Shown here piece by piece: positions 1-64,000 of a DNA stretch of 64,000 nt. The first letter of the stretch is position 1. The number at the start of each line of letters is the position of its first letter. The DNA comes from Bacteroidales bacterium. GTDB lineage: Bacteria > Bacteroidota > Bacteroidia > Bacteroidales > UBA10428. Position numbers and translations under genes: made by a program. The stretch spans positions 1 through 64,000 of the forward strand of contig JAFGKY010000062.1 of assembly GCA_016928305.1 (NCBI GenBank). Reading direction: 5' to 3'. The notes under the pieces are model-generated. The model did no database searches. It was not told where the DNA came from and saw only the letters and a program-made list of their open reading frames with translations.

Positions 1-35
1 CCAGTCAACAGGAAGTTGTAAGTCAAACAAATTAA
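1..35 (+). CDS. rplV: Ribosomal protein L22, last codons only (partial)
   Basis: The window opens five bases before the leader of rpsC. In the S10 operon of Bacteroidota the gene before rpsC is rplV, so the tail is inferred from gene order. One frame gives ten codons ending in TAA at 33-35 ([10 protein letters not shown]). A competing frame ends at 19-21 (PVNRKL), and I cannot tell which is right without the upstream sequence. The L22 C-terminus is poorly conserved, so the residues themselves do not decide. Confidence 0.35.
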
Positions 36-40
36 TATTA

Positions 41-739
41 ATGGGACAAAAAGTAAATCCTATAAGCAATCGGTTGGGAATCATCAAGGGTTGGGATTCC
101 AATTGGTACGGTGGAAAAAATTACTCCGAAAAACTAGTGGAAGATTATAAAATCCGTGAATACCTGACAGCAAGGCTCAGCAAAGCCAGCATTTCAAAAA
201 TAGTCATTGAGCGCACGCTGAAACTTATTACGGTAACTGTTAATACAGCACGGCCTGGCATTATCATCGGCAAAGGTGGTCAGGAAGTGGACAAGCTGAA
301 GGAAGAGCTCCGAAAAATTACCAACAAGGAAGTCCAGATCAATATTTTTGAAGTTAAAAGGCCTGAGCTGGATGCGACAATCGTTGCCAACAACCTGGCC
401 CGGCAAATTGAAGGCAAAATTTCATACCGCAGGGCTATAAAAATGACCATTGCATCCACTATGAGGATGGGAGCTGAAGGCATCAAGGTACAGATTTCAG
501 GTCGTTTGGGTGGTGCTGAGATGGCCCGCACAGAGATTCTGAAGGAAGGGCGCATTCCGTTGCATACTTTCAGGGCTGATATCGATTACGCACTTGGTGA
601 AGCCCTTACAAAAGTCGGGTTACTGGGGATCAAGGTATGGATCTTTAAAGGAGAAATATACGGTCACCGGGATCTGGCTCCGAATATTGGTGCCAAAAGT
701 ACCAAACCCAAAGGAAGTTTTAAAAAGCGCAGAAAATAA
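41..739 (+). CDS. rpsC: 30S ribosomal protein S3
   Basis: Small-subunit protein that lines the mRNA entry channel. The start is the ATG that opens with MGQKVNP, the usual S3 N-terminus. The type II KH domain is visible, with its GKGG loop at residues 77-80, followed by the C-terminal domain containing the [12 protein letters not shown] signature. At 232 residues it is of normal length, with a short basic tail. It lies between the presumed rplV and rplP in the S10 order, with a 28-base gap to rplP. Bases before the ATG are A/T-rich and show no Shine-Dalgarno, as is usual in this phylum. Confidence 0.97.
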
Positions 740-767
740 ATAACCGAATATATTAAAAAAACATACC

Positions 768-1190
768 ATGTTACAGCCTAAAAAAACCAAGTTCAGAAGG
801 CAGCAGAAAGGACGCATGAAAGGCAATGCCCAACGCGGGCATGAGCTGGCTTTTGGCGCATTCGGTATCAAGGCACTCAATTCAGCCTGGATAACTGGAA
901 GGCAGATAGAGGCAGCCCGTCAGGCGGTTACACGCCATATGAAACGTGAAGGTCAGATTTGGATACGCATATTCCCCGATAAGCCTATCACGAAAAAACC
1001 TGCTGAAGTGCGTATGGGAAAAGGCAAAGGTGCTCCTGAAGGCTTCGTGGCCCCGGTAACACCCGGACGTATACTCATTGAAGCCGACGGTGTTCCCTTT
1101 GAGGTTGCCAAGGAAGCATTGCTTCTCGCCGCACAGAAATTTCCAATTGCCACAAAATTTATTGTACGCAGGGATTATTTTGGTAATTAA
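768..1190 (+). CDS. rplP: 50S ribosomal protein L16
   Basis: Large-subunit protein near the A-site and peptidyl-transferase region. The [16 protein letters not shown] start and the [15 protein letters not shown] segment (about residues 84-98) are diagnostic. The length of 140 residues is normal. It follows rpsC and precedes rpmC with 12 bases between, so it is cotranscribed in the S10 operon. Confidence 0.97.
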
Positions 1191-1202
1191 AACAGGACGA
1201 AA

Positions 1203-1412
1203 ATGAAAACTTCTGAAATAAGGGAATTGTCGATAAAGGAAATTGAAGAGCGGATTGAAAACGAACATAACTTCTTGTTTCGTCAGCGCTTGAATCATGC
1301 GATTTCTCCTCTTGATAATCCGCTAAAACTAAGGGAAACCCGGAGAAATATTGCACGGTTGAACACGATCCTCAACCAGAAAAAGAGTGAATTAAAACAA
1401 GCTAAAAAGTAA
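1203..1412 (+). CDS. rpmC: 50S ribosomal protein L29
   Basis: Small two-helix protein beside the nascent-chain exit tunnel. The sequence MKTSEIRELSIKEIEERI with the later RETRRNIARLNT stretch is typical, and 69 residues is within the family range. It is packed between rplP and rpsQ, with only three bases to the next ATG, so translation is probably coupled. Confidence 0.95.
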   Translation: MKTSEIRELSIKEIEERIENEHNFLFRQRLNHAISPLDNPLKLRETRRNIARLNTILNQKKSELKQAKK

Positions 1413-1415
1413 CCT

Positions 1416-1673
1416 ATGGAAAAAAGGAATTTACGCAAAGAAAGGATTGGGGTTGTGGTCAGCAATAAAATGGATAAAACCATTGTAGTTGCTGAAAAGC
1501 GTAAGGTAAAACATCCCATATACGGTAAGTTTATCAACCGCACCACCAGGCTTATGGCTCATGATGAAAAAAATGAATGCAACATCGGTGATGTCGTGAA
1601 AATCATGGAAACCAGGCCTCTCAGCAAAAACAAATCATGGAGAATAGTCGAAATTATTGAAAGAGCTAAATAA
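1416..1673 (+). CDS. rpsQ: 30S ribosomal protein S17
   Basis: Primary 16S rRNA-binding protein with an OB fold. The family pattern [14 protein letters not shown] is at residues 12-25 and HPIYGKFI follows; the C-terminal part includes [20 protein letters not shown]. The length of 85 residues is normal. The stop is two bases before the rplN start, which suggests coupled translation. Confidence 0.96.
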
Positions 1674-1675
1674 CT

Positions 1676-2041
1676 ATGATACAGCAGGAAAGCAGACTAA
1701 CAGTTGCAGATAACAGTGGTGCAAAAGAAGTTCTTTGCATCAGGGTTCTTGGAGGAACCGCAAAGCGTTATGCAACAGTGGGCGATAAGATCGTGGTCAC
1801 CGTTAAGAGTTCTTTGCCCGCCAGTGAAGTTAAAAAAGGAACCGTAAGCAAGGCCGTTGTGGTAAGAACCAAAAAGGAAATCCGACGTAATGACGGTTCC
1901 TATATCCGGTTTGACGATAATGCATGCGTATTGCTTAACAACCAGGATGAAATACGGGGAACACGCATATTCGGTCCCGTCGCCCGTGAGCTTCGCGATA
2001 AATATATGAAAATTGTTTCGCTTGCACCTGAAGTACTGTAA
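1676..2041 (+). CDS. rplN: 50S ribosomal protein L14
   Basis: 23S rRNA-binding beta-barrel protein at the subunit interface. [18 protein letters not shown] at the start and [13 protein letters not shown] near the end are highly conserved in L14. The length is 121 residues. First gene of the classical spc group, though here it runs straight on from rpsQ without a visible promoter or terminator. Confidence 0.97.
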
Positions 2042-2061
2042 CCGATAAACATTGAGTAACC

Positions 2062-2382
2062 ATGCACAAGAAAATACATATTAAAAAAGGCGATACCGTA
2101 TTTGTTAATACCGGTGAATATAAAGGTCAGCAAGGAAGGGTACTTGAAGTGATACCGAAAAGCAACAGGGCCATCGTGGAAGGCATTAACCTGGTCAGCA
2201 AACATACCAAACCCAATGCCAAAAGCCCGCAAGGAGGCATCCTTAAAAAAGAGCTACCGGTGCATATCTCTAACCTTATGCTGATTGATCCTTCCACAGG
2301 AAAACCTACCCGCATCGGGAAAAAATTAAGTAAGGATACACTTGTCAGATATTCAAAAAAAACTGGTGAGGAGATTAAATAA
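2062..2382 (+). CDS. rplX: 50S ribosomal protein L24
   Basis: Early assembly protein with a KOW motif: [18 protein letters not shown] at residues 6-23, then GRVLEV. The [18 protein letters not shown] segment is also typical. The length of 106 residues is normal. The stop codon overlaps the rplE start in a TAATG arrangement (2380-2384), so the two genes are probably translationally coupled. Confidence 0.96.
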
Positions 2383-2939
2383 TGACGTACATTCCGAATT
2401 TAAAAAAGAAGTATGATGAAGAGATTGTACCGGCCCTGACCAAGGAGTTCGGCTACCGGACAATCATGCAGGTTCCGAAACTTGAAAAGATCATCATTAA
2501 TCAGGGAGTTGGTGAAGCTGTGGCCGACAAGAAAATCGTTGATGTAGCTCAGGAGGAACTATCCAGCATCGCGGGACAAAAAGCCGTTCAGACCCTTTCG
2601 AAAAAGGACATCTCCAATTTCAAGCTGAGACGAAAAATGCCGATCGGTGTGAAAGTCACCCTGCGTCGGGATCGCATGTATGAATTCCTCGAACGTTTAA
2701 TATGTGTGGCTCTTCCGCGGATCCGTGATTTCAAAGGTATCAACAACAAGTTTGATGGCCGGGGTAATTATACCTTCGGTATTACCGAACAGATCATCTT
2801 TCCGGAGATTGATATAGACAAGATCACGAAGATCCTTGGTATGGAGATTACTTTTGTAACCTCAACTGAAAATGATGAAGAAGCATTTGCTTTATTACGT
2901 GAATTTGGTTTACCCTTTAAGAATATTAAAAAGAATTAA
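2382..2939 (+). CDS. rplE: 50S ribosomal protein L5
   Basis: Central protuberance protein that binds 5S rRNA. Recognised by [11 protein letters not shown] near residues 33-43, [13 protein letters not shown], and [19 protein letters not shown]. The length of 185 residues is normal. It starts inside the rplX stop region and is followed five bases later by rpsN. Confidence 0.97.
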
Positions 2940-2944
2940 TTTCT

Positions 2945-3214
2945 ATGGCAAAAGAATCAATGGTAGCCCGCGAAGTGAAGCGGAAAAGAATGGTGGATAA
3001 GTTCGCCGCAAAAAGGGCTCAACTTAAGGCCGAAGGTGATTTCCAGGCGCTCAGCAGACTCCCCAGGAATTCCAGTCCGGTTCGTTTGCACAACCGTTGC
3101 AAGCTCACCGGAAGGCCTAAGGGCTATATACGGCAATTCGGTATCAGCCGGATTTCCTTCCGTGAATTGGCTTCAAAAGGCCTCATACCCGGAATTAAAA
3201 AAGCAAGTTGGTAA
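2945..3214 (+). CDS. rpsN: 30S ribosomal protein S14, zinc-independent form
   Basis: Late-assembly protein of the 30S head. At 89 residues it is the long form, and it lacks the CxxC...CxxC zinc knuckle of the short form: the region [19 protein letters not shown] has a single cysteine. The C-terminal [15 protein letters not shown] is the usual ending. Zinc-less S14 is common in Bacteroidota. Gene order spc: rplE-rpsN-rpsH. Confidence 0.96.
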
Positions 3215-3245
3215 TATCTAAGGAATGTATTAAAGTCTAAAACAA

Positions 3246-3641
3246 ATGACAGATCCAATAGCAGATTATTTAAACAGGTTGCGCAATGCCATCCTTGCAG
3301 GTCATAAGGTGGTTGAAATACCTGCATCCAACCTGAAAAAGAATATGACCAAAATATTGTTCGACAAGGGGTATATTCTAAATTATATATTCATGGAGGA
3401 AGGTCCGCAGGGAACCATAAAAATAGCCCTGAAATACCATCCGGAAACAAAACAACCTGCAATCCATGCTTTGGAAAGGGTAAGCACTCCAGGATTAAGG
3501 AAATACATAAGTGTGGAAGAAATGCCAAGGGTCCTGAACGGGCTTGGAATTTCAATCCTTTCTACTTCCAAGGGTGTTATGACCGACAAAGAAGCAAAAT
3601 CATTGAATGTAGGTGGTGAAGTATTGTGTTATGTTTATTAA
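3246..3641 (+). CDS. rpsH: 30S ribosomal protein S8
   Basis: Primary 16S rRNA-binding protein of the platform. MTDPIADYLNRLRNA at the start and GISILSTSKGVMTDKEA near the C-terminus are family signatures. Its length of 131 residues is normal. In other bacteria S8 represses the spc genes by binding their mRNA; nothing in this sequence was seen that proves this here. Confidence 0.97.
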   Translation: MTDPIADYLNRLRNAILAGHKVVEIPASNLKKNMTKILFDKGYILNYIFMEEGPQGTIKIALKYHPETKQPAIHALERVSTPGLRKYISVEEMPRVLNGLGISILSTSKGVMTDKEAKSLNVGGEVLCYVY

Positions 3642-3656
3642 TACGGAGGAAAATTC

Positions 3657-4217
3657 ATGTCACGCATAGGAAAACTTCCAATCAGCATACCCCAGGGTGT
3701 TACCGTTACTGTTAACAAGGACAATTCCGTAACGGTTAAAGGTCCCAAGGGAGAATTAAACCAGAAGGTAGATCCGGATATAAAAGTAGAAACCGGGGGT
3801 GGAAAAGTTACCGTATCCCGGCCTACTAATCAGAAAAGGCACCGGTCTCTTCATGGTCTTTACAGAGCATTGATTAACAATATGATAATTGGTGTCAGCA
3901 AAGAATTCAAAATCGAACAGGAGGTTATTGGTGTTGGATACAAAGCCGAATCCAAAGGTCAGATTCTGGATATGAGTTTGGGATATTCGCATGATATTGA
4001 TTTTGAGTTGCCTCCTGAAGTTAAAGTGGAGGCTCGCACCGAGCGAAGGAGTAATCCCATTATCACCCTCACCAGTAACGATAAACAACTGATCGGTCAG
4101 GTTGCTGCAAAAATAAGATCGTTACGAAAACCCGAACCATACAAAGGCAAGGGCATAAAATTTGTCAAAGAAACGTTGCGGAAGAAAGCAGGGAAATCCG
4201 CTACTACAACCAAATAA
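3657..4217 (+). CDS. rplF: 50S ribosomal protein L6
   Basis: Two-domain protein near the sarcin-ricin loop. [17 protein letters not shown] at the start and [12 protein letters not shown] near residues 156-167 identify it. The length is 186 residues. Unlike most genes here, it has a clear Shine-Dalgarno (GGAGGA at 3645-3650, six bases before the ATG), which is exceptional in this window. Confidence 0.97.
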
Positions 4218-4234
4218 TTTTTAATAAAACGGTT

Positions 4235-4594
4235 ATGGCTCTTACTAAACTGGAAAGAAGAAAAAGGATTAAGATGCGCATTCATAAGATTGTCCGCGGG
4301 ACACATGATAAACCACGTTTATCGGTGTTCAGGAGCAATCGTGGTATATACATCCAGATGATTGATGATGTCGTCGGACAAACGATGCTATCGGTATCAT
4401 CAAGAAACAAGGAAATTGCAACAAAAACCGGTATCACCAAAACCGAGCAGGCTAAGCTTGTTGGAAAATTAACGGCAGAAAAATCCAAAGAAGCCGGTAT
4501 CACCGAGATCGTATTTGATCGCAACGGTTATCTTTATCATGGAAGAGTAAAAGCACTGGCTGAAGCTGCCAGGGAAGGTGGACTTAAATTTTAA
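4235..4594 (+). CDS. rplR: 50S ribosomal protein L18
   Basis: 5S rRNA-binding protein of the central protuberance. The stretch [18 protein letters not shown] and the ending [19 protein letters not shown] are typical, and the length of 119 residues is normal. It sits between rplF and rpsE with gaps of 17 and 6 bases. Confidence 0.96.
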
Positions 4595-4600
4595 ATTATC

Positions 4601-5119
4601 ATGTCAACGGTAAGTATACGAAGAGTAAAAACAACGGATTTGGACCTGAAAGACCGCCTGGTCAGTATCCAACGTGTTACCAAAGTAACCAAAGGGGGAC
4701 GTACATTCAGTTTTTCGGCCATTGTTGTGGTCGGAAACGAGGATGGCATTGTTGGCTATGGTCTGGGGAAGGCCAATGAGGTGACCACAGCCATTGCAAA
4801 AGGTGTTGAAGATGCCAAGAAAAATCTGATTAAGGTTCCTGTTCATAAAGGGACTATTCCTCACGAGCAATTGGCAAAATATGGCGGGGCACAGGTATTT
4901 CTTAAACCAGCTACCAGCGGTACGGGTGTCAAAGCCGGAGGCGCTATGCGTGCTGTGCTTGAAAGTGTAGGGATCAAAGATGTGCTGGCAAAATCCAAAG
5001 GATCCTCCAATCCCCACAACCTTGTGAAAGCTACCTTCAACGCGCTTATCCAAATGCGTGATGCATATAGCATAGCCCAGCACAGAAATGTTCCGCTCGA
5101 AAAAGTATTTAACGGATAA
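4601..5119 (+). CDS. rpsE: 30S ribosomal protein S5
   Basis: Decoding-fidelity protein with an N-terminal double-stranded RNA-binding-like domain. [17 protein letters not shown] at residues 30-46, the [10 protein letters not shown] loop and the [15 protein letters not shown] segment are family marks. Its 172 residues are normal. It directly follows rplR and precedes rpmD by 20 bases. Confidence 0.97.
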
Positions 5120-5139
5120 TACAGATTAATATCAAATCA

Positions 5140-5319
5140 ATGACAAAAATTAGGATTGTACAGGTAAAAAGCAAAATTGGCAGTACCTTGCGTCAAAAAA
5201 GGACACTTCAGGCATTGGCATTGAGAAAAACAAACGATGCAGTTGAAGTAGAAGCCACTCCTCAGATTCTGGGAATGGTTGAGAAAGTCAGGCATTTGGT
5301 CAAAGTAACTGAATTATAA
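5140..5319 (+). CDS. rpmD: 50S ribosomal protein L30
   Basis: A 59-residue ORF starting ATG ACA AAA ATT AGG and ending TAA at 5317-5319. The protein begins MTKIRIVQVKSKIG and ends MVEKVRHLVKVTEL, the full-length L30 pattern for bacteria. It fills the gap between rpsE and rplO, exactly where the spc operon places rpmD. Confidence 0.93.
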   Translation: MTKIRIVQVKSKIGSTLRQKRTLQALALRKTNDAVEVEATPQILGMVEKVRHLVKVTEL

Positions 5320-5343
5320 TATTATTTAAGACATACGCAAATT

Positions 5344-5790
5344 ATGAATTTAAGCAGTCTTAAACCGGCAAACGGTTCGGTTAAAAAGAGGAAAAGAATT
5401 GGACGGGGTCAGGGATCCGGCAGAGGTGGCACATCAACCAAAGGCCACAAAGGGCATCAATCCCGTTCCGGTTATAAAAGAAAGGTTGGATTTGAAGGCG
5501 GACAGATGCCCCTGCAACGCAGGGTGCCAAAGTCGGGTTTTAATAATCTGAACCGAATTGAATATAAGGCGATTAATTTGTCTACCCTGCAAATCCTGGC
5601 TGAAAATAAAAAACTCAGCAACATTGATTTGAATACCTTGATTGATGCAGGATTGATCTCCAAAAAAGATAAAATTAAGATATTGGGCAATGGTAAATTG
5701 ACACACAAGCTCGAAGTGAAAGCACATGCTTTTTCAAAGTCAGCCATTATAGCCATAGAATCATTGCAAGGATCAGCCATAAAACTCTGA
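5344..5790 (+). CDS. rplO: 50S ribosomal protein L15
   Basis: Large-subunit protein with a long basic N-terminal extension that threads into 23S rRNA. Visible marks are the glycine-rich RIGRGQGSGRGGTSTKGHKG stretch and GFEGGQMPLQRRVPK. The length of 148 residues is normal. The stop is four bases before the secY start, the usual partner in this operon. Confidence 0.97.
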   Translation: MNLSSLKPANGSVKKRKRIGRGQGSGRGGTSTKGHKGHQSRSGYKRKVGFEGGQMPLQRRVPKSGFNNLNRIEYKAINLSTLQILAENKKLSNIDLNTLIDAGLISKKDKIKILGNGKLTHKLEVKAHAFSKSAIIAIESLQGSAIKL

Positions 5791-5794
5791 CTGA

Positions 5795-7126
5795 ATGAAA
5801 CAGTTTATCCAAACCATAAAGAACATCTGGAAGATCGAGGAGCTCCGCTCCCGGATAATGTTTACGCTGGGTATTATTCTGATCTACCGGCTCGGATCCA
5901 AGGTTGTTCTTCCGGGTGTTGATCCGGCCATGCTGGAAGAATTCTCCCGACGGACAACCCAGGGGGTGATGGGACTGCTTGATATGTTCTCAGGCGGTGC
6001 TTTCTCCAATGCATCCATTTTTGCACTGGGTATTATGCCCTACATCTCGGCATCCATCATCATCCAGCTGCTGACCATAGCGGTTCCTTACTTCCAACGC
6101 TTGCAGAAAGAAGGGGAAAGCGGCCGCAGGAAAATCAACCAGATAACCCGGTACCTTACAGTAGCGGTTTTAATAATTCAGGCACCGTCTTATCTGACAC
6201 AAATACCTGATCAGGCTAAAGTGTTAAGTCCTTTCTTTTTCCAGGTCTCTTCCATCATTATTCTGACCACAGGAACCATTTTTGTCATGTGGCTTGGTGA
6301 GAAAATAACGGATAAGGGAATTGGTAATGGTATTTCACTCATTATTATGATCGGGATTATTGCCCGGATGCCGTTTGCTTTATTCAGTGAATTTGAAGCA
6401 CGTCTGGCAGGTCAGGGAGGTGGCCTGGTGGCATTCCTCATTGAAATCGTGTTCCTGTTCCTGGTATTTGTTGTCAGTATATTACTGGTACAGGGAACCC
6501 GGCGGATACCGGTGCAATATGCCAAACGTATTATCGGTAACAAACAATATGGAGGTGTAAGACAGTATATCCCCCTGAAAGTTAATGCAGCAGGTGTAAT
6601 GCCAATCATTTTTGCCCAGGCTATCATGTTCCTGCCGCTTTCTTTCGCAAGGTTTAACACCAGTGAAGGGATGTCGAAATTTGTTGCTGCTTTTGTAAAC
6701 TATACCAGTTTCTGGTACAACCTTGTATTTGGGATCCTGATCGTACTTTTTACTTATTTTTATACTGCCATCATTATTAATCCGACACAGATGGCAGAGG
6801 ATATGAAGAAAAACGGTGGTTTTATACCAGGTGTAAAACCCGGAAAGAAAACGGCCGAATTTCTGGATATGATAATGTCACGCATAACCCTGCCCGGATC
6901 GATTTTTCTTGCATTGGTAGCTATCATGCCGGCTTTTGCCAGCCTTGCAGGGGTGCAGACATCTTTTGCACAGTTTTATGGCGGGACATCACTGCTGATA
7001 TTGGTTGGTGTTGTCCTTGATACATTGCAGCAAATTGAAAGCCATTTGCTAATGAGACACTATGACGGCCTTATGAAAACAGGTCGTGTAAAAGGAAGAG
7101 CCGGAGGGTATGCATCTTCATTATAA
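5795..7126 (+). CDS. secY: Protein translocase channel subunit SecY
   Basis: Forms the inner-membrane protein-conducting channel with SecE and SecG. The 443-residue protein has about ten hydrophobic segments. Family features include GIMPYISASIIIQLL near residues 79-93, the cytoplasmic loop LQKEGESGRRKINQITR, and QGTRRIPVQYAKR in the loop contacting SecA and the ribosome. It ends MKTGRVKGRAGGYASSL. It is embedded between rplO and map, as in most Bacteroidota. Confidence 0.98.
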   Translation: MKQFIQTIKNIWKIEELRSRIMFTLGIILIYRLGSKVVLPGVDPAMLEEFSRRTTQGVMGLLDMFSGGAFSNASIFALGIMPYISASIIIQLLTIAVPYFQRLQKEGESGRRKINQITRYLTVAVLIIQAPSYLTQIPDQAKVLSPFFFQVSSIIILTTGTIFVMWLGEKITDKGIGNGISLIIMIGIIARMPFALFSEFEARLAGQGGGLVAFLIEIVFLFLVFVVSILLVQGTRRIPVQYAKRIIGNKQYGGVRQYIPLKVNAAGVMPIIFAQAIMFLPLSFARFNTSEGMSKFVAAFVNYTSFWYNLVFGILIVLFTYFYTAIIINPTQMAEDMKKNGGFIPGVKPGKKTAEFLDMIMSRITLPGSIFLALVAIMPAFASLAGVQTSFAQFYGGTSLLILVGVVLDTLQQIESHLLMRHYDGLMKTGRVKGRAGGYASSL

Positions 7127-7147
7127 TATACTACCAAACGTTCTTTG

Positions 7148-7933
7148 ATGATTGCAATCAGGACAGAAGAAGAAATTGAAATCCTGAGACAATGTAACCT
7201 GTTGGTTTCAAAAACATTGGCTGAAGTAGCCTGTAATGTTAAACCGGGAGTCACCACACTGGAACTGGACCGGAAGGCAAATGAGTTCATACATGACCAC
7301 AAGGCAATTCCGGCTTTTTTAGGATACAAAGGTTATCCTAAAACCTTGTGTACTTCGGTTAACCATCAGGTCGTTCACGGAATTCCGTCCTCCTATGCAC
7401 TGAAAGAAGGAGATATCGTTTCTGTCGATTGCGGAGTCTTGTACCAGGGTTATTACGGTGATGCAGCCTATACCTTTGCCGTGGGGAAAATACACGAAAG
7501 GCTTAAACAACTGCTGATCATAACCTGGGAATCGCTGTATTGCGGCATTCAGGCTGCAATAGAGGGTAACCGGATCGGTGATATAGGATTTGCTGTTCAG
7601 AGCCATTGCGAAAAAGCAGGCTTTTCCGTTGTACGGGAAATGGTCGGGCATGGCCTTGGCAAATCGCTGCATGAGCCACCTGAAGTACCAAATTACGGAA
7701 AGAGTGGAAAGGGTGTCAAGCTGAAAAAAGGGATGGTAATCTGTATTGAGCCTATGATCAACATGGGGAAAAAAGAGATTTTTCAGGAGGCCGATGGCTG
7801 GACAATCCGAACATCAGACTTCCAGCCTTCCGCACATTTTGAGCATGCTGTAGTCATTAACAAAGGTAAAGCCGAAGTGCTCTCTACCTTTCAATATATA
7901 GAAGAAGTTTATAAATTAGATGATTATAATTAA
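7148..7933 (+). CDS. map: Type I methionine aminopeptidase
   Basis: Removes the initiator methionine from new proteins, using two metal ions. The five metal ligands are visible in order: D in VDCGV, D in GDAAYTF, H in GHGLGKSLHEPP, E in CIEPM and E in HFEHAVV. The length from the ATG at 7148 is 261 residues, normal for type I. A TTG three bases upstream is possible, but the ATG gives the usual N-terminus. It is cotranscribed with secY and infA. Confidence 0.96.
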   Translation: MIAIRTEEEIEILRQCNLLVSKTLAEVACNVKPGVTTLELDRKANEFIHDHKAIPAFLGYKGYPKTLCTSVNHQVVHGIPSSYALKEGDIVSVDCGVLYQGYYGDAAYTFAVGKIHERLKQLLIITWESLYCGIQAAIEGNRIGDIGFAVQSHCEKAGFSVVREMVGHGLGKSLHEPPEVPNYGKSGKGVKLKKGMVICIEPMINMGKKEIFQEADGWTIRTSDFQPSAHFEHAVVINKGKAEVLSTFQYIEEVYKLDDYN

Positions 7934-7945
7934 TACGATCGTCTT

Positions 7946-8164
7946 ATGTCGAAACAACCGTCAATAGAACAAGATGGTATTATCAAAGAGGCTTTGTCAA
8001 ATGCCATGTTCAGGGTTGAATTGCAGAACGGCCATGTAATCACCGCGCATATTTCAGGAAAAATGCGGATGCATTACATTAAAATTCTGCCCGGTGACAA
8101 GGTAAGGGTTGAAATGTCCCCTTATGACCTGACAAAAGGAAGAATTACATTCAGATATAAATAA
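7946..8164 (+). CDS. infA: Translation initiation factor IF-1
   Basis: Single OB-fold factor that blocks the A site during initiation. The protein is 72 residues: [19 protein letters not shown], then the core [19 protein letters not shown] and the ending [11 protein letters not shown]. Length and all core motifs are normal. It lies between map and rpmJ as expected. Confidence 0.97.
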
Positions 8165-8180
8165 AGAATAACACACGGCT

Positions 8181-8297
8181 ATGAAAGTAAGAGCATCGAT
8201 ACGTAAAAGGAGTCCGGAATGCAAAATTGTCCGCAGGAAAGGGCGACTGTATGTGATTAATAAAAAAAATCCCAAGTTTAAACAACGACAGGGATAA
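8181..8297 (+). CDS. rpmJ: 50S ribosomal protein L36, depleted of zinc ligands
   Basis: A 38-residue ORF beginning [15 protein letters not shown] and ending NPKFKQRQG. The classical form binds zinc with three cysteines and a histidine; here only Cys14 is left, with Ser11, Asn27 and no histidine, so it should not hold zinc. The form is known in Bacteroidota. Starts 16 bases after infA. Confidence 0.95.
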
Positions 8298-8323
8298 TTT
8301 ATAATATATAATATATAGCATCT

Positions 8324-8701
8324 ATGGCAAGAATTGTTGGTGTTGATTTACCCAAAAACAAAAGAGGCGAAATAGGCCTGACCTATATTTTTGGCTTAGG
8401 CCGTAGTTCCGCCAGGAAAATTCTGGAACAGGCCGGTGTTGATAAAAACATCAAGGTGAAAGACTGGACCGATGACAATGTGAACACGATACGCAAGGTC
8501 ATCAATGAAAACTTCAAGGTCGAGGGAGAACTGCGTTCCCTGGTTCAGCTTAATATCAAACGGCTTATGGATATCGGTTGCTACCGTGGCATCCGTCACC
8601 GCCTTGGGCTACCGGTACGCGGACAAAGTACAAAAAACAATGCCCGAACCCGCAAGGGCCGGCGTAAAACAGTTGCTAATAAAAAGAAGGCTACCAAATA
8701 A
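8324..8701 (+). CDS. rpsM: 30S ribosomal protein S13
   Basis: Head protein that contacts the P-site tRNA and bridges to the large subunit. [21 protein letters not shown] at the start, a helix-turn-helix-like middle and the basic tail [18 protein letters not shown] identify it. The length of 125 residues is normal. First gene of the alpha block, followed by rpsK after 11 bases. Confidence 0.97.
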
Positions 8702-8712
8702 GGATTTAGACT

Positions 8713-9102
8713 ATGGCAAAAAAAGTTGGAACATCAAAAAAGAAAATAGTAAAGGTTGATCCTGTCGGTCAGGCTCATATCCATGCTTCGTTTAATAATA
8801 TTATTATATCCATAACCAATGGACAGGGGCAGGTAATCTCTTGGGCTTCAGCAGGTAAAATGGGATTTAAAGGATCGAAGAAAAACACTCCTTATGCCGC
8901 CCAGATTTCCGCAGCAGATTGTGCAAAAACGGCATATGATCTTGGCCTGCGCAAGGTAAAAGTATTTGTTAAAGGGCCCGGATCCGGCAGAGAATCAGCA
9001 ATACGAACCATTCATACTTCCGGTATTGAAGTAACCGAGATTGTTGATGTCACACCTATGCCTCACAATGGTTGCAGACCTCCCGGAAGAAGAAGGGTAT
9101 AA
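8713..9102 (+). CDS. rpsK: 30S ribosomal protein S11
   Basis: Platform protein near the mRNA exit. [18 protein letters not shown] at residues 20-37 and the C-terminal [17 protein letters not shown] are diagnostic. The length is 129 residues. It precedes rpsD by 46 bases in the alpha operon order rpsM-rpsK-rpsD-rpoA-rplQ. Confidence 0.97.
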
Positions 9103-9148
9103 GCATGAAACAGGAATGGTTTGAAAAGTATTTAACAACAAAATAAAA

Positions 9149-9754
9149 ATGGCAAGATATACAGGACCAACATCAAAAATAGCGAGAAAATTTGGCGATC
9201 CGATATTCGGACCGGATAAGGCACTGGAAAAAAAGAATTATCCTCCCGGTCAGCATGGCATCAATAAGAAACGTCGAAAGATGTCAGAATACGGCCTTCA
9301 GCTTAAGGAAAAGCAAAGGGCGAAATATACCTATGGAATCCTCGAACGTCAGTTTGCCAATATTTTTGACAAGGCTCAAAGAAGCAAAGGAGTTACCGGA
9401 GAAGTACTTCTTCAGCTCCTTGAATCGAGACTGGATAATGTGGTTTACCGGTTGGGTATTGCCACAAGCAGGGCTGCTGCAAGACAACTTGTAACCCACC
9501 GGCACATTGTTGTCAACGGTGAGGTTGTTAACATTCCATCCTTTACCCTTAAACCAGGTGATATAATCGGAGTAAGGGAAAAGTCAAAATCCCTGGAGGT
9601 AATCCAACAGGCTTTAAATGGACATCGTCATAACGTTTCATGGCTGGAATGGGATGCCAACCAACTGGCAGGCAAATTTATGAGCCGACCCGAACGGGAT
9701 CAGATTCCTGAGACTATTAAAGAACAACTTATCGTGGAATTATATTCAAAATAA
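9149..9754 (+). CDS. rpsD: 30S ribosomal protein S4
   Basis: Primary 16S rRNA-binding protein. [20 protein letters not shown] is the phylum-type N-terminus without the cysteine cluster of zinc-binding S4. The S4 RNA-binding domain is at about residues 94-160, with [23 protein letters not shown] and [15 protein letters not shown]. The length of 201 residues is normal. The ATG follows an A-rich stretch with no Shine-Dalgarno. Confidence 0.97.
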
Positions 9755-9770
9755 TCGTAATCACTATCCT

Positions 9771-10763
9771 ATGGCCATATTAGCTTTTCAAAAGCCCGAC
9801 AAAGTAATCATGCTCGAATCGGATGACCGATACGGGAAGTTTGAATTCCGTCCGCTCGAACCCGGTTACGGCATAACTTTTGGTAACGCCCTCCGTCGTA
9901 TCTTGCTTTCCTCTCTTGAGGGTTATGCTATCACAGCAATAAAGATCGAAGGCGTTGAACATGAGTTTTCCAGCATTACAGGAGTAATTGAGGATGTTGT
10001 TGAAATTGTCCTCAACCTGAAACAGATCCGCTTCAAAAAACTGATTGATGATGTTCACGACGAAAAAATCTCTGTGACCATTAGCGGACAGGAAATCTTC
10101 AAAGCAGGAGATCTCAACCGTTTCCTTACCAGTTTTGAAGTGCTGAATCCCGAGCAGGAAATCTGTCACATGGAAACCGATGTCGAACTTCAGATGGAAG
10201 TTCATATTAACAAAGGCAGAGGTTATGTGCCGGCTGAAGAAAACAAACCCTTCGATGCAGAATTCGGGCTGATCCCCGTTGATGCCATTTTTACTCCTAT
10301 TAAAAATGTGAAATATTCAATTGAAAATTATCGTGTTGAACAGAAAACCGACTATGAGAAACTCATTATCGAGATTGTTACAGACGGATCCATCCATCCG
10401 AAAGAAGCACTGAAAGAAGGAGCTAAAATCCTGATCTATCACTTCATGTTATTCTCGGATGAAAAAATTACGCTTGACGCGGATGAAAGAGCAGCCAATG
10501 AAGAGTTCGATGAAGAAATATTGCACATGCGCCAGTTACTGAAATCCAAACTGGTTGACCTGGATCTTTCTGTGAGGGCTCTTAACTGCCTCAAAGCTGC
10601 CGAAGTAGAAACGCTGGGGGACCTCGTAAAATTCAACAAGAATGATCTTCTGAAATTCCGGAACTTTGGTAAAAAATCACTGACTGAACTTGACGAATTG
10701 CTCGAAGGGATGAATCTTTCATTTGGAATGGATATTTCAAAATATAAACTGGACAAGGATTAA
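9771..10763 (+). CDS. rpoA: RNA polymerase alpha subunit
   Basis: Scaffold for assembly of the RNA polymerase core. The N-terminal domain (about residues 1-230) shows FEPLEPG-type sequence ([20 protein letters not shown]) and GYVPAEENK. The C-terminal domain (about 255-330) has the [19 protein letters not shown] helix-hairpin-helix that contacts activators and UP DNA. The length of 330 residues is normal. It lies between rpsD and rplQ. Confidence 0.98.
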
Positions 10764-10808
10764 TTTGTCCGCAATTATTAATGGTATTACTTAATAAAGA
10801 ATTGTGAA

Positions 10809-12687
<1,879 letters not shown>

Positions 12688-12714
12688 GTATTCGACACCC
12701 ATCATCGATACGAT

Positions 12715-12749
12715 AAAAGCTGTCCGTTAAACGGACAGCTTTTTTTTTA
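12715..12749 (+). terminator. Intrinsic terminator after eno
   Basis: A perfect 10-bp stem, AGCTGTCCGT (12718-12727) with ACGGACAGCT (12731-12740), a three-base loop and a run of T from 12740 to 12748. It lies 28 bases after the eno stop and ends the long ribosomal transcript. Confidence 0.92.
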
Positions 12750-12871
12750 ATAGAAACACACACGTTTAAAAGCAAGAATATGTTCTGTAATTATTTGTAT
12801 TTTGGTTTTGCTACTTTATAATTGTTAATTAAATTAGATAGTTTAATAAATTCGCATATATATCATCCTGG

Positions 12872-15800
12872 ATGAGTACGCTTAAAATTAAATTAATACT
12901 TTTTAGTCTAATAATTACCAGGATATCATTCTCTCAGCAATTCCTGAAGCCCGATATATTATCGCTTGACAAGGGATTGCTCAATCCAGGTGTTACAGCT
13001 CTTCAGGCAGATTCCAAAGGCTTTATCTGGGTGGGTACTGAAAAAGGACTATACCGTTACGACGGATATCGGTTCAAACGAGTTGGCCATTCTCCCGCAA
13101 AAGCCGGAATAATAGGATCAAAGCGGATAATAAAGATCGAAATTGATGACAGCAATGATAACCTCTGGTTGCTTACGGATAACGGAGTTGAGTTTTACGA
13201 TCGCAATACAGGAATTACAACCATATATTCTAACCAGGTAATCCATCCTGAAAACATACCGGTTAGATCTTTTATTGATCTGTATGCCGCAGCCAATCAG
13301 ACCATCTGGTTGATAACTGAATCGAGGCTTTTTAAGATGGTACCCGGATCGGTTATCAGTACATATCCCATACCACATGAAAAGAATGCCATTCCTACCT
13401 GTATTGCTGGTGATAACCATGGTAATCTATGGATCGGTACCAACAACGGGATCTTGGTTTTTGATCTGAACTCCGAGAAATTTACAGAACTATTCCCGGA
13501 TAATAAAGATAATGCAGGACTCCTGACCAATTCTTATGTCACATGTTTGTATAAAGACAATAAAGATAATTTGTGGATTGGTACGCGTAGTGGTCTTAAC
13601 AGGTTTGATCCCATGGATATTGAATTTATAAAACTATACCCTCACGATCAACAAAAATACCACCTTCTGAATGAAATACGATACATTTATGAAGATAATA
13701 CGAGTAATCTCATACTGATCACAGGTGATGGAATTGTTTATTATAATCTTCTGTCCAATACGTTCAATATATCCGGAATTCAGCTTCCCGACGCTTCCTA
13801 TAAAAAACAACTTTCCTCTGTTTATGTCGACCGGCAAAATATTATGTGGATCGGAACACGCCGAGGAATAATTAAAATAAGGGAAGCTCCCGTAAAAATT
13901 CAAAATATCAATGCGGATGAAAAAACAGGACAGATACTGCTTGAAAACAATGTAACTGCCATTGCAGAGGATCAGGACGGAAATATCTGGCTGGGATTCC
14001 GTAATTCCGGCATCACCGTTATGGATAACAACCTGAATAGGTTATATTCTTATAAAACCGGAGGTAAAGGCGGACTTTCTGGAAATTCCATCCGGTCTTT
14101 TTATACAGGAAAAGACCAAAACTTTTATGTCATATCAACCCATGCTATTGATAAATATAATGTTTCGCTACGCAGGTTTGAATCCGTTTTGGATGCTTTT
14201 CCACAGACAGAAAGAAATGTTTTCAATGCAATTCAAATCTATACATTGGTTGAAGACAGTTTGAATAACTTTTGGGTAGCAACAAGTGAGGGGCTCGTTT
14301 ATATTGACTTCATTAACCGGAACTGTAAAACAATCCGAAGCATTAAAAACGATCAGGACAGCCTTAGTATACAGTTGGTTTATGATATTGATACGGATCC
14401 CTCCAATAATCTTTGGTTAGGTACGAATAATGGATTAGTATACATTAACTACAAACGAAACCTGTTTAGTCGTTTTATTCCATACGATAAGAATCTATTA
14501 AATACCGGGCACAAAGAAGTATACAGTATCACAAAAGGGAGAAAAAACACATATTGGATCGGAACTTCAGAAGGATGTTATGAGTTTGATATTCAAAGGA
14601 AGACATTTTCAGCGGTTTCATCCAGTCCCGACCTGTTGAGTTCAGAAATTATGTCGGTCACATCGGATCAGCTCAATAATCTTTGGATTGCTACCAGTCT
14701 TGAAATATTTCATTATTGTCCATCCTTACAGTCTTTCCGTCACTTTGATTTCAATGATGGCCTCGATAATTATGGTTTTAATCTCAATGCTTCTTTCGGA
14801 AGCTATAGAAGTGATGTGTATTTTGGTGGCAGCAACGGATTAACAGTCATCCGAGTTGATTCTTTGTACACTAACGTCAGTTCACCCTCAACTTTTATAA
14901 CCGGAATTAACTTACTGCATAAGGGTAAAGTGTTTAAGGACTATTTTGAAATACCCGATACAATTAAAATACCTCATGGGAACTATGCGGTGAAAGTAGA
15001 ATTTAGCTTGCCTGATTTTAGTCGTCCTGAAAGAAATCAATTTCGGTATTCTATTTCACAACAAGACAACAAATCCGAATGGATTGAACTGTACACATCC
15101 AATAACATAATACTGGGAGGGTTAAGACAGGGCAATTACAAATTTAGCGTTATGGGCTCTACCGGTAATGGTGAATGGAATTCAAAATCCGATGATCTGA
15201 TCATTTCCGTGGAAGTGCCTGTCTGGCGATCCAGAACTGCATATACAATTTATTTTATACTGATATTGGCCCTGAGTGTCCTTTTGTTCCGTTATTGGGC
15301 AAGGCAATTGATCCGTTCCAATAAAGCATACCGGGAAAGGGAAAAAATTGCCAAACAAATTATGTTACAAAAGGAAGAACTGACATTAAAAAATAAAAGT
15401 ATTACCGACAGCATCAATTATGCACGCAGGATTCAGAATGCCATGCTGCCCCCGATGAAGTTATTAAAGTCCTATTTTCCGCATTCTTTCTTATTTTACC
15501 AGCCAAAAGATATTGTGAGCGGCGATTTTTACTGGATAAACAAACTCTATAATAAGATCTTTATCTCTGCTGTTGACTGTACGGGTCACGGCGTTCCGGG
15601 TGCTTTCATGTCGATCATCGGATTTGAACTATTCAGGAAGATTACCAATATTGAAGGATTGATAAGACCTTCTGACATTTTAAACAAGCTTAATGAAGAC
15701 TTTCACGAGATTTTCAGGGATGTGGAAAACATTGTGCTTCGTGACGGCATGGATGTGGCTTTTTGTGCTATTGATGTAAACGATATGATTCTTGAGTTTT

Positions 15801-16159
15801 CTGGCGCTTTTCATCCGTTATACCTGATCCGCGATAATAAGATAACTGAAATCAAGGGAGATCGTTTTGCCATAGGACTTGATGAAACAAATTTCAAGGA
15901 TCAGACATTTAAAAACCATATGATTCCACTTCAGGAAGGTGATCTGATATACATATTTTCAGATGGTTTTGCTGACCAGTTTGGTGGTCCTGAGGGCAAG
16001 AAATTCAAATATCGTCGGTTCAGGCACTTGTTGCTTAATATTCATCAGCTTCCTATGGAAAATCAGCAAAATATTCTGGAGACAAGCCTTCGTGAATGGA
16101 AAGGGGAACATGAACAAGTTGATGATGTAATGATTTTGGGTATAAAGATTGATTTCTAA
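12872..16159 (+). CDS. Sensor with two-component-type propeller, Y_Y_Y domain and SpoIIE phosphatase output
   Basis: A 1095-residue envelope sensor. A signal peptide (about 1-22) is followed by a long periplasmic part with repeated Reg_prop blades, seen as recurring NLWIGT-type motifs (FIWVGTEKGLYRYDGY, NLWIGTNNGILVFD, IMWIGTRRGIIKI and others). This is enough for two seven-blade propellers up to about residue 680. A Y_Y_Y-like beta domain follows, then one membrane helix at about 789-810, a short coiled coil and a cytosolic PP2C/SpoIIE domain (about 860-1095). The phosphatase has GDFYW, DCTGHGVPGAF and a final DDVMIL, so metal ligands look intact. Most relatives carry a histidine kinase instead; here the output should be serine/threonine dephosphorylation, perhaps of an anti-sigma antagonist. 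None is encoded nearby. It converges with the hybrid kinase at 16205. Confidence 0.88.
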   Translation: MSTLKIKLILFSLIITRISFSQQFLKPDILSLDKGLLNPGVTALQADSKGFIWVGTEKGLYRYDGYRFKRVGHSPAKAGIIGSKRIIKIEIDDSNDNLWLLTDNGVEFYDRNTGITTIYSNQVIHPENIPVRSFIDLYAAANQTIWLITESRLFKMVPGSVISTYPIPHEKNAIPTCIAGDNHGNLWIGTNNGILVFDLNSEKFTELFPDNKDNAGLLTNSYVTCLYKDNKDNLWIGTRSGLNRFDPMDIEFIKLYPHDQQKYHLLNEIRYIYEDNTSNLILITGDGIVYYNLLSNTFNISGIQLPDASYKKQLSSVYVDRQNIMWIGTRRGIIKIREAPVKIQNINADEKTGQILLENNVTAIAEDQDGNIWLGFRNSGITVMDNNLNRLYSYKTGGKGGLSGNSIRSFYTGKDQNFYVISTHAIDKYNVSLRRFESVLDAFPQTERNVFNAIQIYTLVEDSLNNFWVATSEGLVYIDFINRNCKTIRSIKNDQDSLSIQLVYDIDTDPSNNLWLGTNNGLVYINYKRNLFSRFIPYDKNLLNTGHKEVYSITKGRKNTYWIGTSEGCYEFDIQRKTFSAVSSSPDLLSSEIMSVTSDQLNNLWIATSLEIFHYCPSLQSFRHFDFNDGLDNYGFNLNASFGSYRSDVYFGGSNGLTVIRVDSLYTNVSSPSTFITGINLLHKGKVFKDYFEIPDTIKIPHGNYAVKVEFSLPDFSRPERNQFRYSISQQDNKSEWIELYTSNNIILGGLRQGNYKFSVMGSTGNGEWNSKSDDLIISVEVPVWRSRTAYTIYFILILALSVLLFRYWARQLIRSNKAYREREKIAKQIMLQKEELTLKNKSITDSINYARRIQNAMLPPMKLLKSYFPHSFLFYQPKDIVSGDFYWINKLYNKIFISAVDCTGHGVPGAFMSIIGFELFRKITNIEGLIRPSDILNKLNEDFHEIFRDVENIVLRDGMDVAFCAIDVNDMILEFSGAFHPLYLIRDNKITEIKGDRFAIGLDETNFKDQTFKNHMIPLQEGDLIYIFSDGFADQFGGPEGKKFKYRRFRHLLLNIHQLPMENQQNILETSLREWKGEHEQVDDVMILGIKIDF

Positions 16160-16160
16160 G

Positions 16161-16204
16161 AGTAGATAGCACCTAGTAGTCAGTATCTTGTATCTTAGAT
16201 CTAT
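16161..16204. repeat. Short seven-base-period repeat between convergent genes
   Basis: The 45-base gap between the two convergent sensor genes contains AGTATCT TGTATCT TAGATCT at 16182-16202: three heptads of the form NNNATCT. The gap has no clear hairpin terminator. Confidence 0.45.
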
Positions 16205-17956
16205 TTATTCATTCACTTCCAGAAGATTCTTCATTTTCTGCACCAGAATATCCACATGAAAAGGTTTGCTTATATAGTCATTCATGCCTGCTGCCAGGCA
16301 AGTTTCCTTATCACCCGACAATGCATTGGCCGTAATGGCAATAATGGGTGTGTGGGAATTGGTTGCCGATTCAAGTTCACGAATCTTCTTTGTTGCAATG
16401 ATACCGTTCATCACCGGCATCTGAATATCCATAAGGATAAGATCGTATTTGCTGGTTCCGAATTTATCGAGAGCTTCTTTCCCATGATGGGCAATATCAA
16501 TATTTTTAACAGCATTTTTAAGGCTGAGAATAATAATTTTCTGGTTAATTGCATTATCCTCGACCAATAAAACACTGGCATTATGAAGATCAATTTTTCG
16601 TTTACCGGGTAATAGTTTACTGCTCTCTTTTTCGGGTTCGGCTTTCCGTGAAACAAACCTTGTATCCTTTTTCAATTCGATAGTAAACTGCAGACGCGTT
16701 TTATTATCTTCAACAAGAATATCCAGGTCGCCCTTATAATATTGAATGATTTTTCTGGCAATGGTAAAGTCCAGGAAGAATTCATCCAGTCCTTCGTTAT
16801 CGGCAGCTAACGATTCAGGATCTGTTTTGCCATAAAAATTGCCAAATTCATCACGGTCTATTTTCAGGGAAGGGCATTTAATGGTAAATTCCAACTCAGA
16901 GATTGTGTCGTTTTCTCTGACCGGCTCAATTTCTATGATGATTTCAATGTTCTCTTTGGTTTCAGATTTAATGATATTCTCTATTATGTTCAAAAAGATT
17001 TGTTTTATCCTTATAGGGTCACCAATAAAATAACTTCTTATATTCTTCGAAATATGCAGTTGAATGTCAATTCTGTCTTTGTTCTGATCCCGAAACAGCT
17101 TAAGTGTATTATTAATGGTGGAAAATAAATCAAAGCTGACTTGTGCGCTAAGCTCTTTCTCAATTTTTACTTCCGATACTTTGACAATGTTGTTAACTAC
17201 ATTAATCAGGTTATTTGTAGAAGCAATTATGGTTTCAAACATATCCCGGTGTTCAGGGTCCAGCTTTGATTTATTGATCAGGTTTGAAACAACAGTAAGG
17301 TTATTAAGGGGAGTTCGTATTTGATGTGATAGTTTGGAAATAAAATCATCTTTCTGCCGGTTATCGTTACGGCTGTCCAGTATGGATTTCTCAAGTTGCT
17401 GCCGGTTATGGCCACTGATGTATTCATACAAGTATGTCAGTAAAAAAACAACGATATAGGCACTTATCAGACCAACAGAAAAATAAAGACTGTAAACCGG
17501 TGTTTGTTCAAAATAATTGTGAATAACTATGATACCAACCATCATAACAAGGTAGAGAAGAGTTGTTATCTGCCCTCTTCTGAGGCCATACACCGGTAGT
17601 ATAATCAAAGGAAACAATATAATCCATACCAACTCTGATGTATTGTCACGTCCTAATAACAGATTAAATAGAAAGATCGTCCCAATTAGAACGGTGATCA
17701 TAACTCCACATAGTCGGTACGCTCTTGTAACAGCCAATAGAAATACATTACACAGCGAAAGTAAGGCCGCAATCAGCAATACAACGGAAAATACCGTAAT
17801 CTCTTGCAGGGAAAGAACTATCCCAAAGGTCAGAAAAGCAATAAAACTGATCAGGCTTAATGCATAAACAATTATAATTTTATTGATTATCTGCATGTCG
17901 ACCTGTTGCTCAAACATACCCGAAAACCGCTTCAGTAAATTTGTTAACAATTCCAT
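16205..17956 (-). CDS. Membrane hybrid histidine kinase with degenerate ATP-binding domain and receiver
   Basis: A 583-residue protein. About five to six membrane helices fill residues 25-180, followed by a HisKA dimerisation helix with the phospho-acceptor motif SHQIRTPLNNL (His211). A HATPase-like domain spans about 285-430, and a receiver spans about 460-580 with the acidic pair in VEDN, phospho-acceptor Asp510 (LMDIQMPVMNG) and ITANAL...KPF. In the ATPase part the N box looks kept (LNIIENIIKS), but the DxGxG box is replaced by CPSLKI and the GxGLGL box by FFLDFTIARK. The catalytic domain may therefore be unable to bind ATP, while His211 and Asp510 remain. It may act as a phosphatase or phosphorelay adapter. 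The final stop is close to the convergent SpoIIE sensor, a possible partner. Confidence 0.88.
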   Translation of the reverse strand: MELLTNLLKRFSGMFEQQVDMQIINKIIIVYALSLISFIAFLTFGIVLSLQEITVFSVVLLIAALLSLCNVFLLAVTRAYRLCGVMITVLIGTIFLFNLLLGRDNTSELVWIILFPLIILPVYGLRRGQITTLLYLVMMVGIIVIHNYFEQTPVYSLYFSVGLISAYIVVFLLTYLYEYISGHNRQQLEKSILDSRNDNRQKDDFISKLSHQIRTPLNNLTVVSNLINKSKLDPEHRDMFETIIASTNNLINVVNNIVKVSEVKIEKELSAQVSFDLFSTINNTLKLFRDQNKDRIDIQLHISKNIRSYFIGDPIRIKQIFLNIIENIIKSETKENIEIIIEIEPVRENDTISELEFTIKCPSLKIDRDEFGNFYGKTDPESLAADNEGLDEFFLDFTIARKIIQYYKGDLDILVEDNKTRLQFTIELKKDTRFVSRKAEPEKESSKLLPGKRKIDLHNASVLLVEDNAINQKIIILSLKNAVKNIDIAHHGKEALDKFGTSKYDLILMDIQMPVMNGIIATKKIRELESATNSHTPIIAITANALSGDKETCLAAGMNDYISKPFHVDILVQKMKNLLEVNE

Positions 17957-18079
17957 CCGTTTGTAAAATGCAAAATGTCAGGCTAAAGAATGATAAATAT
18001 AGTAAATATTGTTATTCATTCGGAAGAGGATAAAAACAATATTGCAAAAAAATCGAGATCTGTATAATAAAATTATCGA

Positions 18080-18087
18080 TAAATTTG
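18080..18087 (+). promoter_or_regulatory. Candidate -7 box TAAATTTG before the secreted protein gene
   Basis: Matches the Bacteroidota -7 consensus TAnnTTTG. It lies 27 bases before the ATG at 18115 and overlaps the upstream in-frame TTG (18085) and almost touches the ATG at 18091, which argues for the 18115 start. No good -33 TTTG is at the expected distance. Confidence 0.5.
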
Positions 18088-18114
18088 TTAATGGATTATG
18101 ATATATTCCTGATC

Positions 18115-18810
18115 ATGAACAAAGCCGGCTACATACACTTTTTGATTTTGCTGTTTCCCTTTTGCTCCCTTCTCGGACAATATGACAGTGCAAATCTTGT
18201 GCGGTACACGCCCGATTTCAAATTCAACGAAGGATTGTTTCTTAATATTGAGCAGGTCAGACAAAACAGCCCCATTTCGAAATCGCGGATTATCACCTCA
18301 ATTGCATACGATGATCCGGATTTTTACGATAGAATACTGGAAAATAAAAGGATATCGTTTTTTAATAACCTGGGAGTCAAAGAAGAAATAGCAACCAAGA
18401 ATATCTGGGGTTATTCAAGAAATGGAGTTTTATATATCAATCTTAACGATGGATTTTACCGGATTACCATAATTGGCAGTATATGTCATTTTGTGGCCAA
18501 TCTTACAACTTACAATACAAACTACGCCTATCCTTATACTTATCCGTACTACAGTTATTATAATTATTATTATCCTTACAGAGGCGCACCGGGCACCTAT
18601 TCATCAACTGAAATGCGACAATATCTCCTGGATTTTAAAACAGGACGAATATTGGATTACACGGTCGAAAGTGTTAAAGTATTATTAATGGCCGATCCTG
18701 AACTTCACGATGAATTCACCGGATTAAGAAACAAAAAGCAGAAACAACTTAAGTTTTTGTACATTCGAAAGTTTAACGAAAGAAATCCCTTGTTTTTTCC
18801 AAAAAACTAA
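18115..18810 (+). CDS. Secreted protein of unknown function with tyrosine-rich tract
   Basis: I do not recognise a family. From the ATG at 18115 the 231-residue protein begins with a good signal peptide (MNKAGYIHFLILLFPFCSLLGQ). The upstream in-frame starts at 18085 and 18091 lie in or against the promoter box, so they are unlikely. The mature part is mixed alpha/beta with a low-complexity tract near residues 138-158 made of Tyr, Pro, Asn and Ser (YAYPYTYPYYSYYNYYYPY). The end is basic. It is probably cotranscribed with the next gene, 12 bases downstream, which also encodes an unknown secreted protein. Confidence 0.7.
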   Translation: MNKAGYIHFLILLFPFCSLLGQYDSANLVRYTPDFKFNEGLFLNIEQVRQNSPISKSRIITSIAYDDPDFYDRILENKRISFFNNLGVKEEIATKNIWGYSRNGVLYINLNDGFYRITIIGSICHFVANLTTYNTNYAYPYTYPYYSYYNYYYPYRGAPGTYSSTEMRQYLLDFKTGRILDYTVESVKVLLMADPELHDEFTGLRNKKQKQLKFLYIRKFNERNPLFFPKN

Positions 18811-18822
18811 TTTTAAAAGAGT

Positions 18823-19671
18823 ATGAAAAAGATCCTAACAGGTTTCATTTTTCTGGTTCTGTGCGGGAAAACAATGCCGCAAAACTATGTGCCTTCACGT
18901 GATGATGTGAAAGCCTTTTATACAACCAAAACCCTGGTTGTACTTGAAGATAATCCCCTTTTGGAATACAACTACATTATTAAAAAGGTGATGGGACAGG
19001 AGTGGACCATTACGGAATATGATTTTATTTCTTCAGCCGAGTTTGAAGAAAAAAGAAAAGATCCGCAATATTCGTTTATTTATATGGCCCAGGTTACATT
19101 TGAAGCCGATAAAACCGATGCTGCCTATCGTTTCTTGCACCTCTCGTTAGGTGGGGATTATTATCGGCTGAATGAAATGCCCGACATAGTTGCAGTGCCC
19201 CTGGCATACTATAATGTCGAGGAGGATGACTATGCTTACAAGCTGGGAATTCTGGTAAGGTTCATGCAAAATCATGCCAAGCTTATCCGGGAGAATCCGG
19301 AAATCATATCAGCCAATGTTTTTAAACATTATAATGACAATATCAAAGATATCCGTGATAAAACACTGTATATTCTGGAGAGTGAACTTTCCAATGATGT
19401 CAATTCAGCTGCCCGTATCAAAAAGGTCTATCCTTACAGATTCAGAATTGCCACAGAGGAAGAAATTGAGCAGGCTATCGAAGAAAAAAATCCCGATGTA
19501 GTGTTTCTGCATAAAGTAGGTCCAGAGGGAACTAAACTAAACGCTCGCTGCTACAAAGTTATCATAGGTGCAGCTGATGCTAATTTCTATTATTTTAATT
19601 ATCATAATGTTAGTGATAGAAATCCGGATGGTTTTCTGGAGAGTGACTTCAAAAACCTGGTTAAAAAGTGA
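18823..19671 (+). CDS. Secreted protein of unknown function
   Basis: A 282-residue protein with a signal peptide (MKKILTGFIFLVLCGKTMPQ). No family is recognised by eye. The body contains YIIKKVMGQEWTITEYDFIS, an acidic and aromatic-rich middle, and a C-terminal segment with repeated aromatic residues (DANFYYFNYHNVSDRNPDGF). It follows the previous secreted protein by 12 bases and probably shares its transcript, so the two may work together in the envelope. Confidence 0.7.
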   Translation: MKKILTGFIFLVLCGKTMPQNYVPSRDDVKAFYTTKTLVVLEDNPLLEYNYIIKKVMGQEWTITEYDFISSAEFEEKRKDPQYSFIYMAQVTFEADKTDAAYRFLHLSLGGDYYRLNEMPDIVAVPLAYYNVEEDDYAYKLGILVRFMQNHAKLIRENPEIISANVFKHYNDNIKDIRDKTLYILESELSNDVNSAARIKKVYPYRFRIATEEEIEQAIEEKNPDVVFLHKVGPEGTKLNARCYKVIIGAADANFYYFNYHNVSDRNPDGFLESDFKNLVKK

Positions 19672-19841
19672 TGTGATTGACCGAAACAAAAATCCGGTTC
19701 AATACAGGTTCACATTGGCGCTTGAATAAATAAATGGATTTGTTGAAATATTTTCCATGCTATGGTAGCATAAAAACATAAGAATTATTAACTTCAAAAT
19801 CATATTTTTACCGGGTTTTTGAACATGTATTTTTTATACAT
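19672..19841. other. Intergenic gap with a small inverted repeat
   Basis: A 170-base A/T-rich gap. ATGCTA (19757-19762) and TAGCAT (19766-19771) form a perfect 6-bp inverted repeat with a three-base loop, but no T-run follows on either strand. Nothing else was seen. Confidence 0.4.
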
Positions 19842-20588
19842 ATGAAGAAATCAACCTCGTTATTTTTCCTGTTGCTGTTTATTAATGCTACAGGTTTCCC
19901 TCAGGGAAACAGCCGAATTTACGGTTTGTTGGCAGAAGCTGATTCCCTGATTGCAGCCAACAGGTTATCGGAAGCCTTGTTAAAAACAGAAGATGCTCTT
20001 TCTATTTCAATATCCGATAAAAAAGCACAACAATACCGGATTAATATTTATTACCTGATGCAGAATAATAAAGAAGCATTACGGTTTGCCGATGAGGCTG
20101 TTAAAAAGGACCCTCAGAATCCGGATTTTTTATACCTGCGAGGAATTATTTACAATTCAATAGGTAAATACGGAAAAGCGCTTGATGATTTCACTGTTGC
20201 GCTGGAATCAGCCGCAAATGAGGAACTATATAAGCTATACCTGAACCGGGGTGTTGCCAATTTTAACGTAATGGATTATGAATCGGCCATGTCAGATTTT
20301 ACGCGTTCGATTGAGCTGAATGACACGGTGGCAAGTGCCTACCATGGAAGAGCTATGCTTAATTATGAAATGAAAGACTTTTCAGCTGCTGTTAATGACT
20401 TTAACCAAGTGCTGAATCTGGGACAAGAGAATGCCGTAATTCTTTTCAACCTGGGAATGTCTTATTTCCGGCTTGAAGAAAAAGACAAAGCCTGCCCTCT
20501 CTTACAAAAATCATGTACGCTGGGGAATAAAAACGCCTGCCGTATGTCACTGATGGAGTGCGTAAAAACTATACCTAAAGTACCCTGA
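19842..20588 (+). CDS. Secreted tetratricopeptide repeat protein
   Basis: A 248-residue protein with an N-terminal signal peptide (MKKSTSLFFLLLFINATGFPQG). At least four TPR units follow: residues about 28-60, 62-95 (NKEALRFADEAVKKDPQNPD), 97-130 (GKYGKALDDFTVALESA) and 134-200 (DYESAMSDFTRSIELNDTVA). The C-terminal end has a cysteine-containing motif (ACPLLQKSCTLGNKNACRMSL) that resembles a Sel1/TPR cap with paired cysteines. It is likely a periplasmic or outer-membrane scaffold; the partner is unknown. Confidence 0.82.
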   Translation: MKKSTSLFFLLLFINATGFPQGNSRIYGLLAEADSLIAANRLSEALLKTEDALSISISDKKAQQYRINIYYLMQNNKEALRFADEAVKKDPQNPDFLYLRGIIYNSIGKYGKALDDFTVALESAANEELYKLYLNRGVANFNVMDYESAMSDFTRSIELNDTVASAYHGRAMLNYEMKDFSAAVNDFNQVLNLGQENAVILFNLGMSYFRLEEKDKACPLLQKSCTLGNKNACRMSLMECVKTIPKVP

Positions 20589-20642
20589 TGTAGTTATTTC
20601 GATGCATAAACAGGGAAAATTCATGCCTGCATTAACACCCAG

Positions 20643-22643
20643 ATGGACCTTTCTGTTATCATAGTAAATTACAACGTTAAACATTTCCTTGAACAATGCC
20701 TTCATTCTGTTTATAAGTCTGCGCAAAACCTCAAAACAGAGATTATCATTGTTGATAATAATTCAGTAGACGGGTCCTGTCAGATGATCCATGATAAATT
20801 CCCCCATGTTATTCTTATTGAGAACAAAGATAATATTGGTTTTTCAAGAGCTAACAATCAGGCAATACGGAGAGCCTGCGGGAGATATATCCTGCTTCTC
20901 AATCCGGATACCGTTGTACAGGAAGATACTTTTTCAACCTGTATTGAATTCATGGATAACCATCCTGAGGCGGGATGTCTGGGCGTAAAAATGATTGACG
21001 GGAAAGGCAATTTTCTACCCGAATCGAAGCGCGGATTACCAACACCCTATGTTGCCTTCTATAAAATATTCGGTTTATCCACACTTTTTCCGACATCTCA
21101 AAGGTTTGGGCGGTATCATTTGGGATTTCTCGACAAGGATAAAACGCATTGTGTTGATGTGATATCAGGTGCTTTTATGTTCCTGCGCAGAAGTGTTTTG
21201 GATACCATCGGTTTTCTTGACGAGGATTTTTTCATGTACGGGGAAGACATTGATATTTCATACCGTATAACACAAGCTGGCTATGTAAATTATTATTTTC
21301 CTCATACAACCATTATTCATTATAAAGGCGAGAGCACCAAGAAAAGCAGCATCAATTATGTTATAATGTTTTACAATGCCATGGCCATATTCGCACAGAA
21401 ACATTTTTCGAAAAACATGGCAAGAACTTATAATATCTTTATTCACCTGGCCATATATATCCGGGCTGCTTTTTCCATTCTACGCAGGTTTTTCCTGGCT
21501 ATCCTGAATCCGGTTCTTGATGCTGCGGCTATTTACATGGGATACCAAATATTTCTCCCGGTTTGGGAATCATTTATTTTCGGAAAGGAGGGAAATTATC
21601 CCGATGCATATATGCATTATGTTGTGCCTTCTTATATTCTCATCTGGATATTATCCATTTATTTTACAGGCGGATACGAAAAACTGATTCGGGTGATGGA
21701 TCTGTTACGGGGAATCTTGCTTGGGACTCTGGCAATTCTGCTGATTTACGCATTATTACCTGAAAACCTCAGGTTTTCAAGAGCACTGATCATCATGGGA
21801 ACCGTGTGGGTTATTCTTTCTACCGTTGGTATTCGCATGCTGTTAGGTCTGGTTGACAATAAATATTTCAGGATCGAATTTTTCAAGAGGCGAAGACGCA
21901 TTATAATTGTCGGTAACAAAAGTGAAGGAGAAAGGGTATTTTCAATTATCCGGCAAACCCAGATAAAACCCGAACTCATTGGTTATGTCAGCCCCGATGA
22001 ATCTTATGATCACCAGTTATTCCTCGGTTCGGTGAACATGATCGAAGAAATGGTAAAAATTAACAAGGTGGATGAATTGATCTTCTGCGCCAAGGATCTG
22101 ACTTCACAAACCATTATAAGTACCATGCTTAAGTTCACCCATGCTGAACTTGATTTTAAAATTGCTCCTCCTGAAAGCCTTTCGGTAATTGGCAGCAATT
22201 CCATTAATACAGCAGGCGATCTTTATGTCGTACATTTTAATACCCTTTCACGAAGTTTGAATCGCAGGAAAAAAAGAATGCTGGATATATTTACTTCTGT
22301 AATTTTTCTGGTTTGTTTCCCCATATTAATATTTATTATTCGACATCCTATCCAGTTTATTAAAAATATTGTCACTACGTTGTTCGGTATCCATTCCTGG
22401 GTTGGATATCACCCGGCACCCGCAAAAAGCCTTGCACCCTTACCCCGGTTAAGGCCCGGGATTTTGACTCCAGCCTATAAGCTTGAGCGTATTGATCCGG
22501 ATAATCATATAATCGAAAAGATCAATATGTTGTATGCCAAAGACTATGCTTTGTGGAATGATCTCACCATCCTGTGGAGCGGTTTCCGGCACCTCGGTTC
22601 TATACCAAATGTTATACCTGATATTCCGCATGGCGCAAACTGA
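20643..22643 (+). CDS. Family 2 glycosyltransferase fused to a truncated polyprenyl glycosylphosphotransferase-like region
   Basis: A 666-residue membrane protein. Residues about 1-260 are a GT-A glycosyltransferase: IIVDNNSVDGS, NIGFSRANNQAIR, LLNPDTVV and a GAFMFLRRS...EDIDISYR acceptor-site region, typical of rhamnosyl- or similar transferases. Several membrane helices follow, then a Rossmann-like segment (RRIIIVGNKSEGERVFSII) that matches the CoA-binding-like part of WbaP/WcaJ enzymes. The end resembles the last part of a bacterial sugar-transferase domain (RPGILTPAYK; LYAKDYALWNDLTILW). The middle of that domain, holding the catalytic Asp-Glu and the KFRSM motif, appears missing. It is probably active as the GT2. 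It is the likely upstream partner of the export genes at 34940. The stop overlaps the E2 pseudogene start by 14 bases. Confidence 0.8.
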   Translation: MDLSVIIVNYNVKHFLEQCLHSVYKSAQNLKTEIIIVDNNSVDGSCQMIHDKFPHVILIENKDNIGFSRANNQAIRRACGRYILLLNPDTVVQEDTFSTCIEFMDNHPEAGCLGVKMIDGKGNFLPESKRGLPTPYVAFYKIFGLSTLFPTSQRFGRYHLGFLDKDKTHCVDVISGAFMFLRRSVLDTIGFLDEDFFMYGEDIDISYRITQAGYVNYYFPHTTIIHYKGESTKKSSINYVIMFYNAMAIFAQKHFSKNMARTYNIFIHLAIYIRAAFSILRRFFLAILNPVLDAAAIYMGYQIFLPVWESFIFGKEGNYPDAYMHYVVPSYILIWILSIYFTGGYEKLIRVMDLLRGILLGTLAILLIYALLPENLRFSRALIIMGTVWVILSTVGIRMLLGLVDNKYFRIEFFKRRRRIIIVGNKSEGERVFSIIRQTQIKPELIGYVSPDESYDHQLFLGSVNMIEEMVKINKVDELIFCAKDLTSQTIISTMLKFTHAELDFKIAPPESLSVIGSNSINTAGDLYVVHFNTLSRSLNRRKKRMLDIFTSVIFLVCFPILIFIIRHPIQFIKNIVTTLFGIHSWVGYHPAPAKSLAPLPRLRPGILTPAYKLERIDPDNHIIEKINMLYAKDYALWNDLTILWSGFRHLGSIPNVIPDIPHGAN

Positions 22644-23072
22644 AGTAAAAATTTCCGCCCTGGGAGAAAGAATTGCTGAAGTGACCCTCATCAAATGGCT
22701 GGTTAATCCAGGAGATTTTGTCGAAGCTGAACAACCGCTGGCAAAAACAATACACGATCTGATACACCGTGCCCGGGAAAACAAACTTATTCCAGCAGAA
22801 ATAAAAGGCAGTACTTACCATCACAAACATAGGACAGTTTAAAAGCCTGACCGGTACTCCCATAATGAATCAGCCCGAGTCAGCTATTCCGGCATTGGGT
22901 ACAATCACCAAGAAACCCTGGGCTGTTAAACAGGTGAAAGATATGGGCTTGCCGGAAGAAATATTATTATGCTCTCCCTGACCAATGATCATCGTGTTAT
23001 AGACGGTGCCCTGGGTGGTACTTTCCTTAACGCATCGTCGGTTACCTCGAGCATTTTGATACGGACCGTTAA
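22630..23072 (+). pseudogene. Broken remnant of a 2-oxo acid dehydrogenase E2 acyltransferase
   Basis: Three frames must be joined to read it. The first (22630-22842) starts MAQTEVKISALGERIAEV, a lipoyl-domain start, then jumps without the lipoyl-lysine, the E3-binding domain or most of the catalytic core to [18 protein letters not shown] frameshift near 22816 leads to [22 protein letters not shown] and [12 protein letters not shown]. Another near 22970 leads to [20 protein letters not shown] with the active-site HxxxDG. A third near 23031 leads to RIVGYLEHFDTDR and a stop at 23070-23072. A large in-gene deletion plus at least three frameshifts make it non-functional. The family reaction is acyl transfer to CoA in the pyruvate, 2-oxoglutarate or branched-chain complex; which one is not decidable. 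Confidence 0.88.
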
Positions 23073-23145
23073 TTACAGCAGCACTTCTGGATCAGGCAGA
23101 ATGAACTAAGCTATGCACGAAGGGTGTCCCTTTACATTTTTAATG

Positions 23146-23159
23146 ATCAACTAGTTGAT
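23146..23159. promoter_or_regulatory. Perfect 14-bp palindrome
   Basis: ATCAACTAGTTGAT is a perfect palindrome located between the E2 remnant and the promoter of the long PD40 protein, about 107 bases upstream of its -7 box. It could be an operator for a dimeric regulator. A second imperfect hairpin (AGACTG with CAGTCT) lies about 25 bases downstream. Confidence 0.35.
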
Positions 23160-23265
23160 TCCTATTTTTAGTACAAGAGACTGATTTCTATGCCAGTCTG
23201 ATAATAAGTTGATAAATAGTACCCCTTAACTTACTGGTAATTATGCATAAATTGTTTTATTTTTT

Positions 23266-23273
23266 TAAATTTG
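23266..23273 (+). promoter_or_regulatory. Candidate -7 box TAAATTTG before the long PD40 gene
   Basis: Consensus TAnnTTTG located 20 bases before the ATG at 23294. It lies downstream of the alternative ATG at 23243, so that longer start would not be in the transcript. No good -33 element. Confidence 0.5.
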
Positions 23274-23293
23274 TTCAGCAACAATCCTATTCT

Positions 23294-26200
23294 ATGAATA
23301 AATTCAATTTATCCCTGCCTCTTTATTTGTTATTCCTGGCTCTATGTTCATATCTGCCTATTTATTCACAGGAAGAAGATGCAACACTTAAAGAGATGTT
23401 TCTGGAAGCCGAATCCTATTTTCTTTTTGAGGAATACAAAGATGCACTTCCCTTGTATCAACGTATTTTATATGCTGATCCTGAAAATTTCAGCATTCAT
23501 TACAAAATAGGGATTTGTTATCTCAATGACATTTACCAGAAGCACAAGTCCATCCAATACCTTGAAAAGGCTGTTCAGGGTACCAGTCCCGATTACAAAC
23601 AAAACAATTTTAAAGAGCGGATGGCTCCCCTGGAAGCTTTTTATTACCTAGGAAACGCTTATCGCGTTAACAACCGGATAGATGAAGCCATCGAAGCCTA
23701 TAAACAATTTAAACAATTGCTTGACCCGGTTGTCTATGATGTTGAGCTGGTAGAAGAGCAAATCAAAGCCTGTAAGGTAGCTGCCGATTTTCAATCGAAG
23801 CCAAATTATAACATATCGGTTAACTTAGGGGAACCTGTCAACGGTAATTATGAAGAAATTAATCCGGTTGTTTCCGGAGATGAAAGCGTTTTGGTATTTA
23901 CCCGAAAATTACCATTCTACGACGGAGTTTTTTATTCTGTGAAAAGAAATGGCAAATGGTCCGATCCCATTGATCTTACTCCTTTTTTTGCTGTTGACGG
24001 AAATACCTATTGCACAGGTATTTCTTATGACGGTAAGGAATTATTCCTTTACCGGCTGGATGGTTTTGATGGTAATCTCTATGTAAGTAAGCGCCAGGGC
24101 GAAAACTGGTCCAAACTGGTAAAACTGAATGATAATATAAATACAAAGTACTGGGAATCTCACGCATCCCTGTCGAAGGACGGGAGAACCCTCTATTTTA
24201 CGAGCAACCGGAAAGGAGGATATGGTGGCCTTGATATTTATAAATCTGAACGGTCGCGAGGGGGTGACTGGGGATCTGCCATAAATCTGGGCCCCGTAAT
24301 AAATTCCAAATATAATGAAGAAAGCCCTTTTCTTTCAGAAGATGGTAAAACCTTATTTTTCAGTTCTCTGGGACATTATAATATGGGAGGTTATGATATT
24401 TTTTACAGTTCCAGGCTCGACAACGGTCAATGGACCAAACCGGTTAACATGGGTTACCCGTTGAATACCACAGGAGATGATATTTTTTTCACACCCGTTA
24501 AAAACGGTGAATATGCCTATTATTCCATTTACGACGCAGCTGACAGCCACGGATTAACCGATCTATATACGCTGGAAGTTTTTTCGGACAGGCATCCACG
24601 TAAATTTATTCTGAATGGCATTACACGTATTGAAGATGAAATTAAGGTTGATTACAGTAAGATACTTGTGTCACTAATTGACCGGGAAACAAATACATTG
24701 TTAGATAAAACACAGGTCAGTTCAAACGGCTCCTTTACCCTGAATGCAACCTCCGGTGAATTCGAATTGGTGTTTGAAGGTGAAGGTATTCAGAAAACTG
24801 CTGAGAACATATCGATCCCGGTTAATAATCCATCCAATATCATATCCTACACTTCCCCCCTGATTGCTCCCGGTTTTGTGGCAGAGGCAAAAAAAGATGT
24901 CTCCGGCAAAAAAGATGATGAAAAAGCGCTTCTTACTCTCATCAGCAGTATTGACAAAATGGATGTGACAAACGATGATCCGATTCCAATAAAACTAGAA
25001 TTGGAACGAAACACGAAGCTCAAAATTGAAACCTATCTGGACGGGATGTTGAAAAAAACGGAAGAATTTGACATAACACGAAAAAGATTCATTTACCTGT
25101 TTAAACCTGAACCCGGAATCAACCTTTTAAAATTAATCCTGACCGATGAATCAGGGAACAGCAATTCACACGAAATTGAAATCAATTATACATTAACAGC
25201 CGAGGAACTATCTGAGAAACAAACAGAAACCTTACAGATTAGTTCCCTTGATAATTTTTACAGGAATCTTACCGGACTTGCTGAAGGTAACCTCAAAAAA
25301 TTCCTTGAAAGTGTAAACTTTGATTCACTTGGCATTACTTCCGCTTATGACTTGTATAACTATCTGGTAAATCAGGCCGGAACAAATGGTTTTACAACGG
25401 ATGATGTGGATAACCTTTTTATTAAAATCCTTGCTGGGAAAGATGTTGATATTTTTAAGGATGAATTGCAGTATATGGCTTCAGGGAATATAAAATCCAC
25501 ACTTGATTCACTTGACATACAAAATTATAATTTATTTACACCCAATGATTTGCTTGATCAGATGTATAAATCGGCCGGGAAAGACAATTATTCCCTCACG
25601 GACTTGCGTCGCTTCCTGACTCTTTCTCTTACATCGGGGGATAAAAACCTGCCTCGATTTATTAAAATCCTTCAGGATTATGGCAATGATACGGTGAGCC
25701 AAATAATACGAGAATTAAACACAACAGCACTTGGGATAAATCAGCCCGATCAGCTTTTGGATTATCTAATGCAACAATACCCTTCACTGGAAGCTCACCT
25801 GGATGCAGCTCTTATGCAATCGTCATCCAGTCTTGATCTCATGTTTTTATACCAGGGTTTGATATTTGTTTCACAGGACAGTCTGAAGAAAACACTCTCA
25901 ATGCTTAATCTTGACAAAGAAAGCATAGGCACTTCGGAACAGCTAATCAAGTACCTGTGGAAAAATTCCTCGACAAATGGTTATACCATAGAAGAGTTAA
26001 TAAATGCTATCGAGCAGGTCAGAAAGGATCCTTACCATACTGTGGAAATGTTCCGCGACTTTCTTTCATCCAGGGCTACCGGCAGTCTGAAAACCGTAAT
26101 TGATGAACTTGATATCCGTTCTTTGCACATTGATACATTTGAAGAACTGCTCGATTATCTGATTCGACAATCTGAATTCAACGATTACAACAGGGAGACA

Positions 26201-26578
26201 GTATACAGTCTGCTACTGGATATCATTGATCCACAGAACCTTGAAGATTTTGTTCGTTCACTGAAACGGCATGCCGGCCCGCAAATCCTGAATGCCTTGG
26301 CACTTTTAGACGATAATCTATACTCAACACCCCTTGAAGTTATTCAGTATTTGATCCGTGTATCCACGGATTATGGTTATTCCGAGCGCGATTTATTAAA
26401 TCTGTTGCTTAAGCTGGTGCTGGAAAAGAGGCTTGATATCGATGAATCAACAACAGATAAAGGCTTCCTACACCTATTCAAGAAGCCCGGATTAATCCGG
26501 AATCTGATTATTGTTAATGGTATCATCATCCTGATCATAATTTTCCTGGTATTCCGAAGAAAATCCAAGAAAGAATAA
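23294..26578 (+). CDS. TPR-PD40 propeller protein with six-fold helical repeat and C-terminal membrane anchor
   Basis: Start chosen at 23294 because it gives a clean signal peptide (MNKFNLSLPLYLLFLALCSY) and follows the -7 box; a longer frame opens at 23243. The protein is 1094 residues. In order: signal peptide; TPR units (about 35-160, YKDALPLYQRILYADPENF); WD40-like PD40 propeller (about 190-440) with repeated LSKDGRTLYFTSNRKGG and SEDGKTLFFSS motifs; a carboxypeptidase-regulatory-like domain (about 440-520); an unrecognised linker (about 540-640); then about six copies of a 66-residue helical unit (about 660-1045). One membrane helix with a basic KKE end closes the protein. It is probably anchored in the inner membrane with the rest in the periplasm. 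The gene 8 bases downstream encodes a paralog; the two likely form an operon. Confidence 0.85.
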   Translation: MNKFNLSLPLYLLFLALCSYLPIYSQEEDATLKEMFLEAESYFLFEEYKDALPLYQRILYADPENFSIHYKIGICYLNDIYQKHKSIQYLEKAVQGTSPDYKQNNFKERMAPLEAFYYLGNAYRVNNRIDEAIEAYKQFKQLLDPVVYDVELVEEQIKACKVAADFQSKPNYNISVNLGEPVNGNYEEINPVVSGDESVLVFTRKLPFYDGVFYSVKRNGKWSDPIDLTPFFAVDGNTYCTGISYDGKELFLYRLDGFDGNLYVSKRQGENWSKLVKLNDNINTKYWESHASLSKDGRTLYFTSNRKGGYGGLDIYKSERSRGGDWGSAINLGPVINSKYNEESPFLSEDGKTLFFSSLGHYNMGGYDIFYSSRLDNGQWTKPVNMGYPLNTTGDDIFFTPVKNGEYAYYSIYDAADSHGLTDLYTLEVFSDRHPRKFILNGITRIEDEIKVDYSKILVSLIDRETNTLLDKTQVSSNGSFTLNATSGEFELVFEGEGIQKTAENISIPVNNPSNIISYTSPLIAPGFVAEAKKDVSGKKDDEKALLTLISSIDKMDVTNDDPIPIKLELERNTKLKIETYLDGMLKKTEEFDITRKRFIYLFKPEPGINLLKLILTDESGNSNSHEIEINYTLTAEELSEKQTETLQISSLDNFYRNLTGLAEGNLKKFLESVNFDSLGITSAYDLYNYLVNQAGTNGFTTDDVDNLFIKILAGKDVDIFKDELQYMASGNIKSTLDSLDIQNYNLFTPNDLLDQMYKSAGKDNYSLTDLRRFLTLSLTSGDKNLPRFIKILQDYGNDTVSQIIRELNTTALGINQPDQLLDYLMQQYPSLEAHLDAALMQSSSSLDLMFLYQGLIFVSQDSLKKTLSMLNLDKESIGTSEQLIKYLWKNSSTNGYTIEELINAIEQVRKDPYHTVEMFRDFLSSRATGSLKTVIDELDIRSLHIDTFEELLDYLIRQSEFNDYNRETVYSLLLDIIDPQNLEDFVRSLKRHAGPQILNALALLDDNLYSTPLEVIQYLIRVSTDYGYSERDLLNLLLKLVLEKRLDIDESTTDKGFLHLFKKPGLIRNLIIVNGIIILIIIFLVFRRKSKKE
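25273..26440 (+). repeat. Six tandem helical repeats inside the PD40 protein
   Basis: Units begin near 25273, 25485, 25684, 25874, 26081 and 26279, a spacing of 190-212 bases (about 66 residues). The shared pattern is a helix like SLKxxLxxLDIxSLxI followed by xxELLDYLIxxS and a third helix ending in LLxxI. Copies are diverged at DNA level, so the duplication is old. No known repeat family was recognised. Confidence 0.7.
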
Positions 26579-26586
26579 CAATAAAC

Positions 26587-28596
26587 ATGGTTATGATCAT
26601 ACGACTACCCATAAAAATGAGTGTCCTGCCGGTTTTATTGTTGCTGTCTTTCCCCGTTGAAGCTCAAAAAATCATCCCCGATCATGAAGATATATACAGC
26701 GAAGCAGAAGAATACATGTTAGCGGGAGAATATAAAGAAGCATTACCATTGTATATAAATCTTTGTGAGAAAGGATACATCACAGCGAATATTTCATTCA
26801 AAATCGGAGAATGTTATCTCAATATTCAGGGACAAAAGGACAAAGCTATTCCTTACCTCGAAAAAGCGATAGGGAAGATCTCACCTTCATTTAAAGGGAA
26901 GGATCTTTCAGAAGAAAATGCGCCCTTTGCCGCATATCTTTACCTGGGAATCGCATACCGCCTGGATTATAAATTTGAAAAAGCAAGGGACATATTCAGG
27001 TCCATGCTCACGCAGATTGATACTTCGGATCACCAGAGCCGGTTATTGCTGGAGCATCATATTGACCGTTGCAACAATGCCGAGGATTTAATGCGGTCAC
27101 CTTCCATAGTGAGTAAGGATCGTTTGCCCAAAAATATTAATGACCTGTATTCCACCTCAAATGCGCTGACACTTCAGAACGAAGAGAGAATCTTTTACAT
27201 AAGTCATCTAAAATTCTATGATGCATTGATGCAATCGGAGAAAACCGAAGAAGGCTGGCAGAATCCGATTAATATTACACCTCTTATAAAATCGGACGGA
27301 GATCATCTCATTACAGGCATTTCTACCGATGGCAATACCATTATTCTTGCCGCTTATGATCCTTACAAATGCGGGGAACTCTTTTCAAGCCAGTGCATCA
27401 ATGGTAAATGGCTGCCCATAACAAAACTGAACCATAATATTAACTCCATTTTTAATGAAACACACGGTAGCTTGTCATCTGACGGGAAGACACTTTTTTT
27501 TACCAGCGACCGCAAAGGAGGTTTTGGAGGACTTGACCTTTATAAATCCGAAATAACAAATGGTGACTGGGGACCACCATCTAATTTAGGCCCTATCATC
27601 AATTCAGTTTTCGATGAAGAATCTCCTTTTCTTACACCCGATGGCAAAAAACTCTTTTTCAGCTCACAGGGTCATTATAACATGGGAGGTTTTGACATAT
27701 TTTATAGTGAAAAAAACAATGACACATGGCTGTCACCGGTTAATATCGGTTATCCTGTCAATACACCTGATGATGATCTGTTTTTTTATCCTGTTGACTC
27801 GGGTTCAATTGCCTATATGTCCATAACGGATAAGGAAATACGACAATCCGAAATATACAGGATTATGATGACCAAATATGCTGATCCTTTGCGTTATACA
27901 ATTGTCGGTAAAATTGACATGGAACCGGGACAAAAGCTCAGGGCCGGGGAAATCACCGTTACTTTTATTGAAAAACAAAGAAGTGATACAATAGCTTCTC
28001 AGGTACTTGATAACGAAGGGAGATATTCACAAAAGCTGCCACAAGGCAATTTCAAGCTGAATTTCTCCGATAAATCGGGAACCCTTTTTGACTCCAGGGA
28101 AATTGATATACCTTATAATTTTCCACAGGATCAGTTCGTTATAAATGCACGTATTTCACTGCCTACCAGCGTTCCCATAGATACTTTCTGCCTCGAGAAC
28201 ATCCTGTTCGCATTTGACAAAAGTTATATTCCGGAACAATCCATATCATTTTTAAATGCACTGGTTGATTTAATGACACGTTATCCTGAAACATCCCTTC
28301 AAATCACCGGATTTACTGATGCACTGGGCAAAGAGGATTATAATCTCAGGCTTTCCTATAATCGTGCCAGGGCTGTCGCTGATTTCTTACAACAACATCA
28401 AATAACTCTTTCACGACTGATAATCAAAGGATTGGGAGAATCTATGCCCATAGCCATGAATTCCAATCCCGATGGAACGGATAATCCCGAGGGAAGAAAA
28501 TATAACCGGCGCGTAGAATTGCAATTTACTGTTTCACCGGAGAACTGGATTATCATTAAAGAAGATTTAATACCTGATTATTTGAAATACAAATGA
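26587..28596 (+). CDS. TPR-PD40-OmpA envelope protein (PorE-like architecture)
   Basis: A 669-residue protein: signal peptide ending near AQ at 27; TPR units (about 35-160, GEYKEALPLYINL); PD40 propeller (about 190-420, SSDGKTLFFTSDRKGG, TPDGKKLFFSSQGHYNMGG); a carboxypeptidase-regulatory-like domain (about 435-515); and an OmpA-type peptidoglycan-binding domain (about 535-640) with TGFTDALGKEDYNLRLSYNRA and NPEGRKYNRRVEL. The same domain order is known from PorE of the type IX secretion system, but no other T9SS gene is near, so a general wall-anchoring role is equally possible. It follows the 23294 gene by 8 bases. An internal ATG (codon 11) is an alternative start. Confidence 0.87.
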   Translation: MVMIIRLPIKMSVLPVLLLLSFPVEAQKIIPDHEDIYSEAEEYMLAGEYKEALPLYINLCEKGYITANISFKIGECYLNIQGQKDKAIPYLEKAIGKISPSFKGKDLSEENAPFAAYLYLGIAYRLDYKFEKARDIFRSMLTQIDTSDHQSRLLLEHHIDRCNNAEDLMRSPSIVSKDRLPKNINDLYSTSNALTLQNEERIFYISHLKFYDALMQSEKTEEGWQNPINITPLIKSDGDHLITGISTDGNTIILAAYDPYKCGELFSSQCINGKWLPITKLNHNINSIFNETHGSLSSDGKTLFFTSDRKGGFGGLDLYKSEITNGDWGPPSNLGPIINSVFDEESPFLTPDGKKLFFSSQGHYNMGGFDIFYSEKNNDTWLSPVNIGYPVNTPDDDLFFYPVDSGSIAYMSITDKEIRQSEIYRIMMTKYADPLRYTIVGKIDMEPGQKLRAGEITVTFIEKQRSDTIASQVLDNEGRYSQKLPQGNFKLNFSDKSGTLFDSREIDIPYNFPQDQFVINARISLPTSVPIDTFCLENILFAFDKSYIPEQSISFLNALVDLMTRYPETSLQITGFTDALGKEDYNLRLSYNRARAVADFLQQHQITLSRLIIKGLGESMPIAMNSNPDGTDNPEGRKYNRRVELQFTVSPENWIIIKEDLIPDYLKYK

Positions 28597-28690
28597 CTCT
28601 GCCAAGAAATTCCGCTTTTGCTGCTCTATACCGTTTCGGAAGTTCTGAATAATTGAAGGATATTTGTTAGCAATGCATTATTATAATTGT

Positions 28691-28698
28691 TAAATTTG
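28691..28698 (+). promoter_or_regulatory. Candidate -7 box TAAATTTG before the third PD40 gene
   Basis: Exact TAnnTTTG match 21 bases before the ATG at 28720. A TTTG at 28663-28666 could be the -33 element, but the 24-base spacer is long. Confidence 0.5.
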
Positions 28699-28719
28699 TT
28701 TAGATTAAATCACTACTCC

Positions 28720-30681
28720 ATGAAAAAGGTAATTCTGTTCGCATTGATTCTTTTGCCTTGGCTCTGCATAACGGGTCAGACAATAGATAAATCTGAATTA
28801 AAAGAATACTTTCTGGATGCAGAATTCTTCTTTACACAGGAGGATTACGTCGATGCACTCTATGATTACATGCAACTTTATAATAATGGTTATAGCGAAA
28901 ATGCCAATATCAATTACCGTATTGGTGTCTGTCATCTTAATATTCCGGGTCAAAAAGATAAATCCATTTCATTTCTGCAATATGCCACGAATAATATCAC
29001 AAGAAGGTATAATAGTGGTTCATTCAAGGAAACAAGAGCTCCTGTTGATGCATGGTTATTTCTTGGAAATGCATACCGGGTAACCAATCAACTTGATAAA
29101 GCCATTGAAGTGTATAATGAATTCAAAACCCTGACAAAGTCATCCGATGAGATCAGGTATGCAGATCAGCAAATTGCCGCATGCCAGGTTGCCATGGAAT
29201 TTATGAACGAACCTTTGCTGGTAAGGAAATCAAACCTGGGTTCGCCGGTAAATTCCAGTTCATCAAATTTTAAAGCCGTAATATCAGGTAATGGTACCAA
29301 ATTGGTTTATATGAATGAATTACCTTTTTATGATGCGGTATATTTTTCAACTTTTAAGAACAACACATGGACTGAACCCATTAATATTACACCACAGATT
29401 CAATCCGACGGCGACCAGTATGCAAGTTCTCTATCATACGACGGGAAAACGCTGTACCTTTCCAAAGAAGGTAATTTTGACTGTGATATATTCGTTAGCC
29501 GTTACGAAAATGATAAATGGTCAAAATCAATGCCGGTTGGAGGAAATATTAATTCCAAGTACTGGGAATCACATGCATCGATATCCAAAGATGGTAAGAC
29601 CTTGTATTTCACAAGCAACCGCAAAGGAGGCGCCGGATCTATGGATATTTACGTTAGCAAGTTAGGCCCCCTGGGACAATGGAACGATCCCGTTCCCCTG
29701 GATGGGTCGATAAACACAGCTTTAAATGAGGATACTCCTTTTATTACTGAGAACGACAGTCTTTTATATTTCAGCTCACAAGGTCATGTAACGATGGGAG
29801 GATATGATATACAAGTATCAAAGCTTTTGCCTTCCGGAAACTGGTCTGAACCTGAGAACCTGAAATACCCTATTAATTCAACTGATGATGACCTGTTTTA
29901 TTGCCCCTGGTATAATGGTAAAATCGGTTATATTTCACTCGTTGAAGAAGAAGGCCTGGGAAAAGAAGATATTTATGCCATTCAAATGGAGACCGATAAG
30001 CCCTATACTGAACTATTAACCGAACGGATTAAAGAACTTACTCCGGTCATTGAACCGGAAGCAATTGCACTACAGGAGGAAGAACAACCTGTTGATACTG
30101 CCGAACTGGCTGCTATAGAAGAAAAAACAGCGAAAACCGTTATACCTGAAGAGGATAAAACCATTGAAATACAACCCGATGAAAAACCGGTTCTGGAAGA
30201 CACAACCGAAACACAGCCTGCAATAGAACCAGAACAGGCAGCACCGTCCGAAACAACGGAAAAAGAAATAATATTAAATCCGGTTTATTTTGCTTTTGAC
30301 CGTTATCAACTCTCCGAAACCGGTAAAAAAGAGCTTAAAAATATGGCCGAAATCATGTCAACACTTTCCGGACTGACACTTAAATTATATGGATATGCCG
30401 ATGCCATTGGTCCTGCACCTTACAATCTTACGCTTTCCGAAAAGCGAGCGATTTCAGCCATGGAATACCTGATTTCCCTGGGAATAGAAGCTAAACGACT
30501 CACTGCTGTTGGCATGGGAGAAACCAATTTTGCAGCCATCAATAAAAATCCTGATGGCACCGATTGTCCTGAAGGCCGTAAATTAAACCGCAGGGTTGAG
30601 TGTGAGATCCTGGGTATTAGTGCCGATAAATTACGTATCAAACGACCAGTTATTCCGGAAAGGTTAAAGTATAAAAATTAA
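28720..30681 (+). CDS. TPR-PD40-OmpA envelope protein with acidic linker
   Basis: Start taken at 28720 (MKKVILFALILLPWLCITGQ), after the -7 box; a TTG-initiated frame upstream is not plausible. The 653-residue protein has TPR units (about 30-150), a PD40 propeller (about 175-410, SKDGKTLYFTSNRKGG), then an E/P/T-rich linker of about 90 residues instead of the beta domain of its neighbour, and an OmpA domain (about 517-627) with YGYADAIGPAPYNLTLSEKRA and CPEGRKLNRRVECE. The linker probably spans from the outer membrane or periplasmic complex to the cell wall. It is a paralog of the previous gene, with its own promoter. Confidence 0.87.
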   Translation: MKKVILFALILLPWLCITGQTIDKSELKEYFLDAEFFFTQEDYVDALYDYMQLYNNGYSENANINYRIGVCHLNIPGQKDKSISFLQYATNNITRRYNSGSFKETRAPVDAWLFLGNAYRVTNQLDKAIEVYNEFKTLTKSSDEIRYADQQIAACQVAMEFMNEPLLVRKSNLGSPVNSSSSNFKAVISGNGTKLVYMNELPFYDAVYFSTFKNNTWTEPINITPQIQSDGDQYASSLSYDGKTLYLSKEGNFDCDIFVSRYENDKWSKSMPVGGNINSKYWESHASISKDGKTLYFTSNRKGGAGSMDIYVSKLGPLGQWNDPVPLDGSINTALNEDTPFITENDSLLYFSSQGHVTMGGYDIQVSKLLPSGNWSEPENLKYPINSTDDDLFYCPWYNGKIGYISLVEEEGLGKEDIYAIQMETDKPYTELLTERIKELTPVIEPEAIALQEEEQPVDTAELAAIEEKTAKTVIPEEDKTIEIQPDEKPVLEDTTETQPAIEPEQAAPSETTEKEIILNPVYFAFDRYQLSETGKKELKNMAEIMSTLSGLTLKLYGYADAIGPAPYNLTLSEKRAISAMEYLISLGIEAKRLTAVGMGETNFAAINKNPDGTDCPEGRKLNRRVECEILGISADKLRIKRPVIPERLKYKN

Positions 30682-30707
30682 CAAATAAATCTGATTCCTG
30701 ACAATCA

Positions 30708-30738
30708 TTTGAGTTTGTTCATTTTGTATCTAAATTTG
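30708..30738 (+). promoter_or_regulatory. Bacteroidota-type promoter before the fourth PD40 gene
   Basis: TTTG at 30708-30711, a 19-base spacer, and TAAATTTG at 30731-30738. The ATG at 30761 is 22 bases further. Both elements match the consensus for the primary sigma factor of this phylum. Confidence 0.7.
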
Positions 30739-30760
30739 AAATGCCTCAAAACCAAATGAC

Positions 30761-32053
30761 ATGCGAAACATTGTGATGATAACTATCGTTGTCTTTTTCC
30801 TGACTTCAGTTACTGCGCAGACAAAAGAAGAAATAATTGAGTATTTTGAAGAGGCAAAATTTTTTTTCGACCGTGATGATTATAAAGAAGCTGCTTATTA
30901 CTATAAAAGAGTCCTCGAACAATACCCCGACAACGCCAACTTTAATTTTAAACTGGGAGAATGTTACATGCATATTCCGGGAGCTGAATCGCAGGCTGTG
31001 CCTTATTTTGAAAAGGCTGTAAAAAGCACCGTGGAGAAAAAAATGCATAAACCAAGATCATTTGAGGAAAAAAATGCACCGCTTCATGCTTATTTCTACC
31101 TGGGTATTGTATACAGGATAAATAACCAGCTCGACGAAGCACTGACCGCATACAATACTTTCATCAGTTCGCCCTACTATTATGGTAATTATAATGAAAC
31201 CATTGTAGAAAATGAGATTAAAGCTTGCGAAAGAGCCAAAATCATTCAGGATAATCCTATTGATCTGACCGAAGAATTATTGCCCGATCCGTTCAATACA
31301 GATGCTACGGAAATATATCCGGTTATCTCAGGAGACGAAAAAACGCTTGTTTTTGTGCGGAAACTTAAATTTTATGACGCTATCTTCGAAAGTCATAATG
31401 ATGGTTCCGGCTGGAGTCAGCTTATAAATCTAAATCCACTTGTAGGTTCTGACGGTGACTTTTATCCGACTTGTCTTTCGTATGACGGCAAAGAACTGTA
31501 CCTGGTAAAAACTTCCTCCGGTAATAGGGATTTATATGTCAGCTATTACAGGGATAATACATGGACAAAAGCGGAAAAACTCGGCAAAACCATTAACACT
31601 CCTGCGAATGAGACCTCAGCTTGTCTTTCTGAAGACGGGCGATGGCTCTTTTTTTCGAGTGATCGCGGCAGTGGCAAAAAAGGCTTTGACATCTATATAT
31701 CCGAGCGTAAATCCGTTAATCAATGGGGCAAAGCTAAAAATGCAGGAAAAAACATTAATACGGAATTTGACGAGGACAGCCCGTGCCTGACTAACCAGGG
31801 CAAAACATTGTATTTCAGCTCCAGGGGACATTACAGTATGGGTGGATTCGACCTGTTTTATGCCAACAAAAAGGATAAAAAATGGGCAACACCGGTTAAT
31901 GCGGGTTACCCTGTTAATACCACTGCTGACAATAACAATATGACAGTAATTCAGGGAGGAAGAATAATATATCTGTCAAAAATCAACACAACCGGAAATG
32001 CAAGCGAAGACCTGTATAAACTCCATATACATTCCTATCTTCCTCTCCCCTGA
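30761..32053 (+). CDS. TPR-PD40 propeller protein without C-terminal anchor
   Basis: A 430-residue paralog of the three preceding proteins that stops after the propeller. Signal peptide (MRNIVMITIVVFFLTSVTAQ), TPR units (about 25-150, RDDYKEAAYYYKRVLEQYP), PD40 blades (about 180-420, SEDGRWLFFSSDRG, TNQGKTLYFSSRGHYSMGG). It lacks the beta domain, OmpA domain and membrane helix of its relatives, so it is probably a soluble periplasmic or surface partner. It has its own promoter at 30708. Confidence 0.86.
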   Translation: MRNIVMITIVVFFLTSVTAQTKEEIIEYFEEAKFFFDRDDYKEAAYYYKRVLEQYPDNANFNFKLGECYMHIPGAESQAVPYFEKAVKSTVEKKMHKPRSFEEKNAPLHAYFYLGIVYRINNQLDEALTAYNTFISSPYYYGNYNETIVENEIKACERAKIIQDNPIDLTEELLPDPFNTDATEIYPVISGDEKTLVFVRKLKFYDAIFESHNDGSGWSQLINLNPLVGSDGDFYPTCLSYDGKELYLVKTSSGNRDLYVSYYRDNTWTKAEKLGKTINTPANETSACLSEDGRWLFFSSDRGSGKKGFDIYISERKSVNQWGKAKNAGKNINTEFDEDSPCLTNQGKTLYFSSRGHYSMGGFDLFYANKKDKKWATPVNAGYPVNTTADNNNMTVIQGGRIIYLSKINTTGNASEDLYKLHIHSYLPLP

Positions 32054-32112
32054 TATCAGGATTGTGATGAATAGTATCATGAACATTAGATCATTTTATA
32101 GGTTTCTTCGTG

Positions 32113-32667
32113 ATGAATAGCACCTCATCTATAATTCTCAGAGCACTTGAGCCAGAGGACCTCGATGTTCTGTTCAAATGGGAAAATGATCCCGAAATTT
32201 GGAAGGTCAGCAGTACAATTACACCCTATTCAAGATATATCCTGGAAAAATATATTGAAAATGCCCATCTTGATATCTACCAGGTGAAGCAATTGAGAAT
32301 GATGATTGATGTGAAAGAATTGCCCAGAAAAAAAGCCCGTCCAATCGGGACTATTGATCTGTTTGACTTCGATCCTTATCATAATCGGGCAGGTGTAGGT
32401 ATTCTAATCGGTGAAAAAACGGACCGCAAAAAGGGATATGCATCAGAAGCCCTGGCACAATTCATCCGGTATGCTTTCCATACATTACAACTGCATCAGC
32501 TTTACTGCAATATAGCAACGGATAACCACGAAAGCATCGGGCTCTTTACACGAAATGGATTCGCCATCAGCGGAGAGAAAAAGGACTGGCTTAAAACATC
32601 TGCAGGTTACCGCAATGAATACATTCTTCAGTTAATTAATTCAGCAGACTCTTCACATTCCTATTAA
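32113..32667 (+). CDS. GNAT-family N-acetyltransferase
   Basis: A 184-residue acetyltransferase of the RimJ/SpeG-like type. The acetyl-CoA site is visible as GVGILIGEKTDRKKGYASEAL (residues about 95-115, RxxGxA form), followed by the LYCNIATDNHESIGLFTRNGF segment usual in this group. It begins SSIILRALEPEDLDVLFKWEND. The substrate cannot be told; polyamines and protein N-termini are family options. The ATG at 32113 is preferred over the adjacent GTG at 32110. It stands alone on the plus strand. Confidence 0.85.
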   Translation: MNSTSSIILRALEPEDLDVLFKWENDPEIWKVSSTITPYSRYILEKYIENAHLDIYQVKQLRMMIDVKELPRKKARPIGTIDLFDFDPYHNRAGVGILIGEKTDRKKGYASEALAQFIRYAFHTLQLHQLYCNIATDNHESIGLFTRNGFAISGEKKDWLKTSAGYRNEYILQLINSADSSHSY

Positions 32668-32965
32668 TTGAATAAATGCATGATCCACTGACTGGGTGTA
32701 TTGTAGGGTAGTTTTATATTAATAACTATCTGTTTCCTTCGCATTTGTATGGCCAACAAGTATATTTGTCTATCAGACTGACTGAAAGCATATTACAAAA
32801 TGTTCCTGTGACTTTATCTCCATGCAATGCCAGAAATTATAAAGTAATGGTGTAATTTATGTGTTTTATAATTAGCAAGAAATTGAAAAAAAACATTTAC
32901 CTTTATTTTAGAGATTTTAACTTGTTAAATTGAAATTTAATCCCGACCACTACTATCTTTCCAAG
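32668..32965. other. A/T-rich intergenic gap, 298 bases
   Basis: Strongly A/T-rich. No small ORF with support, no clear hairpin terminator. A weak TAAATTG at 32926-32932 could be a degenerate -7 box for the SPOR-repeat gene. Nothing else was seen. Confidence 0.4.
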
Positions 32966-34912
32966 ATGACTTATGCAGCAGCCATCTTCTTTGCACTGCT
33001 GTCGGTTAAGGCAATTGCTCAAAAGGAGGATAAAATCAAGGTAATCCTTGAGCCATCAGACATTAAAAAAATCGAAAAGGCTGATAAACTCATTGGTGAG
33101 GCAAACAATCTGGTAGAAAAAGCAAACCAGTTGTATCTTGAAACATTTCAAGTACAGGGTGACTACGAATTGGATGAAAAGGTAAAAAGAAAAAAAGTAA
33201 AACAACTCGAAGAACAGGCCCGGCAGAAAATAAGCGAAGCATCAGTTCTTTACCAGAAAGGGAATGAAATTAAATACGGTTTATATAAAACCTGTATTGA
33301 AAAATTCTGGTCAGGGGATAAGGTGAACGAGAGTGATTATAATAATGCAAAGTTAATTGAAGAGCAATCCAATGATTTTTATTATCAGGCATTTACTCTT
33401 CGCGCAGAAGCGAATAAAATGCCTGACGGGGACGAGAAAATTAAAAAGCTAACACAGGCAAATGAATCTGAGAAAGAAGCCATTGACTATCAACTGACTG
33501 CACTCGGTTTATATTCTGGTATCGATCTTGCTGAAACCGGCACGGAAAAAACATCACCTGCTGAAACCCGGACTGAACCTGAACTGACCAAAGAAAGTGA
33601 AACTGCAATTCCTGCAGAACAATATGAACAACCAATAACACAACAGCCTGTAACCATACAACCTTCAGAACAATTCCAGCCTTCCGTGACGAAGCTGCCG
33701 GATACAACAGAACCAGGGCAAATTGTCATTAACCAGCAAATGATCGATATCTATAACCGCTATATGGCTTCACAAGGGCGGGCAGGAGATACTTTACCAA
33801 CATCGGGATTTAAAAATGTAAGCTCCTTTGATATTGACCTGATCCTTAAGCTCTGGTACGCCTATCTTAACGGACAAGTCATTGAGGTCACCCAAGAACA
33901 ACCATCAGCTGTTGTTGCAGAGATAACACCGGTTTCCACCCAACCCGATCAAGTCATGCCGGAAGTCCTACGCGAAGAACAGGTAATTCAGGAGGAACAA
34001 ATCGCTGTTGTCGAAAGTGAAAGGCAGGCACAAGAAATATCAGCTGATGATAACATTGTTTACCGTGTCCAGATAGCTGCAAACAGAACAGCACTTTCCC
34101 AGGGTGCTCTTCAACGTATTTATTACGGGAATAAAGCCGTTGAAATGATTGAGGAAAACGGGTGGTATAAATATTCTGTTGGCGATTTTGCTTCATATGC
34201 TGATGCCAACAAGTTTAGAAAGTCTTGTGATGTTAAGAATGCATTTATTGCTGCTTATCGTAAAGACAAACAATTTCTTCCCGGTATTCCGGAAAAGGCT
34301 GAGGGAACAACCTTATCCCTGTCGGCAACCGGAGACAAAAACATGCCCTCCGGCCTTGTGTTCCGTATACAGATTGCAGCTTCAAGAGCCCCCCTGAGCA
34401 AGGAACAAATTGCCATAATATACCCGGGCTATTATCCTGTGGAGATGGTCGAGGAAGATGACTGGTTCAAATACCAGCTTATGGGAGTACGTTTATATTC
34501 CGATGCCCTGAATATTATTAAAGATATTCCGATAAAAGGTGTTTTTATTGTGGCATACGAGAATGGAATTAAAACCAACCTGTACCGCGGAGTTGTTAAA
34601 ATCCGCAACCTTGAGAGGATGGTCAAAACATCTGGCCGTAAAAACCTGCATGAAACTGAATACCATGTTCAGCTTGCAGCATCAAAATTCCCGATACGAG
34701 AGGAATATCTTAAGCAGATATACAACGGAACTGAACCAGTTGCTACTGTTATTGAGGAAAACTGGTACAAATACCACATTAAAGCCGGCAATTCATATGA
34801 TCAGGCGAAACAAATCAAAGATGAATGCGGTGTTGATAAAGCATTTATTGTGCCCTATAAACGAGCCCGGAAAGTTATGCTTTATGAAACAATCCACAAT
34901 ACAAATCCATAG
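32966..34912 (+). CDS. Periplasmic protein with coiled coil and three SPOR-like repeats
   Basis: A 648-residue protein. The ATG at 32966 gives a signal peptide (MTYAAAIFFALLSVKAIAQ); an upstream TTG at 32930 would add 12 residues. The N-terminal third is helical and rich in K, E and A, probably coiled coil. A Gln/Pro/Thr-rich linker (about 210-350) follows. Three copies of a SPOR-like unit begin near residues 364, 464 and 564, each starting YxVQIAAxxxxLS and containing a WYKYxxG motif and FIVAY near its end. SPOR domains bind denuded peptidoglycan. The protein precedes the Wza-like gene by 27 bases, so it may belong to the same envelope export unit. Confidence 0.83.
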   Translation: MTYAAAIFFALLSVKAIAQKEDKIKVILEPSDIKKIEKADKLIGEANNLVEKANQLYLETFQVQGDYELDEKVKRKKVKQLEEQARQKISEASVLYQKGNEIKYGLYKTCIEKFWSGDKVNESDYNNAKLIEEQSNDFYYQAFTLRAEANKMPDGDEKIKKLTQANESEKEAIDYQLTALGLYSGIDLAETGTEKTSPAETRTEPELTKESETAIPAEQYEQPITQQPVTIQPSEQFQPSVTKLPDTTEPGQIVINQQMIDIYNRYMASQGRAGDTLPTSGFKNVSSFDIDLILKLWYAYLNGQVIEVTQEQPSAVVAEITPVSTQPDQVMPEVLREEQVIQEEQIAVVESERQAQEISADDNIVYRVQIAANRTALSQGALQRIYYGNKAVEMIEENGWYKYSVGDFASYADANKFRKSCDVKNAFIAAYRKDKQFLPGIPEKAEGTTLSLSATGDKNMPSGLVFRIQIAASRAPLSKEQIAIIYPGYYPVEMVEEDDWFKYQLMGVRLYSDALNIIKDIPIKGVFIVAYENGIKTNLYRGVVKIRNLERMVKTSGRKNLHETEYHVQLAASKFPIREEYLKQIYNGTEPVATVIEENWYKYHIKAGNSYDQAKQIKDECGVDKAFIVPYKRARKVMLYETIHNTNP

Positions 34913-34939
34913 ACATTAACAAAACTAAATAAAAAGGCT

Positions 34940-35722
34940 ATGAAAATGAATGTTAACCGAATCGTACAAATCTCCGGCAGAATTTTACTGGCTCTCGGCA
35001 TTATTTTCTCATCCTGTATTTCACAAAACAAGGTAAAGCTCATTCAGGAAAGAACTGCCAAGATAACAACAACTGATTTTGCAAACACCAAAGTCACTAC
35101 CTACCGGCTTCAAACTGGTGATCATTTGTATATCGAGGTATACAGTGTTGATCCAAAAACCAGTAAGTTTTTTCAGACGGATTTTCCTGACCTGATGAAT
35201 CCCACTTATCTCTACCTTAAATCATACTCTGTAGACGAATTCGGATTTATCAACTTCTCTTTCATCGACAAGATGTATGTTAAGGGATTGACAGTGGTTG
35301 AGGTAAAGGAACAGCTGCAGAAAACCCTCAACGATTACTTCAAGGAATCAACGGTGGTCATCAAGCTGGTGAATTTTGAAGTATCGGTGATTGGTGAAGT
35401 CAACGAACCCGGAAGTTTTACCATATACCGCGACCAGATTAACATCTTCCAGGCGATCGGCCATGCAGGTGGATTCAAGGATTTTGGAAATCCAAAAAAA
35501 GTTAAGTTGGTAAGACAGACTCCCACCGGATCAAACCTTATTGAACTCGATCTGTCAGATAATAAAATATTGGAATCTCCGTATTTTTATATGCAGCCCA
35601 ACGATGTTCTGTATGTTGAACCGCTCAACGCGAAATCCCTTGCTTACACACGATTTCCCTATGAGTTGTTTCTCGTACTATTTTCAACAGCAGCACTTGT
35701 TTATAGTGCTTTTATTAAATAA
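34940..35722 (+). CDS. Outer-membrane polysaccharide export lipoprotein (Wza/BexD family)
   Basis: A 260-residue protein that would form the outer-membrane exit channel of a capsule or exopolysaccharide. It has a lipobox at its N-terminus (IIFSSC), a poly_export domain (about 50-150, YRLQTGDHLYIEV) and an SLBB domain (about 150-190, VIGEVNEPGSFTIY...QAIGHAGGF). A C-terminal hydrophobic helix follows. It is shorter than E. coli Wza but usual for Bacteroidota. It is followed by the Wzc-like kinase gene after 53 bases. Confidence 0.9.
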   Translation: MKMNVNRIVQISGRILLALGIIFSSCISQNKVKLIQERTAKITTTDFANTKVTTYRLQTGDHLYIEVYSVDPKTSKFFQTDFPDLMNPTYLYLKSYSVDEFGFINFSFIDKMYVKGLTVVEVKEQLQKTLNDYFKESTVVIKLVNFEVSVIGEVNEPGSFTIYRDQINIFQAIGHAGGFKDFGNPKKVKLVRQTPTGSNLIELDLSDNKILESPYFYMQPNDVLYVEPLNAKSLAYTRFPYELFLVLFSTAALVYSAFIK

Positions 35723-35727
35723 CTTTG
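35697..35727 (+). promoter_or_regulatory. Candidate promoter for the Wzc-like gene
   Basis: CTTG at 35697-35700, a 19-base spacer and TAACTTTG at 35720-35727, which begins at the stop codon of the Wza-like gene. It would give a separate transcript for the kinase gene, with the ATG 48 bases after the box. Confidence 0.45.
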
Positions 35728-35775
35728 CTTTATTCTCATGTTGTACGATGACCCGTTAAATAAAAAGCCGGAGCG

Positions 35776-38187
35776 ATGGATGAAGGTTATCACCAGATTG
35801 GAGAAGATGAAACAATTGACATTAAGTCATTTGTCCTTAAATGCATGCATTTCTGGCCTTATTTCATCATCTTTCTGGTAATTGCTCTTACCATAGCCTT
35901 TTTGGTTAATAAATTTTCATCGCCATTATATAAGGTCAAAACATGGATTCTGATCCGGGATCAAGAAAATCCACTGGATCCGCAAAAGTTTGTCGGCGCA
36001 TCGTTGTATAGCAACCCTTATAAACTGGAGAATGAAATCGGCATTCTCAGATCAAAACAAATCACAGAAAGGGCTATAAGGGAATTGGATTTCCTGGTTT
36101 CGTATTTTCAGGAAGAACGATTCAGGTCATCTGCCCTTTATACAAACAGTCCATTTATTGTTCAACCCGATACATTATTCAGTCAACCCGTTAATGTAAC
36201 TTTTCAAGTCATTTTTCTTTCCGATACGCATATGGTTGTATCATCAAATGCCAGGGATGTATGCCTCCATAATTACACCACAGGTTCCAATGCTTCGTTT
36301 TTAGAATACTTTCAGTTTCATGATACACTATCCTTCGGGCAAATCGCCGGAAATCAGTATTGCAGATTTATAATCATGCCAAACTTCAAACAGATGTCGC
36401 GTTTGGTTGAACATAAAAAATACTCCTTCACATTTAATCGTATCAATGAATTGGTAAATCAGTTCAGAGGTATTGATATTGCAGCTTCAAAGAATTCCTC
36501 AATTCTTGAGATCTCACTGAAGTGTTCTAACGTCGAACAGGGAGTGGATTACCTTAATAAACTGGTAACGCTGTACCTGCGAAAAGGTATCGAAAGAGAT
36601 GACAGAATTGCCACCATAATGTTGGAATTTATTGATAATCAATTAAAAGAAATGTCCGACTCGCTCCGGTTTTCAGAAGATAATCTGCAGCACTTTAAGA
36701 CCTCCAATAAGGTTATGAATCTTGATTTCCAGGCACAGCAGGTATACCGACAGATGGAAAACCTGCAGAATCAAAAAGCTCAGCTTGTGGTAAAATCAAA
36801 ATATTATCGCTATCTGAAAGAATATCTGGAAAAAAATACAAATGTTGATGAACTTATTGCTCCATCGTCCATGGACATTAATGATCCGCTTCTGAATAGC
36901 CTGATCATGGAACTTACTAAATTATCATCAGAGCGTACCGAAATGTCTTTTAATACAATACGCGATAATCCGTATCTGAAATCACTGGAAGCAAAAATAG
37001 CAGATATTCGTGCTAAACTACTTGAGAACATTGATAATATTGTTCAATCTTCCGCTATCTCTTTGCAGGAAATCGATGGAAGGATTGCAGAAATTGAAAA
37101 TGCAATCTACCGGTTGCCAAAAAGTCAGCGGGAACTGCTAGTATATGAGCGCAAATTCAAACTCAATGATGCTATTTATACGTTTTTGTTAACCAAGCGT
37201 TCGGAGGTACAGATTTCGAAAGCCTCGAATCTGCCATCCAATGAGATCCTTGATGCAGCCTCATACGACGATTACACACTTATAAGTCCGAATACCCGGT
37301 TGAATTATTTAATTGCCTTGCTTTTAGGATTGTTTATTCCGGCAGTCTTTATTTACATGAAAGACTTCTTTCGAAACAAAATTATTGACAAGAAAGATAT
37401 TCAGGCAATTACGGATACTCCTGTAATAGGGCAAATAATCCATAACAAATTCAAGACCACCGCAGTCGTCAGGGATCACCCGACGTCTTTAATAGCTGAA
37501 TCATTTCGATCCCTGCGTACCAATTTTCAGTTCATTGCAAGTGAATCAGAAAATAAAATAGTTTTAATTACTTCAATAATTACCGGAGAAGGCAAAAGTT
37601 TCACAGCCATAAATCTGGGAACTGTCTTCGCTCAGAACCAAAAGAAAGTAGTTGTCATTGATTTTGACCTCAGGAAATCAAAAATCCAACAATACTTAGG
37701 GATTGAAACAAACAACGGGCTCAGCAATTTTCTAAGCAACAGCACCAGTCTTGACTCAATAGTCTTTTCATCAGGCATTGAAAATCTTGACTTTATTCCT
37801 TCCGGGCCCGTTCCACCCAATCCAACCGAGTTAATATCTTCAGCCCGTACAAACGAATTATTCCAGTTGTTGAAACGCACGTATGATATTATCATCATCG
37901 ATTCCCCGCCCATAGGACTTGTTTCCGATTCCTTATTATTGCTCAAACATGCCAATATCAGGATGCTTGTGTTGCGACACAATTTCACTCCTAAAGGTTT
38001 ATTGGCGGATATCATGGACGAATTAGCCCGACGAAAGATTGAAATCAATATGATGATTAATGATATTAAAGCCAATTCTAATGGTTACAGTTATGGGTAC
38101 GGATATGGTTATGGATACGGTTATGGCCATGATGAAAATAAACGTTCAGTAGGCAAACGCCTTACCGGATTATTCTCAAGAAATTAG
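35776..38187 (+). CDS. Polysaccharide co-polymerase with BY-kinase domain (Wzc/CapB type)
   Basis: An 803-residue inner-membrane protein. Residues about 1-500 are the Wzz region: a helix near 27-48, a long periplasmic part with coiled coil, and a second helix near 510-530. The BY-kinase domain (about 560-775) has the Walker A TGEGKSFTAINLG, the A' motif VVVIDFDLRKSKIQQYL and Walker B IIIIDSPPIG. The end is a tyrosine cluster (about 770-785, repeated YGYG) that serves as the autophosphorylation tail in this family, followed by basic residues. With the Wza-like neighbour and the GT2 protein it makes a polysaccharide export module; no Wzy or Wzx is in the window. Confidence 0.94.
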   Translation: MDEGYHQIGEDETIDIKSFVLKCMHFWPYFIIFLVIALTIAFLVNKFSSPLYKVKTWILIRDQENPLDPQKFVGASLYSNPYKLENEIGILRSKQITERAIRELDFLVSYFQEERFRSSALYTNSPFIVQPDTLFSQPVNVTFQVIFLSDTHMVVSSNARDVCLHNYTTGSNASFLEYFQFHDTLSFGQIAGNQYCRFIIMPNFKQMSRLVEHKKYSFTFNRINELVNQFRGIDIAASKNSSILEISLKCSNVEQGVDYLNKLVTLYLRKGIERDDRIATIMLEFIDNQLKEMSDSLRFSEDNLQHFKTSNKVMNLDFQAQQVYRQMENLQNQKAQLVVKSKYYRYLKEYLEKNTNVDELIAPSSMDINDPLLNSLIMELTKLSSERTEMSFNTIRDNPYLKSLEAKIADIRAKLLENIDNIVQSSAISLQEIDGRIAEIENAIYRLPKSQRELLVYERKFKLNDAIYTFLLTKRSEVQISKASNLPSNEILDAASYDDYTLISPNTRLNYLIALLLGLFIPAVFIYMKDFFRNKIIDKKDIQAITDTPVIGQIIHNKFKTTAVVRDHPTSLIAESFRSLRTNFQFIASESENKIVLITSIITGEGKSFTAINLGTVFAQNQKKVVVIDFDLRKSKIQQYLGIETNNGLSNFLSNSTSLDSIVFSSGIENLDFIPSGPVPPNPTELISSARTNELFQLLKRTYDIIIIDSPPIGLVSDSLLLLKHANIRMLVLRHNFTPKGLLADIMDELARRKIEINMMINDIKANSNGYSYGYGYGYGYGYGHDENKRSVGKRLTGLFSRN

Positions 38188-38639
38188 TCCGAAATGGTAT
38201 TGAAGCAAGGAATATCTTTTAAAAACTCAAAACCCTGATTTTCGATATTTACTTTGCAACAGAAATGTTTATTACCGTTGGTAATTAACAGATAGGGAGC
38301 TTTGTACTGTTGATTGTAACGGCTTACCTGATCAAAGGCCTGCTGTCCGATTTCCACAAGTGGAGCCTTACATTCAACCACCATTAATGGATTCCCCGTC
38401 CGGTTGTATACAACAAAATCGCAACGCCGCGCCATCCGGTTATGCAAATGCTTTTTTTCAACCGAAAATAAAGAAAGGGGATATTGACGGTCGATACTAA
38501 GAAATTTGATCATATGCTGCCTGACCCATTCCTCAGGTGTCAGGGTAACATATCTACGGCGAACTTCATCAAACACATATTTTTTACCGGCTACTTCCTT
38601 TATCTTAAAGAAATATGTTGGTAAATTTAAAGCCTCCAT
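38184..38639 (-). CDS. HsdR N-terminal-like nuclease domain protein
   Basis: A 151-residue protein with a PD-(D/E)xK nuclease core similar to the N-terminal domain of type I restriction HsdR: CDFVVYNRTGNPLMVVECKAP (Asp, then ExK) and ITNGNKHFCC. Stand-alone forms of this kind beside holA are frequent in Bacteroidota, with no restriction-modification partner. The ATG at 38639 (MEALNLPTYFFKIK) is preferred over a GTG nine bases upstream. The stop overlaps the convergent Wzc-like gene by four bases. Confidence 0.8.
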   Translation of the reverse strand: MEALNLPTYFFKIKEVAGKKYVFDEVRRRYVTLTPEEWVRQHMIKFLSIDRQYPLSLFSVEKKHLHNRMARRCDFVVYNRTGNPLMVVECKAPLVEIGQQAFDQVSRYNQQYKAPYLLITNGNKHFCCKVNIENQGFEFLKDIPCFNTISD

Positions 38640-38894
38640 GGGAAGCACCTTGTTAAAATCTCATTTGTTGACCAGCCTGCTGCCTGCTGCAGGTCAGAGC
38701 AGGTTAGTTTGTTGACTTGTTGATGTTGTGACTTAAGTTCATGGTTCAATGTTCACACTCAACCGGCAGTTGTCAACGATTAACATTTATTGTGTTTTTG
38801 TTCTTTGTCTGTAATATTGTATACCGATTATACTGATGCATGATTTTAGATACTTAAAGATAATGATTTTACGATAGCAACGAACCTCACACCG
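38640..38894. repeat. Divergent intergenic gap with seven-base-period repeat
   Basis: A 255-base gap between the HsdR_N-like gene and holA. It contains AAGTTCA TGGTTCA ATGTTCA at 38735-38755 and related GTTGA repeats before it (from 38711). A palindromic GCTGCCTGCTGCAGGTCAGAGCAGG stretch lies at about 38675. No promoter consensus was found. Confidence 0.5.
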
Positions 38895-39893
38895 ATGAAT
38901 TACAAACAAATTTTAGCTGAATTGCAAAACCGGCACATTTGTCCCGTTTATTTTCTCATGGGTGAAGAACCTTATTTTATTGACAAACTGACAGATTATA
39001 TTGCAGAAAATATACTTAATGAAACGGATAAGACTTTTAATCAACTCATCCTATATGGCAAAGATACGGATGTTAAAACCGTCATAAATGCGGCAAGACG
39101 TTTCCCTATGATGGCTCAATATCAGGTTGTAATTGTGAAGGAGGCCCAGCATCTTAAAGATATCGAACAACTGCAACATTATATCAATCAACCCCTTGCA
39201 TCCACAGTATTGGTCATAGGCTATAAATATAAAAAAATCGATAAACGCACCCGATTTTTCAAACTACTTGATGAGAAAGCTGTTGTCTTTGAATCAAAGA
39301 AAGTACAGGACTACACCATACCTTCATGGATCACAGCTTATTTACAGCAAAAAGATTTACAGATTGAACCAAAAGCCGCTGCCATGCTGGCCGATTACCT
39401 TGGCAATGATATTGGTAAAATTGTCAATGAACTCGATAAGCTACAGCTGGTGCTTCCCAAAAAATCTGTTCAAATAACTGCCCTGATGGTGGAACAAAAC
39501 ATTGGATTAAGCAAAGATTACAATACATTTGAACTAAACAACGCTCTCATTATAAGAGACATACATAAGGCCAACCGTATTGTAAATTATTTTTCAAAGA
39601 ATCCAAGGAATAATCCGATGGTTCTTACACTTTCCTCACTCTCTTATTTTTTTAGTAAAGTATTGCTTTTTCACCGTCTGAAAGAGAAACCACAAGACCA
39701 GGTGGTCAAATCCCTGGGTATTAAACCATACTTTTACCGTGAATATAAGCTGGCCGCCCAAAATTATCCTATGAATAAGGTCATGTCCATTATTTCTATG
39801 CTTCGGGAATATGATCTCAAATCAAAGGGATCCGGAAGCATGGCTTCTGAAGGCGATTTACTCAAAGAACTGATATATAGAATAATGCATTAA
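38895..39893 (+). CDS. holA: DNA polymerase III delta subunit
   Basis: Clamp-loader subunit that opens the sliding clamp. The protein is 332 residues. It begins MNYKQILAELQNRHICPVYFLMGEEPYFIDKLTDYI, the HolA N-terminus with its clamp-binding region, and contains LIKELxKL-like helices. The C-terminal helical part matches the collar region. It lies 11 bases before the rhomboid gene, a conserved pairing in this phylum. Confidence 0.92.
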   Translation: MNYKQILAELQNRHICPVYFLMGEEPYFIDKLTDYIAENILNETDKTFNQLILYGKDTDVKTVINAARRFPMMAQYQVVIVKEAQHLKDIEQLQHYINQPLASTVLVIGYKYKKIDKRTRFFKLLDEKAVVFESKKVQDYTIPSWITAYLQQKDLQIEPKAAAMLADYLGNDIGKIVNELDKLQLVLPKKSVQITALMVEQNIGLSKDYNTFELNNALIIRDIHKANRIVNYFSKNPRNNPMVLTLSSLSYFFSKVLLFHRLKEKPQDQVVKSLGIKPYFYREYKLAAQNYPMNKVMSIISMLREYDLKSKGSGSMASEGDLLKELIYRIMH

Positions 39894-39903
39894 ATCCGTT
39901 GGT

Positions 39904-40521
39904 ATGACATATCTTTTAATAGCTTTTACCGTCCTTGTTACTCTCACTGCTTTCCGCAGGGAAGGATGGTTTTCAAGGTTTCAGTTTAATGCCTATCAGA
40001 TTTATCACCGCAAGGAGATTTACAGGTTGCTGACGCACGGATTTCTTCATGCCAACTGGCTGCACCTGATCGTTAATATGTTGGTATTATTCTTTTTCGG
40101 ACCTTATGTTGAAAACTACCTGCATCAGATCTTACCGGAAAGTATCCCCTATCTTGGACGTATCGTTTATCTTCTTTTTTATTTTGCAGCTATTATTATT
40201 TCCTCTTTGGTTAGTCTTTATAAGCAGAAAGATAATGCATGGTATAATGCCGTTGGGGCATCCGGGGCTGTTTCAGCTGTCTTGTTCTTTTTCATCTTTT
40301 TCAGGCCCTGGGAAATGCTTTATTTTTATGGCATTATTCCCATTCCGGGGATTATCATGGGCGTTTTATACCTGGTTTATTCATACTATATGAGCAGAAG
40401 AGGTGAGGACAACATCAACCACGACGCTCATTTTATCGGGGCAGTATTTGGTTTTACTTTTCCACTGTTAATCGATTACAAATTGATTTTCGTATTTTTA
40501 AATCAGTTGAATTTGTTTTAA
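39904..40521 (+). CDS. Rhomboid-family intramembrane serine protease
   Basis: A 205-residue membrane protein with about six helices. The active-site serine is in GASGAVSAVL (residues about 118-127), the catalytic histidine in NHDAHFIGAVFGF (about 178-190), and the oxyanion region HLIVNMLVLF (about 54-63). The motifs are complete, so it is probably an active protease; its substrate is unknown. It follows holA closely and precedes the class IV aminotransferase by 12 bases. Confidence 0.9.
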   Translation: MTYLLIAFTVLVTLTAFRREGWFSRFQFNAYQIYHRKEIYRLLTHGFLHANWLHLIVNMLVLFFFGPYVENYLHQILPESIPYLGRIVYLLFYFAAIIISSLVSLYKQKDNAWYNAVGASGAVSAVLFFFIFFRPWEMLYFYGIIPIPGIIMGVLYLVYSYYMSRRGEDNINHDAHFIGAVFGFTFPLLIDYKLIFVFLNQLNLF

Positions 40522-40533
40522 CGGAAGCTGCAA

Positions 40534-41403
40534 ATGGGGTCTTCATCTGTAAAATATATTTGTTATAACGGCGATTTCCTCAATGCCGATAGACCTGTAT
40601 TACCGGTCAGTAACAGTTCATTCCGCTATGGTGATGCCCTGTATGAAAATATTCATGCTTTTGGTACAGAAGCTCAGTTCCTGGATCTGCACCTTGACAG
40701 GTTGAAGCAAAGCATGCAATGGCTTAAAATGATAATTCCGGCATTTTTTCATCTTGAAAATCTGTCCCGTCTGATCACTAATTTACTTAATAAAAACCGG
40801 TTATTCGGAGGTGCCTGGATACGTCTTACCGTTTTCCGCAATGACAGTGGACTATATGCACCTGAAAACAACACCATATCCTTTATCATTGAATCTGAAT
40901 CCCTTGAATTTGATCGCTATACCCTTAATACCCATGGATTTGTTATCGATCTGTATACAGAAATGCCTAAACCCATTCACCGCTTATCCTCTATAAAAAG
41001 CACCAGCAGGTTATTGTATGTGATGGCAGGTATCTTTAAGGCTGAAAAGGGACTGGATGATTGTATACTGATCAATAAAAAAGGTCATCTGGTTGAATCA
41101 GGAAGTTCGAATTTGTTTATCCTCAAGAACGGGCATATTCTGACACCCGGCCTTGAAGAAGGATGTATTCCCGGTATTATGCGACAGGTTATCATATCCT
41201 GTATTCATGCAACCGGAAAGGATTGCATTGTTGATGTTCCGTTGTCAACCTCGGATCTTAACGCCGCTGATGAAGTGTTCCTCACCAATGCTATTATGGG
41301 TATCCGATGGGTGGGTGCCTTTCAGCATAAAAGATACTACAGGGATTATTCCCAGCAACTGGTGCACCATTTAAACCAGGTTGCATTCGGTGAAAGGAAA
41401 TGA
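40534..41403 (+). CDS. Class IV PLP aminotransferase or aminodeoxychorismate lyase
   Basis: A 289-residue fold-type IV PLP enzyme. Features are SFRYGDALYENI (residues about 28-39), the catalytic lysine in SIKSTSRLLYVMAG (about 150-163) and a PLP phosphate region (VESGSSNLFILKNG; TPGLEEGCIPGIMR). Sequence alone does not separate branched-chain transaminase, D-amino acid transaminase and 4-amino-4-deoxychorismate lyase; the length and stand-alone context fit PabC-like or IlvE-like roles. It is convergent with the YqgE gene. Confidence 0.83.
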   Translation: MGSSSVKYICYNGDFLNADRPVLPVSNSSFRYGDALYENIHAFGTEAQFLDLHLDRLKQSMQWLKMIIPAFFHLENLSRLITNLLNKNRLFGGAWIRLTVFRNDSGLYAPENNTISFIIESESLEFDRYTLNTHGFVIDLYTEMPKPIHRLSSIKSTSRLLYVMAGIFKAEKGLDDCILINKKGHLVESGSSNLFILKNGHILTPGLEEGCIPGIMRQVIISCIHATGKDCIVDVPLSTSDLNAADEVFLTNAIMGIRWVGAFQHKRYYRDYSQQLVHHLNQVAFGERK

Positions 41404-41407
41404 GAAA

Positions 41408-41995
41408 TTAATTCATCTGTGGATTTTCAGGAAAATTGGACCACATCTGGTATTTCTGGCCCATCCGGTTAAGTGTTTTATTCCAGAAATGCTTGTTCAT
41501 CGGACTCATGATTTCCTGAGGTTTTAATTCCGAGACAATCCATGCATTCTCAGCAAGTTCATCGTCAAGCTGATGGGCATTCCAGCCCGAATAACCTAAA
41601 AAGAACCGTATGTTGCCAGGGACCAGATTGCCTGATTCAAGCAAACGTTTGACAATATCAAAATCACCTGCCCAGTATATATTCTCCAACACCTTGACAC
41701 TGTTGGGTATGATATCCCCCAGCGTATGTATGTAATGAAGTGTATTGGTCTGCACAGGACCCCCCAGGGAAACCAGTGCATTGGTTTGAGGAAAATCAGC
41801 GATTACCTCATTTATTTTAAGATTAACCGGTTTGTTCAATACAAATCCAACTGTGCCTTCTTCAGAATGCTCAGTTATCAATACAATAGAACGTTTGAAA
41901 TAATTATCCAGCAAAAAAGGTTCGGAAATCAAAATCCTTCCTTTCTGCGGAGCAAGATTCTGATCGGTTCCGAAAAAATCATAATTGATCTGCAT
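41408..41995 (-). CDS. YqgE/AlgH family protein
   Basis: A 195-residue protein of the widespread YqgE/AlgH family (UPF0301). Conserved parts are GRILISEPFLLDNYFKRSIVLI near the start, GTVGFVLNKPVN and GYSGWNAHQLDDELAENAW near residues 134-152. The biochemical function is not established. It is adjacent to holA, rhomboid and class IV aminotransferase genes, the arrangement found in many Bacteroidota. Confidence 0.92.
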   Translation of the reverse strand: MQINYDFFGTDQNLAPQKGRILISEPFLLDNYFKRSIVLITEHSEEGTVGFVLNKPVNLKINEVIADFPQTNALVSLGGPVQTNTLHYIHTLGDIIPNSVKVLENIYWAGDFDIVKRLLESGNLVPGNIRFFLGYSGWNAHQLDDELAENAWIVSELKPQEIMSPMNKHFWNKTLNRMGQKYQMWSNFPENPQMN

Positions 41996-42265
41996 AATGC
42001 TCAGTGTTTAATACCGTCAGAACAAAAATTGTTCCAACTCTAATCCTAAAACACTATAAATCAAAAAAAATGTATTTCAACATTATACCATCTTAGCTAT
42101 GTCTGATATTCACTAAGATAGCCATTTTTTATTTAAAATCATCAAATAAATAAAACTTATGTCAACAGTTTTTCAACCCGGAGAAATCATTATTCATTCA
42201 AACGCAGTATAACCTATGAATTCTTATTGAGTATTAAAAATCCAGTTGTAGTCAGTGTATCACAT
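41996..42265. other. Intergenic gap, 270 bases, with an orphan hairpin
   Basis: CCATCTTAG (42088-42096) and CTAAGATAG (42113-42121) form an eight-of-nine-bp stem followed by CCATTTTTTATTT on the plus strand. This looks like a plus-strand terminator, yet the nearest plus-strand gene ends at 41403 and the minus-strand YqgE gene lies between. Its role is unclear. Otherwise the gap is A/T-rich with no supported ORF. Confidence 0.35.
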
Positions 42266-43165
42266 CTACCGGATGTTTCTTGTTTTGGTGGTTAACTGGG
42301 TTAGCAAAAGTCCGCCGATGACAACCGCTATACCAATTATTTTCAGTGGGGTAATCAAATCATTCAATAGCATCCAGGAAAACAATACTGCAAAAACCGG
42401 TATCAGGCTTGAAAATACCGTTGACCGGGTTATACCAAGTCGTTTAATGGAGTAAGTAAAAAAAACAAAAGCCAGGGCTGATCCAAATATAGCAAGTTCA
42501 ACCAAGGGAATAATTACCGGTAAAGACCACCTGACCTGTGTAATATGGTTCCTTTCAAAGACAATGAATAAAGGCAGAAAATACAGTAAGCCAATGGTAT
42601 TTTGCCAGCTGACAATGGAGAAAGAACTATAGGATGCTGCCAGTTTTTTAACCAGTACAGAATATCCTACAGCAGCAAAAACAGCAAGAAACATCAGCAG
42701 TGAACCCCAAAATGTGGAACCTGAAAAACCCGATTCACCGGCTATTACCATAGTAACACCCAGTACAGAAATAAAGATACCAATGACATTGATTGTTGAA
42801 AAACGTTCTTTATACAACAAATAGGCTGCCACTGGGGTAAACAAGGGAATTGTGGCTATAATAACTGACCCCAGTGAGGATGAAACCCTTTGCATTCCAA
42901 AACTCTCGCCAATAAAATAAAGAAAGGGTTCAAAAAAAGCAAGGACCAAAAAGTAAAACAAATCTTTCCATTGGATACGCTGCAGTTTTCCCGACAGCAG
43001 GGTCACTGTGATGAGCACCGGAGAAGCGATCAGCAACCTTAAGAATACCAGTGATATAGGACGCAAAACAGAAAACACCTGTTTATACCATATAAATGTC
43101 ATTCCCCATATCATCATGGCCATAACAATTATTGTATAGACAAAGTATCGTTGCTTGCTACTCAT
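42266..43165 (-). CDS. EamA/DMT-family membrane transporter
   Basis: A 299-residue protein with ten hydrophobic segments in two repeated EamA halves. Visible marks are MIWGMTFIWYKQVFSVLRPISLVFLRLL at the start, GVTMVIAGESG between the halves, and FSSLIPVFAVLFSWMLLND in the second half. The family exports amino acids, metabolites or other small molecules; the substrate is unknown. A solo gene on the minus strand. Confidence 0.88.
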   Translation of the reverse strand: MSSKQRYFVYTIIVMAMMIWGMTFIWYKQVFSVLRPISLVFLRLLIASPVLITVTLLSGKLQRIQWKDLFYFLVLAFFEPFLYFIGESFGMQRVSSSLGSVIIATIPLFTPVAAYLLYKERFSTINVIGIFISVLGVTMVIAGESGFSGSTFWGSLLMFLAVFAAVGYSVLVKKLAASYSSFSIVSWQNTIGLLYFLPLFIVFERNHITQVRWSLPVIIPLVELAIFGSALAFVFFTYSIKRLGITRSTVFSSLIPVFAVLFSWMLLNDLITPLKIIGIAVVIGGLLLTQLTTKTRNIR

Positions 43166-43353
43166 GGCATGTTTTTTGTGCTACTATTTTATTTTCTTAA
43201 TATTTACTGACAAAATTTTGATTTCCGGTAAAAAATTCATAAATTGAGGATAATTATTTCGAAATCAATCTAATATAGGTTTTTCTTTCATATTAATACA
43301 ACAAAACTGAGAATTTTTTGTTATAGTTAAAACAGAAGAGAATAATAAACAGC

Positions 43354-43359
43354 AGGAGG
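43354..43359 (+). promoter_or_regulatory. Strong Shine-Dalgarno before rpoD
   Basis: AGGAGG lies five bases before the rpoD ATG. Most genes in this window have no such site, so this one decides the start and may mean special translational control. Confidence 0.8.
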
Positions 43360-43364
43360 ATAAG

Positions 43365-44225
43365 ATGAGGCAGTTAAAGATCACCAAATCAATTACGAAC
43401 AGAAACAGCGATTCGTTGGAGAAGTACCTGCATGATATTGGTAAAGAAGAGCTCATTACACCTGAAGAGGAAGTTGAACTTGCCAAACGTATCAAGATAG
43501 GGGACCAGGAAGCGCTGGAGAAACTCACCAAGGCCAATTTGCGATTTGTTGTTTCAGTGGCTAAACAATATCAACATCAGGGGCTTAGCTTACCCGACTT
43601 AATTAACGAAGGGAATCTCGGCCTGATCAAGGCTGCAAAAAAATTCGATGAAACCAAGGGATTTAAATTCATATCCTATGCGGTATGGTGGATACGGCAA
43701 TGCATTTTACAGGCACTTGCTGAACAATCAAGAATAGTGCGCCTGCCCCTGAATAAGATCGGTGCCCTGAATAAAATCAACAAAGCCTTTTCGCAACTTG
43801 AGCAACAGCATGAGCGTGAACCCTCGCCTGACGAAGTGGCTTCTATGCTCGAGCTTCCGGAAGAAAAGGTGTCCAATACCCTTGAATTATCCGGAAGACA
43901 TTTATCTGTCGATGCACCTTTCCAGGATGGAGAAGACAACAGCCTGCTTGACGTTCTTCCCAGCAGCGATACACCTACGACAGACAGTAAACTTTTAGAG
44001 GAATCGCTGATGGTAGAAATAGAACGCACCCTCAATACACTGCCGGAAAAAGAAAGCAGTGTAATCAGGGCATTCTATGGCATCGGAACCAAACCGCTTT
44101 CGCTGGAAGAAATCGGGCAGTCGATAGGAATTTCACGTGAAAGAACACGGCAGATTAAAGAAAAAGCCATTAAGCACCTCAGGCAAAAAACAAAGAATAA
44201 GCTGCTGAAAGCTTACCTTGGTTAA
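43365..44225 (+). CDS. rpoD: Primary RNA polymerase sigma factor (short RpoD)
   Basis: A 286-residue group 1 sigma factor without region 1.1. Region 1.2 is near 16-45 ([20 protein letters not shown]), region 2 near 55-125 ([43 protein letters not shown]), region 3 about 130-210, and region 4 with the -33 reader ([20 protein letters not shown]) near 243-262. The short form with these motifs is the housekeeping sigma of Bacteroidota, which reads TTTG/TAnnTTTG promoters. It has an unusually strong AGGAGG site five bases before the start and a bidirectional terminator after its stop. Confidence 0.95.
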
Positions 44226-44240
44226 TGAATAAGCGAAAAA

Positions 44241-44276
44241 AGAGGCTGGATAACGATAATTCCAGCCTCTTTTTTT
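44241..44276. terminator. Bidirectional terminator between rpoD and a convergent gene
   Basis: AGAGGCTGGA (44241-44250) and TCCAGCCTCT (44261-44270) form a perfect 10-bp stem with a ten-base loop and a T-run on the plus side (44271-44276). On the minus side the AAAAA before the stem makes a T-run too, so it can stop transcription from both genes. Confidence 0.85.
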
Positions 44277-44309
44277 CATATCGGCTAACAACAGATAACT
44301 ATATTGTCC

Positions 44310-45128
44310 CTAAAACTTAACAACAAAACCTAAGTCAACTGCAGAAAATACATCTCCTCTATAATAACCATCCTCCACAGCAATCGAAATTCCTACAGCT
44401 GCATTAAAACCAAAATGCTTTCCGAAGATCCAGTCGACTCCCGTCATAAACGATGGGCCATACAAAATCTCTTCAGCCTCATCATAGTAAAAATCATAAT
44501 AATTATAATAATAATCGTACACCCATTTCTTGCCAAATCTCCCGAATTGTGTGTTGATATAAATACCCTTGTATACAAAGAACTTCAGTCCTCCTGACAT
44601 CATAAAAAGGCCCTGATCTCCACCAGCAGATTCAAAAATATCACCCATAAACAAAGGAAGATAACCTGTACCCGCATGAATGCCAAAGCCAACCGTGCCT
44701 CCAAAACGACCCTGTACCCGCAAGCCGTAGCCTCCGTAACTATTACCGTATCCGGCAGCCAGTGCGAAGTACAGGTGCTGACGATTGGTATAGAATTTAC
44801 TCTTGGGAGGTTCAACGGCAGGAGGTTTTGGAGTTACCGGCACCGGTGATGGTTTGGGCTTCTGAACGGCTTGTTGACCGGGAGATGTTGGGGGATTGCC
44901 GAAAACATCCTTGTTGCCGTTTTCATATTTTATCATGAAAACCTGATTTTTTGCGATAATATATACCGGCCCCTCGGGATAATCATATTTTTTGTACTTA
45001 ATTTCGTTAGCCCCTATTTCTACTATCCTAACCTGGATTTCTTCGCCAGTGGTTTTAAAAAGAATATCCTGGCTGAATGTTATTACAGCAGGACTTACGA
45101 ACAGAAATAACAAATAAAGTTTTTTCAT
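44310..45128 (-). CDS. Secreted outer-membrane-barrel-like protein of unknown function
   Basis: Start taken at 45128, giving a signal peptide (MKKLYLLFLFVSPAVITFSQ); an in-frame ATG 36 bases upstream gives a less likely extended start. The 272-residue protein has an N-terminal beta part (DILFKTTGEEIQVRIVEIG, near residues 21-39) that matches small beta modules common in Bacteroidota surface proteins, a Pro/Lys linker (KPKPSPVPVTPKPP) and a C-terminal region of alternating aromatic/glycine strands ending in VKF, the pattern of a small outer-membrane beta barrel. It contains a Tyr-rich tract (YDYYYNYYDFYYDE). Function unknown. Confidence 0.72.
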   Translation of the reverse strand: MKKLYLLFLFVSPAVITFSQDILFKTTGEEIQVRIVEIGANEIKYKKYDYPEGPVYIIAKNQVFMIKYENGNKDVFGNPPTSPGQQAVQKPKPSPVPVTPKPPAVEPPKSKFYTNRQHLYFALAAGYGNSYGGYGLRVQGRFGGTVGFGIHAGTGYLPLFMGDIFESAGGDQGLFMMSGGLKFFVYKGIYINTQFGRFGKKWVYDYYYNYYDFYYDEAEEILYGPSFMTGVDWIFGKHFGFNAAVGISIAVEDGYYRGDVFSAVDLGFVVKF

Positions 45129-45294
45129 AGGACGGTGGTTTGACTGAAACGATATGATATTCAATAAGGCAGCCTGCCAAATTGAATGACCAAATTAACA
45201 AATAGAATTGAAATTACAAAAACTGAAGAATGACGATAGAGATGCGAATGCCTTTTCATCCTGTCATTTTCCAAATAATTGACAGCGTATGAAT

Positions 45295-46068
45295 TTACTT
45301 TTTTAAATCCTTAATAAAATTCCTGATATTTTCATCCCTGGCTCCTTCTTTTTCCAGGATTTTTATAAAGGCACTGCCGATAATAGCTCCCTGGGCATAT
45401 TTGCAAGCCTCTGCAAAAGTTTTTCGATTCGATATCCCAAATCCTATCAATCGGGGATTTTTAAGGTTCATGCGGTTTATTCGTTCAAAATAGGCTATCT
45501 GTCCGGGTGAAAAACTTTCTTTTACTCCCGTTGTTGAAGCAGCTGATACCATGTATACAAAACCTCCGCTTGCCTCATCAATACGACGTATACGTTCTTC
45601 ACCAGTCTGTGGTGACATTAAAAAAACAGCATGCAGGTCATACTGCACAAATATTTGCCGGTATTCTTCAAGGTAAAGATCCAGCGGAAGATCGGGAAGA
45701 ATAACACCGTCAATTCCAACCTCATGGCATTGCCGACAAAAGTTGTCTATGCCAAACTGCATGACCGGATTGAGGTACCCCATCATAAGCAAGGGGGCAG
45801 TAACTTCCTTCCGGATTTCCTTAAGCTGTTGCATCAGTCGTGTAAGACTCATACCATTCTTAAGCGCTTTATCACTGCTTTTCTGTATTACCGGACCATC
45901 AGCCATGGGGTCTGAAAAAGGTATGCCAATTTCGATCATATCGGCACCCGCCCCGGCAAGCGTTTTTATTATATCGGCAGTTGAATCGAGCGACGGATGA
46001 CCTGCAGTGAAGTAAACTGAAAGTATATCCGAAGGTTTATCTTGAAAAAGCTGGTTTATTCTGTTCAT
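45295..46068 (-). CDS. trpA: Tryptophan synthase alpha subunit
   Basis: Cleaves indole-3-glycerol phosphate to indole and glyceraldehyde 3-phosphate. The 257-residue TIM barrel shows YFTAGHPSLDST, the catalytic glutamate in MIEIGIPFSDPMADGPVIQ (residues about 40-58) and the aspartate in DGVILPDLPL. It is the last gene of the trp operon and is separated from trpB by 145 bases that hold a repeat. Whether it is cotranscribed through that gap is not certain. Confidence 0.95.
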   Translation of the reverse strand: MNRINQLFQDKPSDILSVYFTAGHPSLDSTADIIKTLAGAGADMIEIGIPFSDPMADGPVIQKSSDKALKNGMSLTRLMQQLKEIRKEVTAPLLMMGYLNPVMQFGIDNFCRQCHEVGIDGVILPDLPLDLYLEEYRQIFVQYDLHAVFLMSPQTGEERIRRIDEASGGFVYMVSAASTTGVKESFSPGQIAYFERINRMNLKNPRLIGFGISNRKTFAEACKYAQGAIIGSAFIKILEKEGARDENIRNFIKDLKK

Positions 46069-46213
46069 AGTTAATTTTCGATTTGTTGATTATGGATTCA
46101 AGGTTCATGGTTCACGGTTCACAGCTCACCGCATAATTTATTTTCAACTGTGATCCGTCAACTGTAAACATTATATGGTCTTTGTTCTTGCCTTAGGATC
46201 TTTGATTCTATAG
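46069..46213. repeat. trpB-trpA gap with seven-base-period repeat
   Basis: Includes AGGTTCA TGGTTCA CGGTTCA CAGCTCA at 46101-46128, four heptads with the pattern NNGTTCA (last one diverged). Downstream, TCAACTGTAAACATT resembles the same part of the gap before holA. No promoter was recognised. Confidence 0.5.
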
Positions 46214-47398
46214 TTAAATCTCCTCCATATACTTAATGTATGTCGCCATGTCTTTGTCTCCCCTCCCCGATAGGTTGATCACCACCACATCATCCGGTTT
46301 GAATCTGTATTTGTCCAGTAATGCAAGTGCATGAGCGGATTCAAGAGCGGGTATGATACCTTCGAGTTTAGTAAGCCGGAAAGCTGCTTTAAGAGACTCT
46401 TCATCGGTAGCATTTTCAAAAATTGCCCTGCCGGACTTGTAAAGGTGGGAATGAATGGGCCCGATCCCCGGATAGTCGAGACCTGCAGAAATGGAATAGG
46501 GTTCAATTATCTGGCCATCTGTTGTTTGCATAAGCATAGTCTTGCTGCCGTGCAATATACCGGGACGTCCCAATGCCATAGTAGCAGCTGATTCACCGCT
46601 GTCAATTCCTTTTCCTGCAGCTTCCACAGCTATCAGTCTGACATTCGTATTATCCAGATAATGGTAAAATGATCCGGCCGCATTGCTTCCGCCACCAACG
46701 CAGGCAATGATGTAGTTGGGATTTTCGTTTCCCGTTTGTTCCTTCAGCTGCCACTTCATTTCTTCACTAATTATGGCCTGCAAACGGGTAACGAGATCAG
46801 GATAAGGATGAGGGCCTACAACGGAACCGATTATGTAATGTGTATCCTCGGGATTGTTAATCCAGTCCCTTATAGCCTCGTTGGTAGCATCCTTAAGTGT
46901 CATATTACCGCTAAATACGGGGATTACATCAGCTCCCAGCATTTTCATCCGCAAGACATTGGGGGCCTGACGTTCCACATCGAGTTTCCCCATATAAACA
47001 ATACATTTTAAACCCATTAACGCGCACACGGTGGCCGTTGCAACACCGTGTTGCCCGGCGCCGGTCTCTGCAATGATTCTTGTCTTGCCAAGTCGCCTCG
47101 CAATGAGGATTTGACCAACGGTATTGTTAATCTTGTGTGCACCCGTGTGATTCAAGTCTTCACGCTTAAGAAAAACCTGTGTATTATAGAATTCCGATAA
47201 CCTGACAGCAAGATATAAAGGAGAAGGCCGTCCAACATAATCCTTTAGCATTTTTCTGTATTCCTGTTGAAAATCCTTTTCATGCATTATTGCAAGATAA
47301 TTATCCTGCAATTCTTTCACATTCGGATAAAGCATTTCGGGAACAAAAGCCCCGCCAAATTCCCCATAGAATCCGTTGTTATTTACATCAAAATTCAT
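46214..47398 (-). CDS. trpB: Tryptophan synthase beta subunit
   Basis: PLP enzyme joining indole and serine. The 394-residue protein starts NNNGFYGEFGGAFVPEML and contains the catalytic lysine in HTGAHKINNTVGQ (residues about 82-94) and the phosphate-binding loop CVGGGSNAAG. It begins three bases after the trpF stop (47402 to 47398), so the two are translationally coupled. Confidence 0.97.
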   Translation of the reverse strand: MNFDVNNNGFYGEFGGAFVPEMLYPNVKELQDNYLAIMHEKDFQQEYRKMLKDYVGRPSPLYLAVRLSEFYNTQVFLKREDLNHTGAHKINNTVGQILIARRLGKTRIIAETGAGQHGVATATVCALMGLKCIVYMGKLDVERQAPNVLRMKMLGADVIPVFSGNMTLKDATNEAIRDWINNPEDTHYIIGSVVGPHPYPDLVTRLQAIISEEMKWQLKEQTGNENPNYIIACVGGGSNAAGSFYHYLDNTNVRLIAVEAAGKGIDSGESAATMALGRPGILHGSKTMLMQTTDGQIIEPYSISAGLDYPGIGPIHSHLYKSGRAIFENATDEESLKAAFRLTKLEGIIPALESAHALALLDKYRFKPDDVVVINLSGRGDKDMATYIKYMEEI

Positions 47399-47401
47399 CG
47401 G

Positions 47402-48028
47402 TTATATTTTTTTAACATCCTTAATAAACTCACAAATCTTAAAAACATCTTTTATGCCCGGACTGATCTCAAAACCACTGTTAATATCAACAGCAAATAA
47501 CGATGCGTGTTTTAATGCTGAAATTGCAGCTATATCTTCGGGCAATATTCCACCACTCAGAAAAAAAGGTTTGGTATACCTGAATTCCTCCATTACCTTC
47601 CAGTTGAACTTTTCACCAGTGCCTCCATACAGCTCCGATCTCGTATCAAACAGAAAATATTCGCACAAAGGCAAATAGGGTTCTGTTATAACAAAATCCA
47701 TATTTTTGTCCACTCGGAAGGATTTAATTACTCCTATCCTTTTTGCCTTTATGACTGCAACTGATGCCGGATCCTCATCCCCGTGAAGCTGGACGAAATC
47801 GAGATTGTAACTTTCAACCAACCGCATAATGGTATCGGGATTTTCATTAACAAATACACCGACTTTATTTATATAGGGTGGTATTCTTCGCAATAACCGG
47901 CTATCAAATTTTTCACCCACAAAGCGTACGGATTGCCGGTAAAAAATAAATCCCAGAAAATCGGGTTTACAGGCCACTATTTCGCGAATGTTTTGACGGT
48001 TTTTCAGACCGCATACCTTTACTTTCAT
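47402..48028 (-). CDS. trpF: Phosphoribosylanthranilate isomerase
   Basis: Isomerises phosphoribosyl anthranilate in the pathway. The 208-residue barrel begins MKVKVCGLKNRQNI (catalytic Cys) and ends AVDINSGFEISPGIKD, with the catalytic Asp in the VQLHGDEDP strand region. The start overlaps the trpC stop by four bases (ATGA type). Confidence 0.95.
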   Translation of the reverse strand: MKVKVCGLKNRQNIREIVACKPDFLGFIFYRQSVRFVGEKFDSRLLRRIPPYINKVGVFVNENPDTIMRLVESYNLDFVQLHGDEDPASVAVIKAKRIGVIKSFRVDKNMDFVITEPYLPLCEYFLFDTRSELYGGTGEKFNWKVMEEFRYTKPFFLSGGILPEDIAAISALKHASLFAVDINSGFEISPGIKDVFKICEFIKDVKKI

Positions 48029-48816
48029 TGTATCTGTATTAATTGTTTTACAAAGGATGCAAATGCTGTTGCCGGATCAGGATCACACATAAAATGTTCA
48101 CCTATCAGAAAACCGTTATAACCATGAACCTGCAAATGCTTTACGATCCGAGGCGAATTAATGCCACTTTCAGCGATTTTCAAGAATTCAGGTGGTAAGA
48201 GAGGCGCCATTCTTACGGATCGTTCAACATCGACAGAAAAATCCCTGAGATCACGGTTATTGACACCGATTACCGATATAGCCTCATTGATCATTTTAAT
48301 TTCAGTAACATTATGGATCTCCAGGATAACCTGCAAATGAAGAGAACGGGCCAGATCAGCCAGTTTTTTTATTTTCGCCTTGTCCAATACAGCTGCTATC
48401 AGCAGAATCGCATCAGCACCCAGAGCTTTCGATTCAATTACCTGATATTCGTGTATTATAAAATCTTTCCGTAAAATGGGAATGGGATTTATTTCCCGTG
48501 CCCGTTTCAGGTCTTCGGGTGAACCTCCAAAATAGGTTGAATCTGTAAGGACTGACAATGCCGAGGCCCCAGCCCGGAAATAGCCCGTAGTGACTTCTTC
48601 AACGGTTGCATAAGCGTTAAGGATACCTTTTGAGGGGGATCTCCTTTTAAACTCAGCAATAATTCCGGTTCTTTCAGGATTCAACAACGCCCGTGTAAGA
48701 GAAACCGTTTTTCTGGAAAAGCCGGGCAGCCTTTTCAACTCTTCAGGAGATGTTTTTTCCATTTTCACGGACAGCTCCTGTTGTTTATGTTTGATTATGC
48801 TGTCTAACAGGGTCAT
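48025..48816 (-). CDS. trpC: Indole-3-glycerol phosphate synthase
   Basis: Closes the indole ring. The 263-residue barrel shows IIAEFKRRSPSKG (residues about 51-63), DSTYFGGSPEDL and IGVNNRDLRDF (about 174-184), plus AESGINSP. It overlaps trpD by four bases and trpF by four, showing tight coupling in the operon. Confidence 0.96.
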   Translation of the reverse strand: MTLLDSIIKHKQQELSVKMEKTSPEELKRLPGFSRKTVSLTRALLNPERTGIIAEFKRRSPSKGILNAYATVEEVTTGYFRAGASALSVLTDSTYFGGSPEDLKRAREINPIPILRKDFIIHEYQVIESKALGADAILLIAAVLDKAKIKKLADLARSLHLQVILEIHNVTEIKMINEAISVIGVNNRDLRDFSVDVERSVRMAPLLPPEFLKIAESGINSPRIVKHLQVHGYNGFLIGEHFMCDPDPATAFASFVKQLIQIQ

Positions 48817-49808
48817 GATTGCATCGCCATTAGTTTTGTAAATGATGCCAGCGCTTTACCGCTTTCGAGTGATTCGCGGGCCAGTGAAATACATTTATGC
48901 AAAGGCCTACCGGGAAAATAACAATGCAATGCCAGAGCTGAATTGGCGATGACAACCATGTGTTGCGCTGTTGTACCCTTCCCTTCAAGGATATTCCTGA
49001 AAATCGAGGCTGCTTCTTCCAGGGTTGCTCCACCTATAAGTGCTTTGCCTTCTACTCTGCTGAATCCAAGTGATTCAGGCGACATAATATGTTCGGCCCC
49101 GTTAACAATCAATTTAACATCACCTGTGAGAGAAAATTCATCATAGCCATCAAGACTGTGTACAATAATAAATTCTTTCTCCGATTGCTGGTAAAGATAA
49201 TTATATAATCTTGCCAGTTCGAGGCTAAAAACTCCAATAAGTTGCTTTTTAGGGAAACTCGGATTTATCATGGGCCCAAGGACATTTATGAACGTTTTGA
49301 TTTTCAATGCCTTTCTAACCGGTGCCACATTTTTCATTGCCGGATTAAAAAGTGGAGCATGCATATAGCAAACACCGGTTTTCTCAATTTCCTTTTTTAG
49401 TTTGTCAATGTCAGTCGAGAATTTATATCCGAAATATTCCATCATATTTGAGGATCCACTGATTGAAGAGACACCATAATTCCCGTGTTTGGCAACGAAG
49501 GCACCGGCTCCAGCCACTACAAACGCAGATAGTGTAGATATATTGAAAGTGTCCTTATTATCTCCCCCGGTACCGCAGACATCAATGGTATCAAAACCGG
49601 ACAGATCAACTTTCAGGCATAGGTTGAGCAAAGCATCACGAAAACCGCTGAGCTCATCAACGGTAATGCTCCTCATTAAATAAACCGTCAGAAAGGCAGC
49701 TATTTCAGCCTCGCTGTAAGCACCTTTGGCAATATTGGTTAACACTTCTTCTGCTTCTGCACGGGAAAGTGTTTTATGCTCAAACAGATAGTTCAGTACT
49801 TTTCGCAT
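48813..49808 (-). CDS. trpD: Anthranilate phosphoribosyltransferase
   Basis: Transfers ribose 5-phosphate from PRPP to anthranilate. The 331-residue protein has the PRPP loop CGTGGDNKDTFNIST (residues about 78-92), then KHGNYGVSSISGSSNM and the later FINVLGPMINPS region. It is separate from trpG rather than fused. It follows trpG after a 54-base gap and overlaps trpC. Confidence 0.96.
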   Translation of the reverse strand: MRKVLNYLFEHKTLSRAEAEEVLTNIAKGAYSEAEIAAFLTVYLMRSITVDELSGFRDALLNLCLKVDLSGFDTIDVCGTGGDNKDTFNISTLSAFVVAGAGAFVAKHGNYGVSSISGSSNMMEYFGYKFSTDIDKLKKEIEKTGVCYMHAPLFNPAMKNVAPVRKALKIKTFINVLGPMINPSFPKKQLIGVFSLELARLYNYLYQQSEKEFIIVHSLDGYDEFSLTGDVKLIVNGAEHIMSPESLGFSRVEGKALIGGATLEEAASIFRNILEGKGTTAQHMVVIANSALALHCYFPGRPLHKCISLARESLESGKALASFTKLMAMQS

Positions 49809-49862
49809 TCGATAGTATGTTTAAAATGAATTATTTGATAAATGGCGGAACAGGATTACTTT

Positions 49863-50435
49863 TCAAAGGTTAAGCCAGTTTTTAATTATATCAAGTCCGT
49901 TTCTCGTTAGTATTGATTCAGGATGGTACTGCACTCCCTTCACATCATATTGCCTGTGACTTACGCCCATGATCAGTCCTTTTTCATCGATACACGTAAC
50001 TTCAAGGCATTCCGGCAGGTTCCCGGGATTAATGACCCAGGAGTGATATCGCCCGGCTTCAAACTCACGGGGAATACCAATATATAGCGGATCATCCGTA
50101 CGTGTGATGATAATACGGCTGGCAACACCGTGGTATACTTTATTAAGATTGAGCAGTGTTCCTCCAAATGCTTCACCGATAGCCTGGTGACCCAGGCAGA
50201 CACCGAGTATGCTTTTCGATGCTGCAAAATGCCGGATGAGATCAAGACAAATACCGGCTTCAACCGGAATGCCCGGACCCGGTGAAAGCAGTATCTTATC
50301 GTAATCCGCAATATCTTCCAGTGCCAGTTCATCGTTACGGAATACCTTCAAGGGATCACTTGTAAGTTTTCCGATATATTGAACCAGGTTATAGGTAAAG
50401 GAATCGTAATTATCAATGACAAGTATTTTTTTCAT
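49863..50435 (-). CDS. trpG: Anthranilate synthase glutaminase subunit
   Basis: Supplies ammonia from glutamine to TrpE. The 190-residue class I amidotransferase has the nucleophile in GVCLGHQAIGEAFGG (residues about 78-92) and the His-Glu pair in VQYHPESILT (about 168-177). It starts MKKILVIDNYDSFTYNLVQYI. Sequence alone also fits PabA, but the trp context decides. It lies 54 bases after trpE. Confidence 0.95.
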   Translation of the reverse strand: MKKILVIDNYDSFTYNLVQYIGKLTSDPLKVFRNDELALEDIADYDKILLSPGPGIPVEAGICLDLIRHFAASKSILGVCLGHQAIGEAFGGTLLNLNKVYHGVASRIIITRTDDPLYIGIPREFEAGRYHSWVINPGNLPECLEVTCIDEKGLIMGVSHRQYDVKGVQYHPESILTRNGLDIIKNWLNL

Positions 50436-50489
50436 TCTTTTATAGGTTACATAATTACATGGATTTTTCAGATCGCTTTAAGTTTGTTG

Positions 50490-51890
50490 TTATTGAATTT
50501 CGGCGGCCATTTCAATAGCTTTTTTCAGGGCTCCCAGCTTGTTATTGACTTCCTGGAGTTCGCTTTCTTCTCGTGATACAGCAACAATACCGGCACCTGC
50601 CTGATAATACAGATGATTTTTTTTACTCAGGAAAGTACGTATCAGGATTGCATGGTTGAAGTTGCCATTAAGATCAAGAAAACCGATTGCACCGCCATAA
50701 TAGCCACGGGCCTGATTTTCATATGTATCAATTAACTGCATGGCTTTATATTTCGGAGCTCCGGAAAGCGTGCCGGCAGGAAAGGTGGCGGTCATCATAT
50801 CCACAATTCCGGATGACTTGTTAAGTTCACCGGAAACCGTTGAAACCATATGCAGCACATGCGAATAATATTGAATTTCACGATAGCTTTCCACTTTAAC
50901 ATTGCCGGAATGGCGGCTTAAATCATTTCTGGCCAGGTCAACCAGCATAATATGTTCAGCATTTTCTTTTAAATCAGTTGATAACTGCTGTGCCAGCAGT
51001 TTATCTTTTTCGTCGTCTCCGGTCCTTACAAAAGTGCCGGCAATCGGATTAATGATAGCCTTTCCCTTTTGTATTTTAAGTTGCGCTTCGGGGGACGATC
51101 CGAAAATCTTGTAATCGCCATAATCAAAGAAAAACAGATATGGAGAAGGATTAATAGAACGCAACGCCCGATATACATTAAATTCATCACCTGAGAATCG
51201 CTGGGAGAACTGCCGTGACATTACAATCTGAAACACATCACCCCGGTAGCAATGTTCTTTTCCCCGGGTTACCATTTTCATATACTCTTCATCAGTGATA
51301 TTGGAATGCTCTTCCCCTTCTGGCTGAAAAGGATAGGACGCATAATTCCGGCTCACCAGCAGGGATTCAATTTTCTCACCTTCATTTGATTCACCATCAA
51401 ACTGATTTTCAACGATATAGAGAACATTCTGAAAATGGTTTATAGCAATAATGTATTTGTAAAAACCGTAATGGATATCGGGAATTTTATACTCCTCCTT
51501 AATCGTAGCGTTCAACTTTATTTTCTCAAAATAACGGACTGCATCATAAGCTGTATAACCAAAAAATCCGTTTACCGGTATTTTTTCGTCTGTCTTCAAT
51601 GGTTTGAAGCAATGCATAAATTCATTAAACCTTTTTTCAAAAGAATCCAGTTGAGCCTGGTCAATAGATCCATCCGGATAGGTGGCGGTATAAACACCAT
51701 TGTCAACCAGGAAAGTAGCCACCGGACCTGAGCATATAAAGGAATAACTGTTTTCATTGCCATGATAATCAGAGCTTTCCAACAATATACTGTTGGGATA
51801 GATATCCCTGATCTTCAGATAGATGCTTACCGGTGTTATCGTATCTGCCAGTAAACGTTTTGAAGTGGTTCGAAAAGTGAATGTTTTCAT
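50490..51890 (-). CDS. trpE: Anthranilate synthase component I
   Basis: First committed step from chorismate. The 466-residue protein has a conserved C-terminal chorismate-binding domain, with QIVMSRQFSQ, SPSPYLFF-like NPSPYLFFFDYGD, GTFVRTGDDEKD, ARNDLSRHSG and AGTLSGAPKYKAM in order. The N-terminal part matches the tryptophan-feedback domain, including an ESSDYHG segment in place of the usual LLES element. The ATG at 51890 lies 43 bases after the attenuator stem. Confidence 0.96.
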   Translation of the reverse strand: MKTFTFRTTSKRLLADTITPVSIYLKIRDIYPNSILLESSDYHGNENSYSFICSGPVATFLVDNGVYTATYPDGSIDQAQLDSFEKRFNEFMHCFKPLKTDEKIPVNGFFGYTAYDAVRYFEKIKLNATIKEEYKIPDIHYGFYKYIIAINHFQNVLYIVENQFDGESNEGEKIESLLVSRNYASYPFQPEGEEHSNITDEEYMKMVTRGKEHCYRGDVFQIVMSRQFSQRFSGDEFNVYRALRSINPSPYLFFFDYGDYKIFGSSPEAQLKIQKGKAIINPIAGTFVRTGDDEKDKLLAQQLSTDLKENAEHIMLVDLARNDLSRHSGNVKVESYREIQYYSHVLHMVSTVSGELNKSSGIVDMMTATFPAGTLSGAPKYKAMQLIDTYENQARGYYGGAIGFLDLNGNFNHAILIRTFLSKKNHLYYQAGAGIVAVSREESELQEVNNKLGALKKAIEMAAEIQ

Positions 51891-51932
51891 AGTTATCTTG
51901 TATTTCGTTTATAATGAGCTTGATTTTTAAAC

Positions 51933-51968
51933 AGAAACGGCCTACCGTGAGTACGATAGGCCGTTTCT
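51933..51968 (-). terminator. trp attenuator terminator hairpin
   Basis: A perfect 12-bp stem: 51933-51944 pairs with 51957-51968, with a 12-base loop (51945-51956). In the minus direction it is followed by GTTTAAAAA, a weak U-tract. Loop bases 51944-51951 can alternatively pair with 52000-52007, at the end of the leader peptide reading frame. Confidence 0.75.
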
Positions 51969-52000
51969 ATATTGTTAATTTATACAATAGGAGTATGGTC

Positions 52001-52057
52001 TCACGGTTTAATGAGGAAACTGCTGAACCACCACCAAGTTGTATAAATTTTTCTCAT
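52001..52057 (-). CDS. trpL: trp operon leader peptide with three tandem Trp codons
   Basis: An 18-codon frame, MRKIYTTWWWFSSFLIKP, on the minus strand ending in TGA at 52001-52003. Residues 8-10 are three consecutive tryptophans encoded by TGG TGG TGG. It starts about 15 bases after the predicted transcription start of the promoter at 52080-52110 and precedes trpE. The A-rich bases before the ATG are the normal start context in this phylum. Its product is probably not functional; its translation would be the sensor. Confidence 0.82.
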   Translation of the reverse strand: MRKIYTTWWWFSSFLIKP

Positions 52058-52079
52058 TTTTTATTTACCATTTTGAATG

Positions 52080-52110
52080 CAAATATAAAGGATGAATCGA
52101 AAAAAACAAA
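52080..52110 (-). promoter_or_regulatory. trp operon promoter
   Basis: In the minus direction: TTTG (52110-52107), a 19-base spacer, TATATTTG (52087-52080). This is an exact fit to the phylum's consensus. The -33 element is just after the clpX stop at 52114. Predicted start of transcription near 52072. Confidence 0.8.
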
Positions 52111-52113
52111 GAA

Positions 52114-53334
52114 TCAGGCAGCTTTTAATCGTTGCAGATTCACTTTTTCAATTTTTGACTTGGCATAATCAGCGGTAATGTTTATTTCATTCTCTTCACC
52201 GGAAGGTAGTTCAAACATAGCATCGATCATGATGGCTTCACAGATGGAACGCAATCCCCTGGCGCCAAGTTTAAACTCAACTGCCTTCTCAACAACATAA
52301 TCCAAGGTTTCCTCTTCAAATGTCAGTTTGATGCCATCGAGTTCAAAGAGTTTTATATATTGTTTGATAATTGCGTTTTTTGGCTCGGTAAGAATGCTGC
52401 GTAAAGCCTTTTTGTCCAGTGGATGCAAAAATGTCAGCATGGGAAGGCGACCGATTATTTCAGGGATCATTCCGTAAGCACGAAGATCCTGCGGCGCAAT
52501 GTATTGCATAAGGTTATTGCGATCAATAATATCGGATTTACGCGCAGCATTATAACCTACAACAGTTGTATTCAGGCGTTGTGCAATTTTTCGCTCAATA
52601 CCTTCAAATGCCCCGCCACAAATAAAAAGTACATTCCGTGTATCTACCGGTATCATTTTCTGATCCGGATGTTTCCGGCCTCCCTGTGGCGGTACGTTCA
52701 CAATTGATCCTTCGAGCAGTTTCAGCAGGCCTTGTTGTACTCCTTCTCCTGAAACATCCCGGGTAATGGACGGATTATCACCCTTACGAGCAATTTTATC
52801 GATTTCGTCAATGAACACGATGCCCTTTTCAGCCGCTTCGAGATTATAATCGGCAACCTGTAACAAACGTGTAAGGATACTTTCAATATCTTCACCCACA
52901 TAACCTGCTTCGGTGAGAACCGTTGCGTCAACGATGGTAAAAGGAACATGGAGTAATTTAGCTATTGTTCTGGCCAATAATGTTTTACCAGTCCCTGTTT
53001 CTCCCACTAAAATGATGTTTGATTTTTCAATTTCGACATCTTCCGTTTCTTTCCGGTTCGACTGGATCAGTCGCTTGTAATGATTGTATACAGCAACAGA
53101 AATAATCTTTTTAGCTTCTTCCTGCCCGATAACATATAGATCAAGGAATTTCTTTATTTCCTTGGGCTTAAGCAATTTAATGGAATTGAGATCAAACGGG
53201 TGAGTTTTCTTAATTTCCTCCTGAACAATATCATACGCCTGCTCAACACAGCTGTCGCATATGTGTCCTGAGATCCCGGCTATAAGAAGGTTGGTCTCAC
53301 GTTTATCCCGTCCGCAAAAGGAACATTTATCCAT
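52114..53334 (-). CDS. clpX: ATP-dependent Clp protease unfoldase ClpX
   Basis: AAA+ unfoldase that feeds substrates to ClpP. The 406-residue protein starts with a zinc finger (CSFCGRD...HICDSC, residues 4-32). Walker A is [11 protein letters not shown] (about 111-121), Walker [11 protein letters not shown] (about 173-182), then [14 protein letters not shown] and the sensor regions. The ClpP-docking loop has VVGY where VGF is the norm. It is followed by the trp promoter and preceded by clpP after 73 bases. Confidence 0.96.
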
Positions 53335-53378
53335 CGTTTATAATGGTATTATAACTATAACTAACGAAAACATCGACA

Positions 53379-53386
53379 CAAAGTTA
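53379..53386 (-). promoter_or_regulatory. Candidate -7 box before clpX
   Basis: TAACTTTG in the minus direction, consensus TAnnTTTG, 44 bases before the clpX ATG. No TTTG at the -33 position, so this is a weaker candidate. It would allow clpX expression apart from clpP. Confidence 0.4.
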
Positions 53387-53407
53387 CTATTCATATTGTA
53401 AAAATCA

Positions 53408-54088
53408 TTATTTCTTTTTACTTCTTTCCAACACTTCATCAATCATTCCATAATCCATGGCTTCTTTAGCCGTCATCCAGTAGTCACGGTCAGAATCCTT
53501 TTCCACTTTCTCAATCGGTTTTCCGGTATGACTGGCTATAATGTTGTATAATTCAGATCGCAGTTTTACTATTTCCCGTGCGGTAATCTCAATATCTGCT
53601 GCCTGTCCCTGGACACCACCCATAGGCTGGTGTATCATAATCCGGGAATGCTTGAGAGCAGAACGTTTTCCTTTGGCTCCGGCACACAATAGCACTGCTC
53701 CCATGGATGCAGCCATACCCGTACAGATGGTTGCCACATCGCAGGAAATATACTGCATCGTATCATAAATACCCAGTCCGGCATGTACGGCCCCTCCCGG
53801 GGTATTGAAATAAATCTGGATATCCTTTCCGGGATCAGCAGAATCAAGATACAGGAGCTGAGCCTGAATGACGTTGGCCACAAAATCATCGACAGGCAAT
53901 CCCAAAAAAATAATCCTGTCCATCATCAAACGCGAAAAAACATCCATCTGGGCAATATTTAACTGCCTCTCCTCAATGATGGTAGGAGAAATATAACTGT
54001 TTGCCACCGAGGTATACCGATGCAAATTTATGCTGCTTATACCGGCATGACCCGTAACGTATTTTGTGAAATCTTTATACAAGTCCAT
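53408..54088 (-). CDS. clpP: ATP-dependent Clp protease proteolytic subunit
   Basis: Self-compartmentalised serine protease. The 226-residue protein shows the nucleophile in [14 protein letters not shown] (residues about 122-135), the histidine in [11 protein letters not shown] (about 147-157) and the aspartate in the [11 protein letters not shown] region. The N-terminal segment of about 30 residues before [12 protein letters not shown] is longer than in E. coli and usual in this phylum. It is directly upstream of clpX in the minus direction. Confidence 0.95.
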
Positions 54089-54294
54089 AATATTAATGCT
54101 TTTGTTGTTATTTTATATGAGTAACACGCTTAATTGGTAAAGGTTCTTCTTATTCATTGCCTGAAAATTCAAAAGTTTATGCCCCATTTTAGACATACAA
54201 ATCATCCTGGTTTAGTCGTCTTAATTCGTACGTTTATTGTCCGTTGTCTTTACTCCTGATTTGTGGTTCCTGGCTCTTGGTTCTATAAATATAC
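54089..54294. other. clpP-tig gap with heptad repeat
   Basis: A 206-base gap. TGGTTCC TGGCTCT TGGTTCT at 54264-54284 are three heptads close to the NNGTTCN pattern seen elsewhere. No promoter consensus and no hairpin terminator seen. Confidence 0.4.
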
Positions 54295-55653
54295 TTACTT
54301 CTCCAGTAATTTATTAAATTTTTCATGTTTAATTTCCTTTTCCTCCAGCTTGACACTTTTCTTAATCAGCTCAAACACCTTGTTTTCGATCAGTTTTTCG
54401 GAATGCCGGCGGATTTCGGATTTACTTTTCATGGCTTCTTCAACATAACCGGCAAGTGTTTCTTCCGGGACGTTGGCAATTCCATAGTATTGCAAGAATT
54501 GCATCCGGTAGTTAAAGTTAATGAATGCCCTTAACTCTTCTTCCGTGATTTTTATATCATGTTCACGCACGATTTTTGATTTAATCAGCTGCCACTTCAG
54601 GTCGTCGGTGAAATGGTTAAAATCTTTTTCGAGTTGTTCTTTGGTAAGCTTGCCCTCGTTGACTTTTAACAACCATCTCTTTAAAAATTCAACAGGGAGG
54701 TTCTTTTTAAATTTTTTCAAATAATAATCCCTGACATCATGTGTAAATTTATATTCACTTTCGCGCTCAAAGGATGCAGCCAGCTCCTTATTTACCTGTT
54801 GATCAAATTCTTCTGTAGTTTTAATAACATCCTTCCCGTAAAGCTTATCGTACAATTCCTGATTTATTTCAGGTTTCTCGAAGGTAGAAATGGATTTGAT
54901 GGTAAGGCGAAAATCATCTTTTATCCCGTCAAGTTTCTCTTTGTCGGTTTTTAGTAAAGCAGCCCGATCGGTTTCGTTGGGAAATGTCTTATGCAGGTCA
55001 ATGATTAGCTGCTTCCCAACCTGCATATCCATAAACTGCTTTACTATTTTTTCCTCTTTGATATATTCAAGGTAGATGGTTGCATCATCCGCTTTTATTC
55101 CTTCAGGCACCGGTTCGCCCTGTTTATCCACCTGAACCATATCGGCTTTAATCATCTCATTTCCCTTTATCTGACCGGTTTCCTTAAAACTGCCAAAGCG
55201 TGATCTCAGTCTGTCAATATGCTGTGACCGTGCTTCATCATCAATGATTATTTTATAATAAGTTATCTTCTCTTTATTGTTGACAGGTGCCTCAAATTCG
55301 GGGGCAATCCCGATGTCAAAAACAAATTCAAATTCCGTTTGTGTATCCCAGCTGATCTCCGGATTTTTGTCGTCATGAGGTAAAGGATCACCCAATATAT
55401 TAAGGTTTTCTTTAGTGAAATACGCATGCAATGATTCTTCCAGTATTTTATTAACTTCTTCAGCAATAACTGATTTTCCGACCATTTTCCGTATCACACC
55501 AATGGGTACCATACCGGGCCGGAATCCATCAATCCGCGCTTTCTTCCTATAGTCTTTCAGGGTGTTTTCAACTTTCTGTTCATAATCTGATTTTTCAATC
55601 CGGACCCTAACCACTGCATTCAATTCATCAATGTTGTCTCTCGTAATGTTCAT
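54295..55653 (-). CDS. tig: Trigger factor
   Basis: Ribosome-bound chaperone that meets new chains at the exit tunnel. The 452-residue protein has an N-terminal ribosome-binding domain containing KARIDGFRPGMVPIGVIRKM (residues about 38-57, the GFRxGxxP signature) and a C-terminal helical chaperone domain. A central PPIase-like domain is recognisable only weakly. It is in the typical order tig-clpP-clpX. Confidence 0.93.
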   Translation of the reverse strand: MNITRDNIDELNAVVRVRIEKSDYEQKVENTLKDYRKKARIDGFRPGMVPIGVIRKMVGKSVIAEEVNKILEESLHAYFTKENLNILGDPLPHDDKNPEISWDTQTEFEFVFDIGIAPEFEAPVNNKEKITYYKIIIDDEARSQHIDRLRSRFGSFKETGQIKGNEMIKADMVQVDKQGEPVPEGIKADDATIYLEYIKEEKIVKQFMDMQVGKQLIIDLHKTFPNETDRAALLKTDKEKLDGIKDDFRLTIKSISTFEKPEINQELYDKLYGKDVIKTTEEFDQQVNKELAASFERESEYKFTHDVRDYYLKKFKKNLPVEFLKRWLLKVNEGKLTKEQLEKDFNHFTDDLKWQLIKSKIVREHDIKITEEELRAFINFNYRMQFLQYYGIANVPEETLAGYVEEAMKSKSEIRRHSEKLIENKVFELIKKSVKLEEKEIKHEKFNKLLEK

Positions 55654-55891
55654 TCGATACCTTCTTTAAATACATTCAATTAACAAAACAATTTTAAAAC
55701 CGCCTTAGAAGATGGAAAGAATCCCATAACGCCAGGCGGTTGTGAGAATTAAGTGTGGATGAAGGGACTCCCCGATTGTGCAGTTCTAACTCATCTTTCA
55801 GATTTCGCAGAACTGCATCATCGGGATCCCTTTGGCTTTTCTTCGAAATGCTGCAACATGCGCTATCGCTCATGTTGCCATCCTCACTGTG
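55654..55891. repeat. Structured gap with a degenerate second tRNA 3' end
   Basis: The 18 bases at 55753-55770 match 55891-55908, the 3' end of the tRNA-Leu gene, at 17 of 18 positions. Between them are a 17-bp-arm hairpin (55771-55787 with 55809-55825, one mismatch and one G-T) and a perfect 8-bp hairpin (55853-55860 with 55871-55878). A minus-strand ORF through the region is not credible as a protein. Confidence 0.6.
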
Positions 55892-55973
55892 TGCGGATGA
55901 AGGGACTCGAACCCCCACGCCTTTCGGCACAAGATCCTAAATCTTGCGCGGCTACCAATTACGCCACATCCGC
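55892..55973 (-). tRNA. tRNA-Leu, anticodon UAG
   Basis: An 82-base cloverleaf read on the minus strand. The acceptor arms GCGGATG and CATCCGC pair over seven bases with discriminator A; the anticodon stem CAAGA/TCTTG surrounds the loop TTTAGGA, so the anticodon is UAG (reads CUN Leu codons). A long variable arm (class II) and a GGTTCGAGTCC T arm are present. The CCA end is not encoded. Confidence 0.93.
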
Positions 55974-56008
55974 ATGATATCGTAATATCGCCCATCGAAT
56001 AAACGGCG

Positions 56009-56037
56009 CAAAGTTATCATTTTTTTCCGTGAACAAA
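56009..56037 (-). promoter_or_regulatory. Promoter of the tRNA-Leu gene
   Basis: In the minus direction: TTTG (56037-56034), a 17-base spacer, TAACTTTG (56016-56009). The mature tRNA begins at 55973, about 28 bases after the predicted start. Confidence 0.65.
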
Positions 56038-56147
56038 AAACCTCATCCTTACCCTTATCTGACATCCATACGTAATGGCAGCATGATAATAAATTTTGCA
56101 TATGTTTGACAAACGGAGGACTTGCGAAACTATTTCTTGCTCAGGTT

Positions 56148-59100
56148 TTAAAAATGATGCCGTTTTGTCCTGTGCATCCATTTTGTTACCAGATCATAGA
56201 CGGCCGGCGTTACGATAAGGGTCAGCAAGGTTGAAGTAAGCAATCCGCCGATTATTCCCCATGCCAGTGGTGCCCAGAGCGTTCCACCGCCAATGGTGAG
56301 TGGGAGCAATCCTCCAATGGTCGTTAGTGAAGTAAGAATGATAGGTGTAAACCTGGCTTGTCCTGCCTCTTTAACAGCATCGGTAACACTTTTGCCCTGC
56401 CCCACAAGTTTGTTGCTAAAGTCGACCAGAATAATCGAATTGTTAACCACAATACCAACCAGGCTGATAAGTCCGATAAAGGCAGTAAATGAAAAAGTGT
56501 TACCCGTAATGAACCAGGCCCAGATGGCACCGATCAGGGCTAAGGGGATGGCTATAAAAATGATAAGAGGCTGCACGAACGAACGGAACTGTACAATAAG
56601 AATAGCAAAAATAGTAAGCATGGCTATGATAATCGCCTCTATCATACCGCCAAAAGATTCCTGTCGGTTTTCCAGCTCTCCGGCCATATTGTATGTTATT
56701 CCCTGGGGAAGCTTGTAATCGTTCAGATATTCCGTCAACGGCGCCAAGACCTCATCAAGGGTATAACCTTTAACAATATCAGCCGTAATATTGGCAGAGC
56801 GCTGAAGGTCCTTATGGGTAATGAGACCGGGAGCTCCCTTAAACTCAAGGTTAACCAGTTGAAATAAAGGAATATGTTTACCCGATATTGATTTAACAAA
56901 TATTTTTTTCAAATCATCCGGTTTTGTATAACCGTTTTTCTGCATTCTTAACGTAATATCAAATTCCTTTCCTTCCTTATCTCTGTATGCTGAAATACCG
57001 GCACCACTTACCAACGTCCTCAAAGTACGGTCTATCTCTAAAACAGGAACTCCAAAAAAGTTTGCCTTGTCTTTGTTAACCATGATATACAAATCGCTTT
57101 TTGTTTTGCTGAGCTGATTTTCACAATTTACTATTCCTTGTATTTGCTGCATATGGTTCTCAATATCCAAAGAAACCTTCGTCAGGTCATCCAGGTTTTT
57201 CCCCAGCAATGTGACCACAACAGGAGCAAGAATAGGAGTGCCTTGTTCAAATTCTTTAACAGATATCTCTCCTTCAGGATATGATGAGAATACCTCACGC
57301 AATTGCTTTATCATCCGGTCAAATTTTTTCACGTTATATTGCGTTAACCGAACATAACATTCGGCATAATTTTCAGCATAATTTTTAGAAAAAGCGTTAT
57401 AATATATACGTGGATTCCCGTGTCCTACATTCGTGGCATAATGCATCACATCAGGTAAAGTATCCAGTATGTTTTCAACAAACCTTGCAGCTTCATCAGT
57501 ACGTGAAATATGAGTCCCCTCGGGCATATTAATCTGAACCAAAAACTGAGGCTGTTCCGCTTTTGGAAAGAAACTGATTCCGACAAATCGAATGAATACA
57601 AAAACCGATACTAGAAAAACAAAAAAGGCTATGGTTAATGTGGCCATCCTTCTTCTTAAAGCAAGATCAAGGATTTTCCTATACGGATTGTCGATAACCC
57701 ATGTTATCCAACGCATAAAACCTGATCCCTGGATACCGTTTTCGGGTTTTCTCAATACCCTGCCGGCCAGATAAGGTGTGATGGTTAATGCGATAAGCAG
57801 GGAGGCCATCAATGTTGCGATTACGGCTACAGGCAGGCTCTTGATGAATTCTCCTGATTTGTCTTTCATCATAATGATAGGAATAAAAGCAGCTACTGTT
57901 GTGAGGGTGGAGCTGATCACCGGCCAAGCGATCTGTTCGGCTCCTCTGATAGCAGCTTCCGGTTTACTGTATCCCATTGCAATATGACGATTGATATTCT
58001 GTACCACAACGATGGAATTATCAACCAGCATACCCAGTGCCACAATCATACCGGCAACAGAGATTTGCTGCAGGCCAAAACCGGATACATGGATTATCCA
58101 AATACCGATGATGATGGACAAAGGTATTGCCATCATGGTTAAAAGTGAAGACCTGAATCCCAGTGTAAGAAATATCAAGACTCCTACTATCAGAATACCT
58201 TCAAGGAGGTTAATCAGAAAACTGTTGATACGGTTGTCAACAAAATAAGACTGATCAAAAATGCATTCCAGCCTGATATTGTCCGGCAATTGCTTACGAT
58301 GTGCATCCACAACCAGCATTACGTTATCCATAATATCAAACAGGTTGACATCCTCCTTTTGTTGTGCGGTCAGAAATAACGCTTTTCCCCCGTTGAATTT
58401 CCCGATATAGTCCTGATCTTTGTAATCCATTGCCACAGTGGCTATATTACCCAGGAAGACCAGTTGCCCGTTGCAGGAGTTGACAACCGTGTTCTCAATT
58501 TCCCGAATCTCTTCGTAGGATGCATTTGACCTCAGAGTAAAACTTTTATCTCCCAGCACCAGCGATCCGCCCGGTATTTTTGTATTGGAAGCGACAATAG
58601 CACTGGCAACCTGTTCAAGTGTAATATTCATCAACGCCATCTTTTCAACATCAAGAGAGATTCTGATTTCCTGCTCGGGATATGCATGTAACTCAACTTT
58701 CCGGATTCCGGCAACTCTTTCAATTTCTCTTTTCAGGTTATCGGCTGTTGCCTCAAGTTCGGCATAATCAGCCTGTTCAGAAACAAATGCAAATTGCAGG
58801 ATGTTTACATCGGAAGTGCTCCACTTAAAGGTTTCAAGGGAATGTATGTCATCGGGTAACTGGTTTTTTAATGCATTGACTTTTGACACTACCTCATCGT
58901 ATTTGTCTTTAGCATCGGTATTAAAAACAAATTCGATTGCAATAGTCACAATGCCATCGCGGATAGTCGTTTCAATGGTTTTAATATCCTCCAGCTCATT
59001 AACAGATTCTTCTATGGGGATAGCGATAATTTCTTCAAGGTCTTTCGGTGATCCTCCGGGATAAATAACTACTATGGACGCTCCGGGTATCTGAACCGAC

Positions 59101-59213
59101 GGATTTTCTGTCCTTGGCATATTAAAATATGAAAAAATACCCGCAAAAGCGAGAACAATAAACAGCATAATGGTAAACTGATAATTCTCAGAGGCAATTT
59201 TAGGTAGTTTCAT
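56148..59213 (-). CDS. RND-family efflux pump, inner-membrane transporter
   Basis: A 1021-residue protein of the AcrB/MdtB (HAE1-type) family. It has two sets of six membrane helices around large periplasmic loops. The proton-relay aspartates are in GMLVDNSIVVVQNI (residues about 391-404), and the first periplasmic loop starts PGASIVVIYPGGSPKDLEE. It should form a trimer that pumps drugs, bile-type detergents or metals through the MFP and TolC-like neighbours. It lies 12 bases after the adaptor gene in the same operon. Confidence 0.93.
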   Translation of the reverse strand: MKLPKIASENYQFTIMLFIVLAFAGIFSYFNMPRTENPSVQIPGASIVVIYPGGSPKDLEEIIAIPIEESVNELEDIKTIETTIRDGIVTIAIEFVFNTDAKDKYDEVVSKVNALKNQLPDDIHSLETFKWSTSDVNILQFAFVSEQADYAELEATADNLKREIERVAGIRKVELHAYPEQEIRISLDVEKMALMNITLEQVASAIVASNTKIPGGSLVLGDKSFTLRSNASYEEIREIENTVVNSCNGQLVFLGNIATVAMDYKDQDYIGKFNGGKALFLTAQQKEDVNLFDIMDNVMLVVDAHRKQLPDNIRLECIFDQSYFVDNRINSFLINLLEGILIVGVLIFLTLGFRSSLLTMMAIPLSIIIGIWIIHVSGFGLQQISVAGMIVALGMLVDNSIVVVQNINRHIAMGYSKPEAAIRGAEQIAWPVISSTLTTVAAFIPIIMMKDKSGEFIKSLPVAVIATLMASLLIALTITPYLAGRVLRKPENGIQGSGFMRWITWVIDNPYRKILDLALRRRMATLTIAFFVFLVSVFVFIRFVGISFFPKAEQPQFLVQINMPEGTHISRTDEAARFVENILDTLPDVMHYATNVGHGNPRIYYNAFSKNYAENYAECYVRLTQYNVKKFDRMIKQLREVFSSYPEGEISVKEFEQGTPILAPVVVTLLGKNLDDLTKVSLDIENHMQQIQGIVNCENQLSKTKSDLYIMVNKDKANFFGVPVLEIDRTLRTLVSGAGISAYRDKEGKEFDITLRMQKNGYTKPDDLKKIFVKSISGKHIPLFQLVNLEFKGAPGLITHKDLQRSANITADIVKGYTLDEVLAPLTEYLNDYKLPQGITYNMAGELENRQESFGGMIEAIIIAMLTIFAILIVQFRSFVQPLIIFIAIPLALIGAIWAWFITGNTFSFTAFIGLISLVGIVVNNSIILVDFSNKLVGQGKSVTDAVKEAGQARFTPIILTSLTTIGGLLPLTIGGGTLWAPLAWGIIGGLLTSTLLTLIVTPAVYDLVTKWMHRTKRHHF

Positions 59214-59225
59214 CCCTGCAGGATT

Positions 59226-60269
59226 TTAATTGTTGCTTTTTGAAATTGTAATAGCCGTAATGTCGGAAATTAGATTCACATTTTCAGTAATGATAAGCGT
59301 TCCGGGTTTAAAGCCTGTTGATACAAGTACATCATTTTGCCTGATCTCAACGATGGAGACAGCTCTTTTAAAGGGAATTCCATCAGCAATCTCATATACA
59401 TAACCTGTATTACCCGTCATCTTCACCAAAGCCTCAAGCGGGATAACGGATACCGTTATTCCAGTATGAACATAAATATCAGCTCTTGCTATCATACCTG
59501 TCAACAGTTGATATTTATCAGGAACCTTCAATAAAAGCTCCACCTCAAATGTACCTGTATACGGATCAGCCGCATTTGCCAGTTCAGACACCTCTGCCGG
59601 AAAGGTTTCGCCCAAATATGCATCCAATTTTATAACAGCTGTGTCACCCGGCCTTATTTTAACCCTATCACGATCGGTCACATGGATCCTTACAATCCAG
59701 TTTCCCTCGGTTGAACCAAATAAGATCACAGGGTATCCCTGACCGGCCACTTCATTCTCTTCCATTACTATTTTAAGAATCCTGCCTTTTGAAGGGGCAA
59801 CAAGGGTCGAATGCCGCATATTAAAGGCAGCAATATCAAAATTTGACCTGGATATCTCTAACATTGTTTTGGTGTTCTGTAATTGCTCGAGGGTGGCAAC
59901 ACTGTCATTAAACAAATTCATCAGGCGGGCATAATCACGCTCTGCCTTTTCATACGATTCGCGGGCCTGGTTCACTTTTGCCTGTATTTCTGAAAGATCA
60001 AGACTGGCGAGGATATCTCCCTTGTTAACGGTTTGCCCCTCGGTAACATATATTTTACGTATTATACCTCCGGTCTTAAAACTTAATTTCTGTTCCTGGC
60101 TTGTAGAAATTCTACCGCTTGAATGGATAACCTGCTGGTGGTTCACTGAAACTACTTCCTGTACCTTAACCGGTATGGGTTTTAATTTTGTGGATATCGG
60201 GCTGTTATCGCGACATGCAACTAAAGAAAGGAAAACAAGAGCCTGCAGTATGATTGTTTTTATTTTCAT
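59226..60269 (-). CDS. RND efflux periplasmic adaptor lipoprotein (MFP)
   Basis: A 347-residue membrane fusion protein joining the RND pump to TolC. It has a lipobox near its start (LSLVAC, Cys19), a split biotinyl-lipoyl hammerhead (IRKIYVTEGQTVNKGDILASLD; STLVAPSKGRILKIVMEENE) around an alpha hairpin (about 90-150), and a beta-barrel domain. Operon order is tolC-like, adaptor, pump. Confidence 0.92.
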   Translation of the reverse strand: MKIKTIILQALVFLSLVACRDNSPISTKLKPIPVKVQEVVSVNHQQVIHSSGRISTSQEQKLSFKTGGIIRKIYVTEGQTVNKGDILASLDLSEIQAKVNQARESYEKAERDYARLMNLFNDSVATLEQLQNTKTMLEISRSNFDIAAFNMRHSTLVAPSKGRILKIVMEENEVAGQGYPVILFGSTEGNWIVRIHVTDRDRVKIRPGDTAVIKLDAYLGETFPAEVSELANAADPYTGTFEVELLLKVPDKYQLLTGMIARADIYVHTGITVSVIPLEALVKMTGNTGYVYEIADGIPFKRAVSIVEIRQNDVLVSTGFKPGTLIITENVNLISDITAITISKSNN

Positions 60270-60280
60270 GTTTTGGGATT

Positions 60281-61693
60281 TTATCGGATAAATTCTTCAA
60301 CATTATTATAGCCGGATACTCTTTCCAGTTCAGCCATTTTAATAAGATAATCGTATTGGCTGATAATCAGGCTTTCTTCAGCACTGGTCATGGCTGTGCG
60401 TGCATCCAAATATTCAAGCAGGCTGGCCTGGCCTTCGCTGTATTTTTTTTGTATGATATCAAATGCTTTTTTTATGGCTTCGGATTGCTTTTTTGAAGCT
60501 TCTATGGCTTTTTGAGAAGCCTGAAGATCGTACCATGCCTGGATGGCTTCAAGCTCTATCGATGATTTTACTTCATCATAACGCTTTTCGGTCATTTCTT
60601 TCTGTATCCGAGCCTGCTTTATCTTTGTATTATTCTGAAAACCGCTAAAAATATTCCATCGGAATATAACCGAAGCAAGCAGGTAATCACTATCCGATGT
60701 AATATTATAGTCTTCACCCTGTAAACCATATTCTGCAACACCCAGCAAAACAGGCAATTTATTGTACTGATACATCCTGTAATTCAGATCAGCAGCTTTG
60801 GTGAATTGTTTCAACATTATTAGTTCTTTACGGTTTTCAACAGCCCTTGACGCTGTTTCTTCTGCACTGTAAATCCATTCTTCGATCACCATCAGGCTGT
60901 CGTCCATGATTTCATTATTTTGTGGCCTGTTCAGGAGAAAATTAAAATAAGCGACCGAGACTTTTACAAGTTTTTCAGATTCAGCCTGTTTTGATTCCAG
61001 TTTGCTTAATTCCGATTGTGATCGCAGCACAGCATCAAGGGTCACTTTATCATTAGCGAACAGCGATTCATTCACCCGGATGTTCTCCTCCAATAAAACG
61101 CGTGTTTTTTTGATCAGAGAAGCAAGCCTGACAGCCTTCAAATAACTGTAATAAGCTGTTTTGATCTCCTTTATCAGATAATTTTTGTATACCTCGGCAT
61201 CGATTCTTTCAGTTTCGGTCAGCGATGACTGGATCTTGCGGTTTAGCATGAGTTGTGTGTTAATAATGGGTTGAATCACCTGTATTTTTGTTTCCTGTTC
61301 CCTTGGCCTGTAGAATTGAAATTCCTGGTTTTCGAGCATCGGAAAATTATTATTGCCGGTAATATCATTAAGGGTCTGATAAACCGGATTAAGCATATCG
61401 CCAACGGGAAATTCAATGATTCTTCCTCCCTGGGCTACGGTATAACGTGCGTTAAAGCTCACAGAAGGGTAAAACATTCCTTTTGCCTCGCGTAACACCT
61501 GGATACTCCTGAAATAATCATACTGCTTTTGCTGTAATGCCAGGTTATGTTCAAGTCCCTCCCTGATATAGGCATTCAATACCGGGGTCTGTGTCTTCCC
61601 CAAAATGGATATTAATAAAAAGCAAGGCAATAATGCAATAACAATCCTTACAGTATTAGTTGATTTTACTGAACCCATGTTTAAGAATTTCAA
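60281..61693 (-). CDS. TolC-family outer-membrane efflux protein
   Basis: A 470-residue protein with the two repeated helical-barrel units of TolC: N-terminal SIQVLREAKGMFYPSVSFNARYTV-type segment, KAVRLASLIKKTRVLLEENIRVNESL helix, and the matching second-half part ending SLIISQYDYLIKMAELERVSG. The start is uncertain: ATGs at 61693 and 61678 both lie inside the end of the TetR gene (stop 61656), so its translation is probably coupled to it. Confidence 0.88.
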   Translation of the reverse strand: MKFLNMGSVKSTNTVRIVIALLPCFLLISILGKTQTPVLNAYIREGLEHNLALQQKQYDYFRSIQVLREAKGMFYPSVSFNARYTVAQGGRIIEFPVGDMLNPVYQTLNDITGNNNFPMLENQEFQFYRPREQETKIQVIQPIINTQLMLNRKIQSSLTETERIDAEVYKNYLIKEIKTAYYSYLKAVRLASLIKKTRVLLEENIRVNESLFANDKVTLDAVLRSQSELSKLESKQAESEKLVKVSVAYFNFLLNRPQNNEIMDDSLMVIEEWIYSAEETASRAVENRKELIMLKQFTKAADLNYRMYQYNKLPVLLGVAEYGLQGEDYNITSDSDYLLASVIFRWNIFSGFQNNTKIKQARIQKEMTEKRYDEVKSSIELEAIQAWYDLQASQKAIEASKKQSEAIKKAFDIIQKKYSEGQASLLEYLDARTAMTSAEESLIISQYDYLIKMAELERVSGYNNVEEFIR

Positions 61694-62291
61694 AATGGTT
61701 TATAATAATTTCATCTTGCGATACACCTTGTAAATCCGTATGGAAGTCCTTTGTAGTGGCCAGCTTTAAAACTCCGGTGGTCTGGGTCCAAAGGATGTGA
61801 GCCAACTGTGCCGCCGATATGTCTGCTCTGATCACACCGGCATCCATACCTTGCTGCAGCAAATCAATAAACAACGACATAGGATCTTCTTGTTTCTTAC
61901 ATAATCTTGTATGTTGTTCCGCAATATGATGTATATCAAAATCAGCTTCAAAGTGTATCATAGTTTTGAAATAATCAGGGTAGTCGTTGGCAAATTTTAC
62001 AAATGCCTTTCCTACCCCCATAATATTTTCCATAATCGTTTTATCAGCAGAAATTGCCTTTTCAAACATGCACCTAAGTGCCATGTGGGCTCTTATACCA
62101 ATGGCAAAATACAGTTCCTCTTTGCTCTTAAAATAAAGATAAATAGTGCCTTTGCTAAGTTCAGCCTTAGCGGCAACATCATCCATCGTAGACTGTTCAA
62201 TTCCCTTCTTAAAAAAAACCTTTTCAGCAGCATCCAGAATATCATTCCTGCGCCGTTCCTTTTCCCTTTTTCTTCGCTCAATTATACCCAT
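61656..62291 (-). CDS. TetR/AcrR-family transcriptional repressor
   Basis: A 211-residue regulator from the ATG at 62291 (MGIIERRKREKERRRNDIL); an in-frame ATG at 62315 would add eight residues but lies at the predicted transcription start. The DNA-binding helix-turn-helix is near residues 28-52 (STMDDVAAKAELSKGTIYLYF). The remaining helices form the ligand pocket. It heads the operon tetR-tolC-MFP-RND. Such regulators normally repress their own operon; a likely operator lies at 62301-62315. Confidence 0.9.
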   Translation of the reverse strand: MGIIERRKREKERRRNDILDAAEKVFFKKGIEQSTMDDVAAKAELSKGTIYLYFKSKEELYFAIGIRAHMALRCMFEKAISADKTIMENIMGVGKAFVKFANDYPDYFKTMIHFEADFDIHHIAEQHTRLCKKQEDPMSLFIDLLQQGMDAGVIRADISAAQLAHILWTQTTGVLKLATTKDFHTDLQGVSQDEIIINHFEILKHGFSKIN

Positions 62292-62300
62292 AGTAATATA

Positions 62301-62315
62301 ATGACCAATAGTCAT
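62301..62315. promoter_or_regulatory. Candidate TetR operator
   Basis: ATGAC-CAATA-GTCAT is a 5-bp-arm inverted repeat with a five-base centre. It covers the predicted +1 to +15 region of the TetR-RND operon, directly upstream of the preferred TetR start, a normal place for self-repression. Confidence 0.45.
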
Positions 62316-62323
62316 ATTAAATA

Positions 62324-62353
62324 CAAATGTATATTATTTAAACTAAAAAACAA
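62324..62353 (-). promoter_or_regulatory. Promoter of the TetR-RND operon
   Basis: In the minus direction: TTG (62353-62351), a 19-base spacer, TACATTTG (62331-62324). Predicted transcription start near 62316. Confidence 0.65.
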
Positions 62354-62492
62354 TTATATTTATTGATAATTGGAAATAAGGATAGTTTATCTTCATATAA
62401 CAGTTTCATTCATAAGTCAATAAAAAATCTGCTTTTAACACAAAAGTTCAGGAATTAAGAGGAAAATTATCGAACAATATTTCAAAATGATG

Positions 62493-62500
62493 TATTTTTG
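62493..62500 (+). promoter_or_regulatory. Candidate -7 box TATTTTTG before the propeller gene
   Basis: Fits TAnnTTTG and is 20 bases before the ATG at 62521. No clear -33 element. Confidence 0.4.
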
Positions 62501-62520
62501 GTTGACCAAAACCATATCTT

Positions 62521-63363
62521 ATGAAACGCATCATGATCCTTCCCATATTCTTTCTTCAGCTTTCCATTGCAGCTCAGAATTCATTCCAGTCCGACAGACT
62601 GGTTAAGAAATGGGAAACTCCGTCCATACTGAGAACACCCGAATCGGTATGTTTTGATCAGCAACGAAATGTAATCTATGTTTCCAATGTGGCGGGAGGT
62701 CCTTCCGACAAGGATAATAACGGTTTCATAACAAGTCTTTCGCCCGAAGGTAAAATATTAGAGCTGGAATGGTGCAAAGGACTGAGTGCACCAAAGGGTA
62801 TGGGGATAGCCGGTAATTTTCTTTATGTGTCTGATATTGATGAAATTGTTAAAATCGACATAAACCTGCAAAAGATCGTGCAGCGTTTTCCTGTTAACAG
62901 TGCTAAATTTCTCAATGACATCACCATTGATAAAGAGGGTTTTGTTTACGTATCTGACATGAATGATAATGCCATTTACCGGATAAAGAACGGTGCTCCT
63001 GAGCTTTTCATACAATCCGAACAGCTGAATCATCCCAATGGTCTGTTTGTGAGTGGCAGTAATCTGTTTGCAGGATTACGGGACAGGATTGTTTGCATTA
63101 GTCTGAAATCCAGGGAAATCAAAGACTACATATTGAATACCGGCGGCATTGACGGTATTGTGTCAGATGAAAAAGGCAACTACATTATTTCAGACTGGCT
63201 TGGGAATGTACACCTGGTTCATACGAAAAATCCAAAAGTAAAATTGCTCGATACAACTCCCGAAAAGATTAATGCTGCTGATATTGAGTTCATACCATCC
63301 ATGAACCTTTTGTTGGTTCCCACCTTTGGTGACAACAGGGTTATGGCGTATGAGTTGAAATAG
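62521..63363 (+). CDS. Secreted SMP-30/NHL-type beta-propeller protein
   Basis: A 280-residue protein with a signal peptide (MKRIMILPIFFLQLSIAAQ). The mature part is a six-blade propeller of the SMP-30/gluconolactonase or NHL type: repeated patterns such as PESVCFDQQRNVIYVSN, LNDITIDKEGFVYVSDM, HPNGLFVSGSNLFAG and IDGIVSDEKGNYIISDW. Such proteins can be lactonases, but the metal ligands were not verified, so the activity is unknown. It has its own weak promoter and is convergent with lptB. Confidence 0.82.
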   Translation: MKRIMILPIFFLQLSIAAQNSFQSDRLVKKWETPSILRTPESVCFDQQRNVIYVSNVAGGPSDKDNNGFITSLSPEGKILELEWCKGLSAPKGMGIAGNFLYVSDIDEIVKIDINLQKIVQRFPVNSAKFLNDITIDKEGFVYVSDMNDNAIYRIKNGAPELFIQSEQLNHPNGLFVSGSNLFAGLRDRIVCISLKSREIKDYILNTGGIDGIVSDEKGNYIISDWLGNVHLVHTKNPKVKLLDTTPEKINAADIEFIPSMNLLLVPTFGDNRVMAYELK

Positions 63364-63426
63364 TAGTTCACGGTTCACGGTTAACAGTTCACGAATTGCT
63401 GTTCACTGTTTACCGTTAACTGTTAA
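63364..63426. repeat. Nine heptad repeats between convergent genes
   Basis: Immediately after the propeller stop there are nine 7-base units: TAGTTCA, CGGTTCA, CGGTTAA, CAGTTCA, CGAATTG, CTGTTCA, CTGTTTA, CCGTTAA, CTGTTAA. The period is seven throughout, with the core GTT(C/A/T)A at the same place. Confidence 0.7.
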
Positions 63427-63433
63427 CTTATTT

Positions 63434-64000
63434 CTACCGCAACTCAAAATTCTTCCCCAGGTAAACCCGTCTTACCTGCTCGTCCTCGGCCAATTCCTTG
63501 GATGTGCCCTGCTTCAGTATTTCACCTTCAAATAACAGATAGGCTCTGTCGGTAATAGACAGCGTTTCATGTACATTATGATCGGTAATTAGGATCCCTA
63601 TGTTTTTATCCTTCAGGTTGGCAACAATTGACTGGATGTCCTCCACAGCAATCGGATCTACTCCGGCAAACGGTTCATCAAGCAGGAAAAAATGGGGTTT
63701 CAGGGCCAAAGCCCGGGCTATTTCAGTGCGGCGTCTTTCCCCCCCCGAAAGCTGTATACCAAGGCTTTTGCGTATTTTCTGCAAACCAAACTCATTAATA
63801 AGTGATTCAACCCTGAAACGTTGTTCTTCCTTGGTTAAATTAGTCATTTCGAGTATCGCCCTGAGATTATCTTCAACGCTTAGCCTGCGAAAAACAGAAG
63901 CTTCCTGAGCCAGGTAACCAATACCTTTCTGAGCCCTTCGGTATACCGGTTCGCGGGTAATATCTTCATCTTCCAGGTAGATCCTGCCTTCGTTGGGCGC
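63434..64000 (-). CDS. lptB: LPS export ABC transporter ATP-binding protein (5' part outside window)
   Basis: ATPase of the Lpt machine that drives lipopolysaccharide to the outer membrane. The visible 188 codons run through the right window edge. They contain the ABC signature [17 protein letters not shown], Walker [16 protein letters not shown], the H-loop ITDHNVHET, and the LptB-like [19 protein letters not shown] (near 63905-63850). The Walker A is outside the window. The [16 protein letters not shown] segment and the ending [11 protein letters not shown] are typical of LptB. Confidence 0.93.

Follow-up and report, generated by a model that had tools for sequence, protein, structure and literature searches.

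A putative ribosome-mediated trp attenuator in a Bacteroidales genome, with a candidate antiterminator directed at the tip of its terminator

Known trp leaders and the elements of the locus

In the trp attenuator of E. coli, tandem Trp codons in a leader peptide, a 1:2 helix and a terminator act together, and the position of the ribosome serves as the sensor. Leaders associated with trp genes have also been described in Bacteroidetes, where they are represented by the Rfam family RF01692 (Bacteroid-trp), which originates from the work of Weinberg et al. (2010), the main text of which names Bacteroid-trp solely in a row of its Table 1 (PMC2864571). A passage of a further paper places a Bacteroid-trp leader upstream of the trp operon of Flavobacterium psychrophilum, compares this leader with that of E. 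coli and also names TAnnTTTG as the Bacteroidetes promoter (PMC6414381), and a passage of another study treats the four Rfam amino-acid attenuator families that it used as mainly gamma-proteobacterial (PMC3766115).

The locus considered here lies on the minus strand (52110-51933) of the window, by which we mean the whole stretch of 64,000 nucleotides that was analyzed. In a sequence-only reading it had been proposed to be a complete trp attenuator, consisting of a TTTG-N19-TATATTTG promoter, an 18-codon leader peptide with three tandem TGG codons, two pairings of 11 and 8 bp, and a terminator. All of the elements named in that reading are present, base for base, and they are listed below together with the evidence for each of them and with the genes that follow.

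52107-52110, minus strand: -33 element TTTG of a Bacteroidota-type promoter (sequence; TTTG-like letters occur in a T-rich stretch before other leaders)
52080-52087, minus strand: -7 element TATATTTG (sequence; similar letters precede many leaders)
52001-52057, minus strand: leader peptide ORF of 18 codons, MRKIYTTWWWFSSFLIKP and stop (sequence; recurs in relatives)
52039-52049, minus strand: segment A (AATTTATACAA), the 5' strand of the A:A' helix, within the codons preceding the Trp run (sequence, fold)
52028-52036, minus strand: three tandem Trp codons, TGG (sequence)
52000-52007, minus strand: segment B (ACCGTGAG), which holds the leader stop; proposed 5' strand of the antiterminator (sequence, relatives)
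51977-51987, minus strand: segment A' (TTGTATAAATT), the 3' strand of the A:A' helix (sequence, fold, RF01692 model)
51933-51968, minus strand: predicted terminator hairpin of 16 bp with an ACUC loop (minimum-energy fold; pairs changed on both sides in relatives)
51944-51951, minus strand: segment B' (CTCACGGT), terminator loop and 3' shoulder; proposed 3' strand of the antiterminator (sequence, fold, relatives)
51923-51932, minus strand: weak U-tract 3' of the stem, GTTTAAAAAT (sequence)
51955-52083, minus strand: match to Rfam RF01692, Bacteroid-trp (47.3 bits, gathering score 49, E 8e-5)
50490-51890, minus strand: trpE, anthranilate synthase component I, first gene of the operon (NCBIfam match)
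45295-50435, minus strand: trpG, trpD, trpC, trpF, trpB and trpA, the remaining genes of the operon

TTTG is the Bacteroidota -33 promoter consensus. In the window it is separated from TATATTTG by a spacer of 19 nt, and the promoter (52110-52080) begins 3 nt past the stop codon of clpX. The leader ORF reads from 52057 to 52001, with its Trp codons at 52036-52028 and its TGA stop at 52003-52001, within segment B, and the genes downstream of it follow in the order trpE, G, D, C, F, B, A. The best NCBIfam match of trpE is TIGR00564 (E 2.5e-130), with 435.5 bits that fall under the cut-off of 517.7. A five-codon ORF, ATGGTAAATAAAAAATGA, is also found on the minus strand at positions 52054-52071 of the window, and its stop overlaps the start of the leader as ATGA, an arrangement that would make a coupling between the two possible.

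The predicted intrinsic terminator sits between the leader and trpE. Its arms, AGAAACGGCCTA and TAGGCCGTTTCT, lie inside 51968-51933, and a stretch of 40 nt that includes two further outer pairs folds with -28.4 kcal/mol; the fold in the window has a z of -7.3, and none of 200 shuffles was equally stable. The sequence-only reading had described this hairpin as a stem of 12 bp whose loop supplies one strand of the 8-bp pairing. The hairpin itself was borne out, but the fold makes 16 bp with a loop of 4 nt, and B' is thus composed of the loop and the 3' shoulder and not of the loop alone. The same reading had expressed a reservation regarding the U-tract, and the letters GTTTAAAAAT behind the stem are indeed weak, yet the U-tract is lengthened by the final letters of the stem (TTTCTGTTT). 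The weak U-tract of the window and the short distance of 42 nt between the 3' end of the hairpin and the trpE start could be taken to indicate that this is a conserved RNA of a non-transcriptional kind, with a hairpin that governs mRNA stability or translation of trpE. However, long T runs are present directly after the corresponding stem in many relatives, and the trpE start codon lies outside all of the helices described here, which makes this explanation very unlikely.

The match to RF01692 spans model positions 1-131 with an E value of about 6e-5 to 8e-5. With 47.3 bits, the leader of the window misses the gathering score of this family (49 bits); at the Rfam gathering thresholds a tRNA was the sole finding in the window, and apart from RF01692 all other Rfam matches in the window, among which there was no T-box, were far below their gathering scores. 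The locus and the family have in common the leader with Trp codons, the enclosing A:A' helix, the initial letters of the terminator stem, the trp genes that follow and their occurrence in Bacteroidetes (Bacteroidota). In view of this near-threshold match and of the published Bacteroid-trp leaders, a trp leader in Bacteroidota is not new. The consensus of RF01692 runs from the leader through the A:A' helix into the 5' arm of the terminator and ends after the initial letters of this arm; the model contains neither a full terminator nor the B:B' pairing, whereas the leader of the window has both. Under strict filters, RF01692 matches were detected in 7 of 149 genomes of the class, including the genome under study, in a genome sample that differs from the trpE sets described below. 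In the literature that was searched, mostly open-access main texts without supplements, no trp antiterminator that has the terminator loop as its target was found to be described. Candidate attenuators in Bacteroidetes/Chlorobi are reportedly described by Vitreschak et al. in 2004 (FEMS Microbiol Lett), and the B:B' antiterminator may already be described in this work or in that of Lopatovskaya et al. from 2010.

Conservation of the leader and of its pairings

The upstream regions of trpE were collected from three sets of genomes. Of the 60 genomes of the order set, 39 yielded trpE, the genome under study among them, and 38 regions were used (L013, at a contig edge, was dropped). In the class set it was found in 63 of 197 genomes, again including the genome under study, at 63 places besides its own, of which 59 were used; those from G112, G124, G219, and G064 were omitted because they were partial or at a contig edge. 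From the named genomes, the best 80 of 568 trpE candidates were kept, with the exception of L084. The 176 upstream regions were reduced to 169 by the removal of exact duplicates and to 163 by the removal of six near-duplicates. In the 500 nt preceding trpE, the scan recorded any ORF that starts with ATG and encodes W-W or W-x-W.

Relatives had been expected to carry WWW-type leaders before trpE, and a leader with a Trp run is present in 149 of the 163 distinct regions, with WWW in 110 of them; a few of the 149 (e.g., L029 and L031) look spurious but were kept in the count. By set, such leaders were observed in 33/38 regions from the order, 50/59 from the class and 66/66 from the named genomes, and before the removal of near-duplicates they were present in 154 of 169 regions. 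The sampled leaders are spread over records of Bacteroidia, Flavobacteriia and Cytophagales. In contrast, the same scan found no leader on the opposite strand (0/169), and before hisG it recorded 2/30 (WWW in none). In one locus (L057, of G233) the WWW leader is kept before a trpE match with four in-frame stops (two TGA and two TAA), which may point to a pseudogene or to an error of the assembly.

Fourteen of the 163 regions have no Trp leader. For three of these (L066, L160, and L167, of G158, G128, and G188, respectively) an RF01692 match is present further upstream. The leaders of these genomes (L181, L182, and L185) are thus seen 1.25 to 1.3 kb before trpE, where they probably stand before another trp gene. 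They carry TAA in place of TGA in segment B (CGTAAG), and in two of the three a matching change in the loop was noted by eye.

The A:A' pairing is complete in the window (11/11). Its co-variation was determined in an alignment (A1) of 28 sequences picked by hand from the nearer relatives, from which L006, L021 and the duplicate L074 were left out. In this alignment, 75.3% of the A:A' cells are paired and changes on both sides are seen in 8 of the 11 pairs; the 11-bp pairing of the sequence-only reading co-varies in near relatives. Of the 15 pairs of the terminator stem, 7 have changed on both sides, and 94.8% of the stem cells are paired. When A:A' and B:B' are taken together, a change on both sides is seen in 34 cells; shuffles give 18.6, and versions with slid segments give 16 to 29. 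The observed count of pairs with such changes is 10; a version slid by +1 reaches 11, but with 29 as against 34 cells and with a lower score. Among 500 shuffles of this alignment, 9 reach 10 pairs and 23 reach the pair-type count. The A:A' signal weakens in the wider set, with a peak mean z of -0.73 at 24 nt before the terminator.

The B:B' pairing is likewise complete in the window (8/8). Segment B is almost invariant in the 28 near relatives, and changes on both sides occur in only 2 of the 8 B:B' pairs. Because of this near-invariance the alignment says little on B:B', and comparisons of loops across families were used instead. Across families the letters differ while the pairing is kept, as in GAGAGGT:ACCTCTC (L028), GTCGTGA:TCACGAC (L041), TCGGGAG:CTCCCGA (L147), TTGTGTTAAG:CTTAACACAA (L038), TGCTGTGTTAAGC:GCTTAACACAGCA (L039), and TTGAATCGG:CCGATTCAA (L053). 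The 8-bp pairing that had been proposed is thus upheld by its completeness and by co-variation across families, while its co-variation among near relatives is slight.

For a quantitative comparison, L006 was skipped due to a run of N, which left 153 leaders, and 151 of these entered a test in which the loop of each leader was compared with permuted ones. The mean B:loop energy was -9.54 kcal/mol with the leaders' own loops vs. -6.66 kcal/mol (sd 0.25) with permuted loops (88 distinct loops), and none of 10000 permutations was as low. When the loops were clustered with increasing strictness into 54, 42, 27, and 16 representatives, the z values were -8.8, -7.0, -5.4, and -3.8, respectively. Taken leader by leader, a p of 0.05 was reached by 96 of the 151 and missed by 55. 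In 114 non-redundant leaders, chosen by hairpin score, spacing and redundancy, a contiguous B helix of a set strength was present in 87, whereas 20 rounds of loop shuffling gave 20.9 (sd 3.5), with a maximum of 31. This strong helix is missing in 27 of the 114; it was found in 25/26 leaders from the order, 25/45 from the class and 37/43 from the named genomes, and the class at large is therefore less uniform than the near relatives. That the B:B' match arose by chance, for which a rough estimate by hand gives about 8% for a single 8-mer match in a leader of this kind, was rejected in view of its recurrence and co-variation.

Sixteen loci contain a second leader with its own terminator before trpE, located 136-214 nt ahead of the WWW leader (L094, L096, L097, L099, L101-L104, L106, L107, L109, L110, L114, L115, L118, and L122), and 13 of these are titled Prolixibacteraceae or its genera. 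The second leader ends in NTIWLPWWGLLT in 11 of the 16, and its DNA is nearly invariant in most of them. Its 3' part pairs with the 5' shoulder and loop of its terminator, with matching changes between loci as judged by eye and with no control. In the five loci that were scanned, the second leader had no Rfam match at gathering score. In a different family, tandem WWW leaders are found in L024 (G028) at -325 and -162 before trpE (MNTNRLNNYWWWQF... and MNNSNLHIWWWHNSGIKP).

Ribosome position and the predicted switch

From the letters and their arrangement we infer a transcription start just after TATATTTG, a response to tryptophan, termination at the hairpin and the following order of events. 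A ribosome would load onto the 18-codon leader, and when Trp-tRNA is scarce it would stall at the three Trp codons, covering these and segment A and leaving B free. The free B could then pair with B' at the tip of the emerging terminator, along with a few extra pairs on the 5' side, and this would keep the hairpin from closing at its tip, so that RNA polymerase would continue into trpE. With ample Trp-tRNA, the ribosome would reach the stop codon inside B and cover B, and the terminator could fold. After its release, A:A' together with inner pairs with the Trp-codon region may hide B, in a manner similar to the E. coli 1:2 helix.

The spacing of the segments is in accordance with such a scheme. 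Given the usual ribosome footprints, B is accessible while the ribosome is stalled on the Trp codons and is covered once it stands at the stop codon. In the 87 strong helices, B starts at a median of 19 nt beyond the last Trp codon (21 nt for CCGTGAG in the window), and the starts of 78 of the 87 fall within a single zone of 11 nt, as compared with 43% when the loops are shuffled. In 49 of the 87 strong-B leaders the stop codon is located in or beside B. When the transcript of the window was folded as far as B' with the ribosome masked, the probability of B:B' was 0.99 with the ribosome at the first and 1.00 at the third Trp codon; at the stop it was 0.00, where, as in all leaders with the stop inside B (49/87), the mask covers B by construction, and that of A:A' was 0.74. 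In the 114 leaders, with transcripts likewise cut at B', the expected number of tip pairs was 4.52 when stalled at the first Trp codon as compared with 0.43 at the stop, and the difference was at least 2 in this direction in 83 of the 114 and in the opposite direction in none. Shuffled tips gave 1.82 pairs in the stalled state, and the real tip was above its own shuffles in 95 of the 114. The earlier suggestion that stalling frees the antiterminator strand and completion of the leader covers it is consistent with this predicted folding of transcripts cut at B'.

The leader of the window ends in Pro-TGA with Trp upstream, and TnaC similarly has a Pro-stop end with Trp upstream. A mechanism in which the nascent peptide senses free tryptophan at such a Pro-stop codon was nevertheless rejected and is exceedingly improbable; the sign of its response would be opposite to that needed for a biosynthetic operon, and neither the terminal Pro nor the frame is conserved (Thr in L018 and L019, different ends in L020, L022, and L023), whereas the RNA letters are kept. 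The retention of GTGAG in L020, L022, and L023 in spite of another stop or frame speaks for a role of the RNA over that of the peptide.

With -28.4 as compared with -15.0, the completed terminator greatly exceeds B:B' in stability, and hence B:B' must act either before the 3' arm emerges or as a pseudoknot on the lower stem. In addition, ribosome-free RNA cut at B' also favors B:B' (0.74), and an untranslated transcript must therefore form A:A' first in order to terminate. It is conceivable, although somewhat doubtful, that B:B' is a pseudoknot formed together with the lower terminator stem, which tunes the efficiency of termination and is not an either-or antiterminator. The lower stem of 12 bp has -18.0 kcal/mol on its own and shares a single base with B', and B' extends into the 3' arm of the terminator in 71 of the 87 strong cases; an H-type pseudoknot would use this 3'-arm side of the loop. 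However, a starved ribosome frees B, and a pseudoknot would thus still have to lower termination, and the A:A' helix would cross it.

Position of the target in trp and his leaders

The sequence-only reading had considered the geometry of the antiterminator to be unlike the 2:3 pairing of E. coli. To locate the target of B, an 8-nt target was slid along the terminator, using dinucleotide shuffles as the control for the 114 trp leaders and single-base shuffles for the offset scans of E. coli trp, of his, and of trp vs. his. In the 114 leaders, the mean z was -2.05 at +2 from the loop centre, -1.42 at 0 and -1.52 at +4, i.e., over the loop and 3' shoulder, and in this respect they depart from E. 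coli trp, for which a similar scan peaks at -8 to -6 and thus recovers the known strand 3.

These observations bear upon a plain E. coli-like attenuator, in which the antiterminator would lie on the 5' arm of the terminator and B:B' would be a side product of conserved stop and loop sequences. Some results are in its favor: the fold of the truncated transcript adds pairs on the 5' side (CC:GG and AUA:UAU), the "tip" of the window including both shoulders; the 5' shoulder gives a weak signal (mean z of -0.50 at -6 and -0.62 at -4) and is used by the his leaders of the class and by the tandem upstream trp leader; and in 41 of 111 trp leaders the best target is left of the loop centre. However, further down the 5' arm the mean z is only about -0.1 to -0.3 vs. 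-2.05 at the loop, the loop and B co-vary, and the targets of trp and his leaders differ in position as described below. The peak on the loop and 3' shoulder, with a few added 5'-side pairs in the fold of the window, is not that of an antiterminator strand on the 5' arm, and we regard the E. coli-like arrangement as improbable.

The 27 his leaders of Bacteroidota peak at -6 to -4, in the 5' shoulder, and they match their own terminators better than those of others (-8.87 vs. -7.17, sd 0.36). The best offsets have a median of +1 for trp and -5 for his (Mann-Whitney p 7.9e-7), with the z < -1.5 applied in this comparison being that of the best of 21 offsets and no test alone; exceptions are the 41 of 111 trp leaders already noted and 5 of 28 his leaders with a best target at or right of the centre. 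As a group, the trp type is therefore distinct from the his type in this class. The two have in common a leader, a terminator and an exposed strand that matches the terminator of the same locus, but the his target is the 5' shoulder. The trp leader of the window likewise resembles the E. coli attenuator (trpL; RF00513) in its tandem-Trp leader, 1:2-like helix, terminator and ribosome position as the sensor, but the strand that follows the Trp codons in E. coli is a match to the 5' arm, whereas B matches the loop and 3' shoulder and contains the stop codon.

A leader with a run of H was seen in 26 of 30 hisG loci of the class. The genome under study has a his leader (MIYLMVHLHHHHLP) and terminator before hisG (L218, G000:C3), and also a leader (MRNIIIIVNVLLLVVVIDTPG) and hairpin before ilvD (L234, G000:C38). 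The ilv leader shares with the trp leader a leader ORF and a terminator, and its pairing is apparently with the 5' arm, as judged by eye only. With leaders before trp, his and ilv, this genome seems to use leader attenuation for all three.

Taken together, the conservation of the leader, the co-variation of A:A' and B:B', the position of the target and the masked folding support the proposal that the locus is a ribosome-mediated attenuator; it belongs with RF01692. We assign a probability of about 0.83 to its being a transcription attenuator of trpEGDCFBA with a tip-directed B:B' antiterminator. With a slight preference over other readings, we further suggest that the trp, though not the his, attenuators of Bacteroidota may generally cap the tip of the terminator in a kinetic manner, possibly by a transient pseudoknot on the lower stem, and that such a tip-directed kinetic antiterminator would be distinct from the arm-directed 2:3 switch of enteric bacteria. 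The Rfam model of Bacteroid-trp could gain the terminator and B:B', and the trp and his leaders of one class provide matched natural pairs for testing hairpin nucleation at the RNA polymerase exit. Attenuation is taught from a single geometry, and a trp type that seizes the tip of the terminator beside a his type of the same class that does not would show that there is more than one way of building this switch.
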